Below, in pieces: positions 1 to 64,000 of a stretch of 64,000 nucleotides of DNA (its first letter is position 1; every line of letters begins with the position of its first letter). This DNA is from Aurantiacibacter zhengii (GTDB lineage: Bacteria; Pseudomonadota; Alphaproteobacteria; Sphingomonadales; Sphingomonadaceae). The notes under the pieces were generated by a model. The model was not told the origin of the DNA. It worked only from the letters and a program-made list of their open reading frames with translations, and did not search any database. The position numbers were made by a program, and so were the translations under genes. The stretch lies in the NCBI RefSeq assembly GCF_003584125.1, contig NZ_QXFL01000002.1:124001-188000 (forward strand), in the 5' to 3' direction.

Positions 1-1051
1 CACCCGCGAGGCACCCGGCGACGAACTCATCCCGCTGTCGGAAAAGATGACCTCGCAGCTCGATTTCGACACGATGGTCGGCACCGCGCCCGCCTTCCGC
101 GATGCGCTGGCCAAGGCTGCCAAGGCGGCGCGCGGTCACGGCAATGTCCTGATCGAAGGCGAAAGCGGCACCGGCAAGGAAATGCTGGTGCGCGCGATGC
201 ATGCAGCCAGCCCGCGCGCGAAGACCAGTTTCCGCATGATCAACATCGCAGGCGTTTCGGCAAACAGCCTCGAATCGCAGCTGTTCGGACATGAAAAGGG
301 CGCTTTCGCGGGGGCTTTCGACCAGCAGGTGGGCGCATTCCAGCAATGCGATGGCGGCACTCTTGTGCTGGACGAGATCGACCGGCTCTCGCTGGAGGTG
401 CAGGACAGGCTCGTGAGCGTGCTGGAATCCGGCAGCGTCAGACCGCTGGGCGCGCAGTACGGTTTCAAGGTTGACGTGCGTGTAATCGCGGCCAGCAATC
501 TTCCGCTTGCCGACCTGGTGGCGGCCGGCCATTTCCGGGGTGAATTGCTGGAATACCTCGCGCGAACCTACATCGAACTGCCGCCCCTGCGAGAGCGCGA
601 CCGCGATATCGGCGCGCTGGCGCGATATTTCCTCCACCAGATCGGCCAGCAGCCGGGTTTACGCCCGCTCGGTATCACCGGCGATGCGCTGCGCCTGCTG
701 GGCGCATTCGAATGGCCAGGCAACGTGCGACAGTTGCAGGCGGTACTGTTCCGCGCGGCGGTGTTCTGCGATGGCGACGCGCTGACCGCGGACGACTTTC
801 CGCAACTGCGCGAGATCATCGGCGAGACCGAACAGCCCGTGCGCAACGGCCCGATCCGTGAGAGCGCCGGGGTGCAGCTTTATACCGGCGACGGCAACCT
901 GCGCCCGCTGGAGGATATAGAGGCCGATGTCATACGTCTCGCCATCGGTCATTACCGTGGCCGCATGACGGAAGTCGCGCGGCGTCTGGGTATCGGCCGC
1001 TCCACACTCTATCGCAAACTGAGCGATCTGGGGATCGACAACGCCGCTTAG
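1..1051 (+). CDS. Sigma-54-type AAA+ transcriptional activator, 5' part missing
   Basis: Transcription activator of the NtrC group. The frame is open to the window edge, so the true start and probably an N-terminal receiver domain lie upstream. Counting from the Met at 47, Walker A GESGTGK is at 38-44, the sigma-54 contact loop reads GAFAGA (85-90) instead of the usual GAFTGA, Walker B LVLDEID is at 106-112, and LPPLRERDRDI with FRGELLEYLAR matches the arginine-finger region. The last 40 residues form a Fis-type helix-turn-helix (EVARRLGIGRSTLYRKL). The family couples ATP hydrolysis to opening of sigma-54 promoters. The Thr to Ala change in the loop makes true sigma-54 dependence uncertain. 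Family assignment is firm; target genes are unknown. Confidence 0.9.
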   Translation, partial: TREAPGDELIPLSEKMTSQLDFDTMVGTAPAFRDALAKAAKAARGHGNVLIEGESGTGKEMLVRAMHAASPRAKTSFRMINIAGVSANSLESQLFGHEKGAFAGAFDQQVGAFQQCDGGTLVLDEIDRLSLEVQDRLVSVLESGSVRPLGAQYGFKVDVRVIAASNLPLADLVAAGHFRGELLEYLARTYIELPPLRERDRDIGALARYFLHQIGQQPGLRPLGITGDALRLLGAFEWPGNVRQLQAVLFRAAVFCDGDALTADDFPQLREIIGETEQPVRNGPIRESAGVQLYTGDGNLRPLEDIEADVIRLAIGHYRGRMTEVARRLGIGRSTLYRKLSDLGIDNAA

Positions 1052-1115
1052 GCGAACATTGTCGAAACCCGCAGATTTCTGCGGAACTACCGCGCTACTG
1101 GGGCGCTTCCCCAGT

Positions 1116-1739
1116 ATGCTCGACTTTCGATCCGCAATCGCCCTCGCGGCAATGGGACTGGCCCTCGGTTCCTGCGGCGACGGGGGGCCGACCGCCAGCG
1201 AGCCCGAACCTCTGGTTACGAACCACAAGTCCGACACCGGTCTGCAGGAGGCCGACCTTGGGCCCCTTACTTACCAGTTCGATCCGACCACGTTGACCGC
1301 GGCCGATGTGGAGATCGCGATCCCGCCCGAATACGAGGCAAACCAGCTGGCCACGAAGCTTATCCCGCGCGAACGCGCCCGGCTGCTGGGGCAGATGGCC
1401 TGCACATACGGCCAGTCGGGCCAGACCAGCGAATGCAATGCCGCCCAGGAGATCGGGCTGGCCATCGCCTATCTGCCACGCCCGGTCGCCGAATATCGCC
1501 AGGCGTTCGAGAACGAGCGCCTCGATCGCGTCGAACTTGACGGGGTCGACGGGTTCTCCTTCACCGCGCAGGCCGAAGGTTCGGGCATGGAGTACCATTT
1601 CTTCGGGCTGGAGGACCGCACGATCCTCCTCGCCCGGCAATTCGACGGCTCAATCGCTCCCGGTGCCGAAGAGGCGATGGAAGATGTGATTCGCAGCCTT
1701 GCCAAGTCCCTCCACCGCCGAACCGACACCGCGGGCTGA
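1116..1739 (+). CDS. Hypothetical lipoprotein
   Basis: A 207-residue predicted lipoprotein of unknown function. The start at 1116 (MLDFRSAIALAAMG) gives a standard signal peptide ending in a LGSC lipobox, so the mature protein would begin at Cys and be lipid-anchored. The frame stays open back to 1059, but that extension places charged residues and a Cys before the signal, so I prefer 1116. The rest is acidic and rich in Glu, with no recognised domain; a pair of cysteines (MACTYGQ, SECNAA) could form a disulfide. It follows the sigma-54-type activator on the same strand and may share its transcript. Confidence 0.7.
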   Translation: MLDFRSAIALAAMGLALGSCGDGGPTASEPEPLVTNHKSDTGLQEADLGPLTYQFDPTTLTAADVEIAIPPEYEANQLATKLIPRERARLLGQMACTYGQSGQTSECNAAQEIGLAIAYLPRPVAEYRQAFENERLDRVELDGVDGFSFTAQAEGSGMEYHFFGLEDRTILLARQFDGSIAPGAEEAMEDVIRSLAKSLHRRTDTAG

Positions 1740-1746
1740 GGCCTGC

Positions 1747-2859
1747 CTAATCCGCCAACATCGCGAAGTCGGTCAGCGCCGCATCGCGCAGCCCGCGCCA
1801 CACGTTGCGCGCCTGCACGGTCTCCGCGACGTCGTGAACACGCAGCAGCTGCACCCCTGCATCCATGCCCAGTTGCGCAATAGCCAATGATCCGCCCAGC
1901 CGCTTGTGCGCGGGCGCCTCGTTCGAGAGCGCGCCGATCATCCGCTTGCGGCTGGCCCCCAGTAGGAGCGGCTGACCCAGCGCGTGGAAGAGGGGGAGCG
2001 CATTGAGCAACGCGAGGTTATCGCTGAGCGACTTGCCGAAGCCGATACCGGGATCGAGCACGATCCTTTCGCGCGCTATTCCCGCATTCAGCGCCCGGTC
2101 GCGCGCGCCTTTCAGGAAGTCGAAGACGTCGAACACGACGCTGGTATAGTCCGGCCCAGCGTGCAGGTCCTCCCCGTTACCGGGCGCATGCATCAGCACC
2201 ACCGGAGCGCCTGACGAGGCAGCGAATTCAAGGCTGCGCGGATCATAGCGCAGTGCCGAGACATCGTTGATCACATGCGCCCCTGCCGCCAGCGCCGCTT
2301 CCATCACTGCCGGGCGGCGCGTGTCGATGCTGACCGCCGCGCCCATCCCGGCGCAATGACGCACGGCGGGTTCGACCCGTTGGATCTCCTCGCCTTCCCA
2401 CACCTCCTTCGCGCCCGGCCGCGTACTTTCGCCGCCCACGTCGATGATTGCCGCGCCGGCCTCGTGCATGGCGGCGGCCTGCGCCTGCATGGCCTCGGCA
2501 TTGTCCATGAACTCACCACCATCGCTGAAGCTGTCGGGCGTGACGTTGAGGATGCCCATGACCTGCGGCTGGTCGAGCCTTACGGTGCGTTCGCCCAGTT
2601 GCAGCGCGGTGTGCGCCATGCGCAGATTCGCCCACTGCGCCTCCCCTTCAGCGCCCACCTCTTCGGGCAGCCCGGCGAGCACATCGTCGATGGTCGATTT
2701 CGTGGCGACGTGGCGTTCGATCACCTGGCCATTGCGGCGCAGCATCACCGCGAACTCGCGCGCATAGACCATGCCGCCTGCCAGCCGCACCGCCTCGCCC
2801 TCCACGGCCTGCGGGCCGGGCACGAAGGTCAGCGGCTGGATGTAGATCTGGTCGGCCAT
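1747..2859 (-). CDS. folP: Dihydropteroate synthase with N-terminal extension
   Basis: Joins para-aminobenzoate to 6-hydroxymethyl-dihydropterin diphosphate in cytosolic folate synthesis, the step inhibited by sulfonamides. MGILNVTPDSFSDGG (101-115) is the pterin-binding signature; DVGGESTRPGA (about 141-151), SIDTRRP, INDVSAL, VLMHAPG and the closing GASRKRMIG / LLRVHDV follow in family order. At 370 residues it is about 90 longer than the usual 270-280, because the catalytic TIM barrel begins only near residue 97. The extension (1-95) has no recognised domain. GAGGG-like Shine-Dalgarno sequence precedes ATG 2859. It lies downstream of ccrM on the same strand with about 177 bp between. Confidence 0.95.
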   Translation of the reverse strand: MADQIYIQPLTFVPGPQAVEGEAVRLAGGMVYAREFAVMLRRNGQVIERHVATKSTIDDVLAGLPEEVGAEGEAQWANLRMAHTALQLGERTVRLDQPQVMGILNVTPDSFSDGGEFMDNAEAMQAQAAAMHEAGAAIIDVGGESTRPGAKEVWEGEEIQRVEPAVRHCAGMGAAVSIDTRRPAVMEAALAAGAHVINDVSALRYDPRSLEFAASSGAPVVLMHAPGNGEDLHAGPDYTSVVFDVFDFLKGARDRALNAGIARERIVLDPGIGFGKSLSDNLALLNALPLFHALGQPLLLGASRKRMIGALSNEAPAHKRLGGSLAIAQLGMDAGVQLLRVHDVAETVQARNVWRGLRDAALTDFAMLAD

Positions 2860-3036
2860 TCAGATACCCTCGTCATTTCCAACTAATGTGGAACACATGG
2901 AACAGTGTCCTGGGGTGGAAAATCGCCCCTCTGTCAGCCTTGTAAAGCACACCCGCAACAGCGGGAAACCTGGCGTTGATCGGGAAGGCATTGGTCATGC
3001 CAGCCATCTGCACCGCCGCACTCCAGGTAGGAAACC

Positions 3037-4200
<1,164 letters not shown>

Positions 4201-4209
4201 TTATCCACA
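4201..4209 (+). promoter_or_regulatory. Perfect DnaA box next to ccrM
   Basis: The nine bases TTATCCACA match the strongest E. coli DnaA-box form exactly. The site lies 18 bp before the chosen ccrM start and abuts its ribosome-binding site. Binding there by DnaA is inferred, not shown. Confidence 0.6.
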
Positions 4210-4216
4210 GGGGTGT

Positions 4217-4358
4217 GAGTCCTCACGAGTCCCGGGTCAAGCGGCAATTTGGTCGCACTATCAGGATCCTGAGAGAGAACGAAAAGAGTCCGTCACAAGA
4301 TGTTGAGTCCCCTGCCCTTTGCAGGACTCGATATGGTGGGGTGTGGCCAAGAGGACTC
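4217..4358. promoter_or_regulatory. Cluster of six GANTC sites between ccrM and the divergent gene
   Basis: GANTC palindromes begin at 4217, 4227, 4286, 4305, 4325 and 4354 (GAGTC four times, GACTC twice). Chance alone predicts fewer than one in this length. The intervals 10, 59, 19, 20 and 29 are all close to multiples of ten, so the sites would lie on nearly one face of the helix. The block fills the divergent promoter region of ccrM and the sulfotransferase-like gene. Methylation-state control, for example through GcrA, is inference. Confidence 0.7.
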
Positions 4359-4394
4359 ACCGGTGGCACAACGGTGCGAACAGGGGGGTTTTCT

Positions 4395-5090
4395 ATGGCA
4401 CTGGAAGTGATCGCAGCAGGGCTTGGCCGCAATGCCACGTTCTCGATGAAATTCGCACTGGAGCATCTGGGGTTCGGCCCGTGCCACCACATGAGCGAGG
4501 TTTTCGCCGATGGCCGCAGGCAGGTGCCGTTGTGGATTGCGGCGGGCCAGGGCAATCCCGACTGGGATGCAATTTTCGAGGGGTTTCGCTCCTCCAGCGA
4601 CTACCCTTCTGCGACCTACTGGCGAGAGCTGGCGGATTACTATCCCGATGCCAAGGTGGTTCTGACCACGCGCGAACCCCATAGCTGGTTCGATTCCGTC
4701 AGCGAGACGATCTTTGCTCCCAGGATGCAGGATTCGCTGAAGGGTACGCCGGTGGAAGTGATGATGAACGGGGTGATCTTCGATCATTTCGATGGGGGCG
4801 ATATCACCGACCGCGCATTCATGACCGACTGGTACGTGAAGCGGAACCAGCAGGTGGTCGACGCCCTGCCGCCTGAGCGGCTGCTGGAATTTCATCCGAA
4901 GATGGGCTGGCAACCGCTCTGCGACTTCCTGGGCGTCGACGTGCCCGATGTGCCCTTCCCCCGGGTAAACAGTCGCGATGAACTGGGTGCCGCGAGTGAC
5001 GAGATGGGCGGTATCCCCGCCGATCCGGACGCGGCGGAACGTTTCGGCAGGGAATACATCGCGCAGTTGAAGGCAAAGGCCTTCGGCTAG
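4395..5090 (+). CDS. Sulfotransferase-like P-loop protein
   Basis: 231-residue protein resembling the short bacterial sulfotransferase family that opens with a G-x-G-R-(N/T)-x-(T/S) nucleotide loop; here AAGLGRNATFSMKFAL, about residues 7-22, would bind PAPS phosphates. KVVLTTREPHSWFDSV matches the second phosphate-binding strand and helix, and LEFHPKMGWQPLCDFLG the conserved C-terminal segment. Start ATG 4395 follows a G-rich Shine-Dalgarno at 4383-4388; the frame is open back to 4215 but that part would run through the GANTC cluster. It is divergent from ccrM. The acceptor substrate cannot be deduced. Confidence 0.8.
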   Translation: MALEVIAAGLGRNATFSMKFALEHLGFGPCHHMSEVFADGRRQVPLWIAAGQGNPDWDAIFEGFRSSSDYPSATYWRELADYYPDAKVVLTTREPHSWFDSVSETIFAPRMQDSLKGTPVEVMMNGVIFDHFDGGDITDRAFMTDWYVKRNQQVVDALPPERLLEFHPKMGWQPLCDFLGVDVPDVPFPRVNSRDELGAASDEMGGIPADPDAAERFGREYIAQLKAKAFG

Positions 5091-5105
5091 GCGGAGGGGC
5101 GGGAG

Positions 5106-6011
5106 TCAGATTTCGGGATCGACGCCGGTCAGCTCGACCGACTTGTCCCACAGGCGCGCGGCCAGCTCCTCGTCTTGTGCCCGCTTGCTTTGCACGGCCC
5201 TGCCGGAGGTCTTTCCGCGCGTTTCCTTGAAACCGTAGGGGCCGTAATAGTCGCCGCCCTGCGCCGAAGGATCGGTAGCGGCCTGCAGCGCGGGCAACGC
5301 GCCCTCTTCCGAGGTGTTGAGCACCGCGCCCACGACGGACGAGAAAATCTTCCCGCCCGTCAGGTGACGGGTCAGCTCGCTCGCCGCGATGCCGGGGTGG
5401 CTGGCCAGCGCCACGCCCTTGGAACCTGCCTTGCGCAACCGGCGATCCAGTTCGTTGGCGAACAGCAGGTTGGCAAGCTTGCTCTGGCCGTAGAACTTCG
5501 TCTTTTCATAACCCTTGCTGCCGTCGAGATTGTCGAAATCGATGTCGGCGTTGCGGTGGGCAATGCTGGACTGCATCACCACGCGGCCGCCGTCGCCCTC
5601 CGCCAGCTTGTCCAGCAGCAGGGACGTGAAGGCGAAGTGGCCAAGGTGGTTCACAGCGAACTGAAGCTCGCAGCCCGCCGTGGCGGTGGAGAACGGGGGC
5701 ATCATCACGCCGGCATTGTTCACCAGCATGTCGATCCGCTCTTCCTTCCTGGCGGTTTCTGCCGCCTCGCGCACGGTGGCGAGATTGGCAAGGTCGAGGT
5801 GCAGGTATTCGGTCTCTCCGCCCTGTTCGCGACCGCCGTCGATCCGGGCGATGGCCTCTGCTGCCTTGTCGCCATCACGGCAGGCCAGCAGCACGCGGGC
5901 GCCCTTGGCAGCCAGAGCGCGTGCAATCTCGAACCCGATACCGGTGTTGGCACCGGTGACCACGGCTGTACGACCCTGCTGGATCGGAATATCGCCGAAT
6001 GTGAAACTCAT
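5106..6011 (-). CDS. Short-chain dehydrogenase/reductase
   Basis: 301-residue SDR of the retinol dehydrogenase / protochlorophyllide-reductase-like type. The nucleotide motif TGANTGIG (about 19-26), NNAGVM, catalytic Ser in VVMQSS and the YGQSK catalytic Tyr-Lys pair are all present. The ATG at 6011 overlaps the rnhB stop (TGATG), so translation is probably coupled. The frame is open upstream through rnhB to 6335, but that part has no domain content and is discarded. Substrate unknown. Confidence 0.9.
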   Translation of the reverse strand: MSFTFGDIPIQQGRTAVVTGANTGIGFEIARALAAKGARVLLACRDGDKAAEAIARIDGGREQGGETEYLHLDLANLATVREAAETARKEERIDMLVNNAGVMMPPFSTATAGCELQFAVNHLGHFAFTSLLLDKLAEGDGGRVVMQSSIAHRNADIDFDNLDGSKGYEKTKFYGQSKLANLLFANELDRRLRKAGSKGVALASHPGIAASELTRHLTGGKIFSSVVGAVLNTSEEGALPALQAATDPSAQGGDYYGPYGFKETRGKTSGRAVQSKRAQDEELAARLWDKSVELTGVDPEI

Positions 6012-6646
6012 CAGAACATCTCCATTTGCGCGACCGGCGCGAAGCTGCGGCGGTGCAGCGGCGTCGGTCCGTATGTTCGCAATGCTTCGAGATGCTCTTT
6101 CGATCCGTAACCCTTGTTCCGCTCCCACCCGTAGTGCGGGTGTTCCCGTGCAGCTTCGGCCATCAGGCGGTCGCGGTATTCCTTGGCGATGATGCTGGCA
6201 GCGCCAATGCAGGCCTCTTTCCCGTCGCCGCCCACGATGGGCCGCGCGGGCCAGCGCCATTCGGCGCAGCGACCCGCCGGGGTGAGATTGCCATCGATCA
6301 GCGCTTCCAGCCGGTCCTGCCCCAGCGCGGCGCACAGGTTCTGCATGGCAAGGCTCATCGCCAGCATGGTAGCACCGAAGATGTTGAGCCGGTCGATGCC
6401 CTCCACATCCACCACACCGATACCGAAGGCGCAGCGGCGCCGGATTGCGCGCTCGGCTTCCGCCCGCGCCCTGGCGCTCATCACCTTGGAATCGCCTACC
6501 CCCTTTGGCCTCGGTTTACAGAGCACCACCGCAGCGGCCACAACCGGCCCCGCAAGCGGTCCGCGCCCGGCCTCGTCAACACCGGCGACTAGCGGACCAG
6601 GTGCCAGTGTGGCACAAAATTCGTTCGAAGGAGTTCCCGAGAGCAT
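6011..6646 (-). CDS. rnhB: Ribonuclease HII
   Basis: Cleaves the RNA strand of RNA-DNA hybrids and starts removal of misincorporated ribonucleotides. VAGVDEAGRGPLAGPVVAAA is the family signature with the first catalytic Asp-Glu pair; IGAASIIAKEYRD and AREHPHYGWERNKGY carry the remaining conserved residues. ATG 6646 gives 211 residues, normal for the family; an alternative ATG lies at 6670. The start codon shares the palindrome CATG with the start of the divergent sugar dehydrogenase gene, so each promoter must lie inside the other coding region. Last residues overlap the SDR start. Confidence 0.95.
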   Translation of the reverse strand: MLSGTPSNEFCATLAPGPLVAGVDEAGRGPLAGPVVAAAVVLCKPRPKGVGDSKVMSARARAEAERAIRRRCAFGIGVVDVEGIDRLNIFGATMLAMSLAMQNLCAALGQDRLEALIDGNLTPAGRCAEWRWPARPIVGGDGKEACIGAASIIAKEYRDRLMAEAAREHPHYGWERNKGYGSKEHLEALRTYGPTPLHRRSFAPVAQMEMF

Positions 6647-7847
6647 GCGATACAAAATCCTGACCGCCATCATATTGCCCGCTGCCGCGCTCGCAAGCTG
6701 CAACAGCGCCGCAACCGGGGATACCGCCCCCTCACCCTCGTCTACGGAAATGCAGAGCGGGGTGCCCGTGGGCGGCGAACGGGTGGAAGTCCAGTCCCAG
6801 TCGCCGTTCGACGTCGCCAGTTACGGCGCATTCGATGAGCCTTGGGCCCTGGCCCTCGAACCGGGAACAGGCGTGATCTTCATGACCGAGAAGCCGGGCA
6901 CGATGAAGTTCTTCGATCCCGCCAGCGGTCGCATGGGCACCGTCAGCGGCATGCCCTCGGTCGCTTATGAAGGACAGGGCGGCCTGGGTTCGCTCGCCTT
7001 TGCGCCGGACTACGAAACGAATGACATGATTTACCTCTCGTGGGCCAAGCAGGACGGCGAAGGCACGAAGGCCGTGGTCGGACGCGGCACGCTGGTGTGC
7101 GAGCAGGCCGATGCCTGCTCCGTCGACGGCCTTACCGAGATCTGGGAACAGAGCCAGACCATGCCGCGCCCGGGCCACTATTCACACCGGATCGCATTCT
7201 CGCCCGATGGGCAATACCTGTTCGTCTCCAGCGGAGACCGACAGGCGCAAACACCCGCGCAGGACCTGTCGAACAACCTTGGCACCGTGGTGCGCCTGAA
7301 CCTCGACGGTACGCCCGCCGCGGGCAATCCCTTCGCCGACCGGGGCAGCCCGACGGACCAGATCTGGACCTACGGCCAGCGCAACATGCTGGGCTTGGAG
7401 TTCGATTCCTCCGGCAACCTTTGGGCGCTGGAACATGGCCCGGCAGGCGGTGACGAGCTCAACCTGGTGAAGCGCGGCAGCAACTATGGCTGGCCGGAGC
7501 GTTCGAATGGCGAAAATTACGATGGCACGCCGATTCCGGATCACTCGCCGGACGATGGCTTTGCCAAACCCGCGATTGGCTGGAACCCGGTAATCGCGCC
7601 GGGCGGCATGGTGTTCTACCAGGGCGGCATGTTTGCCGACTGGCAGGGCCAGCTCCTGATCGCCAACCTGCGCACCCAGTCGATCAGCCGGGTGACGGTA
7701 AATGCCGCCGCAAATTCCGCCGACGAGGCTGCGCGCTACGAAATGCCCGGCCGCCTGCGCGATATCGCCGTGGCGCCCGACGGTGCAATCTGGGTGATCG
7801 AGGACGGCGAAAACGGTCGCCTGCTGCGGCTCACGCCGAAAGAATAG
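6645..7847 (+). CDS. PQQ-dependent sugar dehydrogenase-like lipoprotein
   Basis: 400-residue periplasmic beta-propeller of the glucose/sorbosone (aldose sugar) dehydrogenase family, which oxidises sugars with PQQ and passes electrons to the respiratory chain. The N-terminus is a lipoprotein signal with LASC as lipobox. GGLGSLAFAPDY, HYSHRIAFSPDGQYLF, GDRQAQTPAQDLSNNLGTV, YGQRNMLGLEF and EHGPAGGDELN are characteristic propeller and active-site strands. AAGGAG at 6629-6635 serves ATG 6645. No PQQ biosynthesis genes are in the window, so cofactor supply is unknown. Confidence 0.88.
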   Translation: MRYKILTAIILPAAALASCNSAATGDTAPSPSSTEMQSGVPVGGERVEVQSQSPFDVASYGAFDEPWALALEPGTGVIFMTEKPGTMKFFDPASGRMGTVSGMPSVAYEGQGGLGSLAFAPDYETNDMIYLSWAKQDGEGTKAVVGRGTLVCEQADACSVDGLTEIWEQSQTMPRPGHYSHRIAFSPDGQYLFVSSGDRQAQTPAQDLSNNLGTVVRLNLDGTPAAGNPFADRGSPTDQIWTYGQRNMLGLEFDSSGNLWALEHGPAGGDELNLVKRGSNYGWPERSNGENYDGTPIPDHSPDDGFAKPAIGWNPVIAPGGMVFYQGGMFADWQGQLLIANLRTQSISRVTVNAAANSADEAARYEMPGRLRDIAVAPDGAIWVIEDGENGRLLRLTPKE

Positions 7848-7907
7848 GCAAAGGTAACGCGCGAAACATTTGCGCCCGCCAGCCTGCGGCCCTATCGGCG
7901 CGCGCCC

Positions 7908-8426
7908 ATGGACGATGTAACCGCTACCCTGATTCCACTCGCCGAAGTGGACCCCGCCATGATCGAGGCGCTGCTCGACGGTGCCTTTGGCGAGGACCGG
8001 CATTCGCGCACGGCCTACAAGGTGCGCGAGGGGACCGACTGGCTGCCCGCATTGAGCTTCGCCGTGGTGGACGAGAACCGGTATCTCGTCGGGTCGATCC
8101 AGGTGTGGCCTGTCGCGCTGACCGACGATCGCGGTCGTCGCCATCCGCTGTTGATGGTAGGGCCGGTCGCGGTCGTGCCCGAACGCCACAACCAGGGCTT
8201 TGGCCAGGCGCTGTTCGCGGCCATGTTCGACGCGATGGACCCCGCTGCTGCCCTGCCCCAGGTGCTGATCGGCGATCCCGAATATTATGGCCGGTTCGGT
8301 TTCCACGCCGCACCCACGCAAGGCTGGGACCTGCCCGGCCCGTTCGAGCGTCACCGCCTGTTGGTGCGTAGCGATAATCCGGGCATTTTGCCCGACCACG
8401 GTACATTGGGCCCTTGGCTTGGGTGA
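7908..8426 (+). CDS. GNAT family N-acetyltransferase
   Basis: 172-residue predicted acetyl-CoA-dependent acetyltransferase. The fold signature is the central strand VGPVAVVPERHNQGFGQALFAAM, whose R/Q-x-x-G-x-G/A loop binds the CoA pyrophosphate, followed by VLIGDPEYYGRFGF, typical of the YhbS-like subgroup. Substrate unknown. It precedes the DUF1285 gene by 25 bp on the same strand. Confidence 0.85.
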   Translation: MDDVTATLIPLAEVDPAMIEALLDGAFGEDRHSRTAYKVREGTDWLPALSFAVVDENRYLVGSIQVWPVALTDDRGRRHPLLMVGPVAVVPERHNQGFGQALFAAMFDAMDPAAALPQVLIGDPEYYGRFGFHAAPTQGWDLPGPFERHRLLVRSDNPGILPDHGTLGPWLG

Positions 8427-8451
8427 CAACAATGGCCATCTGGTACGAACC

Positions 8452-9009
8452 ATGGCCTACGATATCCCACCCGACCTTGCCGGAATGAACCTGCTGGAAA
8501 TCGCCGAGCAGGTGCAGGCGCGCAAGCTGCCTCCCGTCGACACGTGGAAGCCCGAAAGCACCAGCGACAGCCGCATGCGCATCGCCGCCGACGGCACCTG
8601 GTATCACGACGGCAGCCCGGTAACGCGCCCGGCGATGGTGCGCGCCTTTGCCAGCCTGTTGTGGCGCGATCCGGCGGACGGGCAGCATTACCTTGTCACC
8701 CCGCACTATCGCCAGACGATAGAGGTGGAGGACGCCGCCTTCATCGCTACCGACATGCGTGACGATGATGGCGCTCTCGCCTTCCGGCTCAACACCGATG
8801 AACTGGTGATCGCCGGACCGGACAATCCCTTGCGCGCAGAAGGCGATCCCGATGCCCCGTCCATCTACCTGGCGGTGCGCCACGGGTGCGAGGCGAAGCT
8901 GGACCGTTCCACCTGGATGCAACTGGCAGAGTTCGCGCTGGAGCGTGGCGGCGATGATCTGGCCGTTACCAGCCAGGGCGAGACCTTTTCCCTGAGGCCG
9001 TCAGCGTGA
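8452..9009 (+). CDS. DUF1285 family protein
   Basis: 185-residue conserved protein of unknown function. The segment DGTWYHDGSPVTRPAMVRAFASLLWRD (written here only in part: WYHDGSPVTRPAMVR, about 61-75) and YLVTPHYRQTIEVEDAAFI are hallmark of DUF1285, found next to the CCA-adding enzyme and CoA-type NUDIX gene in many alphaproteobacteria, as here. I start at ATG 8452, because the frame upstream overlaps the GNAT gene. Stop at 9009 is 10 bp before the NUDIX start, so an operon is likely. Confidence 0.85.
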   Translation: MAYDIPPDLAGMNLLEIAEQVQARKLPPVDTWKPESTSDSRMRIAADGTWYHDGSPVTRPAMVRAFASLLWRDPADGQHYLVTPHYRQTIEVEDAAFIATDMRDDDGALAFRLNTDELVIAGPDNPLRAEGDPDAPSIYLAVRHGCEAKLDRSTWMQLAEFALERGGDDLAVTSQGETFSLRPSA

Positions 9010-9019
9010 CGGGGGCCGG

Positions 9020-9622
9020 ATGAGCATGCTGTTCGACCGGCTGCAACGCCACTTTGCCCAAACGCAGCATGTCGGCATGGCCGGTATCCGGGACGATAGC
9101 GATTTCGTCGATCTGCCCGAGCTGCGCGATGCCGCGGTGCTGATCCCTGTTACCGAGCGTGACGAGCCCGGCGTGCTGCTGACCCATCGGCCCGATACCA
9201 TGCCCAGCCACCCCGGACAGGTCTCTTTCCCCGGCGGCAAGCTGGAGCCGGGTGAAACCGTGATCGAAGCTGCCTTGCGCGAAGCGCACGAGGAACTGGC
9301 CATCGATCCTGCCCGCGTGCGCGTGGTGGGAGAGGCAACGACGTTCGTGACCGGCACCGGCTATCGCCTGACACCGGTATTGGGCGTCATTCCTGCCGAG
9401 ATGGAAATCCGCCCCGACCCGCGCGAGGTCGCCGGCTGGTTCGAAGCGCCGCTTCGCCACCTTCTCGACCAGGACAATCACAAGCCCAAGATCGGCATGT
9501 TCAACGGTCACGAGCGGCCCTATGTCGAAATCGACTGGGACGGCCACCGCATCTGGGGCATCACGGCGGGGATCATCGCGCATCTTTCGCACCGGTTCAC
9601 CGTGGATGACCTGCTTGGGTGA
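9020..9622 (+). CDS. CoA pyrophosphatase-type NUDIX hydrolase
   Basis: 200-residue NUDIX hydrolase, probably cleaving CoA or its derivatives to phosphopantetheine and 3',5'-ADP. The NUDIX box GGKLEPGETVIEAALREAHEEL runs about residues 73-94 with the REAHEEL metal ligands intact, and just before it LTHRPDTMPSHPGQVSFPG matches the CoA-pyrophosphatase signature. It follows DUF1285 by 10 bp and precedes cca, a common arrangement. Confidence 0.9.
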   Translation: MSMLFDRLQRHFAQTQHVGMAGIRDDSDFVDLPELRDAAVLIPVTERDEPGVLLTHRPDTMPSHPGQVSFPGGKLEPGETVIEAALREAHEELAIDPARVRVVGEATTFVTGTGYRLTPVLGVIPAEMEIRPDPREVAGWFEAPLRHLLDQDNHKPKIGMFNGHERPYVEIDWDGHRIWGITAGIIAHLSHRFTVDDLLG

Positions 9623-9654
9623 GTTAGCTCCGCAAACCCCCACCATCCGACCGT

Positions 9655-9730
9655 CCTGAGCTTGTCGAAGGACTGCTTTGTCTTCTAGCAACAACAAAAA
9701 TCGGAGGGGCAACCCTTCGACAAGCTCAGG
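9655..9730. repeat. REP-like inverted pair upstream of cca
   Basis: CCTGAGCTTGTCGAAGG at 9655-9671 and its exact reverse complement CCTTCGACAAGCTCAGG at 9714-9730 are 42 bases apart and could form a 17-bp stem. This 17-mer is a dispersed repeat in many sphingomonads. A second pair lies near 42.3 kb. Confidence 0.85.
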
Positions 9731-9740
9731 GTATCCGGAA

Positions 9741-10922
9741 TTGGCAGACAAACTTCCCCCAACCCAATGGACGCAGCGCGCGGACCTTGCGCAGCTTGTC
9801 GGCGCGCTTGGTGCGGATAACCTGCGCTGGGTAGGCGGCGCGGTGCGCGATACGCTGCTGGGGCTTGCGGTAAAGGATATCGACGCCGCCACGCTGCTGC
9901 ATCCCGAAAAGGTGATGGCGCGGTTGAAAGAGGCGGGCATCAAGGTCGTCCCCACTGGCCTCGATCATGGCACCGTCACCGCCGTACTCGATGGCGGCCC
10001 GGTGGAGGTGACGACCCTGCGCAAGGATGTCGCGACCGACGGCCGGCGCGCCACCGTTGCCTTTGCCGACAACTGGCAGGACGATGCCGCGCGGCGCGAT
10101 TTCACAATCAATGCGCTTTACGCCCATCCCGAAACGCTGGAGATCTCCGACTATTTTGGCGGCCTCGACGATCTCGAGGCACGCCGCGTGCGCTTCATCG
10201 GCGACGCGCAGGAGCGTATTCGCGAGGATCATTTGCGGATCCTGCGCTATTACCGCTTCCAGGCGCGCTTCGGCTCCACGCTCGATCCCGAAGGAGAAGA
10301 TGCCTGCGCCGCGCTTGCCCCGATGCTGAAGGGCCTCAGCCGCGAACGGGTGGCGATGGATTTGCTTTCCCTGCTGGGCTTGCCCGATCCGCTGGGCACC
10401 GTGCAGCGGATGTTCGATCGCGGGGTGCTGCCGGTAATCCTGCCGGAAGTCACCGCCGAGGGACTGGAGCGGCTGGCCGCCCTGATTGGGACAGAGCGCA
10501 GACAGGATGTCGCGCCGGACCCCGTCCGCCGCCTTGCCGCCATGCTGCCCGCCGATGCAAAAAACGCAGAGCAGGTGGCAGCGCGCCTGCGGCTTTCCAA
10601 CGCCATCAGGAGACGCCTTGCGCGCCTGGCAAACCGGCAGCGCAGGCCGGGCGACCCGCGGGTGCTCGCCTACCGCGAAGGCACCGAAGTCGCGCGCGAC
10701 CTGCTGCTGCTGGCAGATGAGCCCGTCGCACCGCTGGACGGCTGGGAAATCCCCCGGTTCCCCTTGCGCGGCGGAGAAATCGTCGCGCGCGGGGTCGATG
10801 CCGGGCCCGAGGTGGCGCGCATCCTGCAAGCGGTGGAAAATCGTTGGCTGGCAGAGGGTTTTCCCGGCGAGGACCGCGTTGCTGTCCTCCTCGACGAGGA
10901 ACTGGACGACCGCGACCGATAG
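9741..10922 (+). CDS. cca: CCA tRNA nucleotidyltransferase
   Basis: Adds or repairs the 3'-CCA end of tRNAs. LRWVGGAVRDTLLG with the metal pair KDIDAAT is the class II nucleotidyltransferase catalytic core; DFTINALYAHPE and the RRVRFIGDAQERIREDHLRILRYYRF segment (shown by RFIGDAQERIREDHLRILR) follow. Start is uncertain: TTG 9741 (reads LADKLPPTQW) matches the usual N-terminus, but the frame is open to TTG 9678, and a good ribosome-binding site GGAGGGG sits at 9703-9709, separated from TTG 9741 by a copy of the REP-like repeat. About 393 residues from 9741. Confidence 0.92.
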   Translation: MADKLPPTQWTQRADLAQLVGALGADNLRWVGGAVRDTLLGLAVKDIDAATLLHPEKVMARLKEAGIKVVPTGLDHGTVTAVLDGGPVEVTTLRKDVATDGRRATVAFADNWQDDAARRDFTINALYAHPETLEISDYFGGLDDLEARRVRFIGDAQERIREDHLRILRYYRFQARFGSTLDPEGEDACAALAPMLKGLSRERVAMDLLSLLGLPDPLGTVQRMFDRGVLPVILPEVTAEGLERLAALIGTERRQDVAPDPVRRLAAMLPADAKNAEQVAARLRLSNAIRRRLARLANRQRRPGDPRVLAYREGTEVARDLLLLADEPVAPLDGWEIPRFPLRGGEIVARGVDAGPEVARILQAVENRWLAEGFPGEDRVAVLLDEELDDRDR

Positions 10923-11167
10923 GCGCGACTCGCAGTTTGTCCTTGAAATTTTCTGCAGGGCTGGTGCAGGTAAGGTTCAGAGGCCGCCTGCTAGGTAGTC
11001 TTATATCGGGATCGGCGCTGCTTGCGCCGTCTGTGTCTGCCCCGGCGCGTTGCCGGGTGCTTGCCGCCCGATTGCCATTTCCGGCGCCACTTCAGGCCAT
11101 GTCGGACGATTTTGAACTCCCGGACCCGCGTCATGCGAAGCGGTCTGGATGGAAGGGGATTACTTGC
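10923..11167. other. Intergenic region between cca and the secreted protein
   Basis: 245 bases without a supported gene. It holds a hairpin CCCGGC-GCGTT-GCCGGG at 11041-11057 without a T run, so not a terminator, and GACTC at 10926-10930. The promoter of the downstream gene should lie here; I could not assign -35 and -10 boxes with confidence. Confidence 0.4.
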
Positions 11168-11674
11168 ATGAAGAAGATCGCACTCACCGCCGCCGCGCTT
11201 GCCGCACTCGCTGCCAATCCTGCCTTGGCGCAGGACGTGGGCGACACCGTGATGGGCAATGACGGGAATGCCATCGGCACTGTCGCCGACGCGAACGAAC
11301 AGGGCGTCCTGCTGACCGTGGGCGAATACCAGATCGCCATCCCCGCCGGTGCCTTTGGCACTAGCGAAGCCGGCCCGACGCTGAACATCAGCCGCGACCA
11401 GCTTGTGCAGATGCATGAAGAGCAGCTTGCAGCAGCCGAAGCGGCGCTGACTGCCGCCCTCGTCGAAGGCGCAGCTGTCGTCACCGCCGACCCGCAGCCG
11501 CTGGGCACCATCGAAACCGTGGACGAAGCCAACGTCGTGATCGTTCGCGAAGACGAAACCAAGGTGGCCCTGCCGCGTGAAATGTTCGCGGTGGACCCCA
11601 ACGGCGCGCTGATTGCCCGCATCATGATGGCGGACCTCGAAGCTGCGCTCGCCGCGCAGGCCGATGCCGGCTAA
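11168..11674 (+). CDS. Secreted protein with two tandem PRC-barrel-like units
   Basis: 168-residue exported protein of unknown function. ATG 11168 starts a clean signal peptide (MKKIALTAAALAALAANPALA) cut before QDVG. The mature part shows an internal duplication: one unit around GNAIGTVADANEQGVLLTVG and one around PLGTIETVDEANVVIVRED, each followed by an I/L-P-x-x-x-F segment. Repeated G-x-I-x-x-V strands resemble PRC-barrel units, but this is a visual comparison. The reading frame is open upstream to 10844, overlapping cca, and lacks sense there. A strong terminator follows at 11704. Confidence 0.75.
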   Translation: MKKIALTAAALAALAANPALAQDVGDTVMGNDGNAIGTVADANEQGVLLTVGEYQIAIPAGAFGTSEAGPTLNISRDQLVQMHEEQLAAAEAALTAALVEGAAVVTADPQPLGTIETVDEANVVIVREDETKVALPREMFAVDPNGALIARIMMADLEAALAAQADAG

Positions 11675-11703
11675 GCTTTCGGCTTACCCAAATCACCAAG
11701 AGA

Positions 11704-11737
11704 CCCGGCAGGAGCGATCCTGCCGGGTTTTTCTTTT
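11704..11737 (+). terminator. Rho-independent terminator after the secreted protein gene
   Basis: Perfect 10-bp stem CCCGGCAGGA / TCCTGCCGGG with a GCGA tetraloop, followed by TTTTTCTTTT. It ends the unit at 11674. Confidence 0.95.
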
Positions 11738-11804
11738 GTGCAAAGGCTCGGTTCTCCAACCAATTTGGCTTGACCCGTCGTGACGGTTGGCGAAACGTCG
11801 GCGC

Positions 11805-12662
11805 ATGTTCGATGAGGTCGCGCGCAAACAGTTGGATACAGACGGGTTCTGCCACGTGCCAGACCTGCTTCCGCAGCCTGTTATCGAACGACTTCGAGAC
11901 TTCTTCGAACCGCTTCTGATTGCCGATACGGTGCCTCGCAAGGCGCTTCGCACGGCACCTGGCGGCAAGGTCGTAACAAATGTCGGAGACTTGTTCGCCT
12001 GGGGCGATCCTGCCCCGCTGGAACTGCTTGCCCTGCCCGAGGTCATGCAGATAGCCACGGCAATCTGCGGCGAGAACGTCTTTGTCGCGCAGGAATTTGC
12101 CGTCATCAAGCATCGCGGCGATGGCAACCCGGTGCTGTGGCACCAGGACATGGTCTATCGCCGCACTGCGCCATGCTTCACGATGGGCATCTATCTCGAC
12201 GATGCCGACGCTGGTGACGGCGCATTACGCTACGTACCGGGCAGCCATCTGCGGGATGAACCGATCTGCGATCTGGCCGCGCTCCCCGCGGTGGAGGTTC
12301 CTGCAAGGGCGGGCGATGCGATCCTTCATGACATGATGGTTGCCCATTCATCGGAGCCTATGGAAGGCAACGCCATTCGCCGCGTGATCTACCTGGAATT
12401 CATGGCTGCCGAACTGGCGCTGGGCGAGGAGATTTATCCGCGCGACGTGATCGACAACCGCCGCCGCCTGCTCTTCGCTGCGCGTCGCTACCGGCGTGAG
12501 ACATTCCCTGCGGCCAGCTGCTTCAAGCCGCGTCAGCGTGACCCGTCACCGAGGGACCGCCACCAGCCTCTCGGCCGTGTGCTGTCGGAAATCGCGGCCC
12601 ATCCCCGGTTCCTGCGCTCCGCCAATTACTGTTTCGACCGCATCGCGGCCCAGCTCGATTAG
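11805..12662 (+). CDS. Phytanoyl-CoA dioxygenase (PhyH) family protein
   Basis: 285-residue Fe(II)/2-oxoglutarate-type oxygenase. The metal triad is visible as WHQDM (H-x-D, near 114-116) and the distal His in VAHSSEP, with the Arg of IRRVIYLEF likely binding 2-oxoglutarate. GDGALRYVPGSHL is the typical PhyH loop. Substrate unknown; many bacterial members hydroxylate small metabolites. ATG 11805 chosen; TTG 11787 is an in-frame alternative. It converges on parC with only 9 bp between stops and no terminator there. Confidence 0.88.
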   Translation: MFDEVARKQLDTDGFCHVPDLLPQPVIERLRDFFEPLLIADTVPRKALRTAPGGKVVTNVGDLFAWGDPAPLELLALPEVMQIATAICGENVFVAQEFAVIKHRGDGNPVLWHQDMVYRRTAPCFTMGIYLDDADAGDGALRYVPGSHLRDEPICDLAALPAVEVPARAGDAILHDMMVAHSSEPMEGNAIRRVIYLEFMAAELALGEEIYPRDVIDNRRRLLFAARRYRRETFPAASCFKPRQRDPSPRDRHQPLGRVLSEIAAHPRFLRSANYCFDRIAAQLD

Positions 12663-12671
12663 GCTGGCGCC

Positions 12672-14972
12672 TCAGGTAAAGCTGTTATCCTTGGGGAAGC
12701 CCTGCGGCGGCATCCGGCCAGCGGCCCCGCGCGCCACTTTCCACATGCCGATCTCGTTCTCCGTCCGGGTGCGGTCGCCCTTGCCGCCCATCTGCCAGCT
12801 GAGGCCGTCCTCCAGTTTGAAGGTGGTGGCATCGGACAGGCCGCCATCGCGATAGCGTTGCAGGGTCACGCCCTGCCCGCGGGTCATCACCGGCATTTCC
12901 TCCAGCGCGAAGACCACCAGCTTGCGGTTCTCGCCCACCACGGCCACGTGATCGTGCTCTTTCGCCACTTCGCGCGCGACGATCAGTTTCGCATCGCCCT
13001 TCAGGTTCACCACCTGCCGGCCCTTGCGGGTTTCGGCCAGCAGTTCATCGGTAATGGCGACGAAGCCCTTGCCCACGGTGGAAGCGAGCAGCACCTGCTT
13101 GTCCTTTTCGTGCACAACCACCGCGATGATCTGGGTGGCGGCATCGATATCGAGCGTATTGCGCACCGGTTCGCCAAAGCCGCGCGCGCTGGGCAACTTG
13201 TCCGCGCCCAGCGTGAAGAAGCGCCCGTCCGCACCGCACAGCAGCAGCTTGTCCGTTGTCTGGCAATGGACGGCAAAGGCCGGGCCATCGCCCTCCTTGT
13301 ACTTGAAATCGCCGCAGCCGTCCTCGCCAAGGTCCACGTGCCCCTTGGCCGCGCGCACCCATCCCTTGGCCGAGAGGATCACCGTCACCGGCTCTTTCTC
13401 GATCATGGCATCGGGATTGAATTCCACGGTAGGCGCAGCCTCGGCGATGGTCGTGCGGCGCGCACCGATGGCGGTATCCTCGCCGTATTCCTTGCGCAGG
13501 GCAGCCATGTCGCGCTTCAGGCGCGTGCGCTGGCGAGCCGGGCTTTCGAGTAGCTTCGTAAGCTCCTCCTGCTCCTTCAGCAGTTCGTCCTTCTCGGTAC
13601 GAAGCTGCATCTCCTCCAGCTTGCGCAAGCTGCGCAGGCGCATGTTCAGGATGGCTTCGGTCTGCCGGTCGGTAAGGCCGAATTCCGCCATCATCACCGG
13701 CTTCGGCTCGTCCTCCGTCCGAATGATTTCGATCACCCGGTCGAGGTTGAGGAAGGCGATGATGTAGCCTTCCAGCAGTTCCAGCCGGTCCGCGATCTTC
13801 TCCAGCCGGTGCGCGGTACGCCGCTGCAAAATCTCGATCTGGTGCGTAACCCAGTTCTGCAGGAGTTCCTTCAGCCCCATCACCATCGGCGTGCGGGTGT
13901 GATCCAGCACGTTGAGGTTCAGGCTGAAGCGCGTTTCCAGATCGGTGAGCTTGTAGACGCTTTCCTTCAGCAGTTCGGGATCGACATTGCGGCTGCGCGG
14001 CACCAGCACGATGCGCACCTGCTCGTCGCTCTCGTCGCGCACGTCTTCCAGGATAGGCAGCTTCTTGTCGCCGATGGCCGCGGCGATCTGTTCGATCAGC
14101 TTGCTCTTGGGCACCTGGTAGGGAATTTCGGAGATGACCAGCTGGTATCCCCCGCCCTTCTGGCGCTCGATCCCCGCATCGCGATCCTGCGCGTTCTCCG
14201 CTTCCGCAGCAAAGAAGCGCCCGCGCACGCGGAAGGAACCGCGCCCTGTTTCGTAGGCGTTGGAGATCGCTTCCGGGCTGTCGACGACAAGGCCGCCGGT
14301 GGCGAAATCCGGCCCCTTGAACACGGTCATCAGCTCTTCATGGGTGACGTCCTTGTTGAACATCACCTTTTCGGCCGCGTCCAGCACCTCTGCCACGTTG
14401 TGGCTGGGGATGCTGGTGGCCATGCCCACGGCGATCCCGCTGGCGCCGTTCGCCAGCAGATTGGGGAAGAGGCCCGGCATGATGACCGGCTCTTCTTCTT
14501 CGTTGTTGTAGGTGGGGATGAACTCGACCGTGCCCTCGTCCAGCCCGTCCATCAGCTGCATCGCGGTGCGCGTCAGCTTGCATTCGGTGTAGCGGTAGGC
14601 GGCGGCATTATCGCCGTCGATATTGCCGAAGTTGCCCTGCCCCTCCACCAGCGGATAGCGCAGCGTGAACGGCTGGGCGAGGCGCACCATCGCATCGTAG
14701 ACCGCCACGTCGCCGTGCGGGTGATACTTGCCGATCACGTCGCCCACCACGCGGGCGCTCTTCTTGAAGGTGGAATCGGGCGATAGGCGCAGCTGCCGCA
14801 TCGTCCACAGCAGGCGGCGGTGGACCGGCTTCAGGCCATCGCGCAGGTCCGGCAGCGAACGCGCCGTAATCGTCGACAGGGCATAGACGAGATAGCGCTC
14901 CGAAAGCGCGCTTTCAAACGGTTCGCGGGTGATGCCCGCGCCGGAATCATCGGGTTCTTCAACGGTTGCCAT
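12672..14972 (-). CDS. parC: DNA topoisomerase IV subunit A
   Basis: Unlinks daughter chromosomes together with ParE. 766 residues, normal length. The N-terminal breakage-reunion domain has [16 protein letters not shown] (83-98) and the catalytic Tyr in AAAYRYTE (Tyr128). The position equal to E. coli ParC Ser80, a quinolone-contact residue, is Val89, and the Glu84 position is Asp93. The C-terminal beta-pinwheel follows ([26 protein letters not shown]). parE is not in the window. ParC rather than GyrA because of length and C-terminal sequence. Confidence 0.95.
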
Positions 14973-15078
14973 GCGGTTTGCCCTATCACCGTCTCCACTC
15001 GGCGGACAGCGCGGAACGCTGCGCTTTCCCCACCCGTTAGAGGGTCAAACAGCAAATCATGAAACAGGAGCATCCCTC

Positions 15079-15630
15079 ATGGCACAACGCGTAATGATCC
15101 TCGCCACCAATGGCTTCGAACAGTCGGAACTCGAAGGCCCGAAAAGCAACCTCGAAGACGCCGGTTACGAAGTCGTGGTCGTCAGCCCCGAAGACGGCCA
15201 GATCAAGGGCTGGGACAAGGACGACTGGGGCAGCCCGGTCGATGTCGACCTGACGCTGGCGGAAGCGAGCGCGAACGAATTCGACGCTCTCGTGCTGCCG
15301 GGCGGACAGATCAACCCTGACTTGCTGCGCGTGGAAGACAAGGCCGTTCAGCTGGTCAAGGACTTCAACACCGCAGGTAAGCCCATCGCCGCAATCTGCC
15401 ACGCGCCGTGGCTGTTGATCGAGGCCGGCATCGTGAAGGGCCGCGAGGCGACCTGCTACCATTCCATCCGCACCGACCTGAAGAATGCCGGCGCGAACGT
15501 AGTGGACAAGGAAGTCGCACGCGATGGCAACCTGATTACCAGCCGCAATCCCGATGACATTCCCGCCTTCTCCGACGCGATTATTTCCGCGCTGAAGAAG
15601 GAAAGCGCCAAGCTTACCGAAGCCGCCTGA
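15079..15630 (+). CDS. PfpI/DJ-1 family protein (type 1 glutamine amidotransferase-like)
   Basis: 183-residue cytosolic protein of the PfpI group, whose members act as proteases, glyoxalases or protein deglycases. The nucleophile elbow AICHAPWLLIEAG contains the conserved Cys (near 103-105) followed by His, and the opening RVMILATNGFEQSELEGP holds the conserved Glu. AGGAG at 15066-15070 fixes ATG 15079. It is divergent from parC and ends in a terminator at 15701. Confidence 0.9.
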   Translation: MAQRVMILATNGFEQSELEGPKSNLEDAGYEVVVVSPEDGQIKGWDKDDWGSPVDVDLTLAEASANEFDALVLPGGQINPDLLRVEDKAVQLVKDFNTAGKPIAAICHAPWLLIEAGIVKGREATCYHSIRTDLKNAGANVVDKEVARDGNLITSRNPDDIPAFSDAIISALKKESAKLTEAA

Positions 15631-15700
15631 TCCGAAGCCGTCTGATCCCCGGACCCGACCCGTCCCCCCCAAAGTACCGGGGATATCGGACTTCAAGAGA

Positions 15701-15735
15701 CCTCGCTGCGCCGAACAGGTGCGGCGGGGTTTTTC
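15701..15735 (+). terminator. Rho-independent terminator after the PfpI gene
   Basis: CCTCGCTGCGCC (15701-15712) pairs with GGTGCGGCGGGG (15718-15729), three G-U pairs, followed by TTTTTCTT. Confidence 0.85.
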
Positions 15736-15793
15736 TTGTGCCGCGCAAACGTGATGGCCGGACCCATGCACGCGTTCGCGCATTGGGATCAGC

Positions 15794-17521
15794 ATGGGGA
15801 AGACAATGCTTGATATCATCCGCCTGAAAATCGGCGCACTTTTGCTAACCCTGATCCTGGTTGTTGGCGTCGCCGCGCAGGCGCAGGCGCAGGACGGGCG
15901 CACGGTCGCCGCCAGTTCGGAGCCGTACGTCTACAAGGTGGAGCAGTTGCAGAACGGCGGCGGTGCAGGCACCCCGCTGGAACTCGACACGCCAATGGGC
16001 ATGATCGAGACATTCATGGCCGCAGGGCAGGAGGAGGACTGGCAGGCCGCCTCTGCCGCGATGGATTTCGCAAATACGGACGCTGATTCCACTGCCCGGC
16101 AAGAACTCGCCGCACAGCTTTACGATCTTTTGCATCGCTCGATCTCGATCAGCTGGTCCGACCTGCCCGACCGTCCCGACGCGGTGGATACCCTGGCCAG
16201 CGACAAGAACCCGATGGCGGGCGTCGCGCGCCGCTCGATCCGATTGGCCACGCTCGACCTCGATGGCCGCTCCGTACCGATCCGGCTCGCCCGCGTGCAG
16301 GCGCCTGGCGGGGAGCCGCTATGGGTATTCAGCCGCCAGACGGTGGCCAACGTGCCGGCACTTTACGCCCTTTATGGCCCGACGAAGTTCGAAAAATCCC
16401 TGCCGCCGGTGCTGCGAAAGCAGGCCTTCTGGACGCTGGCCTGGTGGGAGATCATCGCACTCCCGCTGATCCTGCTGCTGGGAGCCTTCGCAGCTGCGCT
16501 CACCTACCGCGGCATCGGCCACCTGCGCGACCGGATGGATGAGGACGGAAAGCTCCACGGCGTGTTGCAGGCGATCCAGATCCCCGCAACGCTGCTCGCC
16601 TTCGCAGGCACCTTCGCTGTCATCCGCAGTACGTTCTTCCGTCTGTCGGGCCCGGTCAGCGACCTGCTGAATCCTTTGCAGTTGCTCCTGATCATCGCCG
16701 CGGTCATCGGCATCATGCTGGCGGCGCTCGATTTCCTGTTCGATTTTGCCACCACCCGCCGCACCGACAAGCTGGAAGCGCCGGACAACAACGAGGACCG
16801 CGATTTCTACACCAAGATGAGCGCGATCCGACGCATCCTGACAGCCGTGCTGTTGCTGGCGGGCATCGGCTTCCTGCTGGTGGCCAGCAACATGTCGAAC
16901 ACGCTGGGCTTCTCCATCATCGCCTCTGCCGGGGTGCTGGGACTGGTGCTGGCATTCGCCGCGCGCAAGGTGCTGGGCGACATCATGGCCAGCGTGCAGA
17001 TCGCCTTCGCCCGCAGCGCGCGGATTGGCGATGCCGTCTATTACGATGGCCAGTGGTGCTACGTCGAAAAGATCGGCTTCACCCACCTGCGCCTGCGCAG
17101 TTGGGACGAACGCCGCGTGATTGCCCCTGTCAGTGCTTTCACCAGCGAGAGTTTCGAAAACTGGACCAAGCAGGATCCCAGCCTGATGATGCATGTCGAG
17201 CTGGAACTGGATCACCGCGCCGACGTGGACGCGCTGCGAGAGCCCTTCCGCGAATTTGCCGATAACGACGAGGATGTGATCGATCCCGAGGATGCCGTGT
17301 GCGAAGTCGTCGGCCAGAATTCCCGCGCCATGGTGGTGCGCTTCATGGCCCGTGCGCAGGATCCGAAGGTCGGCTGGAAAATGCACTGCCGCATGCGAGA
17401 ACACATGCTGGCCGCCGCAGCCCGGCTGGATGCCGCATCTGGCAACGAACCCGCCCCGGCCTACTTGCCGCGCGAACGCGAAGTGCGGATGGACATGTCG
17501 GTGGAGGAAGAGGTGGGCTGA
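15794..17521 (+). CDS. MscS-family mechanosensitive channel
   Basis: 575-residue channel of the small-conductance mechanosensitive family. A signal sequence (about 1-33) is followed by a 170-residue periplasmic region, then membrane segments near 220-240, 250-275, 295-315 and 345-365, and the pore helix / beta-domain signature SAGVLGLVLAFAARKVLGD leading into FARSARIGD. RVIAPVSAFTSESFENWT is the conserved start of the vestibule. Releases solutes on hypo-osmotic shock; the long N-terminal domain suggests a regulated variant. The start may be ATG 15794 or 15806. Confidence 0.9.
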   Translation: MGKTMLDIIRLKIGALLLTLILVVGVAAQAQAQDGRTVAASSEPYVYKVEQLQNGGGAGTPLELDTPMGMIETFMAAGQEEDWQAASAAMDFANTDADSTARQELAAQLYDLLHRSISISWSDLPDRPDAVDTLASDKNPMAGVARRSIRLATLDLDGRSVPIRLARVQAPGGEPLWVFSRQTVANVPALYALYGPTKFEKSLPPVLRKQAFWTLAWWEIIALPLILLLGAFAAALTYRGIGHLRDRMDEDGKLHGVLQAIQIPATLLAFAGTFAVIRSTFFRLSGPVSDLLNPLQLLLIIAAVIGIMLAALDFLFDFATTRRTDKLEAPDNNEDRDFYTKMSAIRRILTAVLLLAGIGFLLVASNMSNTLGFSIIASAGVLGLVLAFAARKVLGDIMASVQIAFARSARIGDAVYYDGQWCYVEKIGFTHLRLRSWDERRVIAPVSAFTSESFENWTKQDPSLMMHVELELDHRADVDALREPFREFADNDEDVIDPEDAVCEVVGQNSRAMVVRFMARAQDPKVGWKMHCRMREHMLAAAARLDAASGNEPAPAYLPREREVRMDMSVEEEVG

Positions 17522-17544
17522 GGCCTCGCCCTGTGCCGTCCGGG

Positions 17545-18837
17545 TTAATCGGCAGGGGCGAGACCGGATGCGAGCGACAAAATACGCGCAGATGCCACCT
17601 CGCCGGTCAGCGCGTAGGCGAACGGCCCGCTTTCCCAGTAGGCCAGCGAACGCCCCTCGCGGCTTTCTACCAGCGGCAGCTTCTCGGCAGGCGTTTCCGC
17701 GCGTGTGGCGAACAGCGACACACTTTCGCCTTGCGGGGTTTGCATCACCATGGCGACCGCAGGGCCAAGATCCGATGGGTAGACCTGCACATCCCGCACA
17801 GTCCATCCAGCCGGTAGCGCCGGCAAGTCTATGCCGGTCGCGGCAGCAATCTCGCCCCGATCAAGGTTTTGTGATTCAATCTGCGATGCCATGCGCAGGC
17901 GTGCCTGCGATGCATCGTAGGAGGCGTCGGCTTCCTCGATGAAGGAGGACGCGCTGGCCGGTTCGGACGGGTCGGCAGCGGCGTGCACGACCCAACCACC
18001 CGCAAATGCCATCGCCAGCATCGCTGCCCTGCGCCAATCACCGGCGCGCGGGGGCGCGGGTTTCTGCGGGAATGCAATCACCTCGCCGCTGCGACGCTTA
18101 CGGCCGACCAGCGTGCCCTTGGTGCTGCCCGACACCCGCTCGAATGTGATCTGCGGCCAGCGTTCGCGCCAGCGCCGTGCGACGATCCGCTCACCCGGAC
18201 GCGCGCCATCGTCCAGCAGCACGATTGCGCCGGAGGAGAGGCGATCGAAAAGGCAGTCCGCCGCGCCGCGCACGAATGGATGCACCGACCACGGCGGGCC
18301 GTCGATTATGAGCAGATCGATGCTCTCGGGCAAGTTCGACAGGTCGTACCACCGGCCCGGCCAGCCCGGTACACTGGCGGTCAGCGGCGCATGTGCCATC
18401 CGCGCTTCTGCGCCTTCCTCGCCCAGCCACTCGCGCGTCGCTTCGACGAAACCTGGGTGCTGGTCATAACTGTGCAGGGTGCCGCCGCCATTACGCTCCA
18501 TCGCTTTCGCGCAGATCAGCGAGGTCGCCCCCGCGCCGAGTTCGACCACGTTGGCAGGGCGCAGTTCCTCCACCGCGTCTACGATGCGATGCAGGAAGCC
18601 GGTATCCGCTTTCCAGCTTCCGAGGTTCGGCAGGGCATCCTCGCGCAGGCCCACGCGTTCCAGCAGGCGGCGCTTCTCGGCCTTGCGCCCGCCCCACAGG
18701 CTGAACAGCAGCCACGGCCATCCGATTGCACCGAACGCCAGCCGATAGGCCACGTCGGATGCCGGGGTGCTGGAAGCGGGCGCTTCGTCCTCGTCGCTGG
18801 CGAGGGAGAATAGCGGCGTGGTGTTGCGAGATGTCAT
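17545..18837 (-). CDS. Class I SAM methyltransferase fused to a membrane-anchored anti-sigma-like C-terminal domain
   Basis: One continuous 430-residue frame with two unlike halves. Residues about 60-250 form a class I methyltransferase: VVELGAGATS (97-106) is motif I, LHSYDQHP the acidic ribose-binding strand, LLIIDGPP (175-182) motif IV. A hydrophobic stretch at 33-49 may be a membrane segment. After a Pro-rich linker, WRRAAMLAMAFAGGWVVHAA (269-287) is a likely transmembrane helix, and the C-terminal 140 residues (LPALPAGWTVRDVQVYPSDL, SVSLFATRAE, LAYWESGPFAYALTG) resemble the exported part of sphingomonad anti-sigma-factor-like proteins. The zinc-binding anti-sigma head is absent. Function unknown; substrate unknown. 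No ECF sigma gene is adjacent. Confidence 0.7.
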   Translation of the reverse strand: MTSRNTTPLFSLASDEDEAPASSTPASDVAYRLAFGAIGWPWLLFSLWGGRKAEKRRLLERVGLREDALPNLGSWKADTGFLHRIVDAVEELRPANVVELGAGATSLICAKAMERNGGGTLHSYDQHPGFVEATREWLGEEGAEARMAHAPLTASVPGWPGRWYDLSNLPESIDLLIIDGPPWSVHPFVRGAADCLFDRLSSGAIVLLDDGARPGERIVARRWRERWPQITFERVSGSTKGTLVGRKRRSGEVIAFPQKPAPPRAGDWRRAAMLAMAFAGGWVVHAAADPSEPASASSFIEEADASYDASQARLRMASQIESQNLDRGEIAAATGIDLPALPAGWTVRDVQVYPSDLGPAVAMVMQTPQGESVSLFATRAETPAEKLPLVESREGRSLAYWESGPFAYALTGEVASARILSLASGLAPAD

Positions 18838-18925
18838 TCGAAAGGGTCCGGAGCAGCTAGGCGCGGGGATAGGCCCGGCGCTGGTAGAATCGAACGCGCC
18901 TGTTAGCCAACGGATTCTCGCCCAG

Positions 18926-18967
18926 TCATGAACGGTCGATCATGAACGGCCGATCACGAACGGCCGG
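18926..18967. repeat. Three tandem 14-bp repeats
   Basis: TCATGAACGGTCGA, TCATGAACGGCCGA and TCACGAACGGCCGG follow without gap directly after the ferredoxin stop codon (minus strand). Each unit carries a CGGCCG or CGGTCG core. GANTC sites lie close by at 18887 and 18913. Confidence 0.9.
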
Positions 18968-19297
18968 TCAGAACCCCTGCGCGTCGTTGCTGTCGCTGGG
19001 AATGCGCACTTCCAGACCGTCCAGATCATCGCTCAGCATTATCTGGCACGACAGGCGACTGGTGGCGTGAACGTCTGCGGCGAGATCCAACATGTCTTCT
19101 TCGTCTTCGGCAGCCTCGGGCAGCTTGCCGAACCATTCGCGCGCGACGATCACGTGACAGGTGGAGCACGCCATCTGTCCCTCGCATGTCCCTTCCAGCG
19201 GCATTCCGGCCGCCTGCCCTACCTCGAGCAGGCGATCGCCGGGGGAAGCCGTCGCCTCAACCCGTTCGCCCTTGCGCGTAATGAAGGTGACTTTGAT
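18968..19297 (-). CDS. 2Fe-2S ferredoxin (adrenodoxin type), non-AUG start
   Basis: About 109-residue electron-transfer protein. Cluster ligands are in CEGQMACSTC (C-x5-C-x2-C) and the fourth Cys in SRLSCQIML, the adrenodoxin/ISC-ferredoxin pattern; the fold needs the strands KVTFITRKGERVEAT and PGDRLLEVGQAAG that precede the only ATG (19204). No ATG, GTG or TTG lies between them and the upstream stop. AAGGA at 19311-19307 is 8 bases before an AUC codon (19297-19295), which I take as start; AUA at 19306 is a weaker option. It follows a cysteine desulfurase by 5 bases, so it probably supplies electrons for iron-sulfur cluster assembly. Confidence 0.85.
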   Translation of the reverse strand: MKVTFITRKGERVEATASPGDRLLEVGQAAGMPLEGTCEGQMACSTCHVIVAREWFGKLPEAAEDEEDMLDLAADVHATSRLSCQIMLSDDLDGLEVRIPSDSNDAQGF

Positions 19298-19302
19298 GGC
19301 GC

Positions 19303-20376
19303 CTATCCTTGCTGCGATGCAGCATTGATAAGCTTTTCAGCGGCCAGTTCAAGCTGCTCCATGCTGGTGTAGCGCCCGAAACCCAGCCTGATGGAACTCT
19401 TGGCCTTCTTCGCGCCCAGGCCGATAGCCTGCAGCACGTGGCTGGGCCTGCCCGATCCGCTGGCACAAGCCGAGCCTGCAGAGAACATCACGTCGCGGCA
19501 ATCCGACATCAGGCGCGCGACATCCAGACCTTTCCTGCGGATGTTGAGGTTGCCGTGCCAGCGCGCCTCGGCGCTGCCGTTCAACTCCCAATCGGCGAAC
19601 AGTTCGCGCGCGCGGTGCCACAGCGCCTCGACGTGGGCGGCATCGTCCTCCATCCGCTCCTTCGCCACCATGGCCGCCGCGCCGAACCCGGCGCACAGCG
19701 CGGGGCTGAGCGTGCCGGAGCGCAGGTTCGCCTCCTGCCCGCCGCCGGTCTGCTGCGGTTCCAGCTCGATGCCGTTCCTCACCCACAGCGCGCCGATACC
19801 CTTCGGCCCGTGGATTTTGTGCGCAGAAACGGCGATCATGTCCGCGCCCGCCAGCGGCATCTTGCCGTAGGCCTGCACCGCATCGCACAGGTAGAGCGCG
19901 CCTGCTTCCTTCGCCTTGCGGTGGAATTCCACCGTGGGCTGGATCACGCCGATCTCGTTATTCACCTGCATCACGCAGACGAGCTTGGTGTTGCTGGGAA
20001 TATCCTGCTTCACGTTGCACTGCCCGTCCTTGGCGACGTTCAGTTCGTGCGCCTTGCCGATGGCATGAGCGGTATCGAGCACGGCCGCGTGTTCGATGGC
20101 AGAGACACTGATCGCGCCCTTGCCGGGGCACCCGCGCATGGCGAGGTTGATCGCCTCGGTCGCGCCGCTGGTGAAGATCACTTGGCCGTTCGGCGGAAAC
20201 AGCGCGGCCACCCGTTCGCGCGCAAGGTCCACCGCCGCTGCCGCCATGCGTCCCATGCGGTGCGGGCTGTGCGGATTACCGAAGGCTGTGCCGTCCGGCC
20301 CGTCGAGCCATTGCAGCATGGCATCGCGCGCCTCGGGCGCCAGCGGAGTGGTGGCTTGGTAGTCGAGGTAGATCAT
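19303..20376 (-). CDS. Cysteine desulfurase (NifS/IscS-like), second copy
   Basis: 357-residue PLP enzyme that removes sulfur from cysteine for iron-sulfur clusters or thio-modification. IYLDYQATTPLAPEARDAM is the family N-terminus, SAHKIHGPKGIGAL holds the PLP lysine, and SAGSACASGSGRPSHVL the catalytic Cys. ATG 20376 overlaps the stop of the upstream paralogue as ATGA, so translation is coupled; a few codons upstream (20391) are open but not needed. It is followed after 5 bases by the ferredoxin. Confidence 0.92.
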   Translation of the reverse strand: MIYLDYQATTPLAPEARDAMLQWLDGPDGTAFGNPHSPHRMGRMAAAAVDLARERVAALFPPNGQVIFTSGATEAINLAMRGCPGKGAISVSAIEHAAVLDTAHAIGKAHELNVAKDGQCNVKQDIPSNTKLVCVMQVNNEIGVIQPTVEFHRKAKEAGALYLCDAVQAYGKMPLAGADMIAVSAHKIHGPKGIGALWVRNGIELEPQQTGGGQEANLRSGTLSPALCAGFGAAAMVAKERMEDDAAHVEALWHRARELFADWELNGSAEARWHGNLNIRRKGLDVARLMSDCRDVMFSAGSACASGSGRPSHVLQAIGLGAKKAKSSIRLGFGRYTSMEQLELAAEKLINAASQQG

Positions 20377-21449
20377 GTCAGTGATTTCCAAGCGGCCGCG
20401 AAAGCATCGAGTTCCTCAGCGGTGGTGTTCCACCCCAACGATACACGGATGGTGCGGCTGGCCACATCGTCCGGCACGCCGAACGCATCGAGCACGCGGC
20501 TTTTCTTGAGCGTGCCGGACGAACAGGCACTGCCTGCGGAAACGGCGAAGCCCATCGCGTCGAGGCGGATCAGAAGCGCCTGCGCGCTCAAGCGTGGATG
20601 CGCTACCGAATAGATATGCGAGGCCTGAAGGCCAGGCATCAGGACTTCGCCTCCGGCATAAAGCGCATTCTTGAAATCGAATTGCTGTTCCACCGTTGTC
20701 GCCCAGCTTTCGATACCACCACACTCCAGTGCGGCAACCATGCCCATGATCGCAGGTAGATTTTCGGTTCCCCTCCGATACCCCCGTTCGTGCCCACCTG
20801 TGGGTTTGAGCATCGCGTAATCCCTGACGAGCAGGGCGCCGATTCCGATAGGGCCGCCAAACTTGTGCGCGGCCACGATGGCCATATCCGCGCCGTCGGG
20901 AATGGGATATTTTCCTGCACTCTGCGCGCAATCGACCAGCAGCAATCCATCGGCACCATGCACGGCTTGCGCCACCTTTGCGATATCCTGGATCGTCCCC
21001 GTTTCGGAATTGACGTGCTGAACCGCAACAAGCGTCCTGTTCTCTCCGCCAGTCTCAAGCTTCGCAGACGGTTCGCAAGCCCGGGCCACTAGGGAGAGAT
21101 CGACTTCGCCATCCTCGCCTAGCGGTATCTTGGCCTCCCCCTCGCCGACGTAGCGGTGCAGGGCATCGTGTTCTATTGCACTGATTGCGGTGTGGATCGC
21201 CTGAACCTGCTCGTAGGCCAGCGCCGCCGCCTCGCTCGCCCCGCTGGTGAATATCAGTTCCCCGTCCCAGCCGAGCGCAGCCTTGCACCGGGTCCGGGCG
21301 TCCTCCAGCGCTGCCTTGGCCTTGCGCCCTTCGGCGTGGGGAGAGGACGGATTGGCCCACATCGCAAACCCCTCGTCCATCGCCGCTTTCGCCTCGGGGC
21401 GCAGCGGAGTCGTGGCGGCGTGATCGAGATAGATGCGCTGGGCTGGCAC
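20373..21449 (-). CDS. Cysteine desulfurase (NifS/IscS-like), first copy
   Basis: 358-residue paralogue of the next gene. IYLDHAATTPLRPEAKAAM, AAHKFGGPIGIGALL (PLP lysine), GGHERGYRRGTEN and SAGSACSSGTLKKSRVL (catalytic Cys) are all intact, so both copies should be active. The two proteins differ widely in sequence, so this is an old pair rather than a recent duplication. It is the first gene of a three-gene operon ending in ferredoxin and is divergent from an alpha/beta hydrolase, with a palindrome in the shared promoter region. Confidence 0.92.
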   Translation of the reverse strand: MPAQRIYLDHAATTPLRPEAKAAMDEGFAMWANPSSPHAEGRKAKAALEDARTRCKAALGWDGELIFTSGASEAAALAYEQVQAIHTAISAIEHDALHRYVGEGEAKIPLGEDGEVDLSLVARACEPSAKLETGGENRTLVAVQHVNSETGTIQDIAKVAQAVHGADGLLLVDCAQSAGKYPIPDGADMAIVAAHKFGGPIGIGALLVRDYAMLKPTGGHERGYRRGTENLPAIMGMVAALECGGIESWATTVEQQFDFKNALYAGGEVLMPGLQASHIYSVAHPRLSAQALLIRLDAMGFAVSAGSACSSGTLKKSRVLDAFGVPDDVASRTIRVSLGWNTTAEELDAFAAAWKSLT

Positions 21450-21462
21450 GGCGCTCAGGTAA

Positions 21463-21493
21463 CAATTGCGAAAATTGGCATAATCCCTATATA
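21463..21493 (+). promoter_or_regulatory. Promoter and palindrome between desulfurase operon and hydrolase
   Basis: TTGCGA (21466-21471), 16 bases, TATATA (21488-21493) is a plausible sigma-70 promoter for the rightward hydrolase. The palindrome CAATT-N5-AATTG (21463-21477) covers its -35 box and could be an operator for both divergent units. Confidence 0.5.
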
Positions 21494-21557
21494 GCCGCCC
21501 ACTTCCTCCGCGCTACCCGCGTTGGCGATCCACATTCCAGCAGAGCAAACAACGCCC

Positions 21558-22214
21558 ATGCCTCACGTTATCTTCCCCGGCCCCGAGGGCCGTCTCGAAG
21601 GCCGTTTCTCCCCCGCCCCGCGCCCCCGCGCGCCTGTCGCGATGATCCTGCACCCGCACAGCCAGGGCGGCGGCACCATGAACGACCGGATCGTGCAGCA
21701 GTTGTACAAGACTTTCGTTGCGCGCGGTTTCGCGACTCTGCGCTTCAACTTTCGCGGCGTGGGCAAGAGCCAGGGCAGCTTCGACAACGGCATCGGCGAA
21801 CTGTCCGATGCGGCCAGCGCGCTCGACTGGGTGCAGCAGATCCATCCCGAAGCGCAGACCACCTGGGTCGCCGGCGTGTCCTTCGGCGCGCTGATCGGCA
21901 TGCAGCTTTTGATGCGCCGCCCGGAAATCCGCGGGTTCATCTCCATCGCCCCGCCTGCGAACATGTACGATTTCTCGTTCCTCGCCCCCTGCCCGGCCTC
22001 CGGCATCTTCATCCAGGGCACGGCGGATACCGTTGTGCAGCCGCAGTCGGTGCAGAAGCTGGTCGACAAGCTGCGCACGCAGAAGCACATCACCATCCAC
22101 CACGACGAGATCCCGCGCGCCAATCACTTCTTCGAGAACGAACAGGACGAGCTGATGAAGTCGGTCGACAACTACCTCGACTTCCGCCTCGATCCGAGCT
22201 GCCCGATCACCTGA
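21558..22214 (+). CDS. Alpha/beta hydrolase
   Basis: 218-residue serine hydrolase-like protein. ILHPHSQGGGTMNDRIVQ forms the oxyanion region, RFNFRGVGKSQGSFDNG the conserved following loop, and GVSFG the nucleophile elbow with Ser near 107; HHDEIPRANHFF supplies the catalytic His. It belongs to the group often annotated as a dienelactone-hydrolase-like or CocE-type domain and commonly sits beside Fe-S genes in sphingomonads. Substrate unknown. ATG 21558 preferred to TTG 21522. Followed by a terminator. Confidence 0.85.
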   Translation: MPHVIFPGPEGRLEGRFSPAPRPRAPVAMILHPHSQGGGTMNDRIVQQLYKTFVARGFATLRFNFRGVGKSQGSFDNGIGELSDAASALDWVQQIHPEAQTTWVAGVSFGALIGMQLLMRRPEIRGFISIAPPANMYDFSFLAPCPASGIFIQGTADTVVQPQSVQKLVDKLRTQKHITIHHDEIPRANHFFENEQDELMKSVDNYLDFRLDPSCPIT

Positions 22215-22242
22215 TCGCAGGCCTTCAAATTCAGTAACGCAG

Positions 22243-22277
22243 CGCGCGTCGGGACCATGGTTCCGGCGCGCGTTTTT
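22243..22277 (+). terminator. Rho-independent terminator after the hydrolase
   Basis: CGCGCGTCGG (22243-22252) pairs with CCGGCGCGCG (22263-22272) around a GGACCATGGTT-type loop, followed by TTTTT. Confidence 0.9.
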
Positions 22278-22365
22278 CATGCCACTTGCAATTCCTCGTC
22301 TTATGTGTAACAGTATAACATGACTCACCGTTTCAAGAGTGAGCACATGGAAGAGGAAGAACCCC

Positions 22366-23052
22366 ATGTCTTATGCCAATGCCACAGCCAGCCCCGCGGC
22401 CCGCATGCGCGCGGCAGCAGGGGTCGTCGCGATCCACGCCCTCGTCGGCGCCGGGGTCGTCATCGGCCTCACGATTACCGGCACCATCCCCAAGCCCGGT
22501 GTCATCGTCGACACCTGGGACATCAAGGACGAGCCGCCGCCCCCGCCGCCCAGGCCGGAGCCTGTCCCAGAGCCGGCCGAGCAGGCCTACGCTCCGGTAA
22601 CGGCGCCCAAGCCGCCGATCGAACTGGAACGTTCCGCGCCTGTCGAGGCAGAACCGGTACGCCCCAACATCGCCACGGACGTGACATTACGCCCTCTGCC
22701 CGAGACCATAAATATCCCCGGTCCCGCAGTGACGCCCAGTGTGACGCCTGCCATCGAACCTGTTGGCGCGCGGCCCCGCAACGGACCCACGGGGTGGATC
22801 ACTACCAACGATTACAGCCGCAGCGACCTTGTGCGAGAGCGCGAGGGCACGGCGGGTTATCGCCTGGTGATCGGCAGCGACGGGCGGGTGGATGCCTGCG
22901 AGATCACCCGCAGCAGCGGCCACGCTTCGCTCGATCGCAACACCTGTCGCCTCATCGAAAGCCGGGCGCGCTTCGAACCGGCCACGAACAATCGCGGCGA
23001 CAGGACCGTCGGCACTTACACCGGCTCTGTCACCTGGCAGATTCCCGACTGA
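22366..23052 (+). CDS. TonB-family energy transducer
   Basis: 228-residue protein linking inner-membrane proton force to outer-membrane receptors. One N-terminal helix (AGVVAIHALVGAGVVIGLTI, about 18-37) anchors it; a Pro-rich spacer (DEPPPPPPRPEPVPEPAE) spans the periplasm; the C-terminal domain has GTAGYRLVIGSDGRVDACEI and a disulfide-type Cys pair. No ExbB or ExbD genes are nearby, so it must use partners encoded elsewhere. Shine-Dalgarno AGAGGAAG precedes ATG 22366. Confidence 0.88.
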   Translation: MSYANATASPAARMRAAAGVVAIHALVGAGVVIGLTITGTIPKPGVIVDTWDIKDEPPPPPPRPEPVPEPAEQAYAPVTAPKPPIELERSAPVEAEPVRPNIATDVTLRPLPETINIPGPAVTPSVTPAIEPVGARPRNGPTGWITTNDYSRSDLVREREGTAGYRLVIGSDGRVDACEITRSSGHASLDRNTCRLIESRARFEPATNNRGDRTVGTYTGSVTWQIPD

Positions 23053-23075
23053 ACGAGCTTCCGGTAGAGGCCGGG

Positions 23076-23303
23076 TTACTCCTGTCCGGCCTCTGCTTCG
23101 GCAACAGCGCTGTCGGCGGCTTCTATCGGGGTCTGTCCGTCATCCATCGGCACCAGCCAGATAGCCGCGTTGGCCAGCATCACGAAGGCGAGCAGCGCCA
23201 TCAGCATGGCCTGCTTTGTAATTCCTTTGCGCCACAGCACGAAAGCACCCGCGCCCAGCGCGATGGCAGCAAGAACGATGATCGAGATGACGAGATCGAA
23301 CAT
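23076..23303 (-). CDS. Small two-helix membrane protein
   Basis: 75 residues, unknown function. Two hydrophobic segments (about 3-23 and 31-51) separated by WRKGITKQ, then an acidic tail rich in Ala and Glu. GGGGGC lies 4 bases before the ATG. Its stop is 24 bp from the convergent tonB stop. Confidence 0.7.
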   Translation of the reverse strand: MFDLVISIIVLAAIALGAGAFVLWRKGITKQAMLMALLAFVMLANAAIWLVPMDDGQTPIEAADSAVAEAEAGQE

Positions 23304-23401
23304 ATACGCCCCCTAACGCGCCGAGCGTCGCCTCGCCAGCGCTAACGCGACTGATGCCATCCCGCTTGACTAGGGCAGGTTGCATCGGCAACCACCTGAT
23401 C

Positions 23402-25240
23402 ATGCACAACATCACCGACACTTCGCTCTCCCGCCGCTCCTTCATCGGAGCGCTGGGCGCTTCCACCGCGCTTACCGTCCTGCCCGGCTGCGTCACCACG
23501 CCCACGGGCGGCCAGGCCGGGGCAGAAGCGCTGCTGGACGACATCGCCTGGAACCTGCTGCGGTACGAGCCCACGCGCGCCACCGGCCTTGGGGTCGATA
23601 CCGGTGCCCACGCCGCGCTGCGACGGCAGCTTGGCCCGGCGGGGCCGCAGGCACAGGATTCCAAGGCCGCCACCCTGCGCGCCGATCTGGAACGCGCCCG
23701 CGCCTTTCCCAAGGAGGGGCTGGACCCGGCAACCCGCACCAGCTTCGAAGTGGTCGAAAGCGCCTATTCCACCGCGATCGACGGCATGGCCCTTCCCTAT
23801 GGCGATATCCCGGTCGGCAGCTGGCGCACGGCCCCCTACGCCGTCATCCAGAACGTGGGCGCCTATATCGACCTGCCCCGTTTCCTCGATTCCGACCACC
23901 CCATCGCCGACGAGTACGACGCGGAAGCCTATATCGCCCGGCTCGAGGAAATGCCCGGCGTGCTGGAGGGCGAGCTGGAAAAGATCACCAGCGCCCGCGC
24001 CATGGGCGTGGTGCCGCCCGACTTCCTGCTGGACAAGGCCATCGACCAGATGCGCGCCCAGCTGGACGATGTGCGGTCAGGCGGAGCGATGGTGGAATCG
24101 CTGGTGCGGCGCACGAACGAGGAAGGCATTCCCGGCAACTGGGAAGCGCGCGCGACCGAAATTGTGACCGGTCGGATTGCTCCCGCGCTGGAGGCGCAGC
24201 TGGCCGAACTCCAACGCGAACGCGCCGTCGCCGACAGCGACCCGGGCATGTGGTCCCAGCCGCGCGGGGATGAGTGGTACGACTGGTCGCTCCGCTCCAG
24301 CACCACCACCAATCTCTCGCCCGATGAAATACACGAACTGGGCCTGGAAACGCTCGAGAACATCCATGCGCGGATGGATCCGATTCTGCGCGACATCGGC
24401 TATACCCAGGGCACCGTGGGCGACCGGATGACCGCGCTTTCGGAAGACGAGCGCTTCATGTTTGCCGAAGGCGATCCGGGCCGGGCGGAAATCATGGCTT
24501 TCATCGAGGACCGCGTTGCCTGGATCAGGGCGCAGATGCCGCGCGCCTTCCGCGAACTGGCCAGCGGAAACCTGGAAGTGCGCCGCCTGCCCCCGGCAGA
24601 GGAACCGGGCGCGCCTACCGCCTATGGCGGCGCGGGCAGCGTGGATGGCACGGTGCCCGGCAAGATGTGGATCAACCTGCGCACCACCGATCTGCACCGC
24701 AAGTACGATGTGCCCACCCTCGTTCATCACGAGACGATTCCCGGCCACGTTTGGGAAGGCGAATATTCCAACAAGTTGCCTCTGATCCGCTCGATCCTCG
24801 CCTTCAACGCGTTCTCCGAAGGGTGGGCGCTGTATTCGGAACAACTGGCCGACGAACTGGGCGCCTACGACGAAAACCCGGCGTGGAAACTGGGCTACCT
24901 GCAGGATGCCGCCTTCCGCGCCTGCCGCATGGTGGTCGACACGGGCCTGCACCACAAGCGCTGGGGTCGCGAGCAGGCGGTTCGCTTCTTCATGGAAAGG
25001 AACGGAAACAAACGCGAACAGATCGCCAGCGAGGTGGATCGCTATTGCAGCTGGCCGGGCCAGGCGACCGGCTACATGGTCGGCAAGCTGGAAATCCTGC
25101 GCCAGCGCGAGCGCGCAATCAGCGAACTTGGCAGCGCCTACGACCTGAGGGATTTCAACCAGGCGGTAGTGGATGGCGGCAACGCTCCGCTGGACGTGCT
25201 GGCCGGGAACGTCGGCAGGTACATCGCGACCGCCGGATAG
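23402..25240 (+). CDS. DUF885 family protein, exported, peptidase-like
   Basis: 612-residue exported protein of DUF885, a family with a gluzincin-like HHETIPGHVW motif that probably makes it a zinc carboxypeptidase. The N-terminus has a twin-arginine signal (LSRRSFIGALGAS) with LPGC as possible lipobox. The metal-binding motif HHETIPGHVWEG lies near 443-454; AFSEGWALYSEQL is the conserved downstream glutamate segment. ATG 23402 chosen. The next gene follows in 9 bp, so they are likely co-transcribed. Substrate unknown. Confidence 0.88.
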   Translation: MHNITDTSLSRRSFIGALGASTALTVLPGCVTTPTGGQAGAEALLDDIAWNLLRYEPTRATGLGVDTGAHAALRRQLGPAGPQAQDSKAATLRADLERARAFPKEGLDPATRTSFEVVESAYSTAIDGMALPYGDIPVGSWRTAPYAVIQNVGAYIDLPRFLDSDHPIADEYDAEAYIARLEEMPGVLEGELEKITSARAMGVVPPDFLLDKAIDQMRAQLDDVRSGGAMVESLVRRTNEEGIPGNWEARATEIVTGRIAPALEAQLAELQRERAVADSDPGMWSQPRGDEWYDWSLRSSTTTNLSPDEIHELGLETLENIHARMDPILRDIGYTQGTVGDRMTALSEDERFMFAEGDPGRAEIMAFIEDRVAWIRAQMPRAFRELASGNLEVRRLPPAEEPGAPTAYGGAGSVDGTVPGKMWINLRTTDLHRKYDVPTLVHHETIPGHVWEGEYSNKLPLIRSILAFNAFSEGWALYSEQLADELGAYDENPAWKLGYLQDAAFRACRMVVDTGLHHKRWGREQAVRFFMERNGNKREQIASEVDRYCSWPGQATGYMVGKLEILRQRERAISELGSAYDLRDFNQAVVDGGNAPLDVLAGNVGRYIATAG

Positions 25241-25249
25241 GAGATGCCC

Positions 25250-26122
25250 ATGCCGCGCCGTTTACCCCTGGCCGCTCTTGCCGCGGGCACGGCGCTGGCA
25301 TTGTCGAATGCGCCCGCCTGGGCGGGTTTTCCGGTTTCCGAGCTGGTAACATGCGCGGTGGGCGGGGAGGAATTCACCTTCACCACCACCGGCTCCTATT
25401 CCGTTTTTGGTTCGCGCCCCGATGGCAAGCCATACGGCAGCTGGGTCTTCCCGCTCCCCATGCCCGATTGCCCGGGCAATGGACTGGTCATGTACCGGAC
25501 TTTCACGCCCGAAGAGATTGCCGTGCTGGAAAGTTATCTCGCCAGTGAGGAATTTGCCGGGATCCGGCAGGAAAGCAGCTATTACCGTGCTGCTCACATT
25601 GCGCGTCGGCTGGAGGCGGAAGGCGATCTTGCGCCGCTATGGCTGCTGATGCGCGCGGGCTGGCAAGTGGACGGTGATGAGGCGGCGAAGGCCCGCTACC
25701 AGCGCGAGTTTGCGCAGACCGTGGCGGAGCTCTCCGGCGCCCCGAATAGCGCCGATCACATCACGCTCGCCTTTCGGGCCGCCAATGCCTGGCGGGAACT
25801 GGGCGAATTCGAACGGGCTGGCGAAGTCCTGTCGGGCATTGCGGATCCCGCCGCTGCCACGTTCGAAGACGACACCAGCGAGCGCCAACAGCGCAATTGG
25901 CGGGAGTGGCTGGCAAAGGACATTCCCCAACTGGGTGAACTGATCGCGCAGGAGAATGCGGAGAGCGAGCCGGTGGCCATGATCCCGGACACGCAGGCCG
26001 CATTTCGCTGCGTTGAGCTGGAGCAGGATGGCGCACCCTTGCCGCAGCGTTGCACGTCGGGCGAGCTGGACGAGGATATCTCCCGCTTTCGCCAGTCCAG
26101 GTCGGCCTCCGACGGTACCTGA
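25250..26122 (+). CDS. Secreted hypothetical protein
   Basis: 290 residues, not recognised with confidence. A signal peptide (RRLPLAALAAGTALALSNAP, cut after AWA) leads to a domain containing four Cys (VTCAVGGEEF, PMPDCPGN, FRCVEL, QRCTSG), the first two spaced as in DUF2225-like proteins. The middle resembles helical tetratrico-type pairs (ITLAFRAANAWRELGEFERA). AGGAG at 25239-25243 fits ATG 25250 better than ATG 25244. It directly follows the DUF885 gene, suggesting a joint periplasmic role. Confidence 0.7.
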   Translation: MPRRLPLAALAAGTALALSNAPAWAGFPVSELVTCAVGGEEFTFTTTGSYSVFGSRPDGKPYGSWVFPLPMPDCPGNGLVMYRTFTPEEIAVLESYLASEEFAGIRQESSYYRAAHIARRLEAEGDLAPLWLLMRAGWQVDGDEAAKARYQREFAQTVAELSGAPNSADHITLAFRAANAWRELGEFERAGEVLSGIADPAAATFEDDTSERQQRNWREWLAKDIPQLGELIAQENAESEPVAMIPDTQAAFRCVELEQDGAPLPQRCTSGELDEDISRFRQSRSASDGT

Positions 26123-26247
26123 AAGCGGGCGCCAGCTTGCGCCCAAAGCAAACCCGCCCTTAACCCCATCCTGCTAACTGTCCCCGTTCAGGCCAGCCGC
26201 GCGTCGCGGCTTGCTGGGGTATGGGGAGCCGTTGCAGGCAGCGTTGC

Positions 26248-27318
26248 ATGGTTGCGTTGTACATAACCATAGACACCGAATACGAGTTCGGCTTCACGCG
26301 CCATCGCGGTCTTTCCTCGCGGGAGGAGAACTTCCGGCGTTCGATCCGCTGCGCCACGGCCGAAGGCGAAGTCGGCATCTTTCATCAGATGGACGTGTTC
26401 GACCGGCACGGCCTGAAGGCGGTGTTCTTCGTCGATCCCCTGCCCGCGCTGCTGTGGGGCACCCGCGCCATCGCAGACATCGTGGAGCCGATCCTGAAGC
26501 GCGGCCACGACGTGCAGTTGCACCTGCATACCGAGTGGCTGGAACTGCTGGGCAACGCCAATCCGCTGGGCTCTCGCACTGGCGCGAACATCAAGGATTT
26601 CACCCGCGCGGAACAGGTCGTGCTGCTGGAAACGGCTATCGATCTGCTGATGCGTGCCGGTGCCCCCCGACCTGTGGCATTTCGGGCGGGCAATTACGGC
26701 GCCAACGACGACACCCTGCGCGCCCTCGCCAAGGTGGGCCTGACCCACGACACCAGCCACGCGCCCGCGCTTGCTGCGGGCGAGTGCGCGATCGGTCTGG
26801 GGCAGGAGCACCGCCGCCCGCTGCGCCGGCACGGCGTGATCGAGGTGCCCATTGGCTGCATCGGCGATGCCCTGGGCGGACTGCGCCATGCCCAGCTTAC
26901 GGCCCTGTCCTATCGCGAGATCGTGGCCGCCCTTCGCCACGCGCGGGGGAATGACCTGAACAGTTTCACCGTCGTCTCCCACAGCTTCGAATTGCTTTGC
27001 CGCCAGCGCACGCGGATCAACCGCATCGTCCAGCGCCGCTTTGCAAAGGTGTGCGAGCATGTGGAGCAGATGGAAGGTGTCACCACTGCTACCTATGCCG
27101 ATTGTCTGCCCAGCCCCAGCCGCCAGCCGGTTCCGGCGCCGGTCCTTGCCCCTGCCCCGCTGCTGAACGGAACGCGCATCGTGGAGCAGGTCGTCGCCAA
27201 CGCGCTGTACGGACGCAACACAGTACCGCATGACGACGAAGGATCAGGGGCCGAGCCGATGACCGTTGCCAAGGCGCTGCGCTATCTCGAAATAGCCAAC
27301 AGGGCCCGCATCGGGTGA
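26248..27318 (+). CDS. Polysaccharide deacetylase family protein
   Basis: 356-residue member of the NodB-fold deacetylases, which remove acetyl groups from cell-wall or capsular sugars. ITIDTEYEFGF starts the fold with the catalytic/metal Asp, HDVQLHLHTEWLELL holds the H-x-H metal ligands, FRAGNYGAND the conserved Arg, and YDTSHAP-like THDTSHAPA the closing strand. There is no signal peptide, so it may act in the cytosol on lipid-linked precursors. ATG 26248 chosen; 26221 is possible. Confidence 0.85.
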   Translation: MVALYITIDTEYEFGFTRHRGLSSREENFRRSIRCATAEGEVGIFHQMDVFDRHGLKAVFFVDPLPALLWGTRAIADIVEPILKRGHDVQLHLHTEWLELLGNANPLGSRTGANIKDFTRAEQVVLLETAIDLLMRAGAPRPVAFRAGNYGANDDTLRALAKVGLTHDTSHAPALAAGECAIGLGQEHRRPLRRHGVIEVPIGCIGDALGGLRHAQLTALSYREIVAALRHARGNDLNSFTVVSHSFELLCRQRTRINRIVQRRFAKVCEHVEQMEGVTTATYADCLPSPSRQPVPAPVLAPAPLLNGTRIVEQVVANALYGRNTVPHDDEGSGAEPMTVAKALRYLEIANRARIG

Positions 27319-27494
27319 TTCCCGTCCGGCGCGGCGCTGCACCGGTGATGCCTCTGCCAGGTCCTTACGGACGGCAAGAAAAACGCTCATCGTTTGAGAG
27401 ACAAGCGTGGTTCAAGCCGCAGTAACCATCAGCCGCAAGATCCACTTAACCAGCGTGCTGCACCTTTCGTTCATTCGACGAGGGGTGTTTTGTG

Positions 27495-27653
27495 ATGATG
27501 GACTATATCGTAGTAGCCGGGACCGGACTTTTGCTGCTGCTTATAGTGCCTGAATCGAAGGTGCGCTGGCAGCGCCTTTCCGCGCGCGGCGGCGCTGCCA
27601 TGCTATTCGGGCTTGGCCTGTTCGGCAGCGTTTTCTCGGTGATGTCGACCTAG
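27495..27653 (+). CDS. Small two-helix membrane protein
   Basis: 52-residue open frame with a good ribosome-binding site (GAGGGG 27480-27485, 9 bases before ATG 27495). It reads MMDYIVVAGTGLLLLLIV, a basic loop SKVRWQRLSARGG, then AAMLFGLGLFGSVFSVM, so two membrane spans with an internal positive loop. No family recognised. GTG 27492 and ATG 27498 are alternative starts. No terminator-like hairpin follows. Confidence 0.6.
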   Translation: MMDYIVVAGTGLLLLLIVPESKVRWQRLSARGGAAMLFGLGLFGSVFSVMST

Positions 27654-27700
27654 CGCGCCACTTCCGGCATGCCGGTCGCCCAGCCTGCCGAACCGGGCGG

Positions 27701-28021
27701 TTACTTCTTGCCGAACAACTTGCCGGCCATGTCCGTAAGATCGTTCAGCGGGTTGCCGTCATGGTCCTGGTCGAGGATCTGCATGAAAGAAGCGAGCGAA
27801 CCTTCGCCGCCTACGTGTTCCATCACCTGGCTCAGGATGCCGGTCTCGATGCCGCTCTTTTCCCTGGCCACTTCCAGCGTATCGGCATCGGCGTGATGTC
27901 CTTCCGTCAGTGCGGCAATGGCGCGTTCGGCGGTCGCCTGGTCGATGCCCAGCTTGTCCGCCATGTTCTTTACCGTGGGATGATTGTGGGCTGCGCCCAG
28001 AATCTGGTCAAACATACTCAT
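27701..28021 (-). CDS. Hypothetical protein with EF-hand-like motif
   Basis: 106 residues. The N-terminal part (MSMFDQILGAAHNHPTVKN, DKLGIDQATAERAIAALTEG) resembles the DUF937/YidB-type helix bundle, and DQDHDGNPLND near 82-92 is a single calcium-loop-like D-x-D-x-D-G segment, which in such proteins may bind Ca2+. AGAGGAGG lies 8 bases before ATG 28021. It is separated from pckA by a terminator, so it is its own unit. Confidence 0.7.
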   Translation of the reverse strand: MSMFDQILGAAHNHPTVKNMADKLGIDQATAERAIAALTEGHHADADTLEVAREKSGIETGILSQVMEHVGGEGSLASFMQILDQDHDGNPLNDLTDMAGKLFGKK

Positions 28022-28068
28022 CGCGAATCCTCCTCTTCAGGTTGGACTACAGGGTAAGCCGCCGATCC

Positions 28069-28112
28069 CGGATATAAAAGACCCCGCGCCGGTCTTGCGC
28101 CGGGCGGGGTCT
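28069..28112 (-). terminator. Terminator of pckA
   Basis: On the minus strand GACCCCGC-CCGG ... CCGG-C-GCGGGGTC forms a long GC stem (28079-28112) followed by TCTTTTATAT. Confidence 0.85.
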
Positions 28113-28138
28113 CTCCTCTCCAGCTCTGAAACTGGTAA

Positions 28139-29749
28139 TCAGGCGGCTTGCGGAGCCGCCTGACGTACGCCTTCATCCACATGCGCGGCGAACTGGCGGA
28201 AGTTTTCCACGAACAGTTCGACCAGCTTGTGAGCAGTGGCGTCGTATTCTGCCTTGTCGGCCCAGGTGCTGCGCGGATCGAGCACGGACTGGTCGATGCC
28301 AGCCTCGTCCAGCGCAGGAACATGAACCGGCACGTCGAAACCGAAGTTCTCGTCCTTGCGGAACTCCACCTCGTCCATCTTGCCGTCGAGCACCGCGTTC
28401 AGCAGGCCGCGCGTGGCCTTGATCGGCATGCGGCTGCCAACGCCGTACTTGCCTCCGGTCCAGCCGGTGTTGAACAGCCAGCACTGCACGTCGCCCTTGG
28501 CAATGCGTTCTTTCAGCAGGTTGCCGTATACGGATGGGTGGCGGGGCATGAAGGCCGCGCCGAAGCATGTGCTGAACGTCGCTTCCGGCTCGGTCACGCC
28601 GATTTCTGTTCCGGCCACCTTGGCGGTGTAGCCCGAAAGGAAATAGTACATCGCCTGGTCGGCGGTCAGCCGCGCGATCGGGGGCAGCACGCCAAAGGCA
28701 TCGGCGGTCAGCATGATCACGTTGGACGGTGCCGGGCCGAGGTTCTGCTCGCTCGTGTTGGGGATGTATTCGATGGGGTAGGCGCCGCGGGTATTTTCCG
28801 TCTTGCTGCCATCGGTGAAGTCCAGCTCTCGCGTTTCCTCGTCCATGATCACGTTCTCGATGATCGTGCCGAACATCTTTGTCGTGGCATAGATCTCCGG
28901 CTCACCTTCGGCCGAGAGGTTGATCATCTTGGCGTAGCAGCCACCCTCGAAGTTGAAGACGGCATCGTCGGACCAGCCGTGCTCGTCATCACCGATCAGC
29001 GTGCGGCTGGCATCTGCGGAAAGCGTTGTCTTGCCGGTTCCGGAAAGGCCGAAGAAGATGGCGCTCTTGCCATCGGGGCCGATGTTCGCGGAGCAGTGCA
29101 TGGGCATCACGCCCTGCGCGGGAAGAAGGAAGTTGAGGAGACCGAAAACGCCCTTCTTCATTTCGCCCGAGTATTCGGTGTTGCCGATCAGGATCAGCTT
29201 TTCGGTGAAGTTCACCGCAATCACCGTGTCGCTGCGGCAGCCGTGGCGCTCCGGGTCGGCCTTGAAGCTGGGCAGGTTGATGATGGTGTATTCAGGGTCG
29301 AAGTTCGCCACTTCCTCCGCCGTGGGCCGCACTAGCAGCGTGCGGGCGAACAGGTTGTGCCAGGCCATCTGCGTAATCACGCGCACATTCACGCGGTATT
29401 CCGGCTGGCTGCCGCCGAACAGGTCGGCAACGTAAAGCTCTTCCTGGTCGTTAGTAGCGGCGAGGAAATCGGCTTTCAGGTTGTCCCAGTGTTCCTGGGT
29501 CATCGGCTGGTTGATCTTCCCCCAGTCGATGGTGTCCTGCGTCACCTCGTCACGGACGATGAACTTGTCCTTCACGCTGCGGCCGGTGAACTTGCCGGTG
29601 TCGACCAGCAGGGCTCCATGCCGGGTCAGCTTGCCCTCGCCCTTTTCGATGGCGTGCTCTACGAGCGCGGCGGTGCCCAGATTGGCATGAAGAATGGCTT
29701 TGGTCGCGATGCCCTGATCGGACAGCGACGTGGAAAGTTCGTATGACAC
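28139..29749 (-). CDS. pckA: Phosphoenolpyruvate carboxykinase (ATP)
   Basis: Converts oxaloacetate and ATP to PEP, first step of gluconeogenesis. [20 protein letters not shown] is the kinase-1a (P-loop) region, and [19 protein letters not shown] and [19 protein letters not shown] are the oxaloacetate and metal sites. 536 residues, normal. Start is GTG 29749 with GAGGAG 6 bases upstream. It is divergent from chvI, an arrangement conserved in alphaproteobacteria where ChvI/ChvG influence pckA. Confidence 0.96.
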
Positions 29750-29979
29750 GTAGGCTCCTCATTACGGTCAAGATGGCAGCCGCGCATTCGTATGCGTGAC
29801 AGTGCCGCTCGCATAAGCGCGTTGTCAGGCTAGGTCAATTTACCAGCGAACGAATAGTTGGGCGCAGAAAAAGTTGCCATCACGCTGCGTTGTGCCCACC
29901 GTGCGCAATCACCCCGGTTGTCACCTCGCTGGCAAGCGATTAACTCCGCCACAGGGCCCGGATCGGGGCAAGGAGAGGC
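29750..29979. promoter_or_regulatory. Divergent promoter region pckA / chvI
   Basis: 230 bases without a gene. Shine-Dalgarno elements for both sides are visible at the edges. I cannot name specific -35/-10 boxes; operators for ChvI, if any, should be here. Confidence 0.4.
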
Positions 29980-30750
29980 ATGACGCAGGCACCAGACGAT
30001 ATCGCTGAAGAAGCGCAGAATTCCGTGGCCGACGGACAGCGCACGATTGCGCTGGTGGATGATGACCGCAACATCCTGACCACGCTTTCCATCGCGCTTC
30101 AGGCAGAAGGTTATGCCACCCGCGTCTATTCGGATGGGGAGGCAGCGCTGACCGCGTTACAGCACAATCCTCCCGATCTCGCGGTGTTCGATATCAAAAT
30201 GCCGCGGATGGATGGCATGGAATTGCTGCAGAAACTGCGCGAATCGTCCGATCTGCCGGTGATCTTCCTGACCAGCAAGGACCAAGAGGAAGACGAGGAA
30301 GCCGGCCTTGCCATGGGCGCGGACGATTACATCGCCAAGCCGTTCAGCCAGCGCCTGTTGCTGGCCCGCATCCGCACGATCCTGCGCCGTGCAGCGCCGC
30401 TATCCGAAACGGCGGAAGGCACCGCCCCCCCGCCTACCTCCCACAGCCCGGTGATCGAGCGCGGACGGCTGGCCATGGACCCCGCGCGGCACCAGGTTAC
30501 CTGGGATGGCCGATCGGTCAGCCTGACAGTTACCGAGTTCCTGATTCTGGAGGCGCTTGCCATCCGACCGGGCGTGATAAAAAGCCGCAACCAGTTGATG
30601 GATGCCGCCTATCCGGATGATGTCTTCGTCGACGATCGGACGGTCGATTCGCACATCAAGCGGCTGCGGCGAAAGTTCCGCGCGGTGGACCCGGAATTCG
30701 GTGCGATCGAGACACTCTACGGCGCCGGTTACAGCTTCTCCGATGGCTGA
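29980..30750 (+). CDS. chvI: Response regulator ChvI (OmpR type)
   Basis: 256-residue regulator. The receiver domain has DDD at 27-29, phosphoacceptor Asp71 in [16 protein letters not shown] (Thr about 98) and the Lys of AKPFSQRLL. The C-terminal winged helix ([38 protein letters not shown]) is the OmpR/PhoB type. Position beside pckA, with ChvG and HprK following, identifies it as ChvI, which controls envelope and acid/stress responses in alphaproteobacteria. First gene of the operon. Confidence 0.94.
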
Positions 30751-32311
30751 TGACAGCGGCGATGGCGCGCTGCAGGCCAGCCGGCTGGAACGGCTGGCTT
30801 TCCCCGTGGGCCGTTCGCTCACCGCCCGTATCCTGGCCGTCAACCTGATCCCGCTGCTGGTGCTGGCGGGTAGCCTGTTCTTCCTCGATTCGTACCGCCG
30901 CCAGCTGCTGGACGAGCGCTTCAAGCTGGCGCGGATCGAGGCGCAGATCACGGCCGAGGCGCTGGCCGGTGCCACGCGCGAGCGGCAGGAAGCCCTGCTC
31001 AGCCAGATCGGCCGCGAACAGCGCATGCGGCTACGCATGTACGATGCCGCAGGCGCGCTGGTTGCCGACAGCTTCGAACTGGACGCGCCCAGTTTTGTGT
31101 TCGACGACCCCGTGGCCGAGCCGTTCTTGGAAGACCTTGCCCGCTGGACCGACAATGCCGTGAATATAGCCGTGGGTGCACCCTCGCCCCCGCGTTATGT
31201 CGAGCCGGAGGATACTGCCGCCGACAACTGGCCCGAACTCGCCCGTGTGCGGCAGCAGGGGCTCTCGCAGATCGAGCTTCGCCGCGCGCCGGATGGCACC
31301 CCGGTGATCAATGCCGCCGCGCCGGTGGGCATCAACGGTGCCAGCCTGCTGACCACCCGCAACGCTTCCGACATCACCCAGGCGGTGCGCGATGCACGCG
31401 CCAGCCTGATGACCATCATCCTGCTGGCATTGCTGGTGTCGATCATCCTCTCGCTCTACCTCGCCAGCACGATCATCCAGCCGCTGCGACGGCTGGTGAT
31501 CTCCACCCAGCGCGTGCGGCTGGGCCGCGACCGCGAGGTGGAAGTGCCGCGCATGGACGAACGCGCCGACGAAATCGGCCTGCTCGCTCGCGCCGTGTCC
31601 GACATGACCGCGACACTGCGCCACCGTATCGACGCGGTGGAAACCTTCGCCGCCGATGTCGCGCACGAGATCAAGAACCCGCTCGCATCGCTGCGCAGCG
31701 CCACCGAATCGCTACCCCGCGTCGAGGATCCGGACCTGCACGCTCAGCTGGTTGATATCGCCGCGCACGACGTGCGCCGGATCGACCGGCTGGTGACGGA
31801 AATCTCCGAAGCCAGTCGCATCGACGCCGAACTGAGCCGCGCCACGTTCGAGCCGGTGGAACTGGGCCAGCTGTTCGCCAACGTCGTGTCCCGCAAGATG
31901 GAGCGCAACGAGAACCGCGGCTGCATCATTTCCATCGACCTGGACACTCGTGACGACCTGGTGATGGGCGTGCCGATCCGCCTGGAACGGGTGGCCGAAA
32001 ACCTTATCGACAACGCGGTATCGTTCTCTCCCGAGGGAGGTCGCATCACAGTCACCATCGCGCGCACGGCAGACCGGGTCTCCGCCACCGTCTGTGACGA
32101 AGGCCCGGGAATCCCCGAGGCAGAGCGCGAGAAGGTTTTCCGCCGGTTCCATTCGCATCGCCCGGAAGGCGAAGAATATGGCAACCATTCGGGCCTTGGC
32201 CTTGCCATCGGGCGAACGATTGCCGAAGCCCACGACGGCAGCCTGCGGGTCGCGGATTCGTCCAGCCAGCTTGCCGGTGCATGCCTCGTCCTCGAACTGC
32301 CCGCTGCGTGA
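30743..32311 (+). CDS. chvG: Sensor histidine kinase ChvG
   Basis: 522-residue membrane kinase partner of ChvI. Two transmembrane helices (about 26-46 and 225-245) bracket a 180-residue periplasmic sensor; HAMP follows ([20 protein letters not shown]); His308 in [14 protein letters not shown] is the phospho-acceptor; [18 protein letters not shown] and [10 protein letters not shown] are the N, G1 and G2 boxes. ATG 30743 overlaps the last 8 bases of chvI, indicating coupling. Confidence 0.95.
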
Positions 32312-32321
32312 GAACAGCACG

Positions 32322-32342
32322 ATGAGTGAAGTGTTTCGATGA
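32322..32342 (+). other. Six-codon leader frame overlapping the hprK start
   Basis: ATG AGT GAA GTG TTT CGA TGA: its stop overlaps the hprK start (ATGA). The first 14 bases CGATGAGTGAAGTG also occur exactly at the ptsH start (34219-34232). It may couple translation or be a relic. Confidence 0.4.
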
Positions 32343-32758
32343 GCAAGGTCATGGCAAATGTAAGCTGCGTGGCCATGCGGGGCCGCGCGCTGTTGATTAC
32401 CGGTCCCTCTGGCGTCGGCAAATCCAGCCTGGCGCTGGCGCTGATGGATCGCGGGGCGGAACTGATCGGCGATGATGGGGTGACCCTGGCGCAGGTGGGC
32501 GAACTGATCGTGGCCACTCCCCCGCCCAATACGGAGGGGCTGATCGAGATCCGCAATGTCGGCCTGCTGGAGGTGCCGACCGCACGCGCGCCGGTGGCCA
32601 TCGTGATCAACCTGACGCCCGAGGCCGAGCGCCTGCCGCTGGGCCACGCCGCCGCATCGCTGCTGGGGCGCGACGTGCCTCAGGTGGATCTCTATCCCGA
32701 CACGCCATACCTTGCCCTGCGCGCGGAGGCGGCGCTGGAAATGCACGGGCTGGACTGA
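32339..32758 (+). CDS. hprK: HPr kinase/phosphorylase, C-terminal-domain form
   Basis: 139-residue kinase acting on Ser of HPr. Only the catalytic P-loop domain is present (GPSGVGKSS, about 22-30), with GAELIGDDGVTL and the DLYPDTPYL ending; the N-terminal half of the Gram-positive enzyme is missing, as is standard in alphaproteobacteria. It phosphorylates HPr two genes downstream and links carbon or nitrogen status to ChvI/ChvG signalling. ATG 32339 or 32351. Confidence 0.92.
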   Translation: MSKVMANVSCVAMRGRALLITGPSGVGKSSLALALMDRGAELIGDDGVTLAQVGELIVATPPPNTEGLIEIRNVGLLEVPTARAPVAIVINLTPEAERLPLGHAAASLLGRDVPQVDLYPDTPYLALRAEAALEMHGLD

Positions 32759-32824
32759 CGATCTCTCGTACGGTCCCAAGTCCACTCTTTCCTTTTGCGC
32801 GGCAAACGCGCACACCGCGCACCG

Positions 32825-33748
32825 ATGGCAGACACAGCGTCGCACCAAGAGCATAGGCCCCCGCCACAGCGAATCCTGCTGGTCACCGGAATGCTGGGGG
32901 CCGGGAAAACCACCGCCCTGCGCGAGCTGGAGGACCTGGGCTGGGAATCCATCGACAACTTCCCCATTCGCCTGCTGGACCGCCTGGTGGGAGGCGACAG
33001 CGACGGGCATCCGCTGGCCATCGGCTTCGACTGCCGCACCCGCGGCTTCGTACCCGGCGACATTATCGAGCAGGTAAAACAATGGGTTGAGGGTGACGGA
33101 CTCGCCATCACCACGCTTTTCCTCGATTGCGCCGGGGCGGAGCTGGAACGCCGTTTCAACGAGACCCGCCGCCGCCATTTCCTGGCTGGCGACCTGCCCG
33201 TGTCATCCGGCATCGCGGCGGAGCGCGAACTGCTTGCGCCGCTGCGCCGCTGGGCCGACGTGCTGATCGACACCACCGAATTTTCCACCAACGACCTGAA
33301 GCAGACGATTCGCGAGCAGTTCCGCCAGACCGCCCCGCAGCAGATGACCGTTACCGTCTCCAGCTTCGGCTTCGCACGCGGCAAGCCGCCCACGGCGGAC
33401 CTGGTGTTCGACATGCGCTATCTCGACAATCCGCACTGGGAAGAGGGGCTGCGCGAACAGACCGGGCTCGACGCGCCCGTGGGCGAATTCATAGAACGCA
33501 GCGCGGTCTTCGCCTCCACCTTCGACAAGATTCGTGCCCTGCTGCTGGAACTGCTGCCGCGTTATGCAGAGCAGGGAAAAGCCTACGTAAACATCGCTTT
33601 CGGCTGTACCGGGGGGAGACACCGCTCGGTTTACACAGCGGAGAAGATGGCGCAGGTCTTGCGCGAGGGCGGCTTTTCGCCCACCGTGCTGCATCGCAAC
33701 CTTGGATCGCGGGCAGAAGACCTGGTGGAAGGGACACAGCAACCGTGA
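32825..33748 (+). CDS. rapZ: RNase adapter RapZ
   Basis: 307-residue nucleotide-binding protein of the RapZ/YvcJ family. Walker A GMLGAGKT (22-29), WESIDNFP, and the C-terminal GCTGGRHRSV signature near 260 are intact; FGFARGKPPTADLVFDMRY marks the second domain. In E. coli it guides RNase E to GlmZ and binds GlcN6P; its alphaproteobacterial target is not known. The adjacent PTS genes suggest regulatory coupling. ATG 32825 chosen over GTG-type frame to 32795. Confidence 0.95.
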   Translation: MADTASHQEHRPPPQRILLVTGMLGAGKTTALRELEDLGWESIDNFPIRLLDRLVGGDSDGHPLAIGFDCRTRGFVPGDIIEQVKQWVEGDGLAITTLFLDCAGAELERRFNETRRRHFLAGDLPVSSGIAAERELLAPLRRWADVLIDTTEFSTNDLKQTIREQFRQTAPQQMTVTVSSFGFARGKPPTADLVFDMRYLDNPHWEEGLREQTGLDAPVGEFIERSAVFASTFDKIRALLLELLPRYAEQGKAYVNIAFGCTGGRHRSVYTAEKMAQVLREGGFSPTVLHRNLGSRAEDLVEGTQQP

Positions 33749-33803
33749 CCATCCTGTCAGCAGGCACCGTGAAATTTGAGAGCCGGAAAAGCACATCTTC
33801 CCA

Positions 33804-34208
33804 ATGATCGGTCTGATTCTCGTTACCCACGGCCAGCTGGCCGAGGAATTCGTTTCCGCCATGGAACACGTGGTCGGCAAACAGGATGCGATCGCCACGA
33901 TCTGCATCGGCCCGAACGACGACATGGAAGAGCGGCGCCAGGAAATCGCCGATGCCATAACGAAGGTGGACACCGGTTCCGGTGCCATCCTGCTGACCGA
34001 CCTGTTCGGCGGCACCCCGTCCAATCTCGCCATCTCGTTGCTCGAACAGGGCCGCACCGAAGTTATCGCCGGCATCAACCTGCCCATGCTGATCCGCCTT
34101 GCGGGTGCGCGCAAGGAACTGGCGCTTGGCCCGGCAGCCGCCGCCGCGCGGGAGGCCGGGCGCAACTACATCACCCTCGCGTCCGAATTTCTCGGCCAGG
34201 ATGCCTGA
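33804..34208 (+). CDS. PTS mannose-type EIIA component
   Basis: 134-residue EIIA. His9 in ILVTHGQLAEEFV is the phosphorylation site, and LLTDLFGGTPSNLA is the characteristic fold signature. There are no EIIB or EIIC genes here, so this is probably a regulatory, not transport, phosphorelay, receiving phosphate from HPr. It sits between rapZ and ptsH in the conserved operon. Confidence 0.92.
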   Translation: MIGLILVTHGQLAEEFVSAMEHVVGKQDAIATICIGPNDDMEERRQEIADAITKVDTGSGAILLTDLFGGTPSNLAISLLEQGRTEVIAGINLPMLIRLAGARKELALGPAAAAAREAGRNYITLASEFLGQDA

Positions 34209-34220
34209 GGGACGCGCGCG

Positions 34221-34496
34221 ATGAGTGAAGTGAGCCAGCAAGTCGTCATCCCCAACAAGCGCGGCCTGCACGCCCGCGCCAGCGCGAAGTTCGTGGCCGC
34301 CGTCTCCGCGATGGAAGGCCATCACGTGTTCGTGGAGAAGGACGGGCAGGAAGCTGCCGGCGGCTCCATCCTCGGCCTGATGATGCTGGGCGCAGCCAAG
34401 GGGGACACGGTAACGATCCGCGTCGCCGGGGACGACGCAGAAGCAAAGCTGGCGGAACTGGTCGCGCTCGTCGAAGGCAAGTTCGGCGAAGAATAA
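34221..34496 (+). CDS. ptsH: HPr phosphocarrier protein
   Basis: 91 residues. His17 in KRGLHARASAKF is the EI phosphorylation site, and Ser49 in AAGGSILGLMML the HprK target; both are present, so both signals can be integrated. It is the carrier between EI (encoded elsewhere) and the EIIA upstream. A GAGGGAC motif precedes ATG 34221. Its TAA shares the A with the next start. Confidence 0.94.
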   Translation: MSEVSQQVVIPNKRGLHARASAKFVAAVSAMEGHHVFVEKDGQEAAGGSILGLMMLGAAKGDTVTIRVAGDDAEAKLAELVALVEGKFGEE

Positions 34497-35326
34497 TGCC
34501 CTCCCCCATCCGGCGTGAAATCACCGGCTTCTCCAACCCCACGGTAAAGTACCTGCGCAGCCTGCGGGACAAAAAGCACCGCAAGCGCGAGGCCGTGTTC
34601 CTTGCCGAGGGGCTGCGCCTGCTGACCGACGCGCGCGAGTGCGGGCACGTGCCGCAGATGCTGGTGATGGCCACCGGCCGCGACCCGCATCCGCTGATCG
34701 GTGCGCTGGAAACTGCCGTCGCCGAAGCCGGCGGCGAAGTTATCGTCACCTCGCCCGACATCCTTTCGAAGATCACCGGCAAGGACAATCCGCAAAGCGT
34801 GGCGGGCGTATTTTCCGAGTTCGATACCTCGCTGGCATCGCTGGACCGGGGTGCGTCGAAAATCTGGCTGGTGGCCCAGGCGCTGCGCGATCCGGGCAAT
34901 CTTGGCACCATGCTGCGCACCGGAGACGCGGTGGGCGCCGGCGGCCTCATCCTGATCGACGACTGCGCCGATCCCTTCAGCGTCGAAGCCGTGCGCGCCA
35001 GCATGGGCGCTGTCTTCACGCAGAAAATCGCGCGCGCCAATTGGGATGAATTCCTGCCCTGGCTGCGGGGCGGTAACGGCCAGTTGGTCGCAGCATCTCT
35101 GCGCGATGCCGTGCCCTATCGCGGCGCGCCCTATGCTGCCCCGTGTTTCGTAATGGTGGGCAACGAATCGCAAGGGCTTCCCGAAACCTACGAAATGGCC
35201 TGCGACCTGCGCGTCACCATGCCCATGCGCGGCCGCGCGGACAGCCTGAACGCTGCCGTGGCAGCGGCGGTGCTGGCTTACGAGGTTCTGGACGGGCTGG
35301 AGGGGGAGCGGCCGCTACGAACTTGA
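34496..35326 (+). CDS. TrmH/SpoU-family RNA 2'-O-methyltransferase
   Basis: 276 residues. An N-terminal substrate-binding domain (LRDKKHRKREAVFLAEGLRL) precedes the SPOUT knot: QALRDPGNLGTMLRTGDAVG (motif 1), FVMVGNESQGLP (motif 2) and TMPMRGRADSLNAAVAAAV (motif 3), which bind SAM in the trefoil knot. It is likely to methylate a ribose in rRNA or tRNA. Overlaps ptsH by one base (TAATG). Confidence 0.9.
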   Translation: MPSPIRREITGFSNPTVKYLRSLRDKKHRKREAVFLAEGLRLLTDARECGHVPQMLVMATGRDPHPLIGALETAVAEAGGEVIVTSPDILSKITGKDNPQSVAGVFSEFDTSLASLDRGASKIWLVAQALRDPGNLGTMLRTGDAVGAGGLILIDDCADPFSVEAVRASMGAVFTQKIARANWDEFLPWLRGGNGQLVAASLRDAVPYRGAPYAAPCFVMVGNESQGLPETYEMACDLRVTMPMRGRADSLNAAVAAAVLAYEVLDGLEGERPLRT

Positions 35327-35659
35327 TTAGCTGCCATTGCTACGGTGGAATTTCCATCGCTTGTAGCTTTGCCAAACAGCGCTGCCGATTAACGCCCCCG
35401 ACAGGACAATCCCGCCAGCAAAAGCCGACATTCCTCCCATCAGGACCGTCAGGAGAAACAGATCGCTTTGGATCGCTGCCGGCTCTGGAAGTATTTTCAT
35501 CATCGCGAAAAAGGTAACCACCGCCGCAATCAACGCCGCAATTCCGATCGCAAGACGGATGTTTGGTTCGACCTGGCGCAACGCTTCGCGAACCCACGAA
35601 ATTGCGAACAGCAGTGGCCCGAGGAACGCCAACATTAAGATAATTTCGACCGCGTTCAT
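35327..35659 (-). CDS. Small membrane protein, three predicted helices
   Basis: 110 residues, unknown function. Hydrophobic segments near 4-20, 36-55 and 71-95 with little else. GGAGGG ten bases before ATG 35659 supports this start; the frame extends upstream through the next gene to 36265 but that is not coding. It converges on the RNA methyltransferase with 0 bp between stops. Confidence 0.65.
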   Translation of the reverse strand: MNAVEIILMLAFLGPLLFAISWVREALRQVEPNIRLAIGIAALIAAVVTFFAMMKILPEPAAIQSDLFLLTVLMGGMSAFAGGIVLSGALIGSAVWQSYKRWKFHRSNGS

Positions 35660-35691
35660 GCGACGCATTCCCTCCAGACTAAGACGCGTTC

Positions 35692-36426
35692 TCAATCCCC
35701 CGCCAGCAACGCGGTAATCCGCCACCGCTCGTTGCGGCGGCTGGCGATCAGGCGGTAGTCGATGATGCTGCGCAGCTTGTCGCGGGCGATGTAGCCTTCC
35801 ACTTCGGCCCCGCCATCGGGGTTGGTCCAGCGTATCGGTGCGAATTCGTTGCCGCCCGGTTCCGGCAGGATGATAACGGCATCCCAGGATACCTGCTCCT
35901 GCGTCTCCGTATCGCTGCCCGGCCCTTCGTAGATCGGCACATCCTCGCCGGTGACGATAGCCCCGGCATAGGGATCGACGGGGATTTCCTGCGCGAAATA
36001 CCAGGGAATCGTGATTCCGCCGGTATTGTCCGCGGCGCAGCCCAGTTCCAGCATCTTGGCGAGCGTATCCCAGAACGCACCATCGTCTGCGGCAAGCCGC
36101 TTGCGCAGTTCGGCCTTGCCCGAACCGCCGCCGAAATCGAGTTTCACGTCGTCCGCCGCCAGCGCCAGGAAAGCATCGGCATCGCGCATGTCGATGGCCG
36201 CTTGCACGCTGGCGAGAAAATCGACCGCGCCGGGCATGTCGTTGCATTCGTTTCGCGGCGCCCACGGCCCAGCAGGCGTAGCCTCGGCGGCTGGGGTGCT
36301 CTCCACCTCGGCTACCAGTTCCTCCACCCCGCGCTCCAGCCGGTCCGATGGTGGATCGCTACGGTCGCAGGCGGCAAGAATGGCCAGCAACGGCAGGGTG
36401 ACGCCGATGGCGCGCGCGATTTTCAT
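35692..36426 (-). CDS. Hypothetical lipoprotein
   Basis: 244 residues. Signal ending LAAC (about 17-20) marks a lipoprotein. The rest includes FLALAADDVKLDFGGGSG, resembling NTF2-like or SnoaL-type folds, and an SH3-like tail (VPIYEGPGSDTETQEQVSWD ... GYIARDKL). Function unknown. It overlaps the rmuC stop (ATGA, 36423-36426). Confidence 0.7.
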   Translation of the reverse strand: MKIARAIGVTLPLLAILAACDRSDPPSDRLERGVEELVAEVESTPAAEATPAGPWAPRNECNDMPGAVDFLASVQAAIDMRDADAFLALAADDVKLDFGGGSGKAELRKRLAADDGAFWDTLAKMLELGCAADNTGGITIPWYFAQEIPVDPYAGAIVTGEDVPIYEGPGSDTETQEQVSWDAVIILPEPGGNEFAPIRWTNPDGGAEVEGYIARDKLRSIIDYRLIASRRNERWRITALLAGD

Positions 36427-37865
36427 GATGTTTCCGAAGCCTCCTCGCTCTCTTTGCTATCAATAAGCAGGGCTTCTTCCGGTTCCGCAAGATCGGACAA
36501 GCCGTAGGTAGGATTTTTCTCGATCGGCTCGATCTCCTCGATCTCCTTCTTGCCGATCTCGATACCTTTTTCGGCGAGGCGCCGACCGGAGGACAGCACG
36601 TTGCGCTCGAAGCTGCCGACAAACTTGTTGTAGTTGTTCACCGCGCTTTCCAGCCCGCCGCCAACGCGCTTGAGATGCTCCGAGGCTACCCGCAGGCGGT
36701 CGTACAGTTCTGCGCCCATCCGCCCAATTTCCTGCGCCTCCTTCGCCAGCGCATCCTGCCGCCAGACCTGCGCCACCGTACGCGCGATGGCGACGAGGTT
36801 GGTGGGCGTTGCCAGCAGCACCTTGTTGTCGAAAGCGAAGTCCCACAGCGTGGGGTCAGCCTCCAGCGCGGCGGCCACGAAATGTTCGCCCGGCACGAAC
36901 ATCACCACATAATCGGGCGCTTCCTCGAACTGGCTCTGGTAACTCTTCGCGCCCAGCGTCTGCACGTGGTTGCGCATCGACTTGGCATGAAGCGCCATGT
37001 GCCGCTTGCGCTCCTCGTCATCGTCCGCCTCGAATGCGGCCTGGTAAGCATTGAGCGAGACCTTCGAATCGATCACTAGCTTCTTCTGCCCCGGCACATT
37101 GACGATGGCATCGGGGCGCAGCCGCCCCTCCTCCGTTTCCATCGACTGTTCGAGGTGAAAATCGGTGTGCTCGGCCAGCCCGCACTGTTCCAGCAGGTTC
37201 TGCAAGGCCCGCTCGCCCCAGCGCCCGCGCGCCTTGGGGGCATTGGTCAGCGAGTTGCCCAGCCGCTGCGCCTCGCGCCGCACTTCTTCCTGACCCAGCC
37301 GCATCGTCTCGATCTGCTGGTGGAGCTTGGAAAAGGCATCGCTGCGCTGCGCTTCCAGCGCGCCGACGTGCTGCTCGTACTTCTCCAGCCGGTCGTTCAC
37401 CGGCTTGAGCAGGTTGGCGACGGCTTCCTTGTTGGCCTTTTCCGAATTGCCGAAACGCTCGGCAGCATCGGCGATGAACTTCTCCTGTGCCTTGCTGAGC
37501 ACTTCGCTGCCCGCGGCGCGGAACTGGGTGAGCAGTTCCTCTCGCGCTTCCTTCATCAGGGCGATCTGCCGGTCGTGGTTGGCCTTGTCGGCCTCCAACG
37601 TGGCGAGCCGGTTGCGCGCGCTGTCGCGCTCCTCCCGCACGGCATCGAGCTGGCTTTCCAGCCCGTCAGCCCGCTGCGCGCGGACAGTGGCGTTTTCCAG
37701 GTCGATCACGGCGCGGCGAAACTTCTCGTCCAGGTCTCTTGCCGCGGCATCCCGCTCCGCATGCCGCTCTCGCCAGTCGGCAACCGAGCGGGCACCGAGG
37801 AAATAACCGATTGCGCCGGTGGCCAGGGCCACCACCACGAAAAGCACCAGAATGACGGGATCCAT
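36423..37865 (-). CDS. rmuC: DNA recombination protein RmuC
   Basis: 480 residues. One N-terminal helix (ILVLFVVVALATGAIGYFLG), a long coiled coil (about 40-190), and the nuclease-like C-terminal domain with RGRWGERALQNLLEQCGL, LVIDSKVSLNAYQAA and VMFVPGEHFVAAAL, the PD-(D/E)xK-type core. RmuC limits inversion at short inverted repeats. A lipoprotein gene overlaps its stop. Confidence 0.92.
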   Translation of the reverse strand: MDPVILVLFVVVALATGAIGYFLGARSVADWRERHAERDAAARDLDEKFRRAVIDLENATVRAQRADGLESQLDAVREERDSARNRLATLEADKANHDRQIALMKEAREELLTQFRAAGSEVLSKAQEKFIADAAERFGNSEKANKEAVANLLKPVNDRLEKYEQHVGALEAQRSDAFSKLHQQIETMRLGQEEVRREAQRLGNSLTNAPKARGRWGERALQNLLEQCGLAEHTDFHLEQSMETEEGRLRPDAIVNVPGQKKLVIDSKVSLNAYQAAFEADDDEERKRHMALHAKSMRNHVQTLGAKSYQSQFEEAPDYVVMFVPGEHFVAAALEADPTLWDFAFDNKVLLATPTNLVAIARTVAQVWRQDALAKEAQEIGRMGAELYDRLRVASEHLKRVGGGLESAVNNYNKFVGSFERNVLSSGRRLAEKGIEIGKKEIEEIEPIEKNPTYGLSDLAEPEEALLIDSKESEEASETS

Positions 37866-38034
37866 AAGAGGCCTTGCAACAGATAGGAACGAAACGCGAA
37901 CCTAGCTGCCAGCACCGAACCCCGCAAGCAGGCCCACGCGTAATCCACGAAGATGTCGGTGATTATGGTGGACAGGCTCCGCCAAATCGTCTGCGTTAGC
38001 CGCAAATTGTGATGCGTGCCTGACAGGGGAAACA

Positions 38035-39696
38035 ATGCCCACCGATATCGAGATCGCCCGCCAGGCGACGCTGAAACCCATTGCCGAGGTAGCTGGCGCG
38101 GCAGGCATCCCCGGCGATGCCGTAATCCCGTTCGGCAGGCACAAGGCCAAGATCGACACGGCGCTGCTGCCCGATGCACCGCAGGGCAAGCTGATCCTTG
38201 TCACCGCCATCAATCCCACGCCTGCGGGTGAAGGCAAGACCACCACCTCGGTCGGCCTGTCCGATGCGCTGCACCGGATCGGGAAGAAGGCCATGCTGTG
38301 CCTGCGCGAGCCTTCGCTGGGCCCGTGTTTCGGCATGAAGGGCGGCGGCGCTGGCGGCGGCAAGTCGCAGGTGATGCCGATGGACGAGATCAACCTGCAC
38401 TTCACCGGCGATTTCCACGCCATCACCAGCGCCCACAACCTGCTGGCGGCGATGATCGACAACTCGATCTACTGGGGCAATCCGCTCGACATCGACGTGC
38501 GGCGCGTCACCTGGAAGCGCGTGCTGGACATGAACGACCGGGCGCTGCGCCAGATCGTCGGCCCGCTAGGCGGCGCTGCCAACGGTTTCCCGCGCGAGAG
38601 CGGTTTCGACATTACCGTGGCGAGCGAGATCATGGCGATCCTGTGCCTCGCCAGCGACCTTTCGGACCTGCAAAGGCGGCTGGGTGATATCGTCGTGGCC
38701 TATACCCGCAAGCGGGAGCCGGTCTACTGCCGCGACATCAAGGCCGACAGCGCGATGACCGTGCTGCTGAAGGACGCCATCCTGCCGAACCTGGTGCAGA
38801 CGCTGGAAAACCGCCCTGCCCTGCTGCACGGCGGCCCTTTCGCCAACATCGCCCACGGTTGCAATTCGGTGATCGCCACGCGCACCGCGCTGACCCTGGC
38901 GGACTACGTGGTGACGGAGGCGGGCTTCGGCGCGGACCTTGGCGCGGAGAAATTCCTCGACATCAAGTGCCGGCTGGCGGGCCTGAAGCCCGATGCCATC
39001 GTGCTGGTGGCCACGGTGCGGGCGCTGAAGATGAACGGCGGGGTTGCCAAGGCCGATCTGGGCGAGCCCGATGCCGATGCCGTGCGCACGGGTGCGGTAA
39101 ACCTCAAGCGGCACATCGAGAACCTGAAGAAATTCGGTGTCACCCCTACGGTCGCCATCAACCACTTCCATCTTGATACGGACGAGGAAATCGCCGTGAT
39201 CCGGGAAATGGCCGGGGAATTCGGCGCCGATGCCGTTATCTGCAAGCACTGGGCCGAGGGCGGTGCGGGCGCTGAGGAACTGGCCGGGATCGTCGCCGCC
39301 AAGGCCGATGCGGGCGCGTCCGGGTTCAGCCCGCTCTATCCCGATGACATGCCGCTGGCGGACAAGATCACCACCGTTGCAACGGAAATCTACCGCGCGT
39401 CCGTTGTCCATTTCGACGGCGGCACCGCAAGGCAGCTGAAGCAGTGGGAGGAAATGGGCTACGGCAAGCTGCCGGTGTGCATGGCGAAGACGCAGTACAG
39501 CTTCTCGACCGACCCGGCCAAGCTCGGCGCGCCGGAAAACCACGAGGTGGCGATCCGCGAAGTGCGCCTGTCCGCCGGGGCCGGGTTCGTGGTCGCCATC
39601 GCCGGCGACATCATGACCATGCCCGGCCTGCCCAGGGTGCCAGCCGCAGAAAGCATCCATCTGGACGAGAATGGCCAGATAGAGGGGCTGTTCTAG
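38035..39696 (+). CDS. fhs: Formate-tetrahydrofolate ligase
   Basis: 553 residues. ATP-dependent formation of 10-formyl-THF from formate. [19 protein letters not shown] (61-79) is the P-loop signature, and [19 protein letters not shown] the conserved stretch. SHRIVDF-type downstream elements ([24 protein letters not shown]) are present. Feeds formate into one-carbon metabolism. Divergent from rmuC; convergent with DUF1622. Confidence 0.96.
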
Positions 39697-39712
39697 CCCG
39701 CAGTGGCACCAA

Positions 39713-40099
39713 TCAGTTCTTTGTTTCGGAAGGTCGCTGCTGCCAGGGCCACTTGCCGTCGATCTCGACTTCGAGGCTGAACGACAGGAACGTCCGGATC
39801 AGCACGATCCCGCCAAGCACCACGATGCTGGCCAGTGTCGGTTCGACCGAAACGGTGCGGATGATGTCGGCTGCGACCAGCAGCTCCAGGCCGGTAAGGA
39901 TCGAGCGGCCCAGGGTCTTGCGAAACGCGGGCACCAGATCATGGCCATCGTCCGCAAACGGACTGCCGCCGCCGAACAGGCCACGCCCGAAGCGGGCAAT
40001 CGCCAGCAGGGTACCAAGAATGATGACGGCGATGCCGGCAATTTCGAAAAGCCGCGATACCGCTACGGCGAACTCCAGCATCTGTGCGTCGGTGATCAT
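39713..40099 (-). CDS. DUF1622 membrane protein
   Basis: 128 residues with three predicted helices (FEIAGIAVIILGTLLAI, FRKTLGRSILTGLELLVAADI, and IVVLGGIVLIRTFLSFSLEV). This pattern matches DUF1622, whose role is unknown. GAGGAC lies just before ATG 40099. Confidence 0.85.
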   Translation of the reverse strand: MITDAQMLEFAVAVSRLFEIAGIAVIILGTLLAIARFGRGLFGGGSPFADDGHDLVPAFRKTLGRSILTGLELLVAADIIRTVSVEPTLASIVVLGGIVLIRTFLSFSLEVEIDGKWPWQQRPSETKN

Positions 40100-40183
40100 A
40101 AGTCCTCAATCGGCCACGGCCCGTCCCGGTTCCGAGGAACGCGAAGCCTCCGTCGTTCGTCAGTAGGGCGAAGGAGAATTACA

Positions 40184-40588
40184 ATGTCGATCAAGGAAAT
40201 GATCAAGGACCACCCGCAGGTGGGCAGCGACTACAACGAACAACTGGGCGAGGCGGTAAAGCACGCGATGTACTGCGCGGCGATCTGCAATTCGTGCGCC
40301 GACGCCTGCAATGCCGAGGAAGGCGACATGAGCGAATGCATTCGCAAATGCCTCGACTGCTCGGACATCTGCCAGGCCGTAAGCCGCGTGGCCGCCCGCC
40401 GCACCCACGGCAACACAGTGGTGATCAAGTCGCTGCTGGAAGCCTGCATCATCGCGTGCAAGGTCTGCGCGGAAGAGTGCGCCAAGCACGACAACCCGCA
40501 CTGCAACCGGTGCGAGCGGATGTGCCGCGAGTGCATGGAAGACTGCACGAAGGCGCTGCAGGGCATGGTCGAAACCGCCACCGCTTAA
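40184..40588 (+). CDS. Four-helix copper-storage-like protein (DUF326 type)
   Basis: 134 residues with 17 or so Cys in C-x2-3-C spacing (CAAICNSCADACNA, CIRKCLDCSDIC, CIIACKVCAEECAKHDNPHC, CERMCRECMEDC), the pattern of the cytosolic copper-storage proteins Csp. No signal peptide, so a cytosolic copper sponge is likely. AAGGAG at 40171-40176 precedes ATG 40184. Confidence 0.85.
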   Translation: MSIKEMIKDHPQVGSDYNEQLGEAVKHAMYCAAICNSCADACNAEEGDMSECIRKCLDCSDICQAVSRVAARRTHGNTVVIKSLLEACIIACKVCAEECAKHDNPHCNRCERMCRECMEDCTKALQGMVETATA

Positions 40589-40703
40589 GCGCGAACCGGC
40601 CAATTCCACTCCCATTCAGATAGACGGGCCTATCATCTTTTCATAAGAAATTGGCAGGAACCGCGGCGGCAGGCCGCGGCCCGCTATCTGGATAGGACAT
40701 GCA

Positions 40704-40838
40704 ATGCGTTTGAAAACCGCTCTTCTTGGCCTGCTGCTGGGCAGCGCCGTGCTGGCGCTTCCCGCCTGCAACGCCGTTCGCGGTCTCGGCCAGGATCTGA
40801 AGTCCGTTGCCGACGCTGGCGAGGAAGCCATCGACTGA
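40704..40838 (+). CDS. Entericidin-family lipoprotein
   Basis: 44-residue lipoprotein: signal MRLKTALLGLLLGSAVLALP, lipobox LPAC, then NAVRGLGQDLKSVADAG, the entericidin A/B pattern. Such proteins are small envelope lipoproteins induced in stationary phase. A terminator follows at once. Confidence 0.8.
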   Translation: MRLKTALLGLLLGSAVLALPACNAVRGLGQDLKSVADAGEEAID

Positions 40839-40842
40839 ACGA

Positions 40843-40870
40843 AAAAGGGCGCCGTGCTGGTGCCCTTTTC
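40843..40870 (+). terminator. Terminator after the entericidin gene
   Basis: AAGGGCGCC (40845-40853) pairs with GGTGCCCTT (40859-40867), flanked by AAAA and TTTTC, so it can work on both strands. Confidence 0.85.
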
Positions 40871-40892
40871 TGTTATCGGCTTCGATACCCCG

Positions 40893-41090
40893 TTACCGGT
40901 CTTGCGCCTCGCGCCGGGCGAGCCTGTTCAGGATGAACCGGTAACCCACGGTGAACGTGACGAACGAGAACGCGAACCGGGTCGCCAGTTCACCCATCTC
41001 CGGAGAATGGCGAAACAAATCCCACAGCGAAATGCCGACCGCAAAAAGCAGCCCACTGATCGCTGACTGCTTCCAGCTCATCCGCTGCAT
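40893..41090 (-). CDS. Small membrane protein
   Basis: 65 residues, not recognised. One or two hydrophobic stretches (AISGLLFAVGISLWDLF and ATRFAFSFVTFTVGYRFIL) and a basic tail. Its ATG overlaps the def stop (TGATG), so it is likely co-translated. Confidence 0.6.
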   Translation of the reverse strand: MQRMSWKQSAISGLLFAVGISLWDLFRHSPEMGELATRFAFSFVTFTVGYRFILNRLARREAQDR

Positions 41091-41653
41091 CAGGCAGCAC
41101 GCGCCTTTTGCAGCTTCTTAAGCGCCATCGACCGCTTCAGGCGGCTGAGGTGGTCGATGAACAGGATGCCGTTGAGGTGGTCCATCTCGTGCTGGATGCA
41201 GACCGCCAGCATGCCGTCCATTTCCTCTTCGTGGGTGTTCCCCTCGAGATCCTGCCAGCGCACCCGGCATTTGGACGGGCGTTCCACGTCGGCGTAAATG
41301 TCGGGCACCGAAAGGCAGCCTTCCTGGTAGCTCTTGGTATCGTCCGACGGATTGAGGATTTCGGGATTCACGAACACGCGCGGATCGTTGATGATCGGCT
41401 GGTGCGTATGGGCATGCCCATCGTGATCGCAGGGCACCGGCTCTGCATCGGGGTCTTCTTCCTGCAGGTCGATCACCAGCAGGCGGATCGGTTCGCCCAC
41501 CTGGATCGCGGCCAGCCCGATGCCATGCGCGGCGTACATCGTCTCGAACATGTCATCGACGAGGGTTTTCAGGTTATCGTCGAATGTCTCCACCGGAGAC
41601 GAGACGACTTTCAGCCGGGGATCCGGCGCTTCCAGGATTTCACGAATAGCCAT
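41090..41653 (-). CDS. def: Peptide deformylase with His-rich insert
   Basis: 187 residues. Removes formyl from N-terminal Met. All three motifs are present: GIGLAAIQ (44-51), EGCLS (111-115) and HEMDH (155-159). Between motifs 1 and 2 lies CDHDGHAHTHQP (75-86), an insert absent from typical bacterial deformylases. Start ATG 41653, twelve codons shorter than the open frame. Linked in biochemistry to fmt just beyond recR. Confidence 0.95.
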   Translation of the reverse strand: MAIREILEAPDPRLKVVSSPVETFDDNLKTLVDDMFETMYAAHGIGLAAIQVGEPIRLLVIDLQEEDPDAEPVPCDHDGHAHTHQPIINDPRVFVNPEILNPSDDTKSYQEGCLSVPDIYADVERPSKCRVRWQDLEGNTHEEEMDGMLAVCIQHEMDHLNGILFIDHLSRLKRSMALKKLQKARAA

Positions 41654-41704
41654 GCCTGCAAGTATAGGGAGCCTGTGCTTAACCTGCAATTGCCGGTTGC
41701 ACGA

Positions 41705-42301
41705 TCACCCCAAGGGGCGCCGCGCCCGCAGCGCCTGGGCCAGAGTACCTTCGTCGAGGTAGTCCAGTTCTCCGCCCACCGGCAGGCCATGGGCAAGCTG
41801 GGTGATGCGCACCGGGTGCCCTTCCAGCCGCTCGGCGATGTAGTGCGCGGTGGTCTGCCCCTCCAGCGTGGCGTTCATTGCCAGCACCACCTCATCCACT
41901 CCGCCCTGCTCCACGCGGCCCAGCAGGCTGTCGATCGCAAGGTCCTCGGGCCTGATGCCGTCGAGCGCGGAAAGTCTGCCGCCCAGCACGTGAAACGTGC
42001 CGGTGAACAGCCGCGCACGGTCCAGCGCCCACAGGTCCGCCACGTCCTCCACCACGCAGATGGACTTGGGGTCGCGCTTCGGATTGGCGCAGATGGTGCA
42101 CGGGTTCTGCGTATCCACGTTGCCGCAGGTGTCGCACTCCACCAGCTTTTCCTTCACCGTGCCCAGCGCATCGAGCACCTGGTCGAGCGCGGTTTCGCGG
42201 TGTTTCACCAGCCACAGCACTGCGCGGCGCGCCGAGCGCGGGCCGAGGCCCGGCAGGCGCGCCAGGGCAGAGGCCAGGTTTTCGATTTCGCTAGAGGCCA
42301 T
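41705..42301 (-). CDS. recR: Recombination protein RecR
   Basis: 198 residues. [17 protein letters not shown] is the helix-hairpin-helix; [16 protein letters not shown] (about 57-72) the zinc finger; [11 protein letters not shown] begins the Toprim domain. Loads RecA with RecF/RecO at gaps. AGGAAG lies before ATG 42301. Confidence 0.95.
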
Positions 42302-42329
42302 TGCTACTTCCTAGACCGAATGGGCCACG

Positions 42330-42396
42330 CTTGTCGAAGCCCTGCCCTTCCTTTTCCCTCGCACTGAAGTAAGGACAGCCCTTCGACAAGCTCAGG
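42330..42396. repeat. REP-like inverted pair upstream of fmt
   Basis: CCTTCGACAAGCTCAGG at 42380-42396 equals the 9.7 kb element exactly. A degenerate reverse partner CTTGTCGAAG (42330-42339) lies 40 bases before it. Confidence 0.8.
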
Positions 42397-42415
42397 GTCA
42401 CGGATAAGAGAAGTA

Positions 42416-43321
42416 GTGCGCATAATCTTCATGGGAACGCCCGATTTCGCGGTGCCGACGCTGGATGCGCTGGTGGATGCCGGGCACGAGATGGCGGCCG
42501 TCTACAGCCAGCCGCCCAGCCGCGCCGGTCGCGGGAAGAAGGAGCGGCCTTCCCCCGTTCACGCGCGGGCAGAGCAACTAAGGATCGAAGTGCGCCATCC
42601 CGCCAGCCTGAAAGGCGCCGACGAACAGGCCGCGTTCGCCACGCTGGAGGCCGACGTGGCCGTGGTGGCCGCCTACGGCCTGCTATTGCCCCAGCCCATC
42701 CTGGACGCGCCGATACACGGTTGCCTGAATGTCCACGGATCACTGCTGCCGCGCTGGCGCGGGGCGGCACCCATCCACCGGGCGATACAGGCAGGCGATG
42801 CGCAGACCGGCATCACCATCATGCGCATGGAGGCTGGCCTCGACACCGGCCCGATGCTGTTGAAAGGTGCGACGCCGGTTGATCGCAAGACGACCGGCGA
42901 ACTGCACGACGAACTCGCGCAGATGGGCGCGCGGCTGATGGTGCAGGCGCTCGCGCAGATCGACACGCTGGAGGCCGAACGGCAGGACGACACGCTTGCC
43001 ACCTACGCTCCCAAGATCAGCAAGGCGGAAGCGAAACTCGATTTCACCAAGCCTGCCGAAGTGCTGGAGCGCGAAGTGCGCGCTTTCTCGCCTTTCCCCG
43101 GCAGCTGGTTCGAACTGGATGGAGAGCGCATCAAGTTGCTGCGCGCGGAACTGGCGGACGTGAGCGGAACGCCCGGAACCGTGCTGGACGAGCGCCTGAC
43201 CATCGCCTGTGGCACCGGCGCGATCCGCCCGGTGACCCTGCAACGCGCCGGAAAGCCTGCCATGGCGCTGGACGATTTCCTACGCGGCAATGCCGTTTCG
43301 CAAGGCATGAGTGCCGGATGA
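42416..43321 (+). CDS. fmt: Methionyl-tRNA formyltransferase
   Basis: 301 residues. Formylates initiator Met-tRNA using 10-formyl-[23 protein letters not shown] starts the domain; [20 protein letters not shown] is the formyl-THF site with catalytic Asn-His-Asp. Start GTG 42416 gives the usual MRIIFMGT. Its stop overlaps truA by ATGA. Confidence 0.96.
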
Positions 43322-44067
43322 CCCGGTTCGCGCTTACGATCGAATTCGACGGCGGCCCGTTCTTTGGCCTGCAACGGCAGGCAGACGGCCCCAGCGTGCA
43401 GCAGAGCGTGGAGGAGGCCGCCCTGGCCGTGACCGGAGAAACCGTCACCCTGCACAGCGCCGGGCGTACCGACAGCGGCGTCCATGCCCTTGCCATGCGC
43501 AGCCATCTCGATATCGCGAAGAACATCGAGCCATTCCGGCTGATGGAAGCGCTCAATGCAAGGCTGCGGCCTGACCCGGTAGCCATCACGCACTGCGAGG
43601 TAAAACCCGACGACTGGCACGCGCGCTTTTCCTGCATCGGGCGCAGCTACGAATACCGCATCCGCAATCGCCGCTCACCGCTCACGCTGGAAAGAGGCCG
43701 CGCCTGGCATGTCGCCCGCCCGCTGGATGCCGAGGCCATGCACGAGGCGGCGCAGGCGCTGGTCGGACAACACGATTTCACCACCTTCCGCAGCGCGCAC
43801 TGCCAGGCGGCCAGTCCGGAAAAAACGCTGGACCGGCTCGATGTCACCCGCGAGGGCGACGCGGTGATCGTGCGTGCCGCCGCGCGCAGCTTCCTGCATC
43901 ACCAGGTCCGCTCGATGGTGGGGTGTCTTGCGCTTGTCGGCCAAGGCACTTGGAGGATAGAACAGATGGCTGAGGCGTTGGAAGCGAAAGACCGCTCCGC
44001 GCTAGGTCTCAACGCCCCGCCCGAGGGGCTGTATTTCGTAAAAGCCACATACCCGGAAGAGGAATAA
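43318..44067 (+). CDS. truA: tRNA pseudouridine synthase A
   Basis: 249 residues. Modifies U38-40 in the anticodon stem. [13 protein letters not shown] holds the catalytic Asp (about 53); [22 protein letters not shown] [18 protein letters not shown] is the second motif. ATGA overlap with fmt. Confidence 0.95.
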
Positions 44068-44071
44068 CCGC

Positions 44072-45184
44072 ATGACTACCACCGGACGCCAGCTCACATC
44101 CACGCTCACCGCCGACAACACCATGGTGCTGGAGCTGGAGGAGAAGACCTTCCCCCAGCCGACCGGAAACCAGGTGCTGGTGAAGATGGAAGCAGCGCCG
44201 ATCAATCCGTCCGACCTGTTCCTGATGACCACCGGTGCCGATCTGCAGATGGCCGAATATTCGCCGGGCAAGGTGGTGATGCCCGTTGCCCCGCAAGTCG
44301 CCGCCGGACAGGCCGCGCGAAAGGGCAAGCCGCAGAAAGTCGGCAACGAAGGCGCGGGCGAGGTGATCGCTGCGGGTGAAGGCGAAATGGCGCAGGCGCT
44401 GCTGGGTCAGCGCGTGGCCTGCGTACCGGGCAGCGCGTTCAGCGAATATGCCATCGCCGATGCCATGATGTGCCTGCCGCTGGGCGATCACACCTCCGAA
44501 GAAGGCGCAAGTTCCTTCGTCAACCCCATGACTGCGCTGGGTTTTGCCGAAACCGCAAAGCGCGAGGGGCACAGCGCGATCATCCACGCCGCAGCCGCTT
44601 CGAACCTGGGTCAGATGCTGAACCGCATCTGCCAGGAAGACGGGCTTGGCCTCGTCAACATCGTGCGCAAGGAAGAACAGGCGCAGTTGCTGAAGGACCA
44701 GGGCGCGGCGCATGTCGTGAACAGCTCGGACGGTGATTTCGAGAAAAAGCTGGCCGAAGCCGTAGGCGCGACCGGGGCGTTCCTCGGCTTCGATCCCATC
44801 GGCGGCGGACAGACCACCGACACTTGCCTGCGCGCGATGGAGCGCGTCGCGGCGAAGGAAATGACCGAGTACAGCCGTTACGGCTCGAACAAGCAGAAGA
44901 AGATGTACATCTACGGCCGGCTGGAGTTGGCGCCGACGATCCTGACGCCCAGCTATGGTTTTTCCTGGACCGTCTCGGGCTGGCTGCTGATGCCCTTCCT
45001 CGAAAGCTGCGACATGCAGACCATGATGGCCCTGCGCCAGCGGGTGCAGCAGGGGCTGAAGACGACCTTTGCCAGTTCCTACAAGACCCGGGTCGATCTG
45101 GAAGGCATGCTCACCAAGGATGCCATGATGGACTACGCGCAAATGTCGACCGGAGAGAAATACCTGGTCACGCCGCACGGCTGA
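44072..45184 (+). CDS. Zinc-binding-type (MDR) dehydrogenase
   Basis: 370 residues of the medium-chain dehydrogenase superfamily. NPSDLFLMTTGADLQM and GNEGAGEVIAAGEGEMAQ form the GroES-like part; AAAASNLGQMLNRICQ is a cofactor-binding region. Classic catalytic zinc ligands are not evident, so quinone-oxidoreductase-like. 4 bp after truA. Confidence 0.85.
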   Translation: MTTTGRQLTSTLTADNTMVLELEEKTFPQPTGNQVLVKMEAAPINPSDLFLMTTGADLQMAEYSPGKVVMPVAPQVAAGQAARKGKPQKVGNEGAGEVIAAGEGEMAQALLGQRVACVPGSAFSEYAIADAMMCLPLGDHTSEEGASSFVNPMTALGFAETAKREGHSAIIHAAAASNLGQMLNRICQEDGLGLVNIVRKEEQAQLLKDQGAAHVVNSSDGDFEKKLAEAVGATGAFLGFDPIGGGQTTDTCLRAMERVAAKEMTEYSRYGSNKQKKMYIYGRLELAPTILTPSYGFSWTVSGWLLMPFLESCDMQTMMALRQRVQQGLKTTFASSYKTRVDLEGMLTKDAMMDYAQMSTGEKYLVTPHG

Positions 45185-45195
45185 GCGCCTTCGCG

Positions 45196-47361
45196 CTACT
45201 GCTGCCCCGCTTCTTCCACCCGCCGCTCCACCTCGCGACGCGCGGCTTCCTCGTCCAGTTCGAACGAGAAGGCCCCGTCGCGCACGCGCACTTCCAGCGG
45301 CACGCCTTCGATATCGGTCGATAGCACCGCCTCTTCATCGTTGATGATAAGGCGGCGGTTATCGCCCAGCGGGATATCCTGCAGCTCGGGCACGTCCTGC
45401 GGCTGCACCGGGCCGCTGGGATCGGGTGATGGCGTGGCACGCGGCGGAGCGGCGCTGGCACCCAGCGCGGCGCGCATGAAATCGCGCCAGATACGCGCGG
45501 GCAGTCCGCCGCCGTAGACGTTGCCCAGCGGCGAGTTGTCGTCGTTGCCGATCCACACGCCCACCACCAGGCGGTTCTCCCCCTCGCCTGCATAGCCCAC
45601 GAACAGCGCGTCGCGGTTGTCCTGCGTGGTGCCGGTCTTGCCGTAGTTGGCAATGGAAAGCGTCGCCGCGCGCCCGGTGCCCGCATTGATCGCGGTGCGC
45701 AGCATGTCCTCGATGGCCTCGTGATCGCTCGATCCAAGATTGCCTTGCCCATCCAGTATCCAGTCGAACCAGCCCCCTTCCTCGGCAGCAAAGGCATGGG
45801 GATCGACGGGAAAGCTGTTGGCGGCCACACCGGCATAGGCGGCGGTCAGTTCCAGCAGGCTCATGGTGGAAGTTCCCAGCGCCATGCTGGGATCGCCTTC
45901 GGGCAGCGGGGAGGAAACGCCCAGCTCGCGCGCAGTCTCGATCACCGCTTCGCTGCCCACTTCGTTGAAAAGCCGCACGGCGGCGACATTCGACGACTGG
46001 GCGAAGGCCTCGCGCAGCGTCAGGCTCTCGGAATAGCGGCCGTTGGAATTGCTCGGCTGGTAACTGCCCTCGGTGAACTCAGCGTTGGAAATCCGGTCAT
46101 CCGGGTTCCAGCCGTTGCGCAGTGCGGCCAGATAGACGAACAGCTTGAAGGTGGAGCCGGGCTGTCGGCGCGCCTGCGTGGCGCGGTTGAACGGGCTTTC
46201 GGAATAGTCCTTGCCGCCCACCATCGCAACGACCTCTCCGTTGGGCCGCATCGCCACCAGTGCCACCTGCGCCCCGCCCAGCGGCGCACGCTGGATCACG
46301 CGGTTGGCAGCGGCCTGCAGGTTGCTGTCGAGCGTCGTGGTGATGGTCTGGCGCGAGTAGTTCATCTCGCTCTGCTCGCGCGCGGCGGGCAGCGCCCAGT
46401 CCGCGAAATATGTGCCGGTGGGCACGTCGTTGCGGGTGCGCACGTCCAGTTCGGGCACGCGCATCGCATCGGCCTGGCCTTGCGTGATGTATCCGGCGGC
46501 GACCATGGCATTCTTCACCAGCGCGTATCGCTGCGCGGCAAGATCCGGATTGCGCGTGGGGGCAAGCCTGCTGGGTGCCTGCAACAGCCCGGCCAGCATG
46601 GCGGCCTGTTCGGGGCGCAGGTTTTCCGGCTGGCGGTAGAAATAGTGCAGCGACGCGGCCCGCAAACCGTACATGTTGTCGCCGAAATAGGCGTTGGAAA
46701 GATATCGCTCGAGGATCTCGTCCTTGGTCAGCCAGCTTTCCAGCCACAGCGCAATCAGGGCCTCGCGCGCCTTGCGGGTCAGCGTCTGCTCAGGGGTCAG
46801 GAAAGTGAACTTCGCCAGCTGCTGGGTTATGGTGGAGCCGCCGCCCACGCCCATGAACAGCGCCCGGCCCACCCCGCGCGGATCGATGCCCCAGTGATCG
46901 TAGAAGCGCCGGTCCTCGATGGCGAGGAAGGGCTGCACCACGTGTTCGGGCAATTCAGACACCTGTACCGGCTCGTCCACCATGGCACCGTTGCGCGCAA
47001 TGGGCGTGCCATCAGCGGCCAGCAGGGTGATCTGCGGCGGCGCGATCGGCTCCAGGCTTTTCGATAGCGGCGCGGTGATGGCCAGCCAGGCCACAAGCAA
47101 GATAAAAACGGCGATGATCGCGGCGAAAATCCGGCTGGCCCACCAGAGCTTTCCCCGGCCCCGCGCGCGTTCGGGCAGGAATCGTCGCCACCCCTCGCGA
47201 TAGCGTTCGCGGTCATAGTGGCGGGGCGGCGCAGCCTGCGGGCCGAAGTCGTCGTCGTCCAGCCCGTGCAGCGGAGTCCAGGGGGCGGACTCCAGCGCTA
47301 GATCACGCTCGGTCCAGCGATCCTGCTCCGGCTCTGGCCGCTTGAAGGGGTTGCGCCACAT
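45196..47361 (-). CDS. Penicillin-binding protein 1A-type, bifunctional
   Basis: About 721 residues. A cytosolic basic/acidic head, a TM helix (IFAAIIAVFILLVAWLAI), glycosyltransferase family 51 (EDRRFYDHWGIDP with catalytic Glu; GGGSTITQQLAK), and transpeptidase (RQPGSTFKLF = SxxK, SSNVAAVR = SxN, YGKTGTTQD = KTG). Builds and crosslinks peptidoglycan. Pro-rich tail before the end. ATG 47361 preferred to GTG 47370; neither has a good Shine-Dalgarno. Confidence 0.93.
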   Translation of the reverse strand: MWRNPFKRPEPEQDRWTERDLALESAPWTPLHGLDDDDFGPQAAPPRHYDRERYREGWRRFLPERARGRGKLWWASRIFAAIIAVFILLVAWLAITAPLSKSLEPIAPPQITLLAADGTPIARNGAMVDEPVQVSELPEHVVQPFLAIEDRRFYDHWGIDPRGVGRALFMGVGGGSTITQQLAKFTFLTPEQTLTRKAREALIALWLESWLTKDEILERYLSNAYFGDNMYGLRAASLHYFYRQPENLRPEQAAMLAGLLQAPSRLAPTRNPDLAAQRYALVKNAMVAAGYITQGQADAMRVPELDVRTRNDVPTGTYFADWALPAAREQSEMNYSRQTITTTLDSNLQAAANRVIQRAPLGGAQVALVAMRPNGEVVAMVGGKDYSESPFNRATQARRQPGSTFKLFVYLAALRNGWNPDDRISNAEFTEGSYQPSNSNGRYSESLTLREAFAQSSNVAAVRLFNEVGSEAVIETARELGVSSPLPEGDPSMALGTSTMSLLELTAAYAGVAANSFPVDPHAFAAEEGGWFDWILDGQGNLGSSDHEAIEDMLRTAINAGTGRAATLSIANYGKTGTTQDNRDALFVGYAGEGENRLVVGVWIGNDDNSPLGNVYGGGLPARIWRDFMRAALGASAAPPRATPSPDPSGPVQPQDVPELQDIPLGDNRRLIINDEEAVLSTDIEGVPLEVRVRDGAFSFELDEEAARREVERRVEEAGQQ

Positions 47362-47436
47362 GCGAGTCACATCAGTGTGTTAGCAAAACAACACACGCAA
47401 TACGAGGGTGGAGATGAAACTGCGATGAAACCAGCC

Positions 47437-49047
47437 TCAATCCTGCCCGATCAGCCGCCCGCCATAATGCACGCCGAAAAAATCATCGGCGTTCCAAGCG
47501 GGCGTTTCATCCATGTTGGCGACATTGCGTGCGATGTCGTGATTGACCGCGGTGAACCGTTCGAGGACCGCGAAATCGACCAGGTCGACCTCGTCCGATG
47601 CCTGGTGGTAATGGTCGCGCAGCACCACGCCCTGCGCTTCTTCCCCGCCATTAGCGAAGCCCAGGTCGAGATAGACTGCCGGGATGCCGCGCAGCACGTA
47701 GGAATACTGGTCGGACCGGGTGAAAAACCCCTGTTCCGGCTGCGGGTCGGGGCTGAGCGTCAGCCCGTGGGCCTGCGTCGCCGCGACAACCTGTGGGTAG
47801 AGGTTCGAACGCTCCGCGCCAAAGGCCACCACGTCTGCGAAGTCGTAAGTGGCAATGGGCATGTCCAGATTGACATTGGCCACCACCTGATCGCCGGGCA
47901 CCGTGGGGTTGGCTGCGTTATAGCTGGAGCCGAGCAACCCCTTCTCCTCTGCGGTCAGCGCCACCACCAGCACCGGGCGGCGCGGCGGTTCCTGTTCCAG
48001 CAGGCGAGCGACCTCGATCATGCTGGCAACGCCCACGGCATTGTCGAGCGCGCCGTTGTAGATCTCGTCATCGCCCTCTTCCGCCGTCGGCTGCACGCCG
48101 ACGTGATCGAGATGCGCGGTCAGCACCACGTATTCGTCGGTAAGGTCCGGGTCGGAGCCGGGTATCAGGCCGATGACGTTGGGCGTATCGATATCCTCGA
48201 AGGTGCTGGCGAAGGAAATGGTAACTTCGCGCCCCAGGGCAAAGCTGGGAAGGATCGCTTCAGGAGTTTCTTCTGCGGCGGCAAGATCATCGTAATCGAA
48301 TGCCTGCCCCTCCAGCAGCTGGCGCGAAAGCGTGGGAGAGAGATAGCCGGAGGCGAGGATGTTCGGACCGATCGAATTGGCGCGGCCATCCGGGCCAACC
48401 CATGTCATCGAGGAACCGTGGCTGGTGATCTCCACCATGCGCTCCCAATCGTAAACCTCTTCCAGCTTGGGGCTGGACAGCAGCAAGACACCGATTGCGC
48501 CGCGCTCGGAAAGGCGCTCGTTGAGCGTGGAGCGGTAGTGGGCATTTTCCTCGGAATTCAGGCCTTCGGGCGCACCGTAGGCGCGAATAGCCACCGCGCC
48601 TTCCAGATCGACACCGGCAAAGTCGTCGCGGTCCGGCAGGTCGAGGCCATAGCCGATGAATACCAGCGGCGCGGTGATGGTGCCGCTTTCCTGCTGCGCC
48701 GTACCGGACACGGTGTAGTCGACGAACATTTCCAGTTCGCCCAGCCCCTCAATGGCAATGGAATTGCCCTCTTCCGCGCGCTCGAACCGGCGCATCGGCA
48801 CGTTCTGGAAGTAGGTCCCGTCATCGCCCGCCGGACGCAGCCCCAGCGACGCAAAGCGCCCGGCGACATAGCCCGCCGCCCGTTCATGCCCGCGCGTTCC
48901 TGCCTCCCGCCCTTCCATGTCGTCGGCAGCAAGGATCGTCGTGTCACGTTCCAGCGCTTCCCGGTCCACGGTATCGGCGGCGGCGGCAGTGGAAATGGCC
49001 AGCGAAGCGGCAACGCCCAGCGCTGCTGCGGAAAGTCGGTTGATCAA
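47437..49047 (-). CDS. M28-family metallopeptidase, secreted
   Basis: About 536 residues. TTG 49047 begins a signal peptide (INRLSAAALGVAASLAISTA) with GGGGA 7 bases before it; TTG 49077 is upstream in frame. The zinc peptidase core shows LTAHLDHVG, NGALDNAVGVASMIEVARLL, ALTAEEKGLLGS and NVNLDMP, with a PA domain inserted before. Releases N-terminal amino acids in the periplasm or outside. Confidence 0.9.
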   Translation of the reverse strand: MINRLSAAALGVAASLAISTAAAADTVDREALERDTTILAADDMEGREAGTRGHERAAGYVAGRFASLGLRPAGDDGTYFQNVPMRRFERAEEGNSIAIEGLGELEMFVDYTVSGTAQQESGTITAPLVFIGYGLDLPDRDDFAGVDLEGAVAIRAYGAPEGLNSEENAHYRSTLNERLSERGAIGVLLLSSPKLEEVYDWERMVEITSHGSSMTWVGPDGRANSIGPNILASGYLSPTLSRQLLEGQAFDYDDLAAAEETPEAILPSFALGREVTISFASTFEDIDTPNVIGLIPGSDPDLTDEYVVLTAHLDHVGVQPTAEEGDDEIYNGALDNAVGVASMIEVARLLEQEPPRRPVLVVALTAEEKGLLGSSYNAANPTVPGDQVVANVNLDMPIATYDFADVVAFGAERSNLYPQVVAATQAHGLTLSPDPQPEQGFFTRSDQYSYVLRGIPAVYLDLGFANGGEEAQGVVLRDHYHQASDEVDLVDFAVLERFTAVNHDIARNVANMDETPAWNADDFFGVHYGGRLIGQD

Positions 49048-49139
49048 GTGAACGTCCCCGGTTCGAAGAAAGGGCAACTGCTAGCCACAAGTGCGTGGCT
49101 GGCAAGTGAACAATCGACGAAACGCGGATACGCGCAGAT

Positions 49140-50120
49140 TTACGCCTTGCCGACAACGCTTTCGGGCAGGTCCTCGCCCATCACGCGCTGGTAGTATTCG
49201 GCCACCAGCATCCGTTCGGCCTCGTCACACTTGTTGAGGAAGCTGAGGCGGAAGGCGTAGCCCGCGTTGCCGAAAATCTCGGTGTTCTGCGCCCAGGTGA
49301 TGACGGTACGCGGGCTCATCACGGTGGAGATATCGCCGTTCATGAAGCCCTGCCGCGTCAGGTCCGCCACGCGGATCATGTCGGCCACGGTCTTCTCGTC
49401 GAGCTTGGTCTTCGCGCCGACGATCTGGCGCTCGGTCTCGGCGGGCAGGTAGTTCAGGCCGACGACGATGTTCCAGCGGTCCATCTGGCCCTGGTTGATC
49501 GCCTGCGTGCCGTGATACATGCCGCTAGTATCGCCCAGGCCCACGGTGTTGGCCGTGGCGAACAGGCGGAAATGGGGATCGGGGCGGATCACGCGGTTCT
49601 GGTCCAGCAGGGTCAGCTTGCCCGCCTGTTCCAGCACGCGCTGGATCACGAACATCACGTCCGGCCGGCCAGCGTCGTATTCGTCGAACACCAGCGCAAC
49701 CGGGTGCTGCAGCGCCCACGGCAGCAGGCCTTCGCGAAATTCCGTCACCTGCAGGCCATCGCGCAGCACGATGGCATCGCGGCCCACCAGGTCGATACGG
49801 CTGATATGGGCATCCAGGTTGATGCGGATGGTCGGCCATTTCAGGCGCGCGGCGACCTGTTCGATATGGGTCGACTTGCCGGTTCCGTGATAACCCTGGA
49901 TCATTACACGGCGATTGTGGGCAAAGCCCGCCAGGATCGCCAGCGTCGTGTCGGGATCGAACACGTAGCTGTCATCGGTATCGGGCACGCGCTCGTCCGC
50001 CTCGGTAAAGGCGGGGACTTTCATGTCGACGTCGATCCCGAAGGTCTCGCGAACGTCCACTTGCGTGTCGGGTGCAGCCATCAGGGTGCTGCCGGTTTCG
50101 GTGCTGGTCATGTCATTCAT
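49140..50120 (-). CDS. cobS: Cobaltochelatase CobS-type AAA+ ATPase
   Basis: 326 residues. [20 protein letters not shown] (Walker A), [20 protein letters not shown] (Walker B) and [19 protein letters not shown] are typical. CobS with CobT and CobN inserts cobalt in the aerobic B12 pathway. No cobT or cobN is in the window; ATG 50120. Some alphaproteobacteria keep CobS/T without the pathway, so the role is open. Confidence 0.9.
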
Positions 50121-50180
50121 CTCGCCGCGCTGCCTAGACGGGAGAGGAAGCGGCTGCAACACAGATATAGGCCCATGGGG

Positions 50181-50885
50181 TCAGTCGCCGCTAGCATCCA
50201 GTTTCGGCGGCAGCGCGAACATGGTGGTAAAGCGCTTTGCCAGCGCGCGATCCCCTTCGATCACCAGCCCCGCCTCGGCTTCCAGCATCTCCAGTGTCAT
50301 GCCGGAATAGAGAGCACCCGCCACAGGCCGCGCACTGGAAGCCCGCAGCACTGCGTCGCCGCATGCCTCAGCCACTCGCCGCGTGCTGAACTGCCCCTCA
50401 CGGACAGTCGCCTGATAGGCTTCCCCGCCCAGATCGAAGCCGATCGTCATGTCCGGCGCGTCTGCCAGCGCGGGCAATTGCATCGTGCGCATGGATGCCA
50501 TCAGGGACGACGCAGACAGCGGCAGATTCGGGTCGTGGTGGCACGAACGCGCAGCCCAGCGGCCAAGTTCATTGATCGCCTTGTCCGCCGCATAACCCCA
50601 CTCGGTCAGTTCATAGACCTGCACCGATGCGGGGGGGGGCGTCTGTTTCCTTTCCAGCACGCCCCACACGGCCAACGTTTCCAGCCGTTCGGTCAGCACC
50701 TTGGCGCTGATGCCCGGCAGGCTGGCTCGCAGGTCGGAAAAGCGGCGCGCACCCAGCATCAATTCGCGCACGACCAGCATCGACCACCGCTCTCCCAGCA
50801 CCTCCAGCCCGAAAGCCGTACCGCAAGCGTCGCCATACCATTTCCCGTGTGCCAGATCCTTTTTGGTTTCTTTTTGTAACTTCAT
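50181..50885 (-). CDS. HxlR-family transcriptional regulator
   Basis: 234 residues: winged helix of the HxlR type (GLEVLGERWSMLVVRELMLG, FSDLRASLPGISAKVLTERL, ELTEWGYA) plus a C-terminal SCP2/ligand-binding-like half. It is divergent from the DUF1428-VOC-SRPBCC-GST run and should control it. A palindrome abuts ATG 50885, which has no Shine-Dalgarno. A run of nine G (50631-50639) encodes Pro-Pro-Pro and could shift frame. First residues are Lys-rich (KLQKETKKDL). Confidence 0.9.
   Translation of the reverse strand: MKLQKETKKDLAHGKWYGDACGTAFGLEVLGERWSMLVVRELMLGARRFSDLRASLPGISAKVLTERLETLAVWGVLERKQTPPPASVQVYELTEWGYAADKAINELGRWAARSCHHDPNLPLSASSLMASMRTMQLPALADAPDMTIGFDLGGEAYQATVREGQFSTRRVAEACGDAVLRASSARPVAGALYSGMTLEMLEAEAGLVIEGDRALAKRFTTMFALPPKLDASGD
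50631..50639 (-). other. Nine-base homopolymer tract in the HxlR gene
   Basis: Nine G on the + strand (nine C in the gene) code for three prolines. A change of one base would break the reading frame. Confidence 0.9.
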
Positions 50886-50902
50886 AGTTGCTTTTAGTAA
50901 CT
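50876..50902. promoter_or_regulatory. Palindromic operator candidate for HxlR
   Basis: AGTTGCTTTTAGTAACT (50886-50902) is a near-perfect 17-bp palindrome touching the HxlR start codon. A further GTAACT (50876-50881) gives three half-sites about ten bases apart. Confidence 0.6.
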
Positions 50903-50950
50903 CATTGGAGGATGTTTTGGCAAGTCGAGTCGTTGGGAAGGAGAGAACCG

Positions 50951-51307
50951 ATGTATGTGCAGGGATTCCTGATCGCCGTTCCGGAGGGCAACAAGGAGGC
51001 CTATCGCGCCCTTGCTGCCAAGGCCGCGGAAAAATTCGCCGAATACGGTGTGATCGAGATCATGGAGGCATGGGAAGAGGATGTCACCGATGGCAAGGTT
51101 ACCGACTTCCGCAAGGCTACGCAGGCGAAGGATGGCGAAAAGATCGTATTCTCGTGGATGATCTGGCCCGACAAGGCGACCTGCGAAGCCTCCCACAAAC
51201 GCATGGAGGAGGACGAGTTCTGGACCGAGGGCATGGAGATGCCGTTCGACGGCATGCGCATGATCTGGGGCGGGTTCTCTCCGATCTTCACGCACGGAAG
51301 GGACTGA
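50951..51307 (+). CDS. DUF1428 family protein
   Basis: 118 residues of DUF1428, a ferredoxin-like fold with no known reaction. VQGFLIAVPEGNKEAYRAL and IVFSWMIWPDKATCEASHKR are diagnostic. AAGGAGAG before ATG 50951. First gene after the HxlR operator. Confidence 0.9.
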   Translation: MYVQGFLIAVPEGNKEAYRALAAKAAEKFAEYGVIEIMEAWEEDVTDGKVTDFRKATQAKDGEKIVFSWMIWPDKATCEASHKRMEEDEFWTEGMEMPFDGMRMIWGGFSPIFTHGRD

Positions 51308-51310
51308 GCG

Positions 51311-52105
51311 ATGGGCGGTTTTCCGATCTGGTACGAACTGATGGCGCCCGACCCTGCGAAAGTCGCTCCCTTCTACAAGGCGGTAATGGGCTGGGACATT
51401 CCGGCTGAGGGCAATGACATTCCCAACGGCTCGCAATACCGTGAGATCAAGCGCGCGGACGGCGCGAATGCAGGCGGCTTGCTGACGCTGACGAAGGAAA
51501 TGGCAGAGCACGGCGCACAGCCATTCTGGGCGATTTACTTCGATGTGACCGATGTCGACGCCAGCGTTACCAAGGCCACGGGCATGGGCGCGGCCGTGCT
51601 GATGGCAGCAACCAGCATGGACGGCATAGGTCGCATCGCCATGCTTGCCGACCCGCAAGGCGCGCCATTCTACGTCATGGCCCCCACACCGCCTGCGGAC
51701 GATCCCGACGCACAAAGCGATGTTTTCAAACCCGACGCGCCCGGTCACGCCGCGTGGAACGAGCTGAACACCCATGCCGCGGTCGAACAGATCGCGTTCT
51801 ACACCGCCCTGTTCGACTGGCACATGGACGGGGAGATGGGGATGCCGGGCGATCACATCTACAAGTTCATCATGCACGGCGATGTCGGCATCGGCGCCAT
51901 CGGCTCGATGAAACCCGAAGGCATGCCCAGTGCTTGGATGACTTATTTCCGCGTGGCCGATATCGACGCGGCAAAGGCAGCGGTCGAGGCCAATGGCGGC
52001 AGTGTCATGCACGGCCCGCACGAAGTGCCGAACGACGATCACATCATTGTCGCACTCGACCCGGCCGGCGCGGCGGTCGGGCTTGTCGGACGGAGGGCGG
52101 CATGA
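51311..52105 (+). CDS. VOC-fold (glyoxalase-like) protein, two domains
   Basis: 264 residues with two vicinal-oxygen-chelate units (about 5-120 and 135-260): IWYELMAPDPAKVAPFYKAV and HAAWNELNTHAAVEQIAFY; AMLADPQGAPFYVM and IIVALDPAGAAVGL end each. Similar to the hydroxylase/glyoxalase-like group. Metal ligands not mapped. Stops in ATGA overlap with the next gene. Confidence 0.88.
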   Translation: MGGFPIWYELMAPDPAKVAPFYKAVMGWDIPAEGNDIPNGSQYREIKRADGANAGGLLTLTKEMAEHGAQPFWAIYFDVTDVDASVTKATGMGAAVLMAATSMDGIGRIAMLADPQGAPFYVMAPTPPADDPDAQSDVFKPDAPGHAAWNELNTHAAVEQIAFYTALFDWHMDGEMGMPGDHIYKFIMHGDVGIGAIGSMKPEGMPSAWMTYFRVADIDAAKAAVEANGGSVMHGPHEVPNDDHIIVALDPAGAAVGLVGRRAA

Positions 52106-52587
52106 CGATCCCGAAAAACACCATATGCATCTGGTACGATACCGAGGCGGAGGCGGCTGCGCGCTTCTACGCCTCCGTCTTTCCGGACAGCGCCGTGCAG
52201 GCCGTAAACCTTTCGCCTGCCGACAATCCCGGCAACCGTGAGGGCCAGGTCATCACTGTGCACTTTACTGTCTGCGGGGTGGCATGCCTTGGTCTCAACG
52301 GCGGACCCCGCTTTCCTCACACCGAAGCCTTTTCCTTCCAGATCGCGACCGATACGCAGGAGGAAACCGACCGGTACTGGAATGCCATCGTGGGAAACGG
52401 TGGACAGGAAAGCATGTGCGGTTGGTGCAAGGACAAATGGGGTGTGAACTGGCAGATTACGCCGCGTATCCTCACTGCCGCAATTGCGAGCACCGACCGG
52501 GCAGCTGCAAAGCGCGCTTTCCAGGCCATGTCGGCCATGCGCAAGATCAACCACGCCGAGATAGAGGCGGCAATTGCCGGAGAATGA
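52102..52587 (+). CDS. PhnB-like VOC protein
   Basis: 161 residues. TICIWYDTEAEAAARFYASVF, CLGLNGGPRF, QESMCGWCKDKWGVNWQITP identify the PhnB/3-demethylubiquinone-methyltransferase-like VOC family. Not a true methyltransferase. Overlaps the upstream gene by ATGA, so co-translated. Confidence 0.9.
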   Translation: MTIPKNTICIWYDTEAEAAARFYASVFPDSAVQAVNLSPADNPGNREGQVITVHFTVCGVACLGLNGGPRFPHTEAFSFQIATDTQEETDRYWNAIVGNGGQESMCGWCKDKWGVNWQITPRILTAAIASTDRAAAKRAFQAMSAMRKINHAEIEAAIAGE

Positions 52588-52588
52588 C

Positions 52589-53029
52589 ATGCAGGAACTG
52601 AGCGTAACGACCTATATCGACGCCCCCACCGACAAGGTGTGGGACGTGATGGCCAACCGGCAGGGCGAATGGTTCTGCCCCAGCCCCTGGCGCTGCGACG
52701 TCGTGGAGCAGGAGAAGCGCGCGGGCGGCATCAACAAGGCGGTGTTTCGCGGGCCCGATGGTGAGGAAATGCCGCAAGAAGGCGTGTATCTCGCATGGGA
52801 CGAAGGGCGTCGCTTCGCCTCCACCGATGCCGTGACGGGGGATCTGCAGCCCGCCGGCCCATTCATGATCGGCATCTGGGAAATCGAGCAGGAAGGCGAC
52901 GGCACGCGCTACACCGCTCGCGCTCGCCACTGGCGCGAGGAAGATCGAAAGGCGCACGAGGAAATGGGTTTCATCCAAGGGTGGGAGGCCTGCGCCGCGC
53001 AGTTGAAGGCGATCTGCGAGGGCGATTGA
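52589..53029 (+). CDS. SRPBCC-domain protein
   Basis: 146 residues, START/Bet v1-like fold (AHSA1 type): SVTTYIDAPTDKVWDVMANR, GIWEIEQEGDGTRYTARARH, and the C-terminal helix EMGFIQGWEACAAQLKAI. Holds hydrophobic ligands. GGAG at 52579 supports ATG 52589. Overlap with the VOC stop region suggests one operon. Confidence 0.9.
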   Translation: MQELSVTTYIDAPTDKVWDVMANRQGEWFCPSPWRCDVVEQEKRAGGINKAVFRGPDGEEMPQEGVYLAWDEGRRFASTDAVTGDLQPAGPFMIGIWEIEQEGDGTRYTARARHWREEDRKAHEEMGFIQGWEACAAQLKAICEGD

Positions 53030-53081
53030 CCTTCCTGCCTGTTCCTGTATTGTTCCGCACGAAATCCCGGGGAGATGACCG

Positions 53082-53687
53082 ATGAGCGACTACACCTTGT
53101 TCTTCAATCCGATGAGCCGCGCGCTGATCGTGCAGTGGGCTTTTGCCGAAGCGGGTGTGGAGCCGAAACTTGCCATGGTGGAGTGGGAGGACAAGCCCGC
53201 CGAATTGCTCGAGGCCAACCCGATGGGCAAGATCCCCACCATCATTCATCATGCCGAATTCGGTAACAAGGTAGTGAGTGAGGCTGCGGCTATCTGTCAC
53301 TACCTCGCCGAGATGGAAGCGCCCGACCTGCTGCCGCGCGCAGAGGAAAAGGCCGACTATTTCCGCTGGCTGTTCTTCGCCGCCGGGCCTGCCGAGGCCG
53401 CGATCACCAATCGCGCGATGGGATGGGAGCCGAAGGATGCGAAGCAGGAGATGACCTCCGGCTTCGGCAGCTTCGAACGCGTGGTCGATACGCTGGATAT
53501 CTGGTTCCAGAGCCATGATTTCACCTGCGGAGACCGCTTCACGATGGCCGATGTCTATGTCGGCAGCCAGATCGACTGGGGCCTGAATTTCAGCACGCTG
53601 ACAGATCGGCCGTCCTTCCGCGCCTACCAGTCGCGGCTGCAGGAGCGCGCGGCGTACAAGGCAACGCTGGGTAGCCTGGGCGACTGA
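53082..53687 (+). CDS. Glutathione S-transferase
   Basis: 201 residues. N-terminal thioredoxin-like domain (LFFNPMSRALIVQWAF, NPMGKIPTIIH, VVSEAAAICHYLAE) and C-terminal helical domain (GDRFTMADVYVGSQIDWGL). The catalytic residue is probably Ser in the N-terminal loop. Conjugates electrophiles to glutathione; fits a detoxification run. Confidence 0.9.
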   Translation: MSDYTLFFNPMSRALIVQWAFAEAGVEPKLAMVEWEDKPAELLEANPMGKIPTIIHHAEFGNKVVSEAAAICHYLAEMEAPDLLPRAEEKADYFRWLFFAAGPAEAAITNRAMGWEPKDAKQEMTSGFGSFERVVDTLDIWFQSHDFTCGDRFTMADVYVGSQIDWGLNFSTLTDRPSFRAYQSRLQERAAYKATLGSLGD

Positions 53688-53726
53688 GCCCTCGCATTTC
53701 GCAGCGCCCTGCCCCACATATCCGGG

Positions 53727-54605
53727 ATGGCAAGGCCCGATCCCCCTCAGTTTGGCCCGATTGAATTCGCCCGGCAGAAGCTGGTGCAGGGCGTGCGCGC
53801 CGCATTCAACGATACGGCCAAGGGGGAAACCCCGGTGCCGCCCTCGGACGAGGCGCTGTTCGCGAAGGATACGCCAATCCGCATGGTCCATGCCGACGTG
53901 GTGAGCATGATGGTGGGCGGGATGGCCGCGCTGCTGCTGCAGATGCTGCATCCCCATGCCCTGCGCGGCGTGCTGGATTTCTCCAACTTCCGCGCCGACA
54001 TGCATGGCCGCCTGCGCCGCACGGCCCGCTTCATCGCGGTCACCACCTATGGCCACCGCGACGATGCAGAGGCCGCGATCGCCCGCGTCAACACAATCCA
54101 CTCCAAGGTGCAAGGCACCCTGCCCGATGGCACGCCCTATTCCGCCACCAATCCGCGCACCCTGGCATGGGTGCATGTGACGGAATCGCTGATGTTCCTC
54201 GAAGCATGGCTCACCCACGTTCGCCCGAACATGCCGATGGCGGAGCAGGACGAGTACTTCCGCCAGTTCGCCGTCATCGCCCGCGGCCTGGGCGCTGACC
54301 CCGTGCCGGAAACGAAGGCAGAGGCCATGGCGATCTTCCGGGAATTGCGCGGTGACTTGCGCAGTTCACCCGAAGCGCGCGAGGTCGCCGACCTGATCGT
54401 GAACAAGCGCATCGAAGGCGCCAGCGGCGCGGTGCAGCCTTTCCTCGCCAATGCGGCGGTTGACCTGATCCCGCCGTTTGCCCGCACCATGCTGGCGCTG
54501 GAACGGCCCGGCTGGCAGGCAACCCCGTCAAAGCTGGTGACTAACGCGATGGGCAGGACCCTTCGCTGGGCGTTCCGGCAGAAGCCCGGTGGCGGCTCCG
54601 CCTAG
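53727..54605 (+). CDS. DUF2236 (MpaB-like oxygenase) protein
   Basis: 292 residues. VVSMMVGGMAALLLQMLHPHALRG-type segment with HPHALRGV, TARFIAVTTYGHRDDA and WVHVTESLMFLEAWL are the DUF2236 / ER-bound oxygenase mpaB family, a haem-related group including latex-clearing proteins. Last in the run. Its TAG interlocks with the convergent J-protein TAG. Confidence 0.86.
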   Translation: MARPDPPQFGPIEFARQKLVQGVRAAFNDTAKGETPVPPSDEALFAKDTPIRMVHADVVSMMVGGMAALLLQMLHPHALRGVLDFSNFRADMHGRLRRTARFIAVTTYGHRDDAEAAIARVNTIHSKVQGTLPDGTPYSATNPRTLAWVHVTESLMFLEAWLTHVRPNMPMAEQDEYFRQFAVIARGLGADPVPETKAEAMAIFRELRGDLRSSPEAREVADLIVNKRIEGASGAVQPFLANAAVDLIPPFARTMLALERPGWQATPSKLVTNAMGRTLRWAFRQKPGGGSA

Positions 54606-55192
54606 CCGAAGGCCTCCGCCCGGCGAAGTAACTGGTAGGCCTCCACCACGCGCTGTAGCCGGTTTTCGTAAGCACGGTCGCCGCCGTTGCGATCGGGGTG
54701 ATAGCGCCGCACCAGTTCCGAATAGCGCCGCCGCAGTTCCGGCCTGTCGGCTTTCGGCCCCAGCCCCATCACGGTCAGCGCCTCCCGCTCGCGGGGTGTA
54801 AAACGGCTGTGCTCGGCATAGCTGCGCCCCTGCGCCGCCCTGCGAATATCCGCCGCGCGCGCGCCGATGGCGTCCAGCGGATCGTGGAAGTCCGCCCAGC
54901 GCGGCATCCCGTCCATGCCCGCCGTCGGTCTGAAAGCCGCGCTTTCGGTATTCCAGCCTGAGCCGGGAGCCTGGGCGGCATAGATTTCGTCCGCGTTCAT
55001 GCCTTCGAACCAGTCGTACCCGGCGTTGAACTCGCGCACGTGCTCGAGGCAGAACCAGCGCCATTCGCCCGGCCCGTCGAAACTGTTGCCCCGTGTGCCC
55101 GGAGCGCGAAATTCGCCCGCCTCGCGGCAGGTGGGGTGCTCGCACACCCTTCCCTCGCTCTCGTATCGGCCGTAGAATCGTTGGTTACGCAT
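54602..55192 (-). CDS. J-domain protein with N-terminal Cys-rich segment
   Basis: 196 residues. The J domain is at the C-terminus with HPD in VRRYHPDRNGGDR (about 170-180). The N-terminus has CEHPTCREAG and WFCLEHVREFNAGYDWF, a likely zinc site with three Cys and His. Co-chaperone that stimulates DnaK ATPase; zinc segment may bind clients. ATG 55192. Confidence 0.88.
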   Translation of the reverse strand: MRNQRFYGRYESEGRVCEHPTCREAGEFRAPGTRGNSFDGPGEWRWFCLEHVREFNAGYDWFEGMNADEIYAAQAPGSGWNTESAAFRPTAGMDGMPRWADFHDPLDAIGARAADIRRAAQGRSYAEHSRFTPREREALTVMGLGPKADRPELRRRYSELVRRYHPDRNGGDRAYENRLQRVVEAYQLLRRAEAFG

Positions 55193-55246
55193 GAACGCCC
55201 CTTGATGGGGATTGCACCGCGCGATTGGAACCCCCAATTGGGGCGC

Positions 55247-55525
55247 ATGAGCGGACCTGTTGCACAAGAAATCGAAACGCTGCTGCGCGGCGCATTGGCT
55301 CCCACGCGGCTGGAAGTCATCAACGACAGCGCGAGGCACCACGGCCATGCCGGTGACGACGGCAGCGGCGAATCGCACTTCACCGTGATCGTGGAAAGCC
55401 CCCATTTCGAAGGCAAGAACCGCCTCGCCCGCCAACGCATGGTGCTGGGCGCATTAGGCGACATCCCGGGCGAGCGCGTCCATGCCTTCGCCATGAAGTG
55501 TATCGCGCCGGGAGAGGCATCTTGA
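55247..55525 (+). CDS. BolA family protein
   Basis: 92 residues. HFTVIVESPHFEGKNRLARQRMV and VHAFAMKCIAP are the BolA/IbaG signature; the His residues HHGHAG may bind Fe-S with a monothiol glutaredoxin. Start ATG 55247. Its stop overlaps a TTG start of the GST gene. Confidence 0.9.
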   Translation: MSGPVAQEIETLLRGALAPTRLEVINDSARHHGHAGDDGSGESHFTVIVESPHFEGKNRLARQRMVLGALGDIPGERVHAFAMKCIAPGEAS

Positions 55526-56229
55526 GCATCGAACTGTGGTACTGGCCGCAGATCCCCGGTCGCGGCGAATTCGTGCGCCTGTTCTGCGAGGCGTTCCAGC
55601 TCGACTATACCGACATGGCGCGCGAGCAGAGCGCCGACGCCCTGGTGGAGCACATGCACAGCCTGGAAGGCATCCGTCCCTTCGCACCGCCCTATATCGT
55701 GGATGACGAGGTGGTGATCGGCCAGACCGCGCTGATCCTGCAGTACCTTTCCGACAAGGAGGGACTTGGCTCGGGCGAGATGGAGATTGACCTGCAACTC
55801 TTCCAGCTGCAACTCGACATCGCGGATTTCGTGGAAGAGATCCACTCCGTCCACCACCCGGTTGCGAATGAACTCTATTACGCGGACCAGATGGAGGCCG
55901 CCTTCGAGAAGGCCGCCCATTTCCGCGGCCAGCGCATCCCGAAATACCTCATCCATTTCGACAATGCTCTGGCGGCCAACGGCGGCCCCTTCATGTTGGG
56001 CCAGCAGCCTACGCACGTCGACACCAGCCTGTTCCAGATCATGGAGGGGCTGGATTACATGTTCCCCAATTACATGAAGGAAATGCAGGGCACCTGGGTC
56101 AACCTGGAAGGGCTGCAGGGCGCGGTGCCGGAGATCGAGCCGCTGGCCGATTACCTCGCCAGCGAGCGGCGGATGGAGTTCAACGAGGATGGCATCTTCC
56201 GCCATTACGAGGAACTGGACGAGCAATAG
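55522..56229 (+). CDS. Glutathione S-transferase
   Basis: 235 residues. ELWYWPQIPGRGEFVRLFCE is the N-terminal domain with Tyr/Ser catalytic site region; PYIVDDEVVIGQTALILQYL the GSH-binding loop. TTG 55522 overlaps the bolA stop (TTGA); ATG 55498 upstream is the alternative. A BolA-GST pair may act in redox or Fe-S handling. Confidence 0.88.
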   Translation: MSIELWYWPQIPGRGEFVRLFCEAFQLDYTDMAREQSADALVEHMHSLEGIRPFAPPYIVDDEVVIGQTALILQYLSDKEGLGSGEMEIDLQLFQLQLDIADFVEEIHSVHHPVANELYYADQMEAAFEKAAHFRGQRIPKYLIHFDNALAANGGPFMLGQQPTHVDTSLFQIMEGLDYMFPNYMKEMQGTWVNLEGLQGAVPEIEPLADYLASERRMEFNEDGIFRHYEELDEQ

Positions 56230-56244
56230 GAGCGTCTCTTGGTC

Positions 56245-57147
56245 ATGAATATAGCGACCGACAATATCCTCAAGACCGTCACCCCCGTCAGCCACGATCT
56301 TGGCGATTTTACCGTCCGGCGTGCCGTGCCCTCGAAGGAGTGCCGGATGGTCGGCCCCTTCGTGTTCGTGGACCAGTTCGGCCCGGCCCAGCTCGATCTA
56401 GGCAGCGGCATGGACGTGCGCCCGCACCCGCATATCAACCTTGCCACCGTCACCTGGCTTTTCGAGGGCGCGATCGACCACCGCGATTCCATCGGCACCT
56501 TCTCCACCATCCATCCCGGCACCGTGAACCTGATGACGGCCGGCACCGGCATCGTTCATTCGGAACGCAGCCCGCTGGCGGAGCGTGAGAAGGGTCCAAG
56601 CCTGTACGGCATGCAGACCTGGCTTGCCCTGCCCGATGGCCAGGAGGAGATCGACCCGGCTTTCGAAGCTGTCAGCGACCTGCCCTGGATCGATGGCGAT
56701 GGTGCCCGCGCACAGGTGATCATGGGCAAGCTGTGGGGCGAACGCGCGCCCACCACCTGCCATGCCGAAACGATCTATGCCGAAATCCTGCTGCAGGAAG
56801 GCGGCTCCGTGCCCATCGACGCCGAAGCGGACGAGCGCGCGGTGATGCTGGTGGGCGGCGATGCCACCATCGACGGCGCGGCGATGCAGCTCTACGACCT
56901 TGTCGTTCTGAAACCCGGGGCGGCCATGAAACTGGCGAGCCGCTATGGCGGGCGCGTGATGCTGCTGGGCGGCGAAGCCTTTGCCACCAAGCGTCACGTG
57001 TGGTGGAACTTCGTCAGCTCCGACAGGGAGCGGATCGAGCAGGCCAAGGAAGACTGGCGCGAGCGGCGCTTTGCCGCGGTGCCGGGCGACGACGCGGAAT
57101 TCATTCCTTTGCCCGATGGCCAGCCCAAAACTGTCAGCTACCCGTAG
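56245..57147 (+). CDS. Pirin family protein
   Basis: 300 residues. FVFVDQFGPAQLDLGSG, PHPHINLATVTWLFEG (metal-binding His) and TVNLMTAGTGIVHSERSP are the pirin fold; metal quercetinase or transcription cofactor activity is possible. AGGAG at 56228; ATG 56245 or TTG 56239 may be start. Confidence 0.92.
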   Translation: MNIATDNILKTVTPVSHDLGDFTVRRAVPSKECRMVGPFVFVDQFGPAQLDLGSGMDVRPHPHINLATVTWLFEGAIDHRDSIGTFSTIHPGTVNLMTAGTGIVHSERSPLAEREKGPSLYGMQTWLALPDGQEEIDPAFEAVSDLPWIDGDGARAQVIMGKLWGERAPTTCHAETIYAEILLQEGGSVPIDAEADERAVMLVGGDATIDGAAMQLYDLVVLKPGAAMKLASRYGGRVMLLGGEAFATKRHVWWNFVSSDRERIEQAKEDWRERRFAAVPGDDAEFIPLPDGQPKTVSYP

Positions 57148-57173
57148 GCGATTTTGCTGCTAGAAGCGCGGCC

Positions 57174-57674
57174 ATGAAGACAGCACTCTACACCCTCGCC
57201 GCCGCCATCGTTTTTACCACCGCTGCCATCGCGCAAGACCGGATGGAACCTGCACCGGGCGAACCGGGCAGCATCGAATGGCACAATAACCAGCAGGCCG
57301 CTCTGCACTCACGCACGAGCGCGGACGGCTGGGCCACCTTGGACGGCGGCATCAAGTTTCGCCGCGTGGCGGGCGACGGCCGCGGCCCTGCGCCCACGGT
57401 ACAGGACCAGATTACCATCCACTACACCGGCAGCTTTATCGATGGCGAGGTGTTCGACAGTTCGGTGGAACGCGGCGAACCCGCCACCTTCCCTCTTTCC
57501 GGCCTGATCCGTGGCTGGCAGGTCGCCATCCCGTACATGGGCGTGGGAGACACGGCGGAGATCGCCATCCCTGCCACCTCGGCTTACGGCGTTCAGGGTC
57601 GCGGCCCGATACCGGGCGGCGCGACGCTGCTGTTCACCATCGAACTGCTCGCCATTCCCAGCAAGGGAGTTTGA
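57174..57674 (+). CDS. FKBP-type peptidyl-prolyl isomerase, exported
   Basis: 166 residues. Signal peptide (KTALYTLAAAIVFTTAAIAQ), then FKBP domain: IHYTGSFIDGEVFDSSVERG, RGWQVAIPYMGVGDTAEIAIP, YGVQGRGPIPGGATLLFTIEL. Folding helper in the periplasm. GC-rich leader. Hydrolase follows at 3 bp. Confidence 0.93.
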   Translation: MKTALYTLAAAIVFTTAAIAQDRMEPAPGEPGSIEWHNNQQAALHSRTSADGWATLDGGIKFRRVAGDGRGPAPTVQDQITIHYTGSFIDGEVFDSSVERGEPATFPLSGLIRGWQVAIPYMGVGDTAEIAIPATSAYGVQGRGPIPGGATLLFTIELLAIPSKGV

Positions 57675-57676
57675 GC

Positions 57677-58576
57677 ATGAGCGATCTTGCCCGCGTAAAG
57701 CTGCCCACCGGCATCGAACTGGACGTATGGGACACAGGCCCGCGCGATGCGCCTGCGCTGGTGTTCCTGCACGGCTTTCCTGAAAACCATCGCACCTGGC
57801 GGCACCAGATCGCGCACCTTTCCGATCGCTATCGCTGCATCGCGCCCGACCAGCGCGGCTATGGCAATTCCTCGAAGCCCCAGGGTGCCGAGCACTACGA
57901 GACGATGGCGCTGATCCAGGATATCGCGCACCTTGCCGAGACGCTGGAACTGGGCACCTATACCATCGTCGGTCACGACTGGGGCGGCGCGCTGGCGTGG
58001 CTGGTGGCAGCCTTCGGACAGGCGACCGGCCATGTGACCCGAGCAGTAATTGCCAATGCGCCGCACCCGGTGATCTTCCAGCGCCTGCTGCTGACCGATC
58101 CCGCCCAGCGCGGAGCCAGCCAGTACATGCGCACCTTCCGCGATCCGGCGCACGATGCGGTGATCGCCGAGTTCGGCCTTGCCGGGCTGTTGCAGACTGC
58201 GCTGACGTGGGATGCCCGACCGCAGTACGATCCTGCCGAACTGCCGCTGCTGATGCAGCAGTGGACCGATCCCGAAACCAGTTTCGCCATGCTGAACTGG
58301 TATCGTGCCAGCGCCGTTTCGGTGCCGTCTATGGATGATCCCTTCGGCCTGCCGCCCGAGTATTCACCGCCGCCGATGCCGAAGATCGAAATTCCGACGC
58401 TGGTGGTTTGGGGTACCGGTGACGAGGCATTGCTGCCCGGCAATATCGATGGGCTGGACGAAGTAGTGTCGGACCTGACGATCGAAAGGATCGAAGGCGC
58501 CGGGCATTTCGTGCCGTGGGAAGCACCCGATGCGGTGAACGCCGCGCTGGAAGGGTTTCTCCGCCGGACGGACTAG
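57677..58576 (+). CDS. Alpha/beta hydrolase (epoxide-hydrolase-like)
   Basis: 299 residues. [20 protein letters not shown] is the oxyanion loop, [10 protein letters not shown] the nucleophile elbow with Asp (near 105), and [13 protein letters not shown] the catalytic His. Asp nucleophile fits epoxide hydrolase or dehalogenase. AAGGGAG before ATG 57677. Confidence 0.9.
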
Positions 58577-58578
58577 CC

Positions 58579-59652
58579 CTACCCGTTCCACTCCACCCAC
58601 TCGCCGTGCGGATGGGCCTGTGCAAGCAGGGTCCATTCGTCCGCCCCGCCCGGCCAGTATCGCACGGTCAATTCGTGCCTGAAGGTCTCGCGGTTGGTCT
58701 CCAGCCGGATCCACGCCAGCGGCTTTTCGGATGTCGCCTGATCCCCCGCGGCCTCGATGGCGGCAGTTATCGCGTCGGCTGTCGGCTGGGGCAGATACTG
58801 CCACATGATCGTGTGGAAAAACACGCGGGTAACGCCTTCTTCCTGCGGGCGCGCAAGCCGCGCAGCCACGAATTCGGCGGCATCCATCCGCTGCACCTCC
58901 GGCGGCATGCGTTTGGCCATGGCGATGGCTGCATCCATGCGCGCCATCCGATCATGCGCATCTGCCCAGATATAGGCGCGCAGCCGCTCGGCCTGTCTTT
59001 CATCGGTGAGATCGACAGGCGCAATGTCGCAGCCCGTGGCTTCTACGATTTCGACCGTGCCCGGCGGCGGAGCATCGCCGCGCCATTCCGGCTCGATGCG
59101 GATAGAGGACAGGCTGGGTCCAACAGTCGTGCCGCCAAGGTCGAACACGAAACGCGCCATCATGGTGTTGATCCCGGCGCTCGCCCCGATTTCGTTCAGT
59201 TCGAAGCGCGGCCCCAGTTGCCGGGAAAGCCAGAGCAGCGCGCCCATCACGCTGGCGGACCGCCCGGCCTCGTTGGTCTGCGGGGGACCATCGAACCACG
59301 GCAACAGGCGGTGGTCGAAGGTGCGTGCCGCATCGCACACGATGGCATCGACCTGGGCCTGGTCGGTAATCAGGCCCTGGAACACCGGTTCGAGGCGCGG
59401 TTCCTCGCCCGAAAGGCTGAGGCTGTGAAGGCCGCCGACCACGCGCAGGGCCAAAGCATCCTCGATCCCGCGCCCAGCCCACTGGGCAAGGCGCCGCCCG
59501 CTGGCGGTGTCGGTTTCCATCAGGGCCAGCAGGCTGCGTATCACGCGGGCGGTGATCGGCGCATTCGATCGCTCGCAATAGTTGGCGTGCCACTCCAGCG
59601 CCCCTGGCACGCTTTCGATTTCCATCGCCATCGTTTCGTCGCCGTCTGCCAT
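58579..59652 (-). CDS. DUF2332 protein
   Basis: 357 residues of DUF2332 (unknown role). [17 protein letters not shown] resembles a SAM-like loop; [23 protein letters not shown] [18 protein letters not shown] and [12 protein letters not shown] are conserved. AAGGG is 9 bases before ATG 59652; ATG 59658 also possible. Divergent from hisG, 42 bp between starts. Confidence 0.88.
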
Positions 59653-59694
59653 TCGCATTGCCCTTTTCGCCTCGTGCCCCTAAATCGCGCGGCC

Positions 59695-60375
59695 ATGACC
59701 GAGAGTTCCGACCAAAACCGCTTTGGGCCGCTGATATTCGCCCTGCCCAAGGGCCGCATCCTGGATGAAGCCCTGCCCGTGATGGCAGAAGCCGGCGTCG
59801 TGCCGGAAAGCGCGTTTCACGACAAGCTGGATCGCTCGCTCAGTTTTGCCGACGAAACCGGCACCATGCGCATCCTGCGCGTGCGTGCCTTCGATGTCGC
59901 CACCTTCGTCGCTTTCGGCGCCGCGCAGGTGGGCATCGTCGGCTCCGACGTGATTGAGGAGTTCGACTATTCGGAGCTTTACGCCCCGGTCGATCTCGGC
60001 ATCGGCGCCTGCCGGCTGTCGATTGCCGAGCCGAAGGAGCCGGTGGATTACAAGTACGGCAAGGCCAGCCATCTGCGCGTGGCAACCAAGTATCCCAACA
60101 TAACCAGCCGCTATTTCGAGGCGAAGGGCATCCAGGCCGAGTGCATCAAGCTAAACGGCGCGATGGAGCTGGCCCCCTCTTGCGGACTGGCCGGGCGGAT
60201 CGTCGACCTGGTTTCCACCGGCAGCACCCTGAAATCGAACGGCCTTGTCGAAAAGGACACCATCATGCAGGTCAGCGCCCGCCTGATCGTGAACCGCGCC
60301 GCGATGAAAACCGATCCGCGCGTCTCTGCGCTGGTCGAACGCTTTCGCGAGCGCGCCGAAAGGAAGGCCGCCTGA
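59695..60375 (+). CDS. hisG: ATP phosphoribosyltransferase, short form
   Basis: 226 residues. First histidine step. [17 protein letters not shown] and [17 protein letters not shown] are catalytic parts; [16 protein letters not shown] the PRPP site. Lacks the regulatory C-terminal domain, so expects HisZ, which is not in the window. TGATG overlap with hisD. Confidence 0.94.
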
Positions 60376-61667
60376 TGCGCCGCCTGAACGCCAATTCCGA
60401 GGATTTTGCAAAGCAGTTCGCCCGCATCGTGAACGACCGGCGCGAAAGCGACGAGAATGTCGCGACCGATGTGCGCGCGATCATCCAGCAGGTGCGCCAG
60501 AAGGGCGACGATGCGCTGGTCGATCTGTCCATGCGCTATGACAAGCACGCGCTGACCGCCGACCTTTCCAGCTGGCGCATCGGCAAGGACCAGTGCAGGG
60601 CCGCTTTCGACATGCTGATACCCGATGTGCGCCAGGCGCTGGTGATGGCGGCGGAGCGTATCCGTGCCTACCACGAAGGGCAGCTTCCGCAGGACCGCGA
60701 CTATCGCGACGAGAAGAACGTGCGTCTCGGCGCACGGTGGAGCGCGGTGGAAGCGGCGGGCCTCTACGTGCCCGGTGGCCGGGCAGCCTATCCCTCCAGC
60801 CTGCTGATGAACGCCATCCCCGCGAAGGTTGCGGGTGTCGATCGCCTCGTCGTCACCACGCCTACTCCGCGCGGTCAGATGAACGACTTGGTGCTGGCCG
60901 CCGCGCATATCTGCGGGGTGGACGAGGTGTGGCGCGTCGGCGGAGCGCAGGCGATTGCCGCGCTCGCCTACGGCACGCAGCGCATCCAGCCGGTCGACGT
61001 GATCGTCGGCCCCGGCAATGCCTGGGTGGCGGAGGCCAAGCGCCAGCTATACGGCGTGGTCGGCATCGACATGGTGGCCGGGCCCAGCGAAATCCTGGTG
61101 ATCGCCGACGAGGAGAACGATCCCGACTGGATCGCCGCGGACCTGCTGAGTCAGGCCGAACACGATCCCTCCAGCCAGTCCATCCTCATCACCGACGACG
61201 AAGGCTATGCCGCCGCCGTGGAAGACGCGGTGGACGTGTTGCTCGCCCAGATCGACACGAAGGGCGTGGCCCGGCAGAGTTGGGAAACGCACGGCGTCGT
61301 GATCGTGGTGGATAGCCTGCTGGACGATGCGCCCGCCCTTGCCGACCGCCTGGCCGCCGAACACGTACAGATCGCCACCGACGATCCCGAAGCAATCTTC
61401 GACTGCATTCGCCACGCGGGCAGCGTCTTCCTTGGTCGCCATACGCCAGAGGCCATCGGCGATTACGTCGCCGGGCCGAACCACGTGCTTCCTACCGGGC
61501 GCCGGGCGCGCTTTTCCAGCGGGCTTTCGGTGCTCGATTTCATGAAACGAACCAGCTTTATCTCGCTGGATGAAAAGGCACTGGGCGAACTGGGCCCTGC
61601 CGCCGTGACCCTGGCCGAGATCGAAGGCCTCCCCGCCCATGCCGCCAGCGTAAAGGTCAGACTGTAA
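60375..61667 (+). CDS. hisD: Histidinol dehydrogenase
   Basis: 430 residues. Last two steps of histidine synthesis. GLYVPGGRAAYPSSLLMN, VIVGPGNAWVAEAKRQLYG, DLLSQAEHDPSSQSIL hold NAD and zinc ligands. Between hisG and nusB by TGATG and TAATG overlaps. Confidence 0.97.
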   Translation: MRRLNANSEDFAKQFARIVNDRRESDENVATDVRAIIQQVRQKGDDALVDLSMRYDKHALTADLSSWRIGKDQCRAAFDMLIPDVRQALVMAAERIRAYHEGQLPQDRDYRDEKNVRLGARWSAVEAAGLYVPGGRAAYPSSLLMNAIPAKVAGVDRLVVTTPTPRGQMNDLVLAAAHICGVDEVWRVGGAQAIAALAYGTQRIQPVDVIVGPGNAWVAEAKRQLYGVVGIDMVAGPSEILVIADEENDPDWIAADLLSQAEHDPSSQSILITDDEGYAAAVEDAVDVLLAQIDTKGVARQSWETHGVVIVVDSLLDDAPALADRLAAEHVQIATDDPEAIFDCIRHAGSVFLGRHTPEAIGDYVAGPNHVLPTGRRARFSSGLSVLDFMKRTSFISLDEKALGELGPAAVTLAEIEGLPAHAASVKVRL

Positions 61668-62119
61668 TGAACACTCCCGCGCGTTCGCGCGCCCGCTCCG
61701 CCTCCCGCCTTGCCGCCGTGCAGGCCCTCTACCAGCGCCACATGGAAAAGACGCCGACCGCGCGCCTGCTCAACGAATTCCACCAGCACCGCCTGGGCGC
61801 GGAAATCGAGGACGAGCAGTACGAGGAAGCCGAAGTCGACTTCTTCGATGATATCGTGTCCGGCGTCATCGCGCGGGACGAGGAAATCGACGCGGCACTG
61901 ACGGCAAAACTGGCCGAGGGCTGGACGCTTGCCCGGCTGGACAAGACCATGCTGCAGATCCTGCGCTGCGGCACCTACGAACTGATGGCCCGGCAGGATG
62001 TGCCAAAGGCCACCGCGATCAGCGAATATGTGGACGTCGCCCATGCTTTCTTCGACGAGCGCGAGGCGAAATTCGTGAACGGCGTTCTCGATGCCGTGGC
62101 GAAAGAGGTGCGGAGCTGA
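61667..62119 (+). CDS. nusB: Transcription antitermination factor NusB
   Basis: 150 residues, all-helical. SASRLAAVQALYQRHMEKTP, DKTMLQILRCGTYELMARQD, EYVDVAHAFFDEREAKFVNG match. Binds boxA RNA with NusE for rRNA transcription. TAATG overlap with hisD. Confidence 0.95.
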   Translation: MNTPARSRARSASRLAAVQALYQRHMEKTPTARLLNEFHQHRLGAEIEDEQYEEAEVDFFDDIVSGVIARDEEIDAALTAKLAEGWTLARLDKTMLQILRCGTYELMARQDVPKATAISEYVDVAHAFFDEREAKFVNGVLDAVAKEVRS

Positions 62120-62142
62120 AGCAGGTTGGCGGGGAGGCTGGT

Positions 62143-63012
62143 GTGAACGAAGCCGAATTCATCGCCGCCCTGCGCCGCCTGCCGCTCCACCCCGCTGCGC
62201 GCGACTTGCGCGATGATGTCGCCGTGCTGGAATTCGGCGGGGAGACCCTGGTCCTGACGCAAGATACCATGGTCGAGGGTATCCACTACCTGCCCGATCA
62301 GGACATGGGCGATGTCGCCTGGAAGCTGGTCGCCAGCAACCTCTCGGACCTCGCCGCCAAGGGCGCGCAGCCTGTTGGCGTGTTGCTCAGCTATTCGCTG
62401 GGCGATGCCACCGAGGCGTTCGTCGCCGGGTTGGAGGACGTGCTGGCGCATTACGGCGTGGGCCTCCTTGGCGGGGATACGGTAGGCGCCAACGGCCCGC
62501 GCACGCTCAGCCTCACGGCCCTTGGCCGCGCCTCGCACACCCCGGTGCCCAGCCGCGCAGGCGCGCAGGTTGGCGATGGGCTTTACGTGACCGGCACTCT
62601 GGGCGAAGCGATGCTCGGCTTCGAAGCCATGCGTGATGGCACGGGCGGCGATGCGGCTGCCTATGCCCGGCCCATGGCCCGCGTGGCGGAAGGGGCGTTG
62701 CTTGCCCCGAATGTCTCCGCGATGATGGACGTCTCCGATGGGCTGCTGCTCGACGCGTTCCGCATGGCGGAGGCGAGCGAAGTGAGCCTGTCCATCGACA
62801 CCGCCGCCTGCCCCGTCGCCGATCCCGCGCGGCGGATGGAGTGCCTCACCTGGGGCGACGACTACGAGTTGCTCTTCGCACTGCCCGCGGGCGCCCAACT
62901 GCCGGTAAAGGCGGCGCGGATCGGTACGGTAGAGCCTCTTGGGTTCTCCGCGCTGTTCGTGGACGGGGAGCCTGTCACCAACCCGCAGGGCCTTGGGTAC
63001 AGCCACCGATAG
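62143..63012 (+). CDS. thiL: Thiamine-monophosphate kinase
   Basis: 289 residues. Makes thiamine diphosphate. LTQDTMVEGIHYL and SDLAAKGAQPVGVLL are metal/ATP sites; GLLGGDTVGANGPRTLSL; MMDVSDGLLLDAFRM; WGDDYELLFAL. GTG 62143 with GGGGAGG just upstream. nusB-thiL order is common. Confidence 0.95.
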   Translation: MNEAEFIAALRRLPLHPAARDLRDDVAVLEFGGETLVLTQDTMVEGIHYLPDQDMGDVAWKLVASNLSDLAAKGAQPVGVLLSYSLGDATEAFVAGLEDVLAHYGVGLLGGDTVGANGPRTLSLTALGRASHTPVPSRAGAQVGDGLYVTGTLGEAMLGFEAMRDGTGGDAAAYARPMARVAEGALLAPNVSAMMDVSDGLLLDAFRMAEASEVSLSIDTAACPVADPARRMECLTWGDDYELLFALPAGAQLPVKAARIGTVEPLGFSALFVDGEPVTNPQGLGYSHR

Positions 63013-63094
63013 ACCCCATATCGCCCTGGCGCGGGGAAAACGCGCAATGGCGCTTGTGAAAGCCCGGCATTGTGTTAGCCCTATGCCCCTAGGC

Positions 63095-63125
63095 GGACCC
63101 GGCAGAACCGGGCCGTTTTCATTTT
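63095..63125 (+). terminator. Hairpin before hppA
   Basis: CCCGG-CAGAA-CCGGG (63098-63112), extended by GG/CC with a mismatch, then TTTTCATTTT. Terminator of thiL or an attenuator for hppA. Confidence 0.6.
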
Positions 63126-63147
63126 GGGAAGAGGGGAATAGCAGGTC

Positions 63148-64000
63148 ATGGACCTAATAATCATCGCTATTGTCTTGGGACTGCTGGCCATCGTCTATGG
63201 CTTTATTACCAGTCGCCAGGTTCTCGGTGCCGATGCCGGTAACGAGAAAATGCAGGAAATCGCAGGCGCCATCCAGGAAGGCGCCAAGGCCTATCTCAAC
63301 CGCCAGTATTCCACCATCGCCATTGTCGGCGTGGTCGTTGCCATTCTCGTGGGCGTATTCCTCGGCGTGATCTCCGCCGTGGGTTTCGTAATCGGCGCGG
63401 TGCTTTCGGGCGTGGCGGGCTATATCGGGATGAATATCTCGGTGAAGTCGAACGTGCGCACGGCGGCGGCCGCGATGAAGGGCCTGCAACAGGGCCTTAC
63501 CATCGCCTTCCGCGCGGGCGCCATCACCGGCATGCTGGTGGCGGGCCTTGCCCTGCTTGCGATTGCCGTATTCTTCTACGTGCTCGTCGGCCCGATGGGG
63601 CTGGCGCCTAACAGCCGCGCGGTGATCGATGCGCTGGTGGCGCTGGCGTTCGGTGCCTCACTCATCTCCATCTTTGCACGCCTTGGCGGCGGTATCTTCA
63701 CCAAGGCCGCAGACGTGGGCGCTGACCTTGTCGGCAAGGTCGAGGCCGGCATTCCCGAGGACGATCCCCGCAACCCCGCCGTGATCGCGGACAACGTGGG
63801 CGACAACGTGGGCGACTGCGCCGGCATGGCTGCCGATCTGTTCGAAACCTACGTGGTGACCGTGGGCGCGACGATGGTGCTCACCGCCTTGCTGCTAACC
63901 TCGCTTGGCGACCTGCTGCTGCCGATGATGGCACTGCCCCTGCTGATCGGCGGTGCCTGCATCGTCACCAGCATCATCGGCACCTACTTCGTCCGCCTGG
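63148..64000 (+). CDS. hppA: Proton-translocating pyrophosphatase, 3' part missing
   Basis: Membrane pump that uses pyrophosphate hydrolysis; window ends inside it. Multiple helices; [20 protein letters not shown] and [20 protein letters not shown] are the substrate-binding Asp/Lys sites. The Ala/Lys position that tells K+-dependence is past the edge. ATG 63148 with GAGGGGAA and GCAGG upstream. Confidence 0.95.

Follow-up and report, generated by a model that had tools for sequence, protein, structure and literature searches.

A conserved, phase-locked GANTC operator upstream of ccrM in Sphingomonadaceae and its candidate readers

Why should the gene for a GANTC methyltransferase be preceded by a dense run of the sites that its own product methylates, and what would read them? 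The question arises in Aurantiacibacter zhengii, from which we analysed a stretch of 64,000 nucleotides, called the window throughout. On its minus strand the window carries ccrM (3037..4182), encoding a GANTC adenine methyltransferase of 381 amino acids with a conserved ATG at 4182 and a GTG, also in frame, at 4200; the product matches the NCBIfam CcrM model NF050803 with an E-value of 9.8e-187 and 620 bits, under the curated cut-off of 830. An initial annotation of the sequence had placed six GANTC sites upstream of this gene, starting at 4217, 4227, 4286, 4305, 4325 and 4354, and all six are found at these positions, each reading GAGTCC on one strand. That the array lies upstream of ccrM is likewise correct; it also stands between minus-strand ccrM and a divergent sulfotransferase-like frame with its ATG at 4395.

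Such a cluster is far from what the local density of the motif predicts. GANTC is avoided in the window (69 occurrences in 64,000 bases versus 261, sd 15, from dinucleotide shuffles), and the claim that fewer than one site would be expected in these 142 bp holds: at the window's own density the expectation is 0.15, and the Poisson probability of six or more is 1.6e-8 per place. Similar clusters elsewhere, whose absence the initial annotation had counted on, were not found: no place with at least four GANTC in 142 bp occurs in 511,642 bp flanking the ccrM loci described below, and in 464,000 bases of the genome (the window and 20 sampled stretches, or some 12% of 3.8 Mb) no place outside the array has at least five and a single one, within an open reading frame, has four. 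Pairs of GAGTCC in the same orientation with 0-30 bp between them match three times in the whole 3.8-Mb genome, all three in the array. Elsewhere in the window, at 47179-47368, four GANTC are packed into 190 bp of the 5′ part of a frame on the minus strand; by eye, this frame resembles a penicillin-binding protein.

The array is also shared by relatives. From 591 confirmed Sphingomonadales stretches we took the best 80, which makes this a close-relative sample, with CcrM at 67-95% identity. All 80 ccrM orthologues keep a GANTC cluster, mostly in the same register: 3-10 sites lie within 300 bp upstream of where the match begins (two loci offer less sequence), whereas 0.25-1.12 would be expected from each locus's own density. 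Aligning the 81 upstream regions (the relatives plus the window) with MAFFT allowed us to place six sites, A to F, which are in register in 73 (A, the outermost, 4354..4358), 67 (B, 4325..4329), 70 (C, 4305..4309), 44 (D, 4286..4290), 72 (E, 4227..4231) and 68 (F, 4217..4221) loci; D is absent or shifted in the other 37. Six of the window's sites are present in 24 loci, five in 36, four in 9, three in 10 and two in 2. Chance or base composition, in favour of which we found nothing, is refuted by the GANTC density, shuffles, relatives, flanks and genome sample alike (six sites against 0.15 expected, a cluster kept in 80 of 80 relatives), and we regard its probability as negligible. The family's A-D sites are nearly always GAGTC/GACTC, with G or C as the middle base in 249 of 254 compared with 158 of 630 flanking GANTC; a reader other than CcrM is therefore likely, and at these four sites something beyond methylation seems to be read.

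Closest to the gene lies a well-ordered arrangement that looks like the promoter itself. A TTGAC on the minus strand (4236..4240), the presumed -35 of ccrM, is at most 4 bases from its aligned column in all 81 loci. Site E falls in the spacer between -35 and -10, at 6-10 bp from TTGAC in 72/72 loci, and site F on the -10 side, 10-11 bp from E in 59/62 loci and 19 bp from TTGAC in 67/68; in the ccrM core promoter no -10 hexamer is clearly recognisable. The outgroup consists of 27 ccrM loci belonging to other families of alphaproteobacteria: TTGAC plus a GANTC at the F position is present in 17, both E and F in 14, and neither arrangement in 10. The core promoter, as read from these alignments, is a TTGAC -35 with two GANTC in its spacer, common to about half of the outgroup loci; this sharing suggests that the E/F pair is an ancient trait of ccrM promoters. 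The Caulobacter ccrM leader reportedly carries GANTC, of which the E/F pair may be the counterpart. The array treated by the initial annotation as one unit is, on the aligned loci, separable into two layers: this core pair and a lineage-specific upstream block containing A-D.

The upstream block (4267..4364, minus strand) was delimited in alignment A1, which holds 71 of the 81 loci (ten were dropped: three had fewer than two block sites placed, six lacked site A and one was cut by a contig end); a second alignment, A2, holds 33 loci picked by hand. Its 98 bp have 12 invariant columns in A1, five of which are site A and owe their invariance partly to the choice of rows. Besides A-D, the block contains the motifs GNCACACC and TTTCGTTC (window 4340-4347 and 4277-4284), which are conserved beyond the GANTC sites and beyond the boxes described next. 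Sites B and C form the inner edges of an inverted pair of 16-bp boxes, roughly CACNAGATRTTGAGTC and GACTCAAYATCTTGTG, with fixed flanks CACNAGATRTT / AAYATCTTGTG. We scored this pair against ACACWATATWTWGTGT, which we take to be the NrdR-box consensus and which holds no GANTC. In the window the proximal box, ACTCAACATCTTGTGA on the ccrM strand (4293..4308, minus), has C on its edge and D beside it and matches at 12 of 16 positions; the distal box, CCCCACCATATCGAGT on the ccrM strand (4326..4341, minus), has B on its edge and matches at just 10 of 16, a point against NrdR as reader; the spacer is 17 bp and the pair score 12+10.

Across the family the likeness is much stronger than controls allow. 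With a 15-17 bp spacer and out of a maximum of 32, the best pair score against the assumed consensus averages 21.3 in 80 family ccrM regions, versus 15.0 (sd 1.4) in 1204 control segments from the same loci and 16.4 in shuffles; a score of at least 20 is reached by 70/80 family regions versus 0/1204 controls and 11/800 shuffles. For outgroup ccrM the corresponding figures are 11/27 regions versus 2/162 controls and 5/270 shuffles, and no pair reaches 20 in the other 16 of 27, although nrdR was found in all 27 of these genomes. When the consensus was replaced by 600 permuted palindromic ones, it was beaten once for family ccrM and never for outgroup ccrM or family nrdA; the sole winner, ACTCAAWA, is the NrdR box with GANTC written in. 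Over spacers of 8-30 bp, the family ccrM profile peaks at 17 (20.5) and 15 (19.9), with 16 lower (17.7). In the accessible part of a study of four NrdRs, binding is best with boxes 15-17 bp apart, and some accept 14-18 or one more turn (PMC12051234); boxes 31-32 bp apart are given in the part of another report available to us (PMC2892513). In other families NrdR-like boxes without GANTC precede ccrM, for example at L100 and L108; boxes alone reach further than the full block. Judged by its letters, the pair at ccrM fits the NrdR-box consensus, and of the readers considered here NrdR is the best supported: we think it probable that NrdR reads this operator.

Inverted repeats can also be the mark of a structured RNA. 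In a leader hairpin, attenuator or small RNA, GAGTC would pair with GACTC, joining B to C and A to D, and the repeats are indeed strong: 74.5% of cells pair, versus 30-42% when the partners are slid. RNAalifold, however, predicts no pair on 71 sequences, covariation (0.098) equals that of shuffled columns (0.098), compensatory stem changes were not found, Rfam has no match in 3000-6800 at E up to 5, and the conserved -35 lies between the block and the gene. We rejected an RNA hairpin or leader on these grounds and consider any RNA reading very improbable.

Searches with models of the block indicate where else it occurs. In the genome's own sequence, the block model R1, with E-values up to 10 admitted and 150 of 373 candidates scored, matches no place on either strand but that at ccrM, which it matches on both; a regulon of the whole A-D block is rejected on this result, and at the sensitivity of the model searches the putative operator is single-copy in the genome. 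Over 118 genomes of the order, R1 matched 58 under strict filters, only 2 of them outside the window's family; the complete block thus characterises a single family and its nearest relatives, although at least one family member (G251) gave no R1 match. Eight weaker R1 places in relatives comprise two ccrM regions (L217, L220), five places in or beside other genes, and L218, which by eye resembles a tRNA gene; none of the eight has a tblastn match to the ribonucleotide reductase (RNR) queries. The same searches bear on whether the array might serve the divergent sulfotransferase-like gene instead of ccrM, or be an intergenic repeat of a general kind. Its position between two divergent genes in the window would suit that reading, but ccrM adjoins all 29 fetched R1 best matches of other genomes, a sulfotransferase-like homologue lies on the strand opposite ccrM in only 11 of 80 loci, and rnhB, on the ccrM strand, ends at most 1500 bp upstream in 57 of 80; we give it hardly any weight. 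In the window itself, 4395-6703 holds the divergent frame and a dehydrogenase-like frame between ccrM and rnhB.

The spacing of the GANTC sites raises a more serious alternative to NrdR. The initial annotation had proposed that the six sites are helically phased, and phased they are, with a best period of 9.8 bp (R = 0.99), but not at 10.5 bp, the usual repeat (R = 0.27). Within loci, A-D keep a period of 9.7-9.8 bp (over the 29 loci that have all four sites, R is 0.97, and 0.42 at 10.5 bp), as do A-F (R 0.93 in the 60 loci with five or six sites; 0.41 at 10.5 bp). A further 98 internal GANTC in 47 loci, which are related and not independent, give R 0.56 at 10.0 bp, 0.50 at 9.8 and 0.23 at 10.5, and tend towards a comparable ladder, near 10 bp. 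Four loci (L044, L049, L052, L074) have ten GANTC per 300 bp upstream of ccrM, and their extra sites lean the same way. Such a ladder is what one would look for if a GANTC-binding protein alone, either GcrA on methylated sites or CcrM as autorepressor, bound cooperatively along one face of the DNA and the likeness to NrdR boxes were incidental; including its extra sites, the 9.8-bp ladder goes beyond what NrdR alone explains.

For GcrA in particular there are several points. GcrA-dependent promoters have GANTC between -35 and -10, which is where E and F lie in the window and in the family, and GcrA is present in 60/60 genomes of the order. As far as the consulted part of one study goes, several GcrA-bound Caulobacter promoters are crippled by GANTC mutation, GcrA and GANTC both being required for promoter activity (PMC3667746). 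Nonetheless, GcrA as the single reader is not supported by the sequence preference YGAKTCK given in the portion of PMC7987155 that was available: none of the six window sites fits it, and neither do most of the family's (90/394 placed A-F sites fit, 15/184 at D, E and F, and at the core 8/68 for F and 4/72 for E). Nor would a GANTC-binder alone account for the fixed letters flanking the box pair and their match to nrdA boxes, or for the GANTC-free boxes ahead of ccrM in other families. We therefore regard it as unlikely that a GANTC-binder is the whole answer, while GcrA at E/F is possible and methylation feedback on ccrM plausible. MucR and hypomethylation come up together in the part of PMC5172544 that we could consult.

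NrdR, the reading that we prefer, would have to act from the block on a promoter some distance away, and that distance is constrained. From C, whose position was inferred from other block sites in 11 loci, to TTGAC it is 69 bp in 5 loci, 77-82 in 62, 89-91 in 13 and 96 in 1, with no distances of 70-76 or 83-88 bp in 81 loci; in other words, 80 of 81 loci fall near 69, 79 or 90 bp. A maximum-likelihood tree built from the 81 CcrM proteins requires 13 changes between these classes, and even if only well-supported branches are counted, the 79-bp class requires 7. One-turn insertions or losses must then have been fixed repeatedly and intermediate lengths hardly ever, and helical phase therefore seems to be selected. 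The array period of 9.8 bp and the spacer steps of 10-11 bp are two figures that disagree. Of all the evidence, the phasing of block and core argues most strongly for a protein contact on the DNA that ties the one to the other. As far as alignment can tell, the comparison as a whole shows a conserved, phase-locked, methylation-studded operator of ccrM.

If NrdR reads ccrM, its boxes there should resemble those at the RNR genes. In the family, nrdA loci reach a pair score of at least 20 in 23 of 29 cases, versus 2 of 87 coding segments of equal length, and these loci bear out the consensus that we had assumed; of the 23 pairs, 20 precede the first conceivable start, and the remaining 3 run into a frame that could in fact start further downstream. 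The nrdA of the window's own genome has a weak pair (score 19, an 18-bp spacer and a diverged centre), so its NrdR may read a shifted sequence. A matrix built from the ccrM boxes alone picks six of 57 RNR loci at 12.8 or more (L170, L152, L173, L174, L202 and L157, scoring 12.8 to 26.4, with the next best at 8.4); the six belong to five families, and their pairs are spaced 15-16 bp apart and all lie ahead of the first possible start codon. At class level, most of the 30 RNR loci fetched resemble another RNR-like paralogue, and few have pairs. Among the 23 nrdA loci with good pairs, 8 have GATTC on the edge of the distal box, in the register of ccrM site C in six (L223, L227, L229, L235, L244, L246) and shifted by 2 in L156 and L238.

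Model R2, built from B-C alone, matched 54 of 116 genomes and had no match at the RNR genes in 12 genomes with known RNR places; since its letters are heavy in GANTC, this miss counts against a simple shared operator without being decisive. The nrdR gene itself was found in 116/116 genomes of the order (115 above the cut-off; E 2.6e-46 in G000) and in 27/27 outgroup genomes (26 above the cut-off), and it is so nearly universal that co-occurrence cannot test a link between NrdR and ccrM. We can only tentatively extend the argument to a single sphingomonad regulon of CcrM and ribonucleotide reductase, in which NrdR would directly control ccrM and GANTC in the box edges, at ccrM and some nrdA, would make NrdR binding methylation-dependent.

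A second candidate regulator is suggested nearer the gene. About the presumed transcription start, at 4201..4209 on the plus strand, lies an exact copy of TTATCCACA, presumably the DnaA-box consensus. It occurs exactly in 53 of 81 ccrM upstream regions (62 with one mismatch) versus once in 511,722 bp of flanks, and of the 55 exact matches 42 are at most 60 bp from the start codon and 11 lie over 90 bp upstream, with 2 at intermediate distances. In eight Sphingomonas-type loci among the 71 aligned (L059, L068, L069, L070, L072, L073, L077, L078) the DnaA box lies inside the block, and site B is absent from all of these but L072; the distal NrdR-like box is therefore not universal. In Caulobacter it is CtrA that drives ccrM. 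The sequence TTAA-N7-TTAA, which we take to be the CtrA site, is found exactly in 0 of 81 family ccrM regions, and with one mismatch in 21, not including the window. The consulted part of a 2010 survey predicts that DnaA controls ccrM chiefly in the absence of CtrA sites, and it counts GANTC upstream of cell-cycle genes, so that the ccrM cluster may be implicit in its figures (PMC2877005).

Taken together, these observations favour, on balance, a composite, phase-locked and methylation-sensitive promoter-operator through which NrdR (reporting the dNTP state), DnaA and GANTC methylation would jointly set ccrM expression. NrdR loaded with ATP/dATP would sit on the box pair and, on the right helix face, contact RNA polymerase at the core promoter, making ccrM transcription fall (or rise) in response to the dNTP pool; DnaA, bound at the start, would couple the promoter to initiation; and CcrM methylation of the box edges and of E/F would modulate the protein contacts there, such that passage of the fork (hemimethylation) and then completed methylation might move the promoter from one state to another. 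The gating of NrdR by methylation is the bolder part of this scheme, and we hold it with some reserve. The upstream position is unusual for a repressor. Activation by NrdR has a precedent at topA of P. aeruginosa, according to the part of PMC4409342 at hand. Among the matches listed in literature searches for NrdR with ccrM, Caulobacter, GANTC and GcrA, none suggests, in its title or the opening of its abstract, that NrdR controls ccrM; ccrM is absent from the main text, as far as available, of a study of the NrdR regulon in Proteobacteria (PMC5343134), and the consulted part of PMC3973325 has nothing relevant on the ccrM promoter or its autoregulation.

The arrangement borrows features of several known systems. 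Like the NrdR operators of RNR genes, it has two 16-bp imperfect palindromes with AT-rich centres and CAC/GTG edges, a spacer of 15-17 bp and about three helical turns between centres, in an order in which every genome searched has nrdR; unlike them, it stands before the gene of a DNA methyltransferase, has GANTC at the inner edge of both boxes and further GANTC to either side, and places its block upstream of the -35. With the ccrM promoters of Caulobacter and other alphaproteobacteria it shares GANTC in the promoter of the gene whose product methylates them, but the family lacks the exact sequence taken as the CtrA site and has four further GANTC upstream. Promoters controlled by GcrA and CcrM have the same placement of GANTC within the core, whereas here the six window sites depart from the GcrA preference and extra letters beyond GANTC are conserved. 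The S. Typhimurium nrdAB promoter, from the part of PMC2892513 available to us, resembles ccrM here in combining an NrdR box pair with a DnaA box, but belongs to another gene, and here GANTC is built into the boxes.

For the timing of ccrM outside Caulobacter, the sequence points to NrdR, DnaA and the enzyme's own marks as inputs. The natural series of 69, 79 and 90 bp is a ready-made helical-phasing experiment, and, if NrdR binds, the GANTC-edged boxes of ccrM and nrdA offer a simple test of methylation gating a repressor. NrdR binding would also mean that the dNTP pool is wired to epigenetic marking, and, if the scheme is true, a methylation-gated dNTP checkpoint would time both the supply of building blocks and the marking of DNA to the replication fork.
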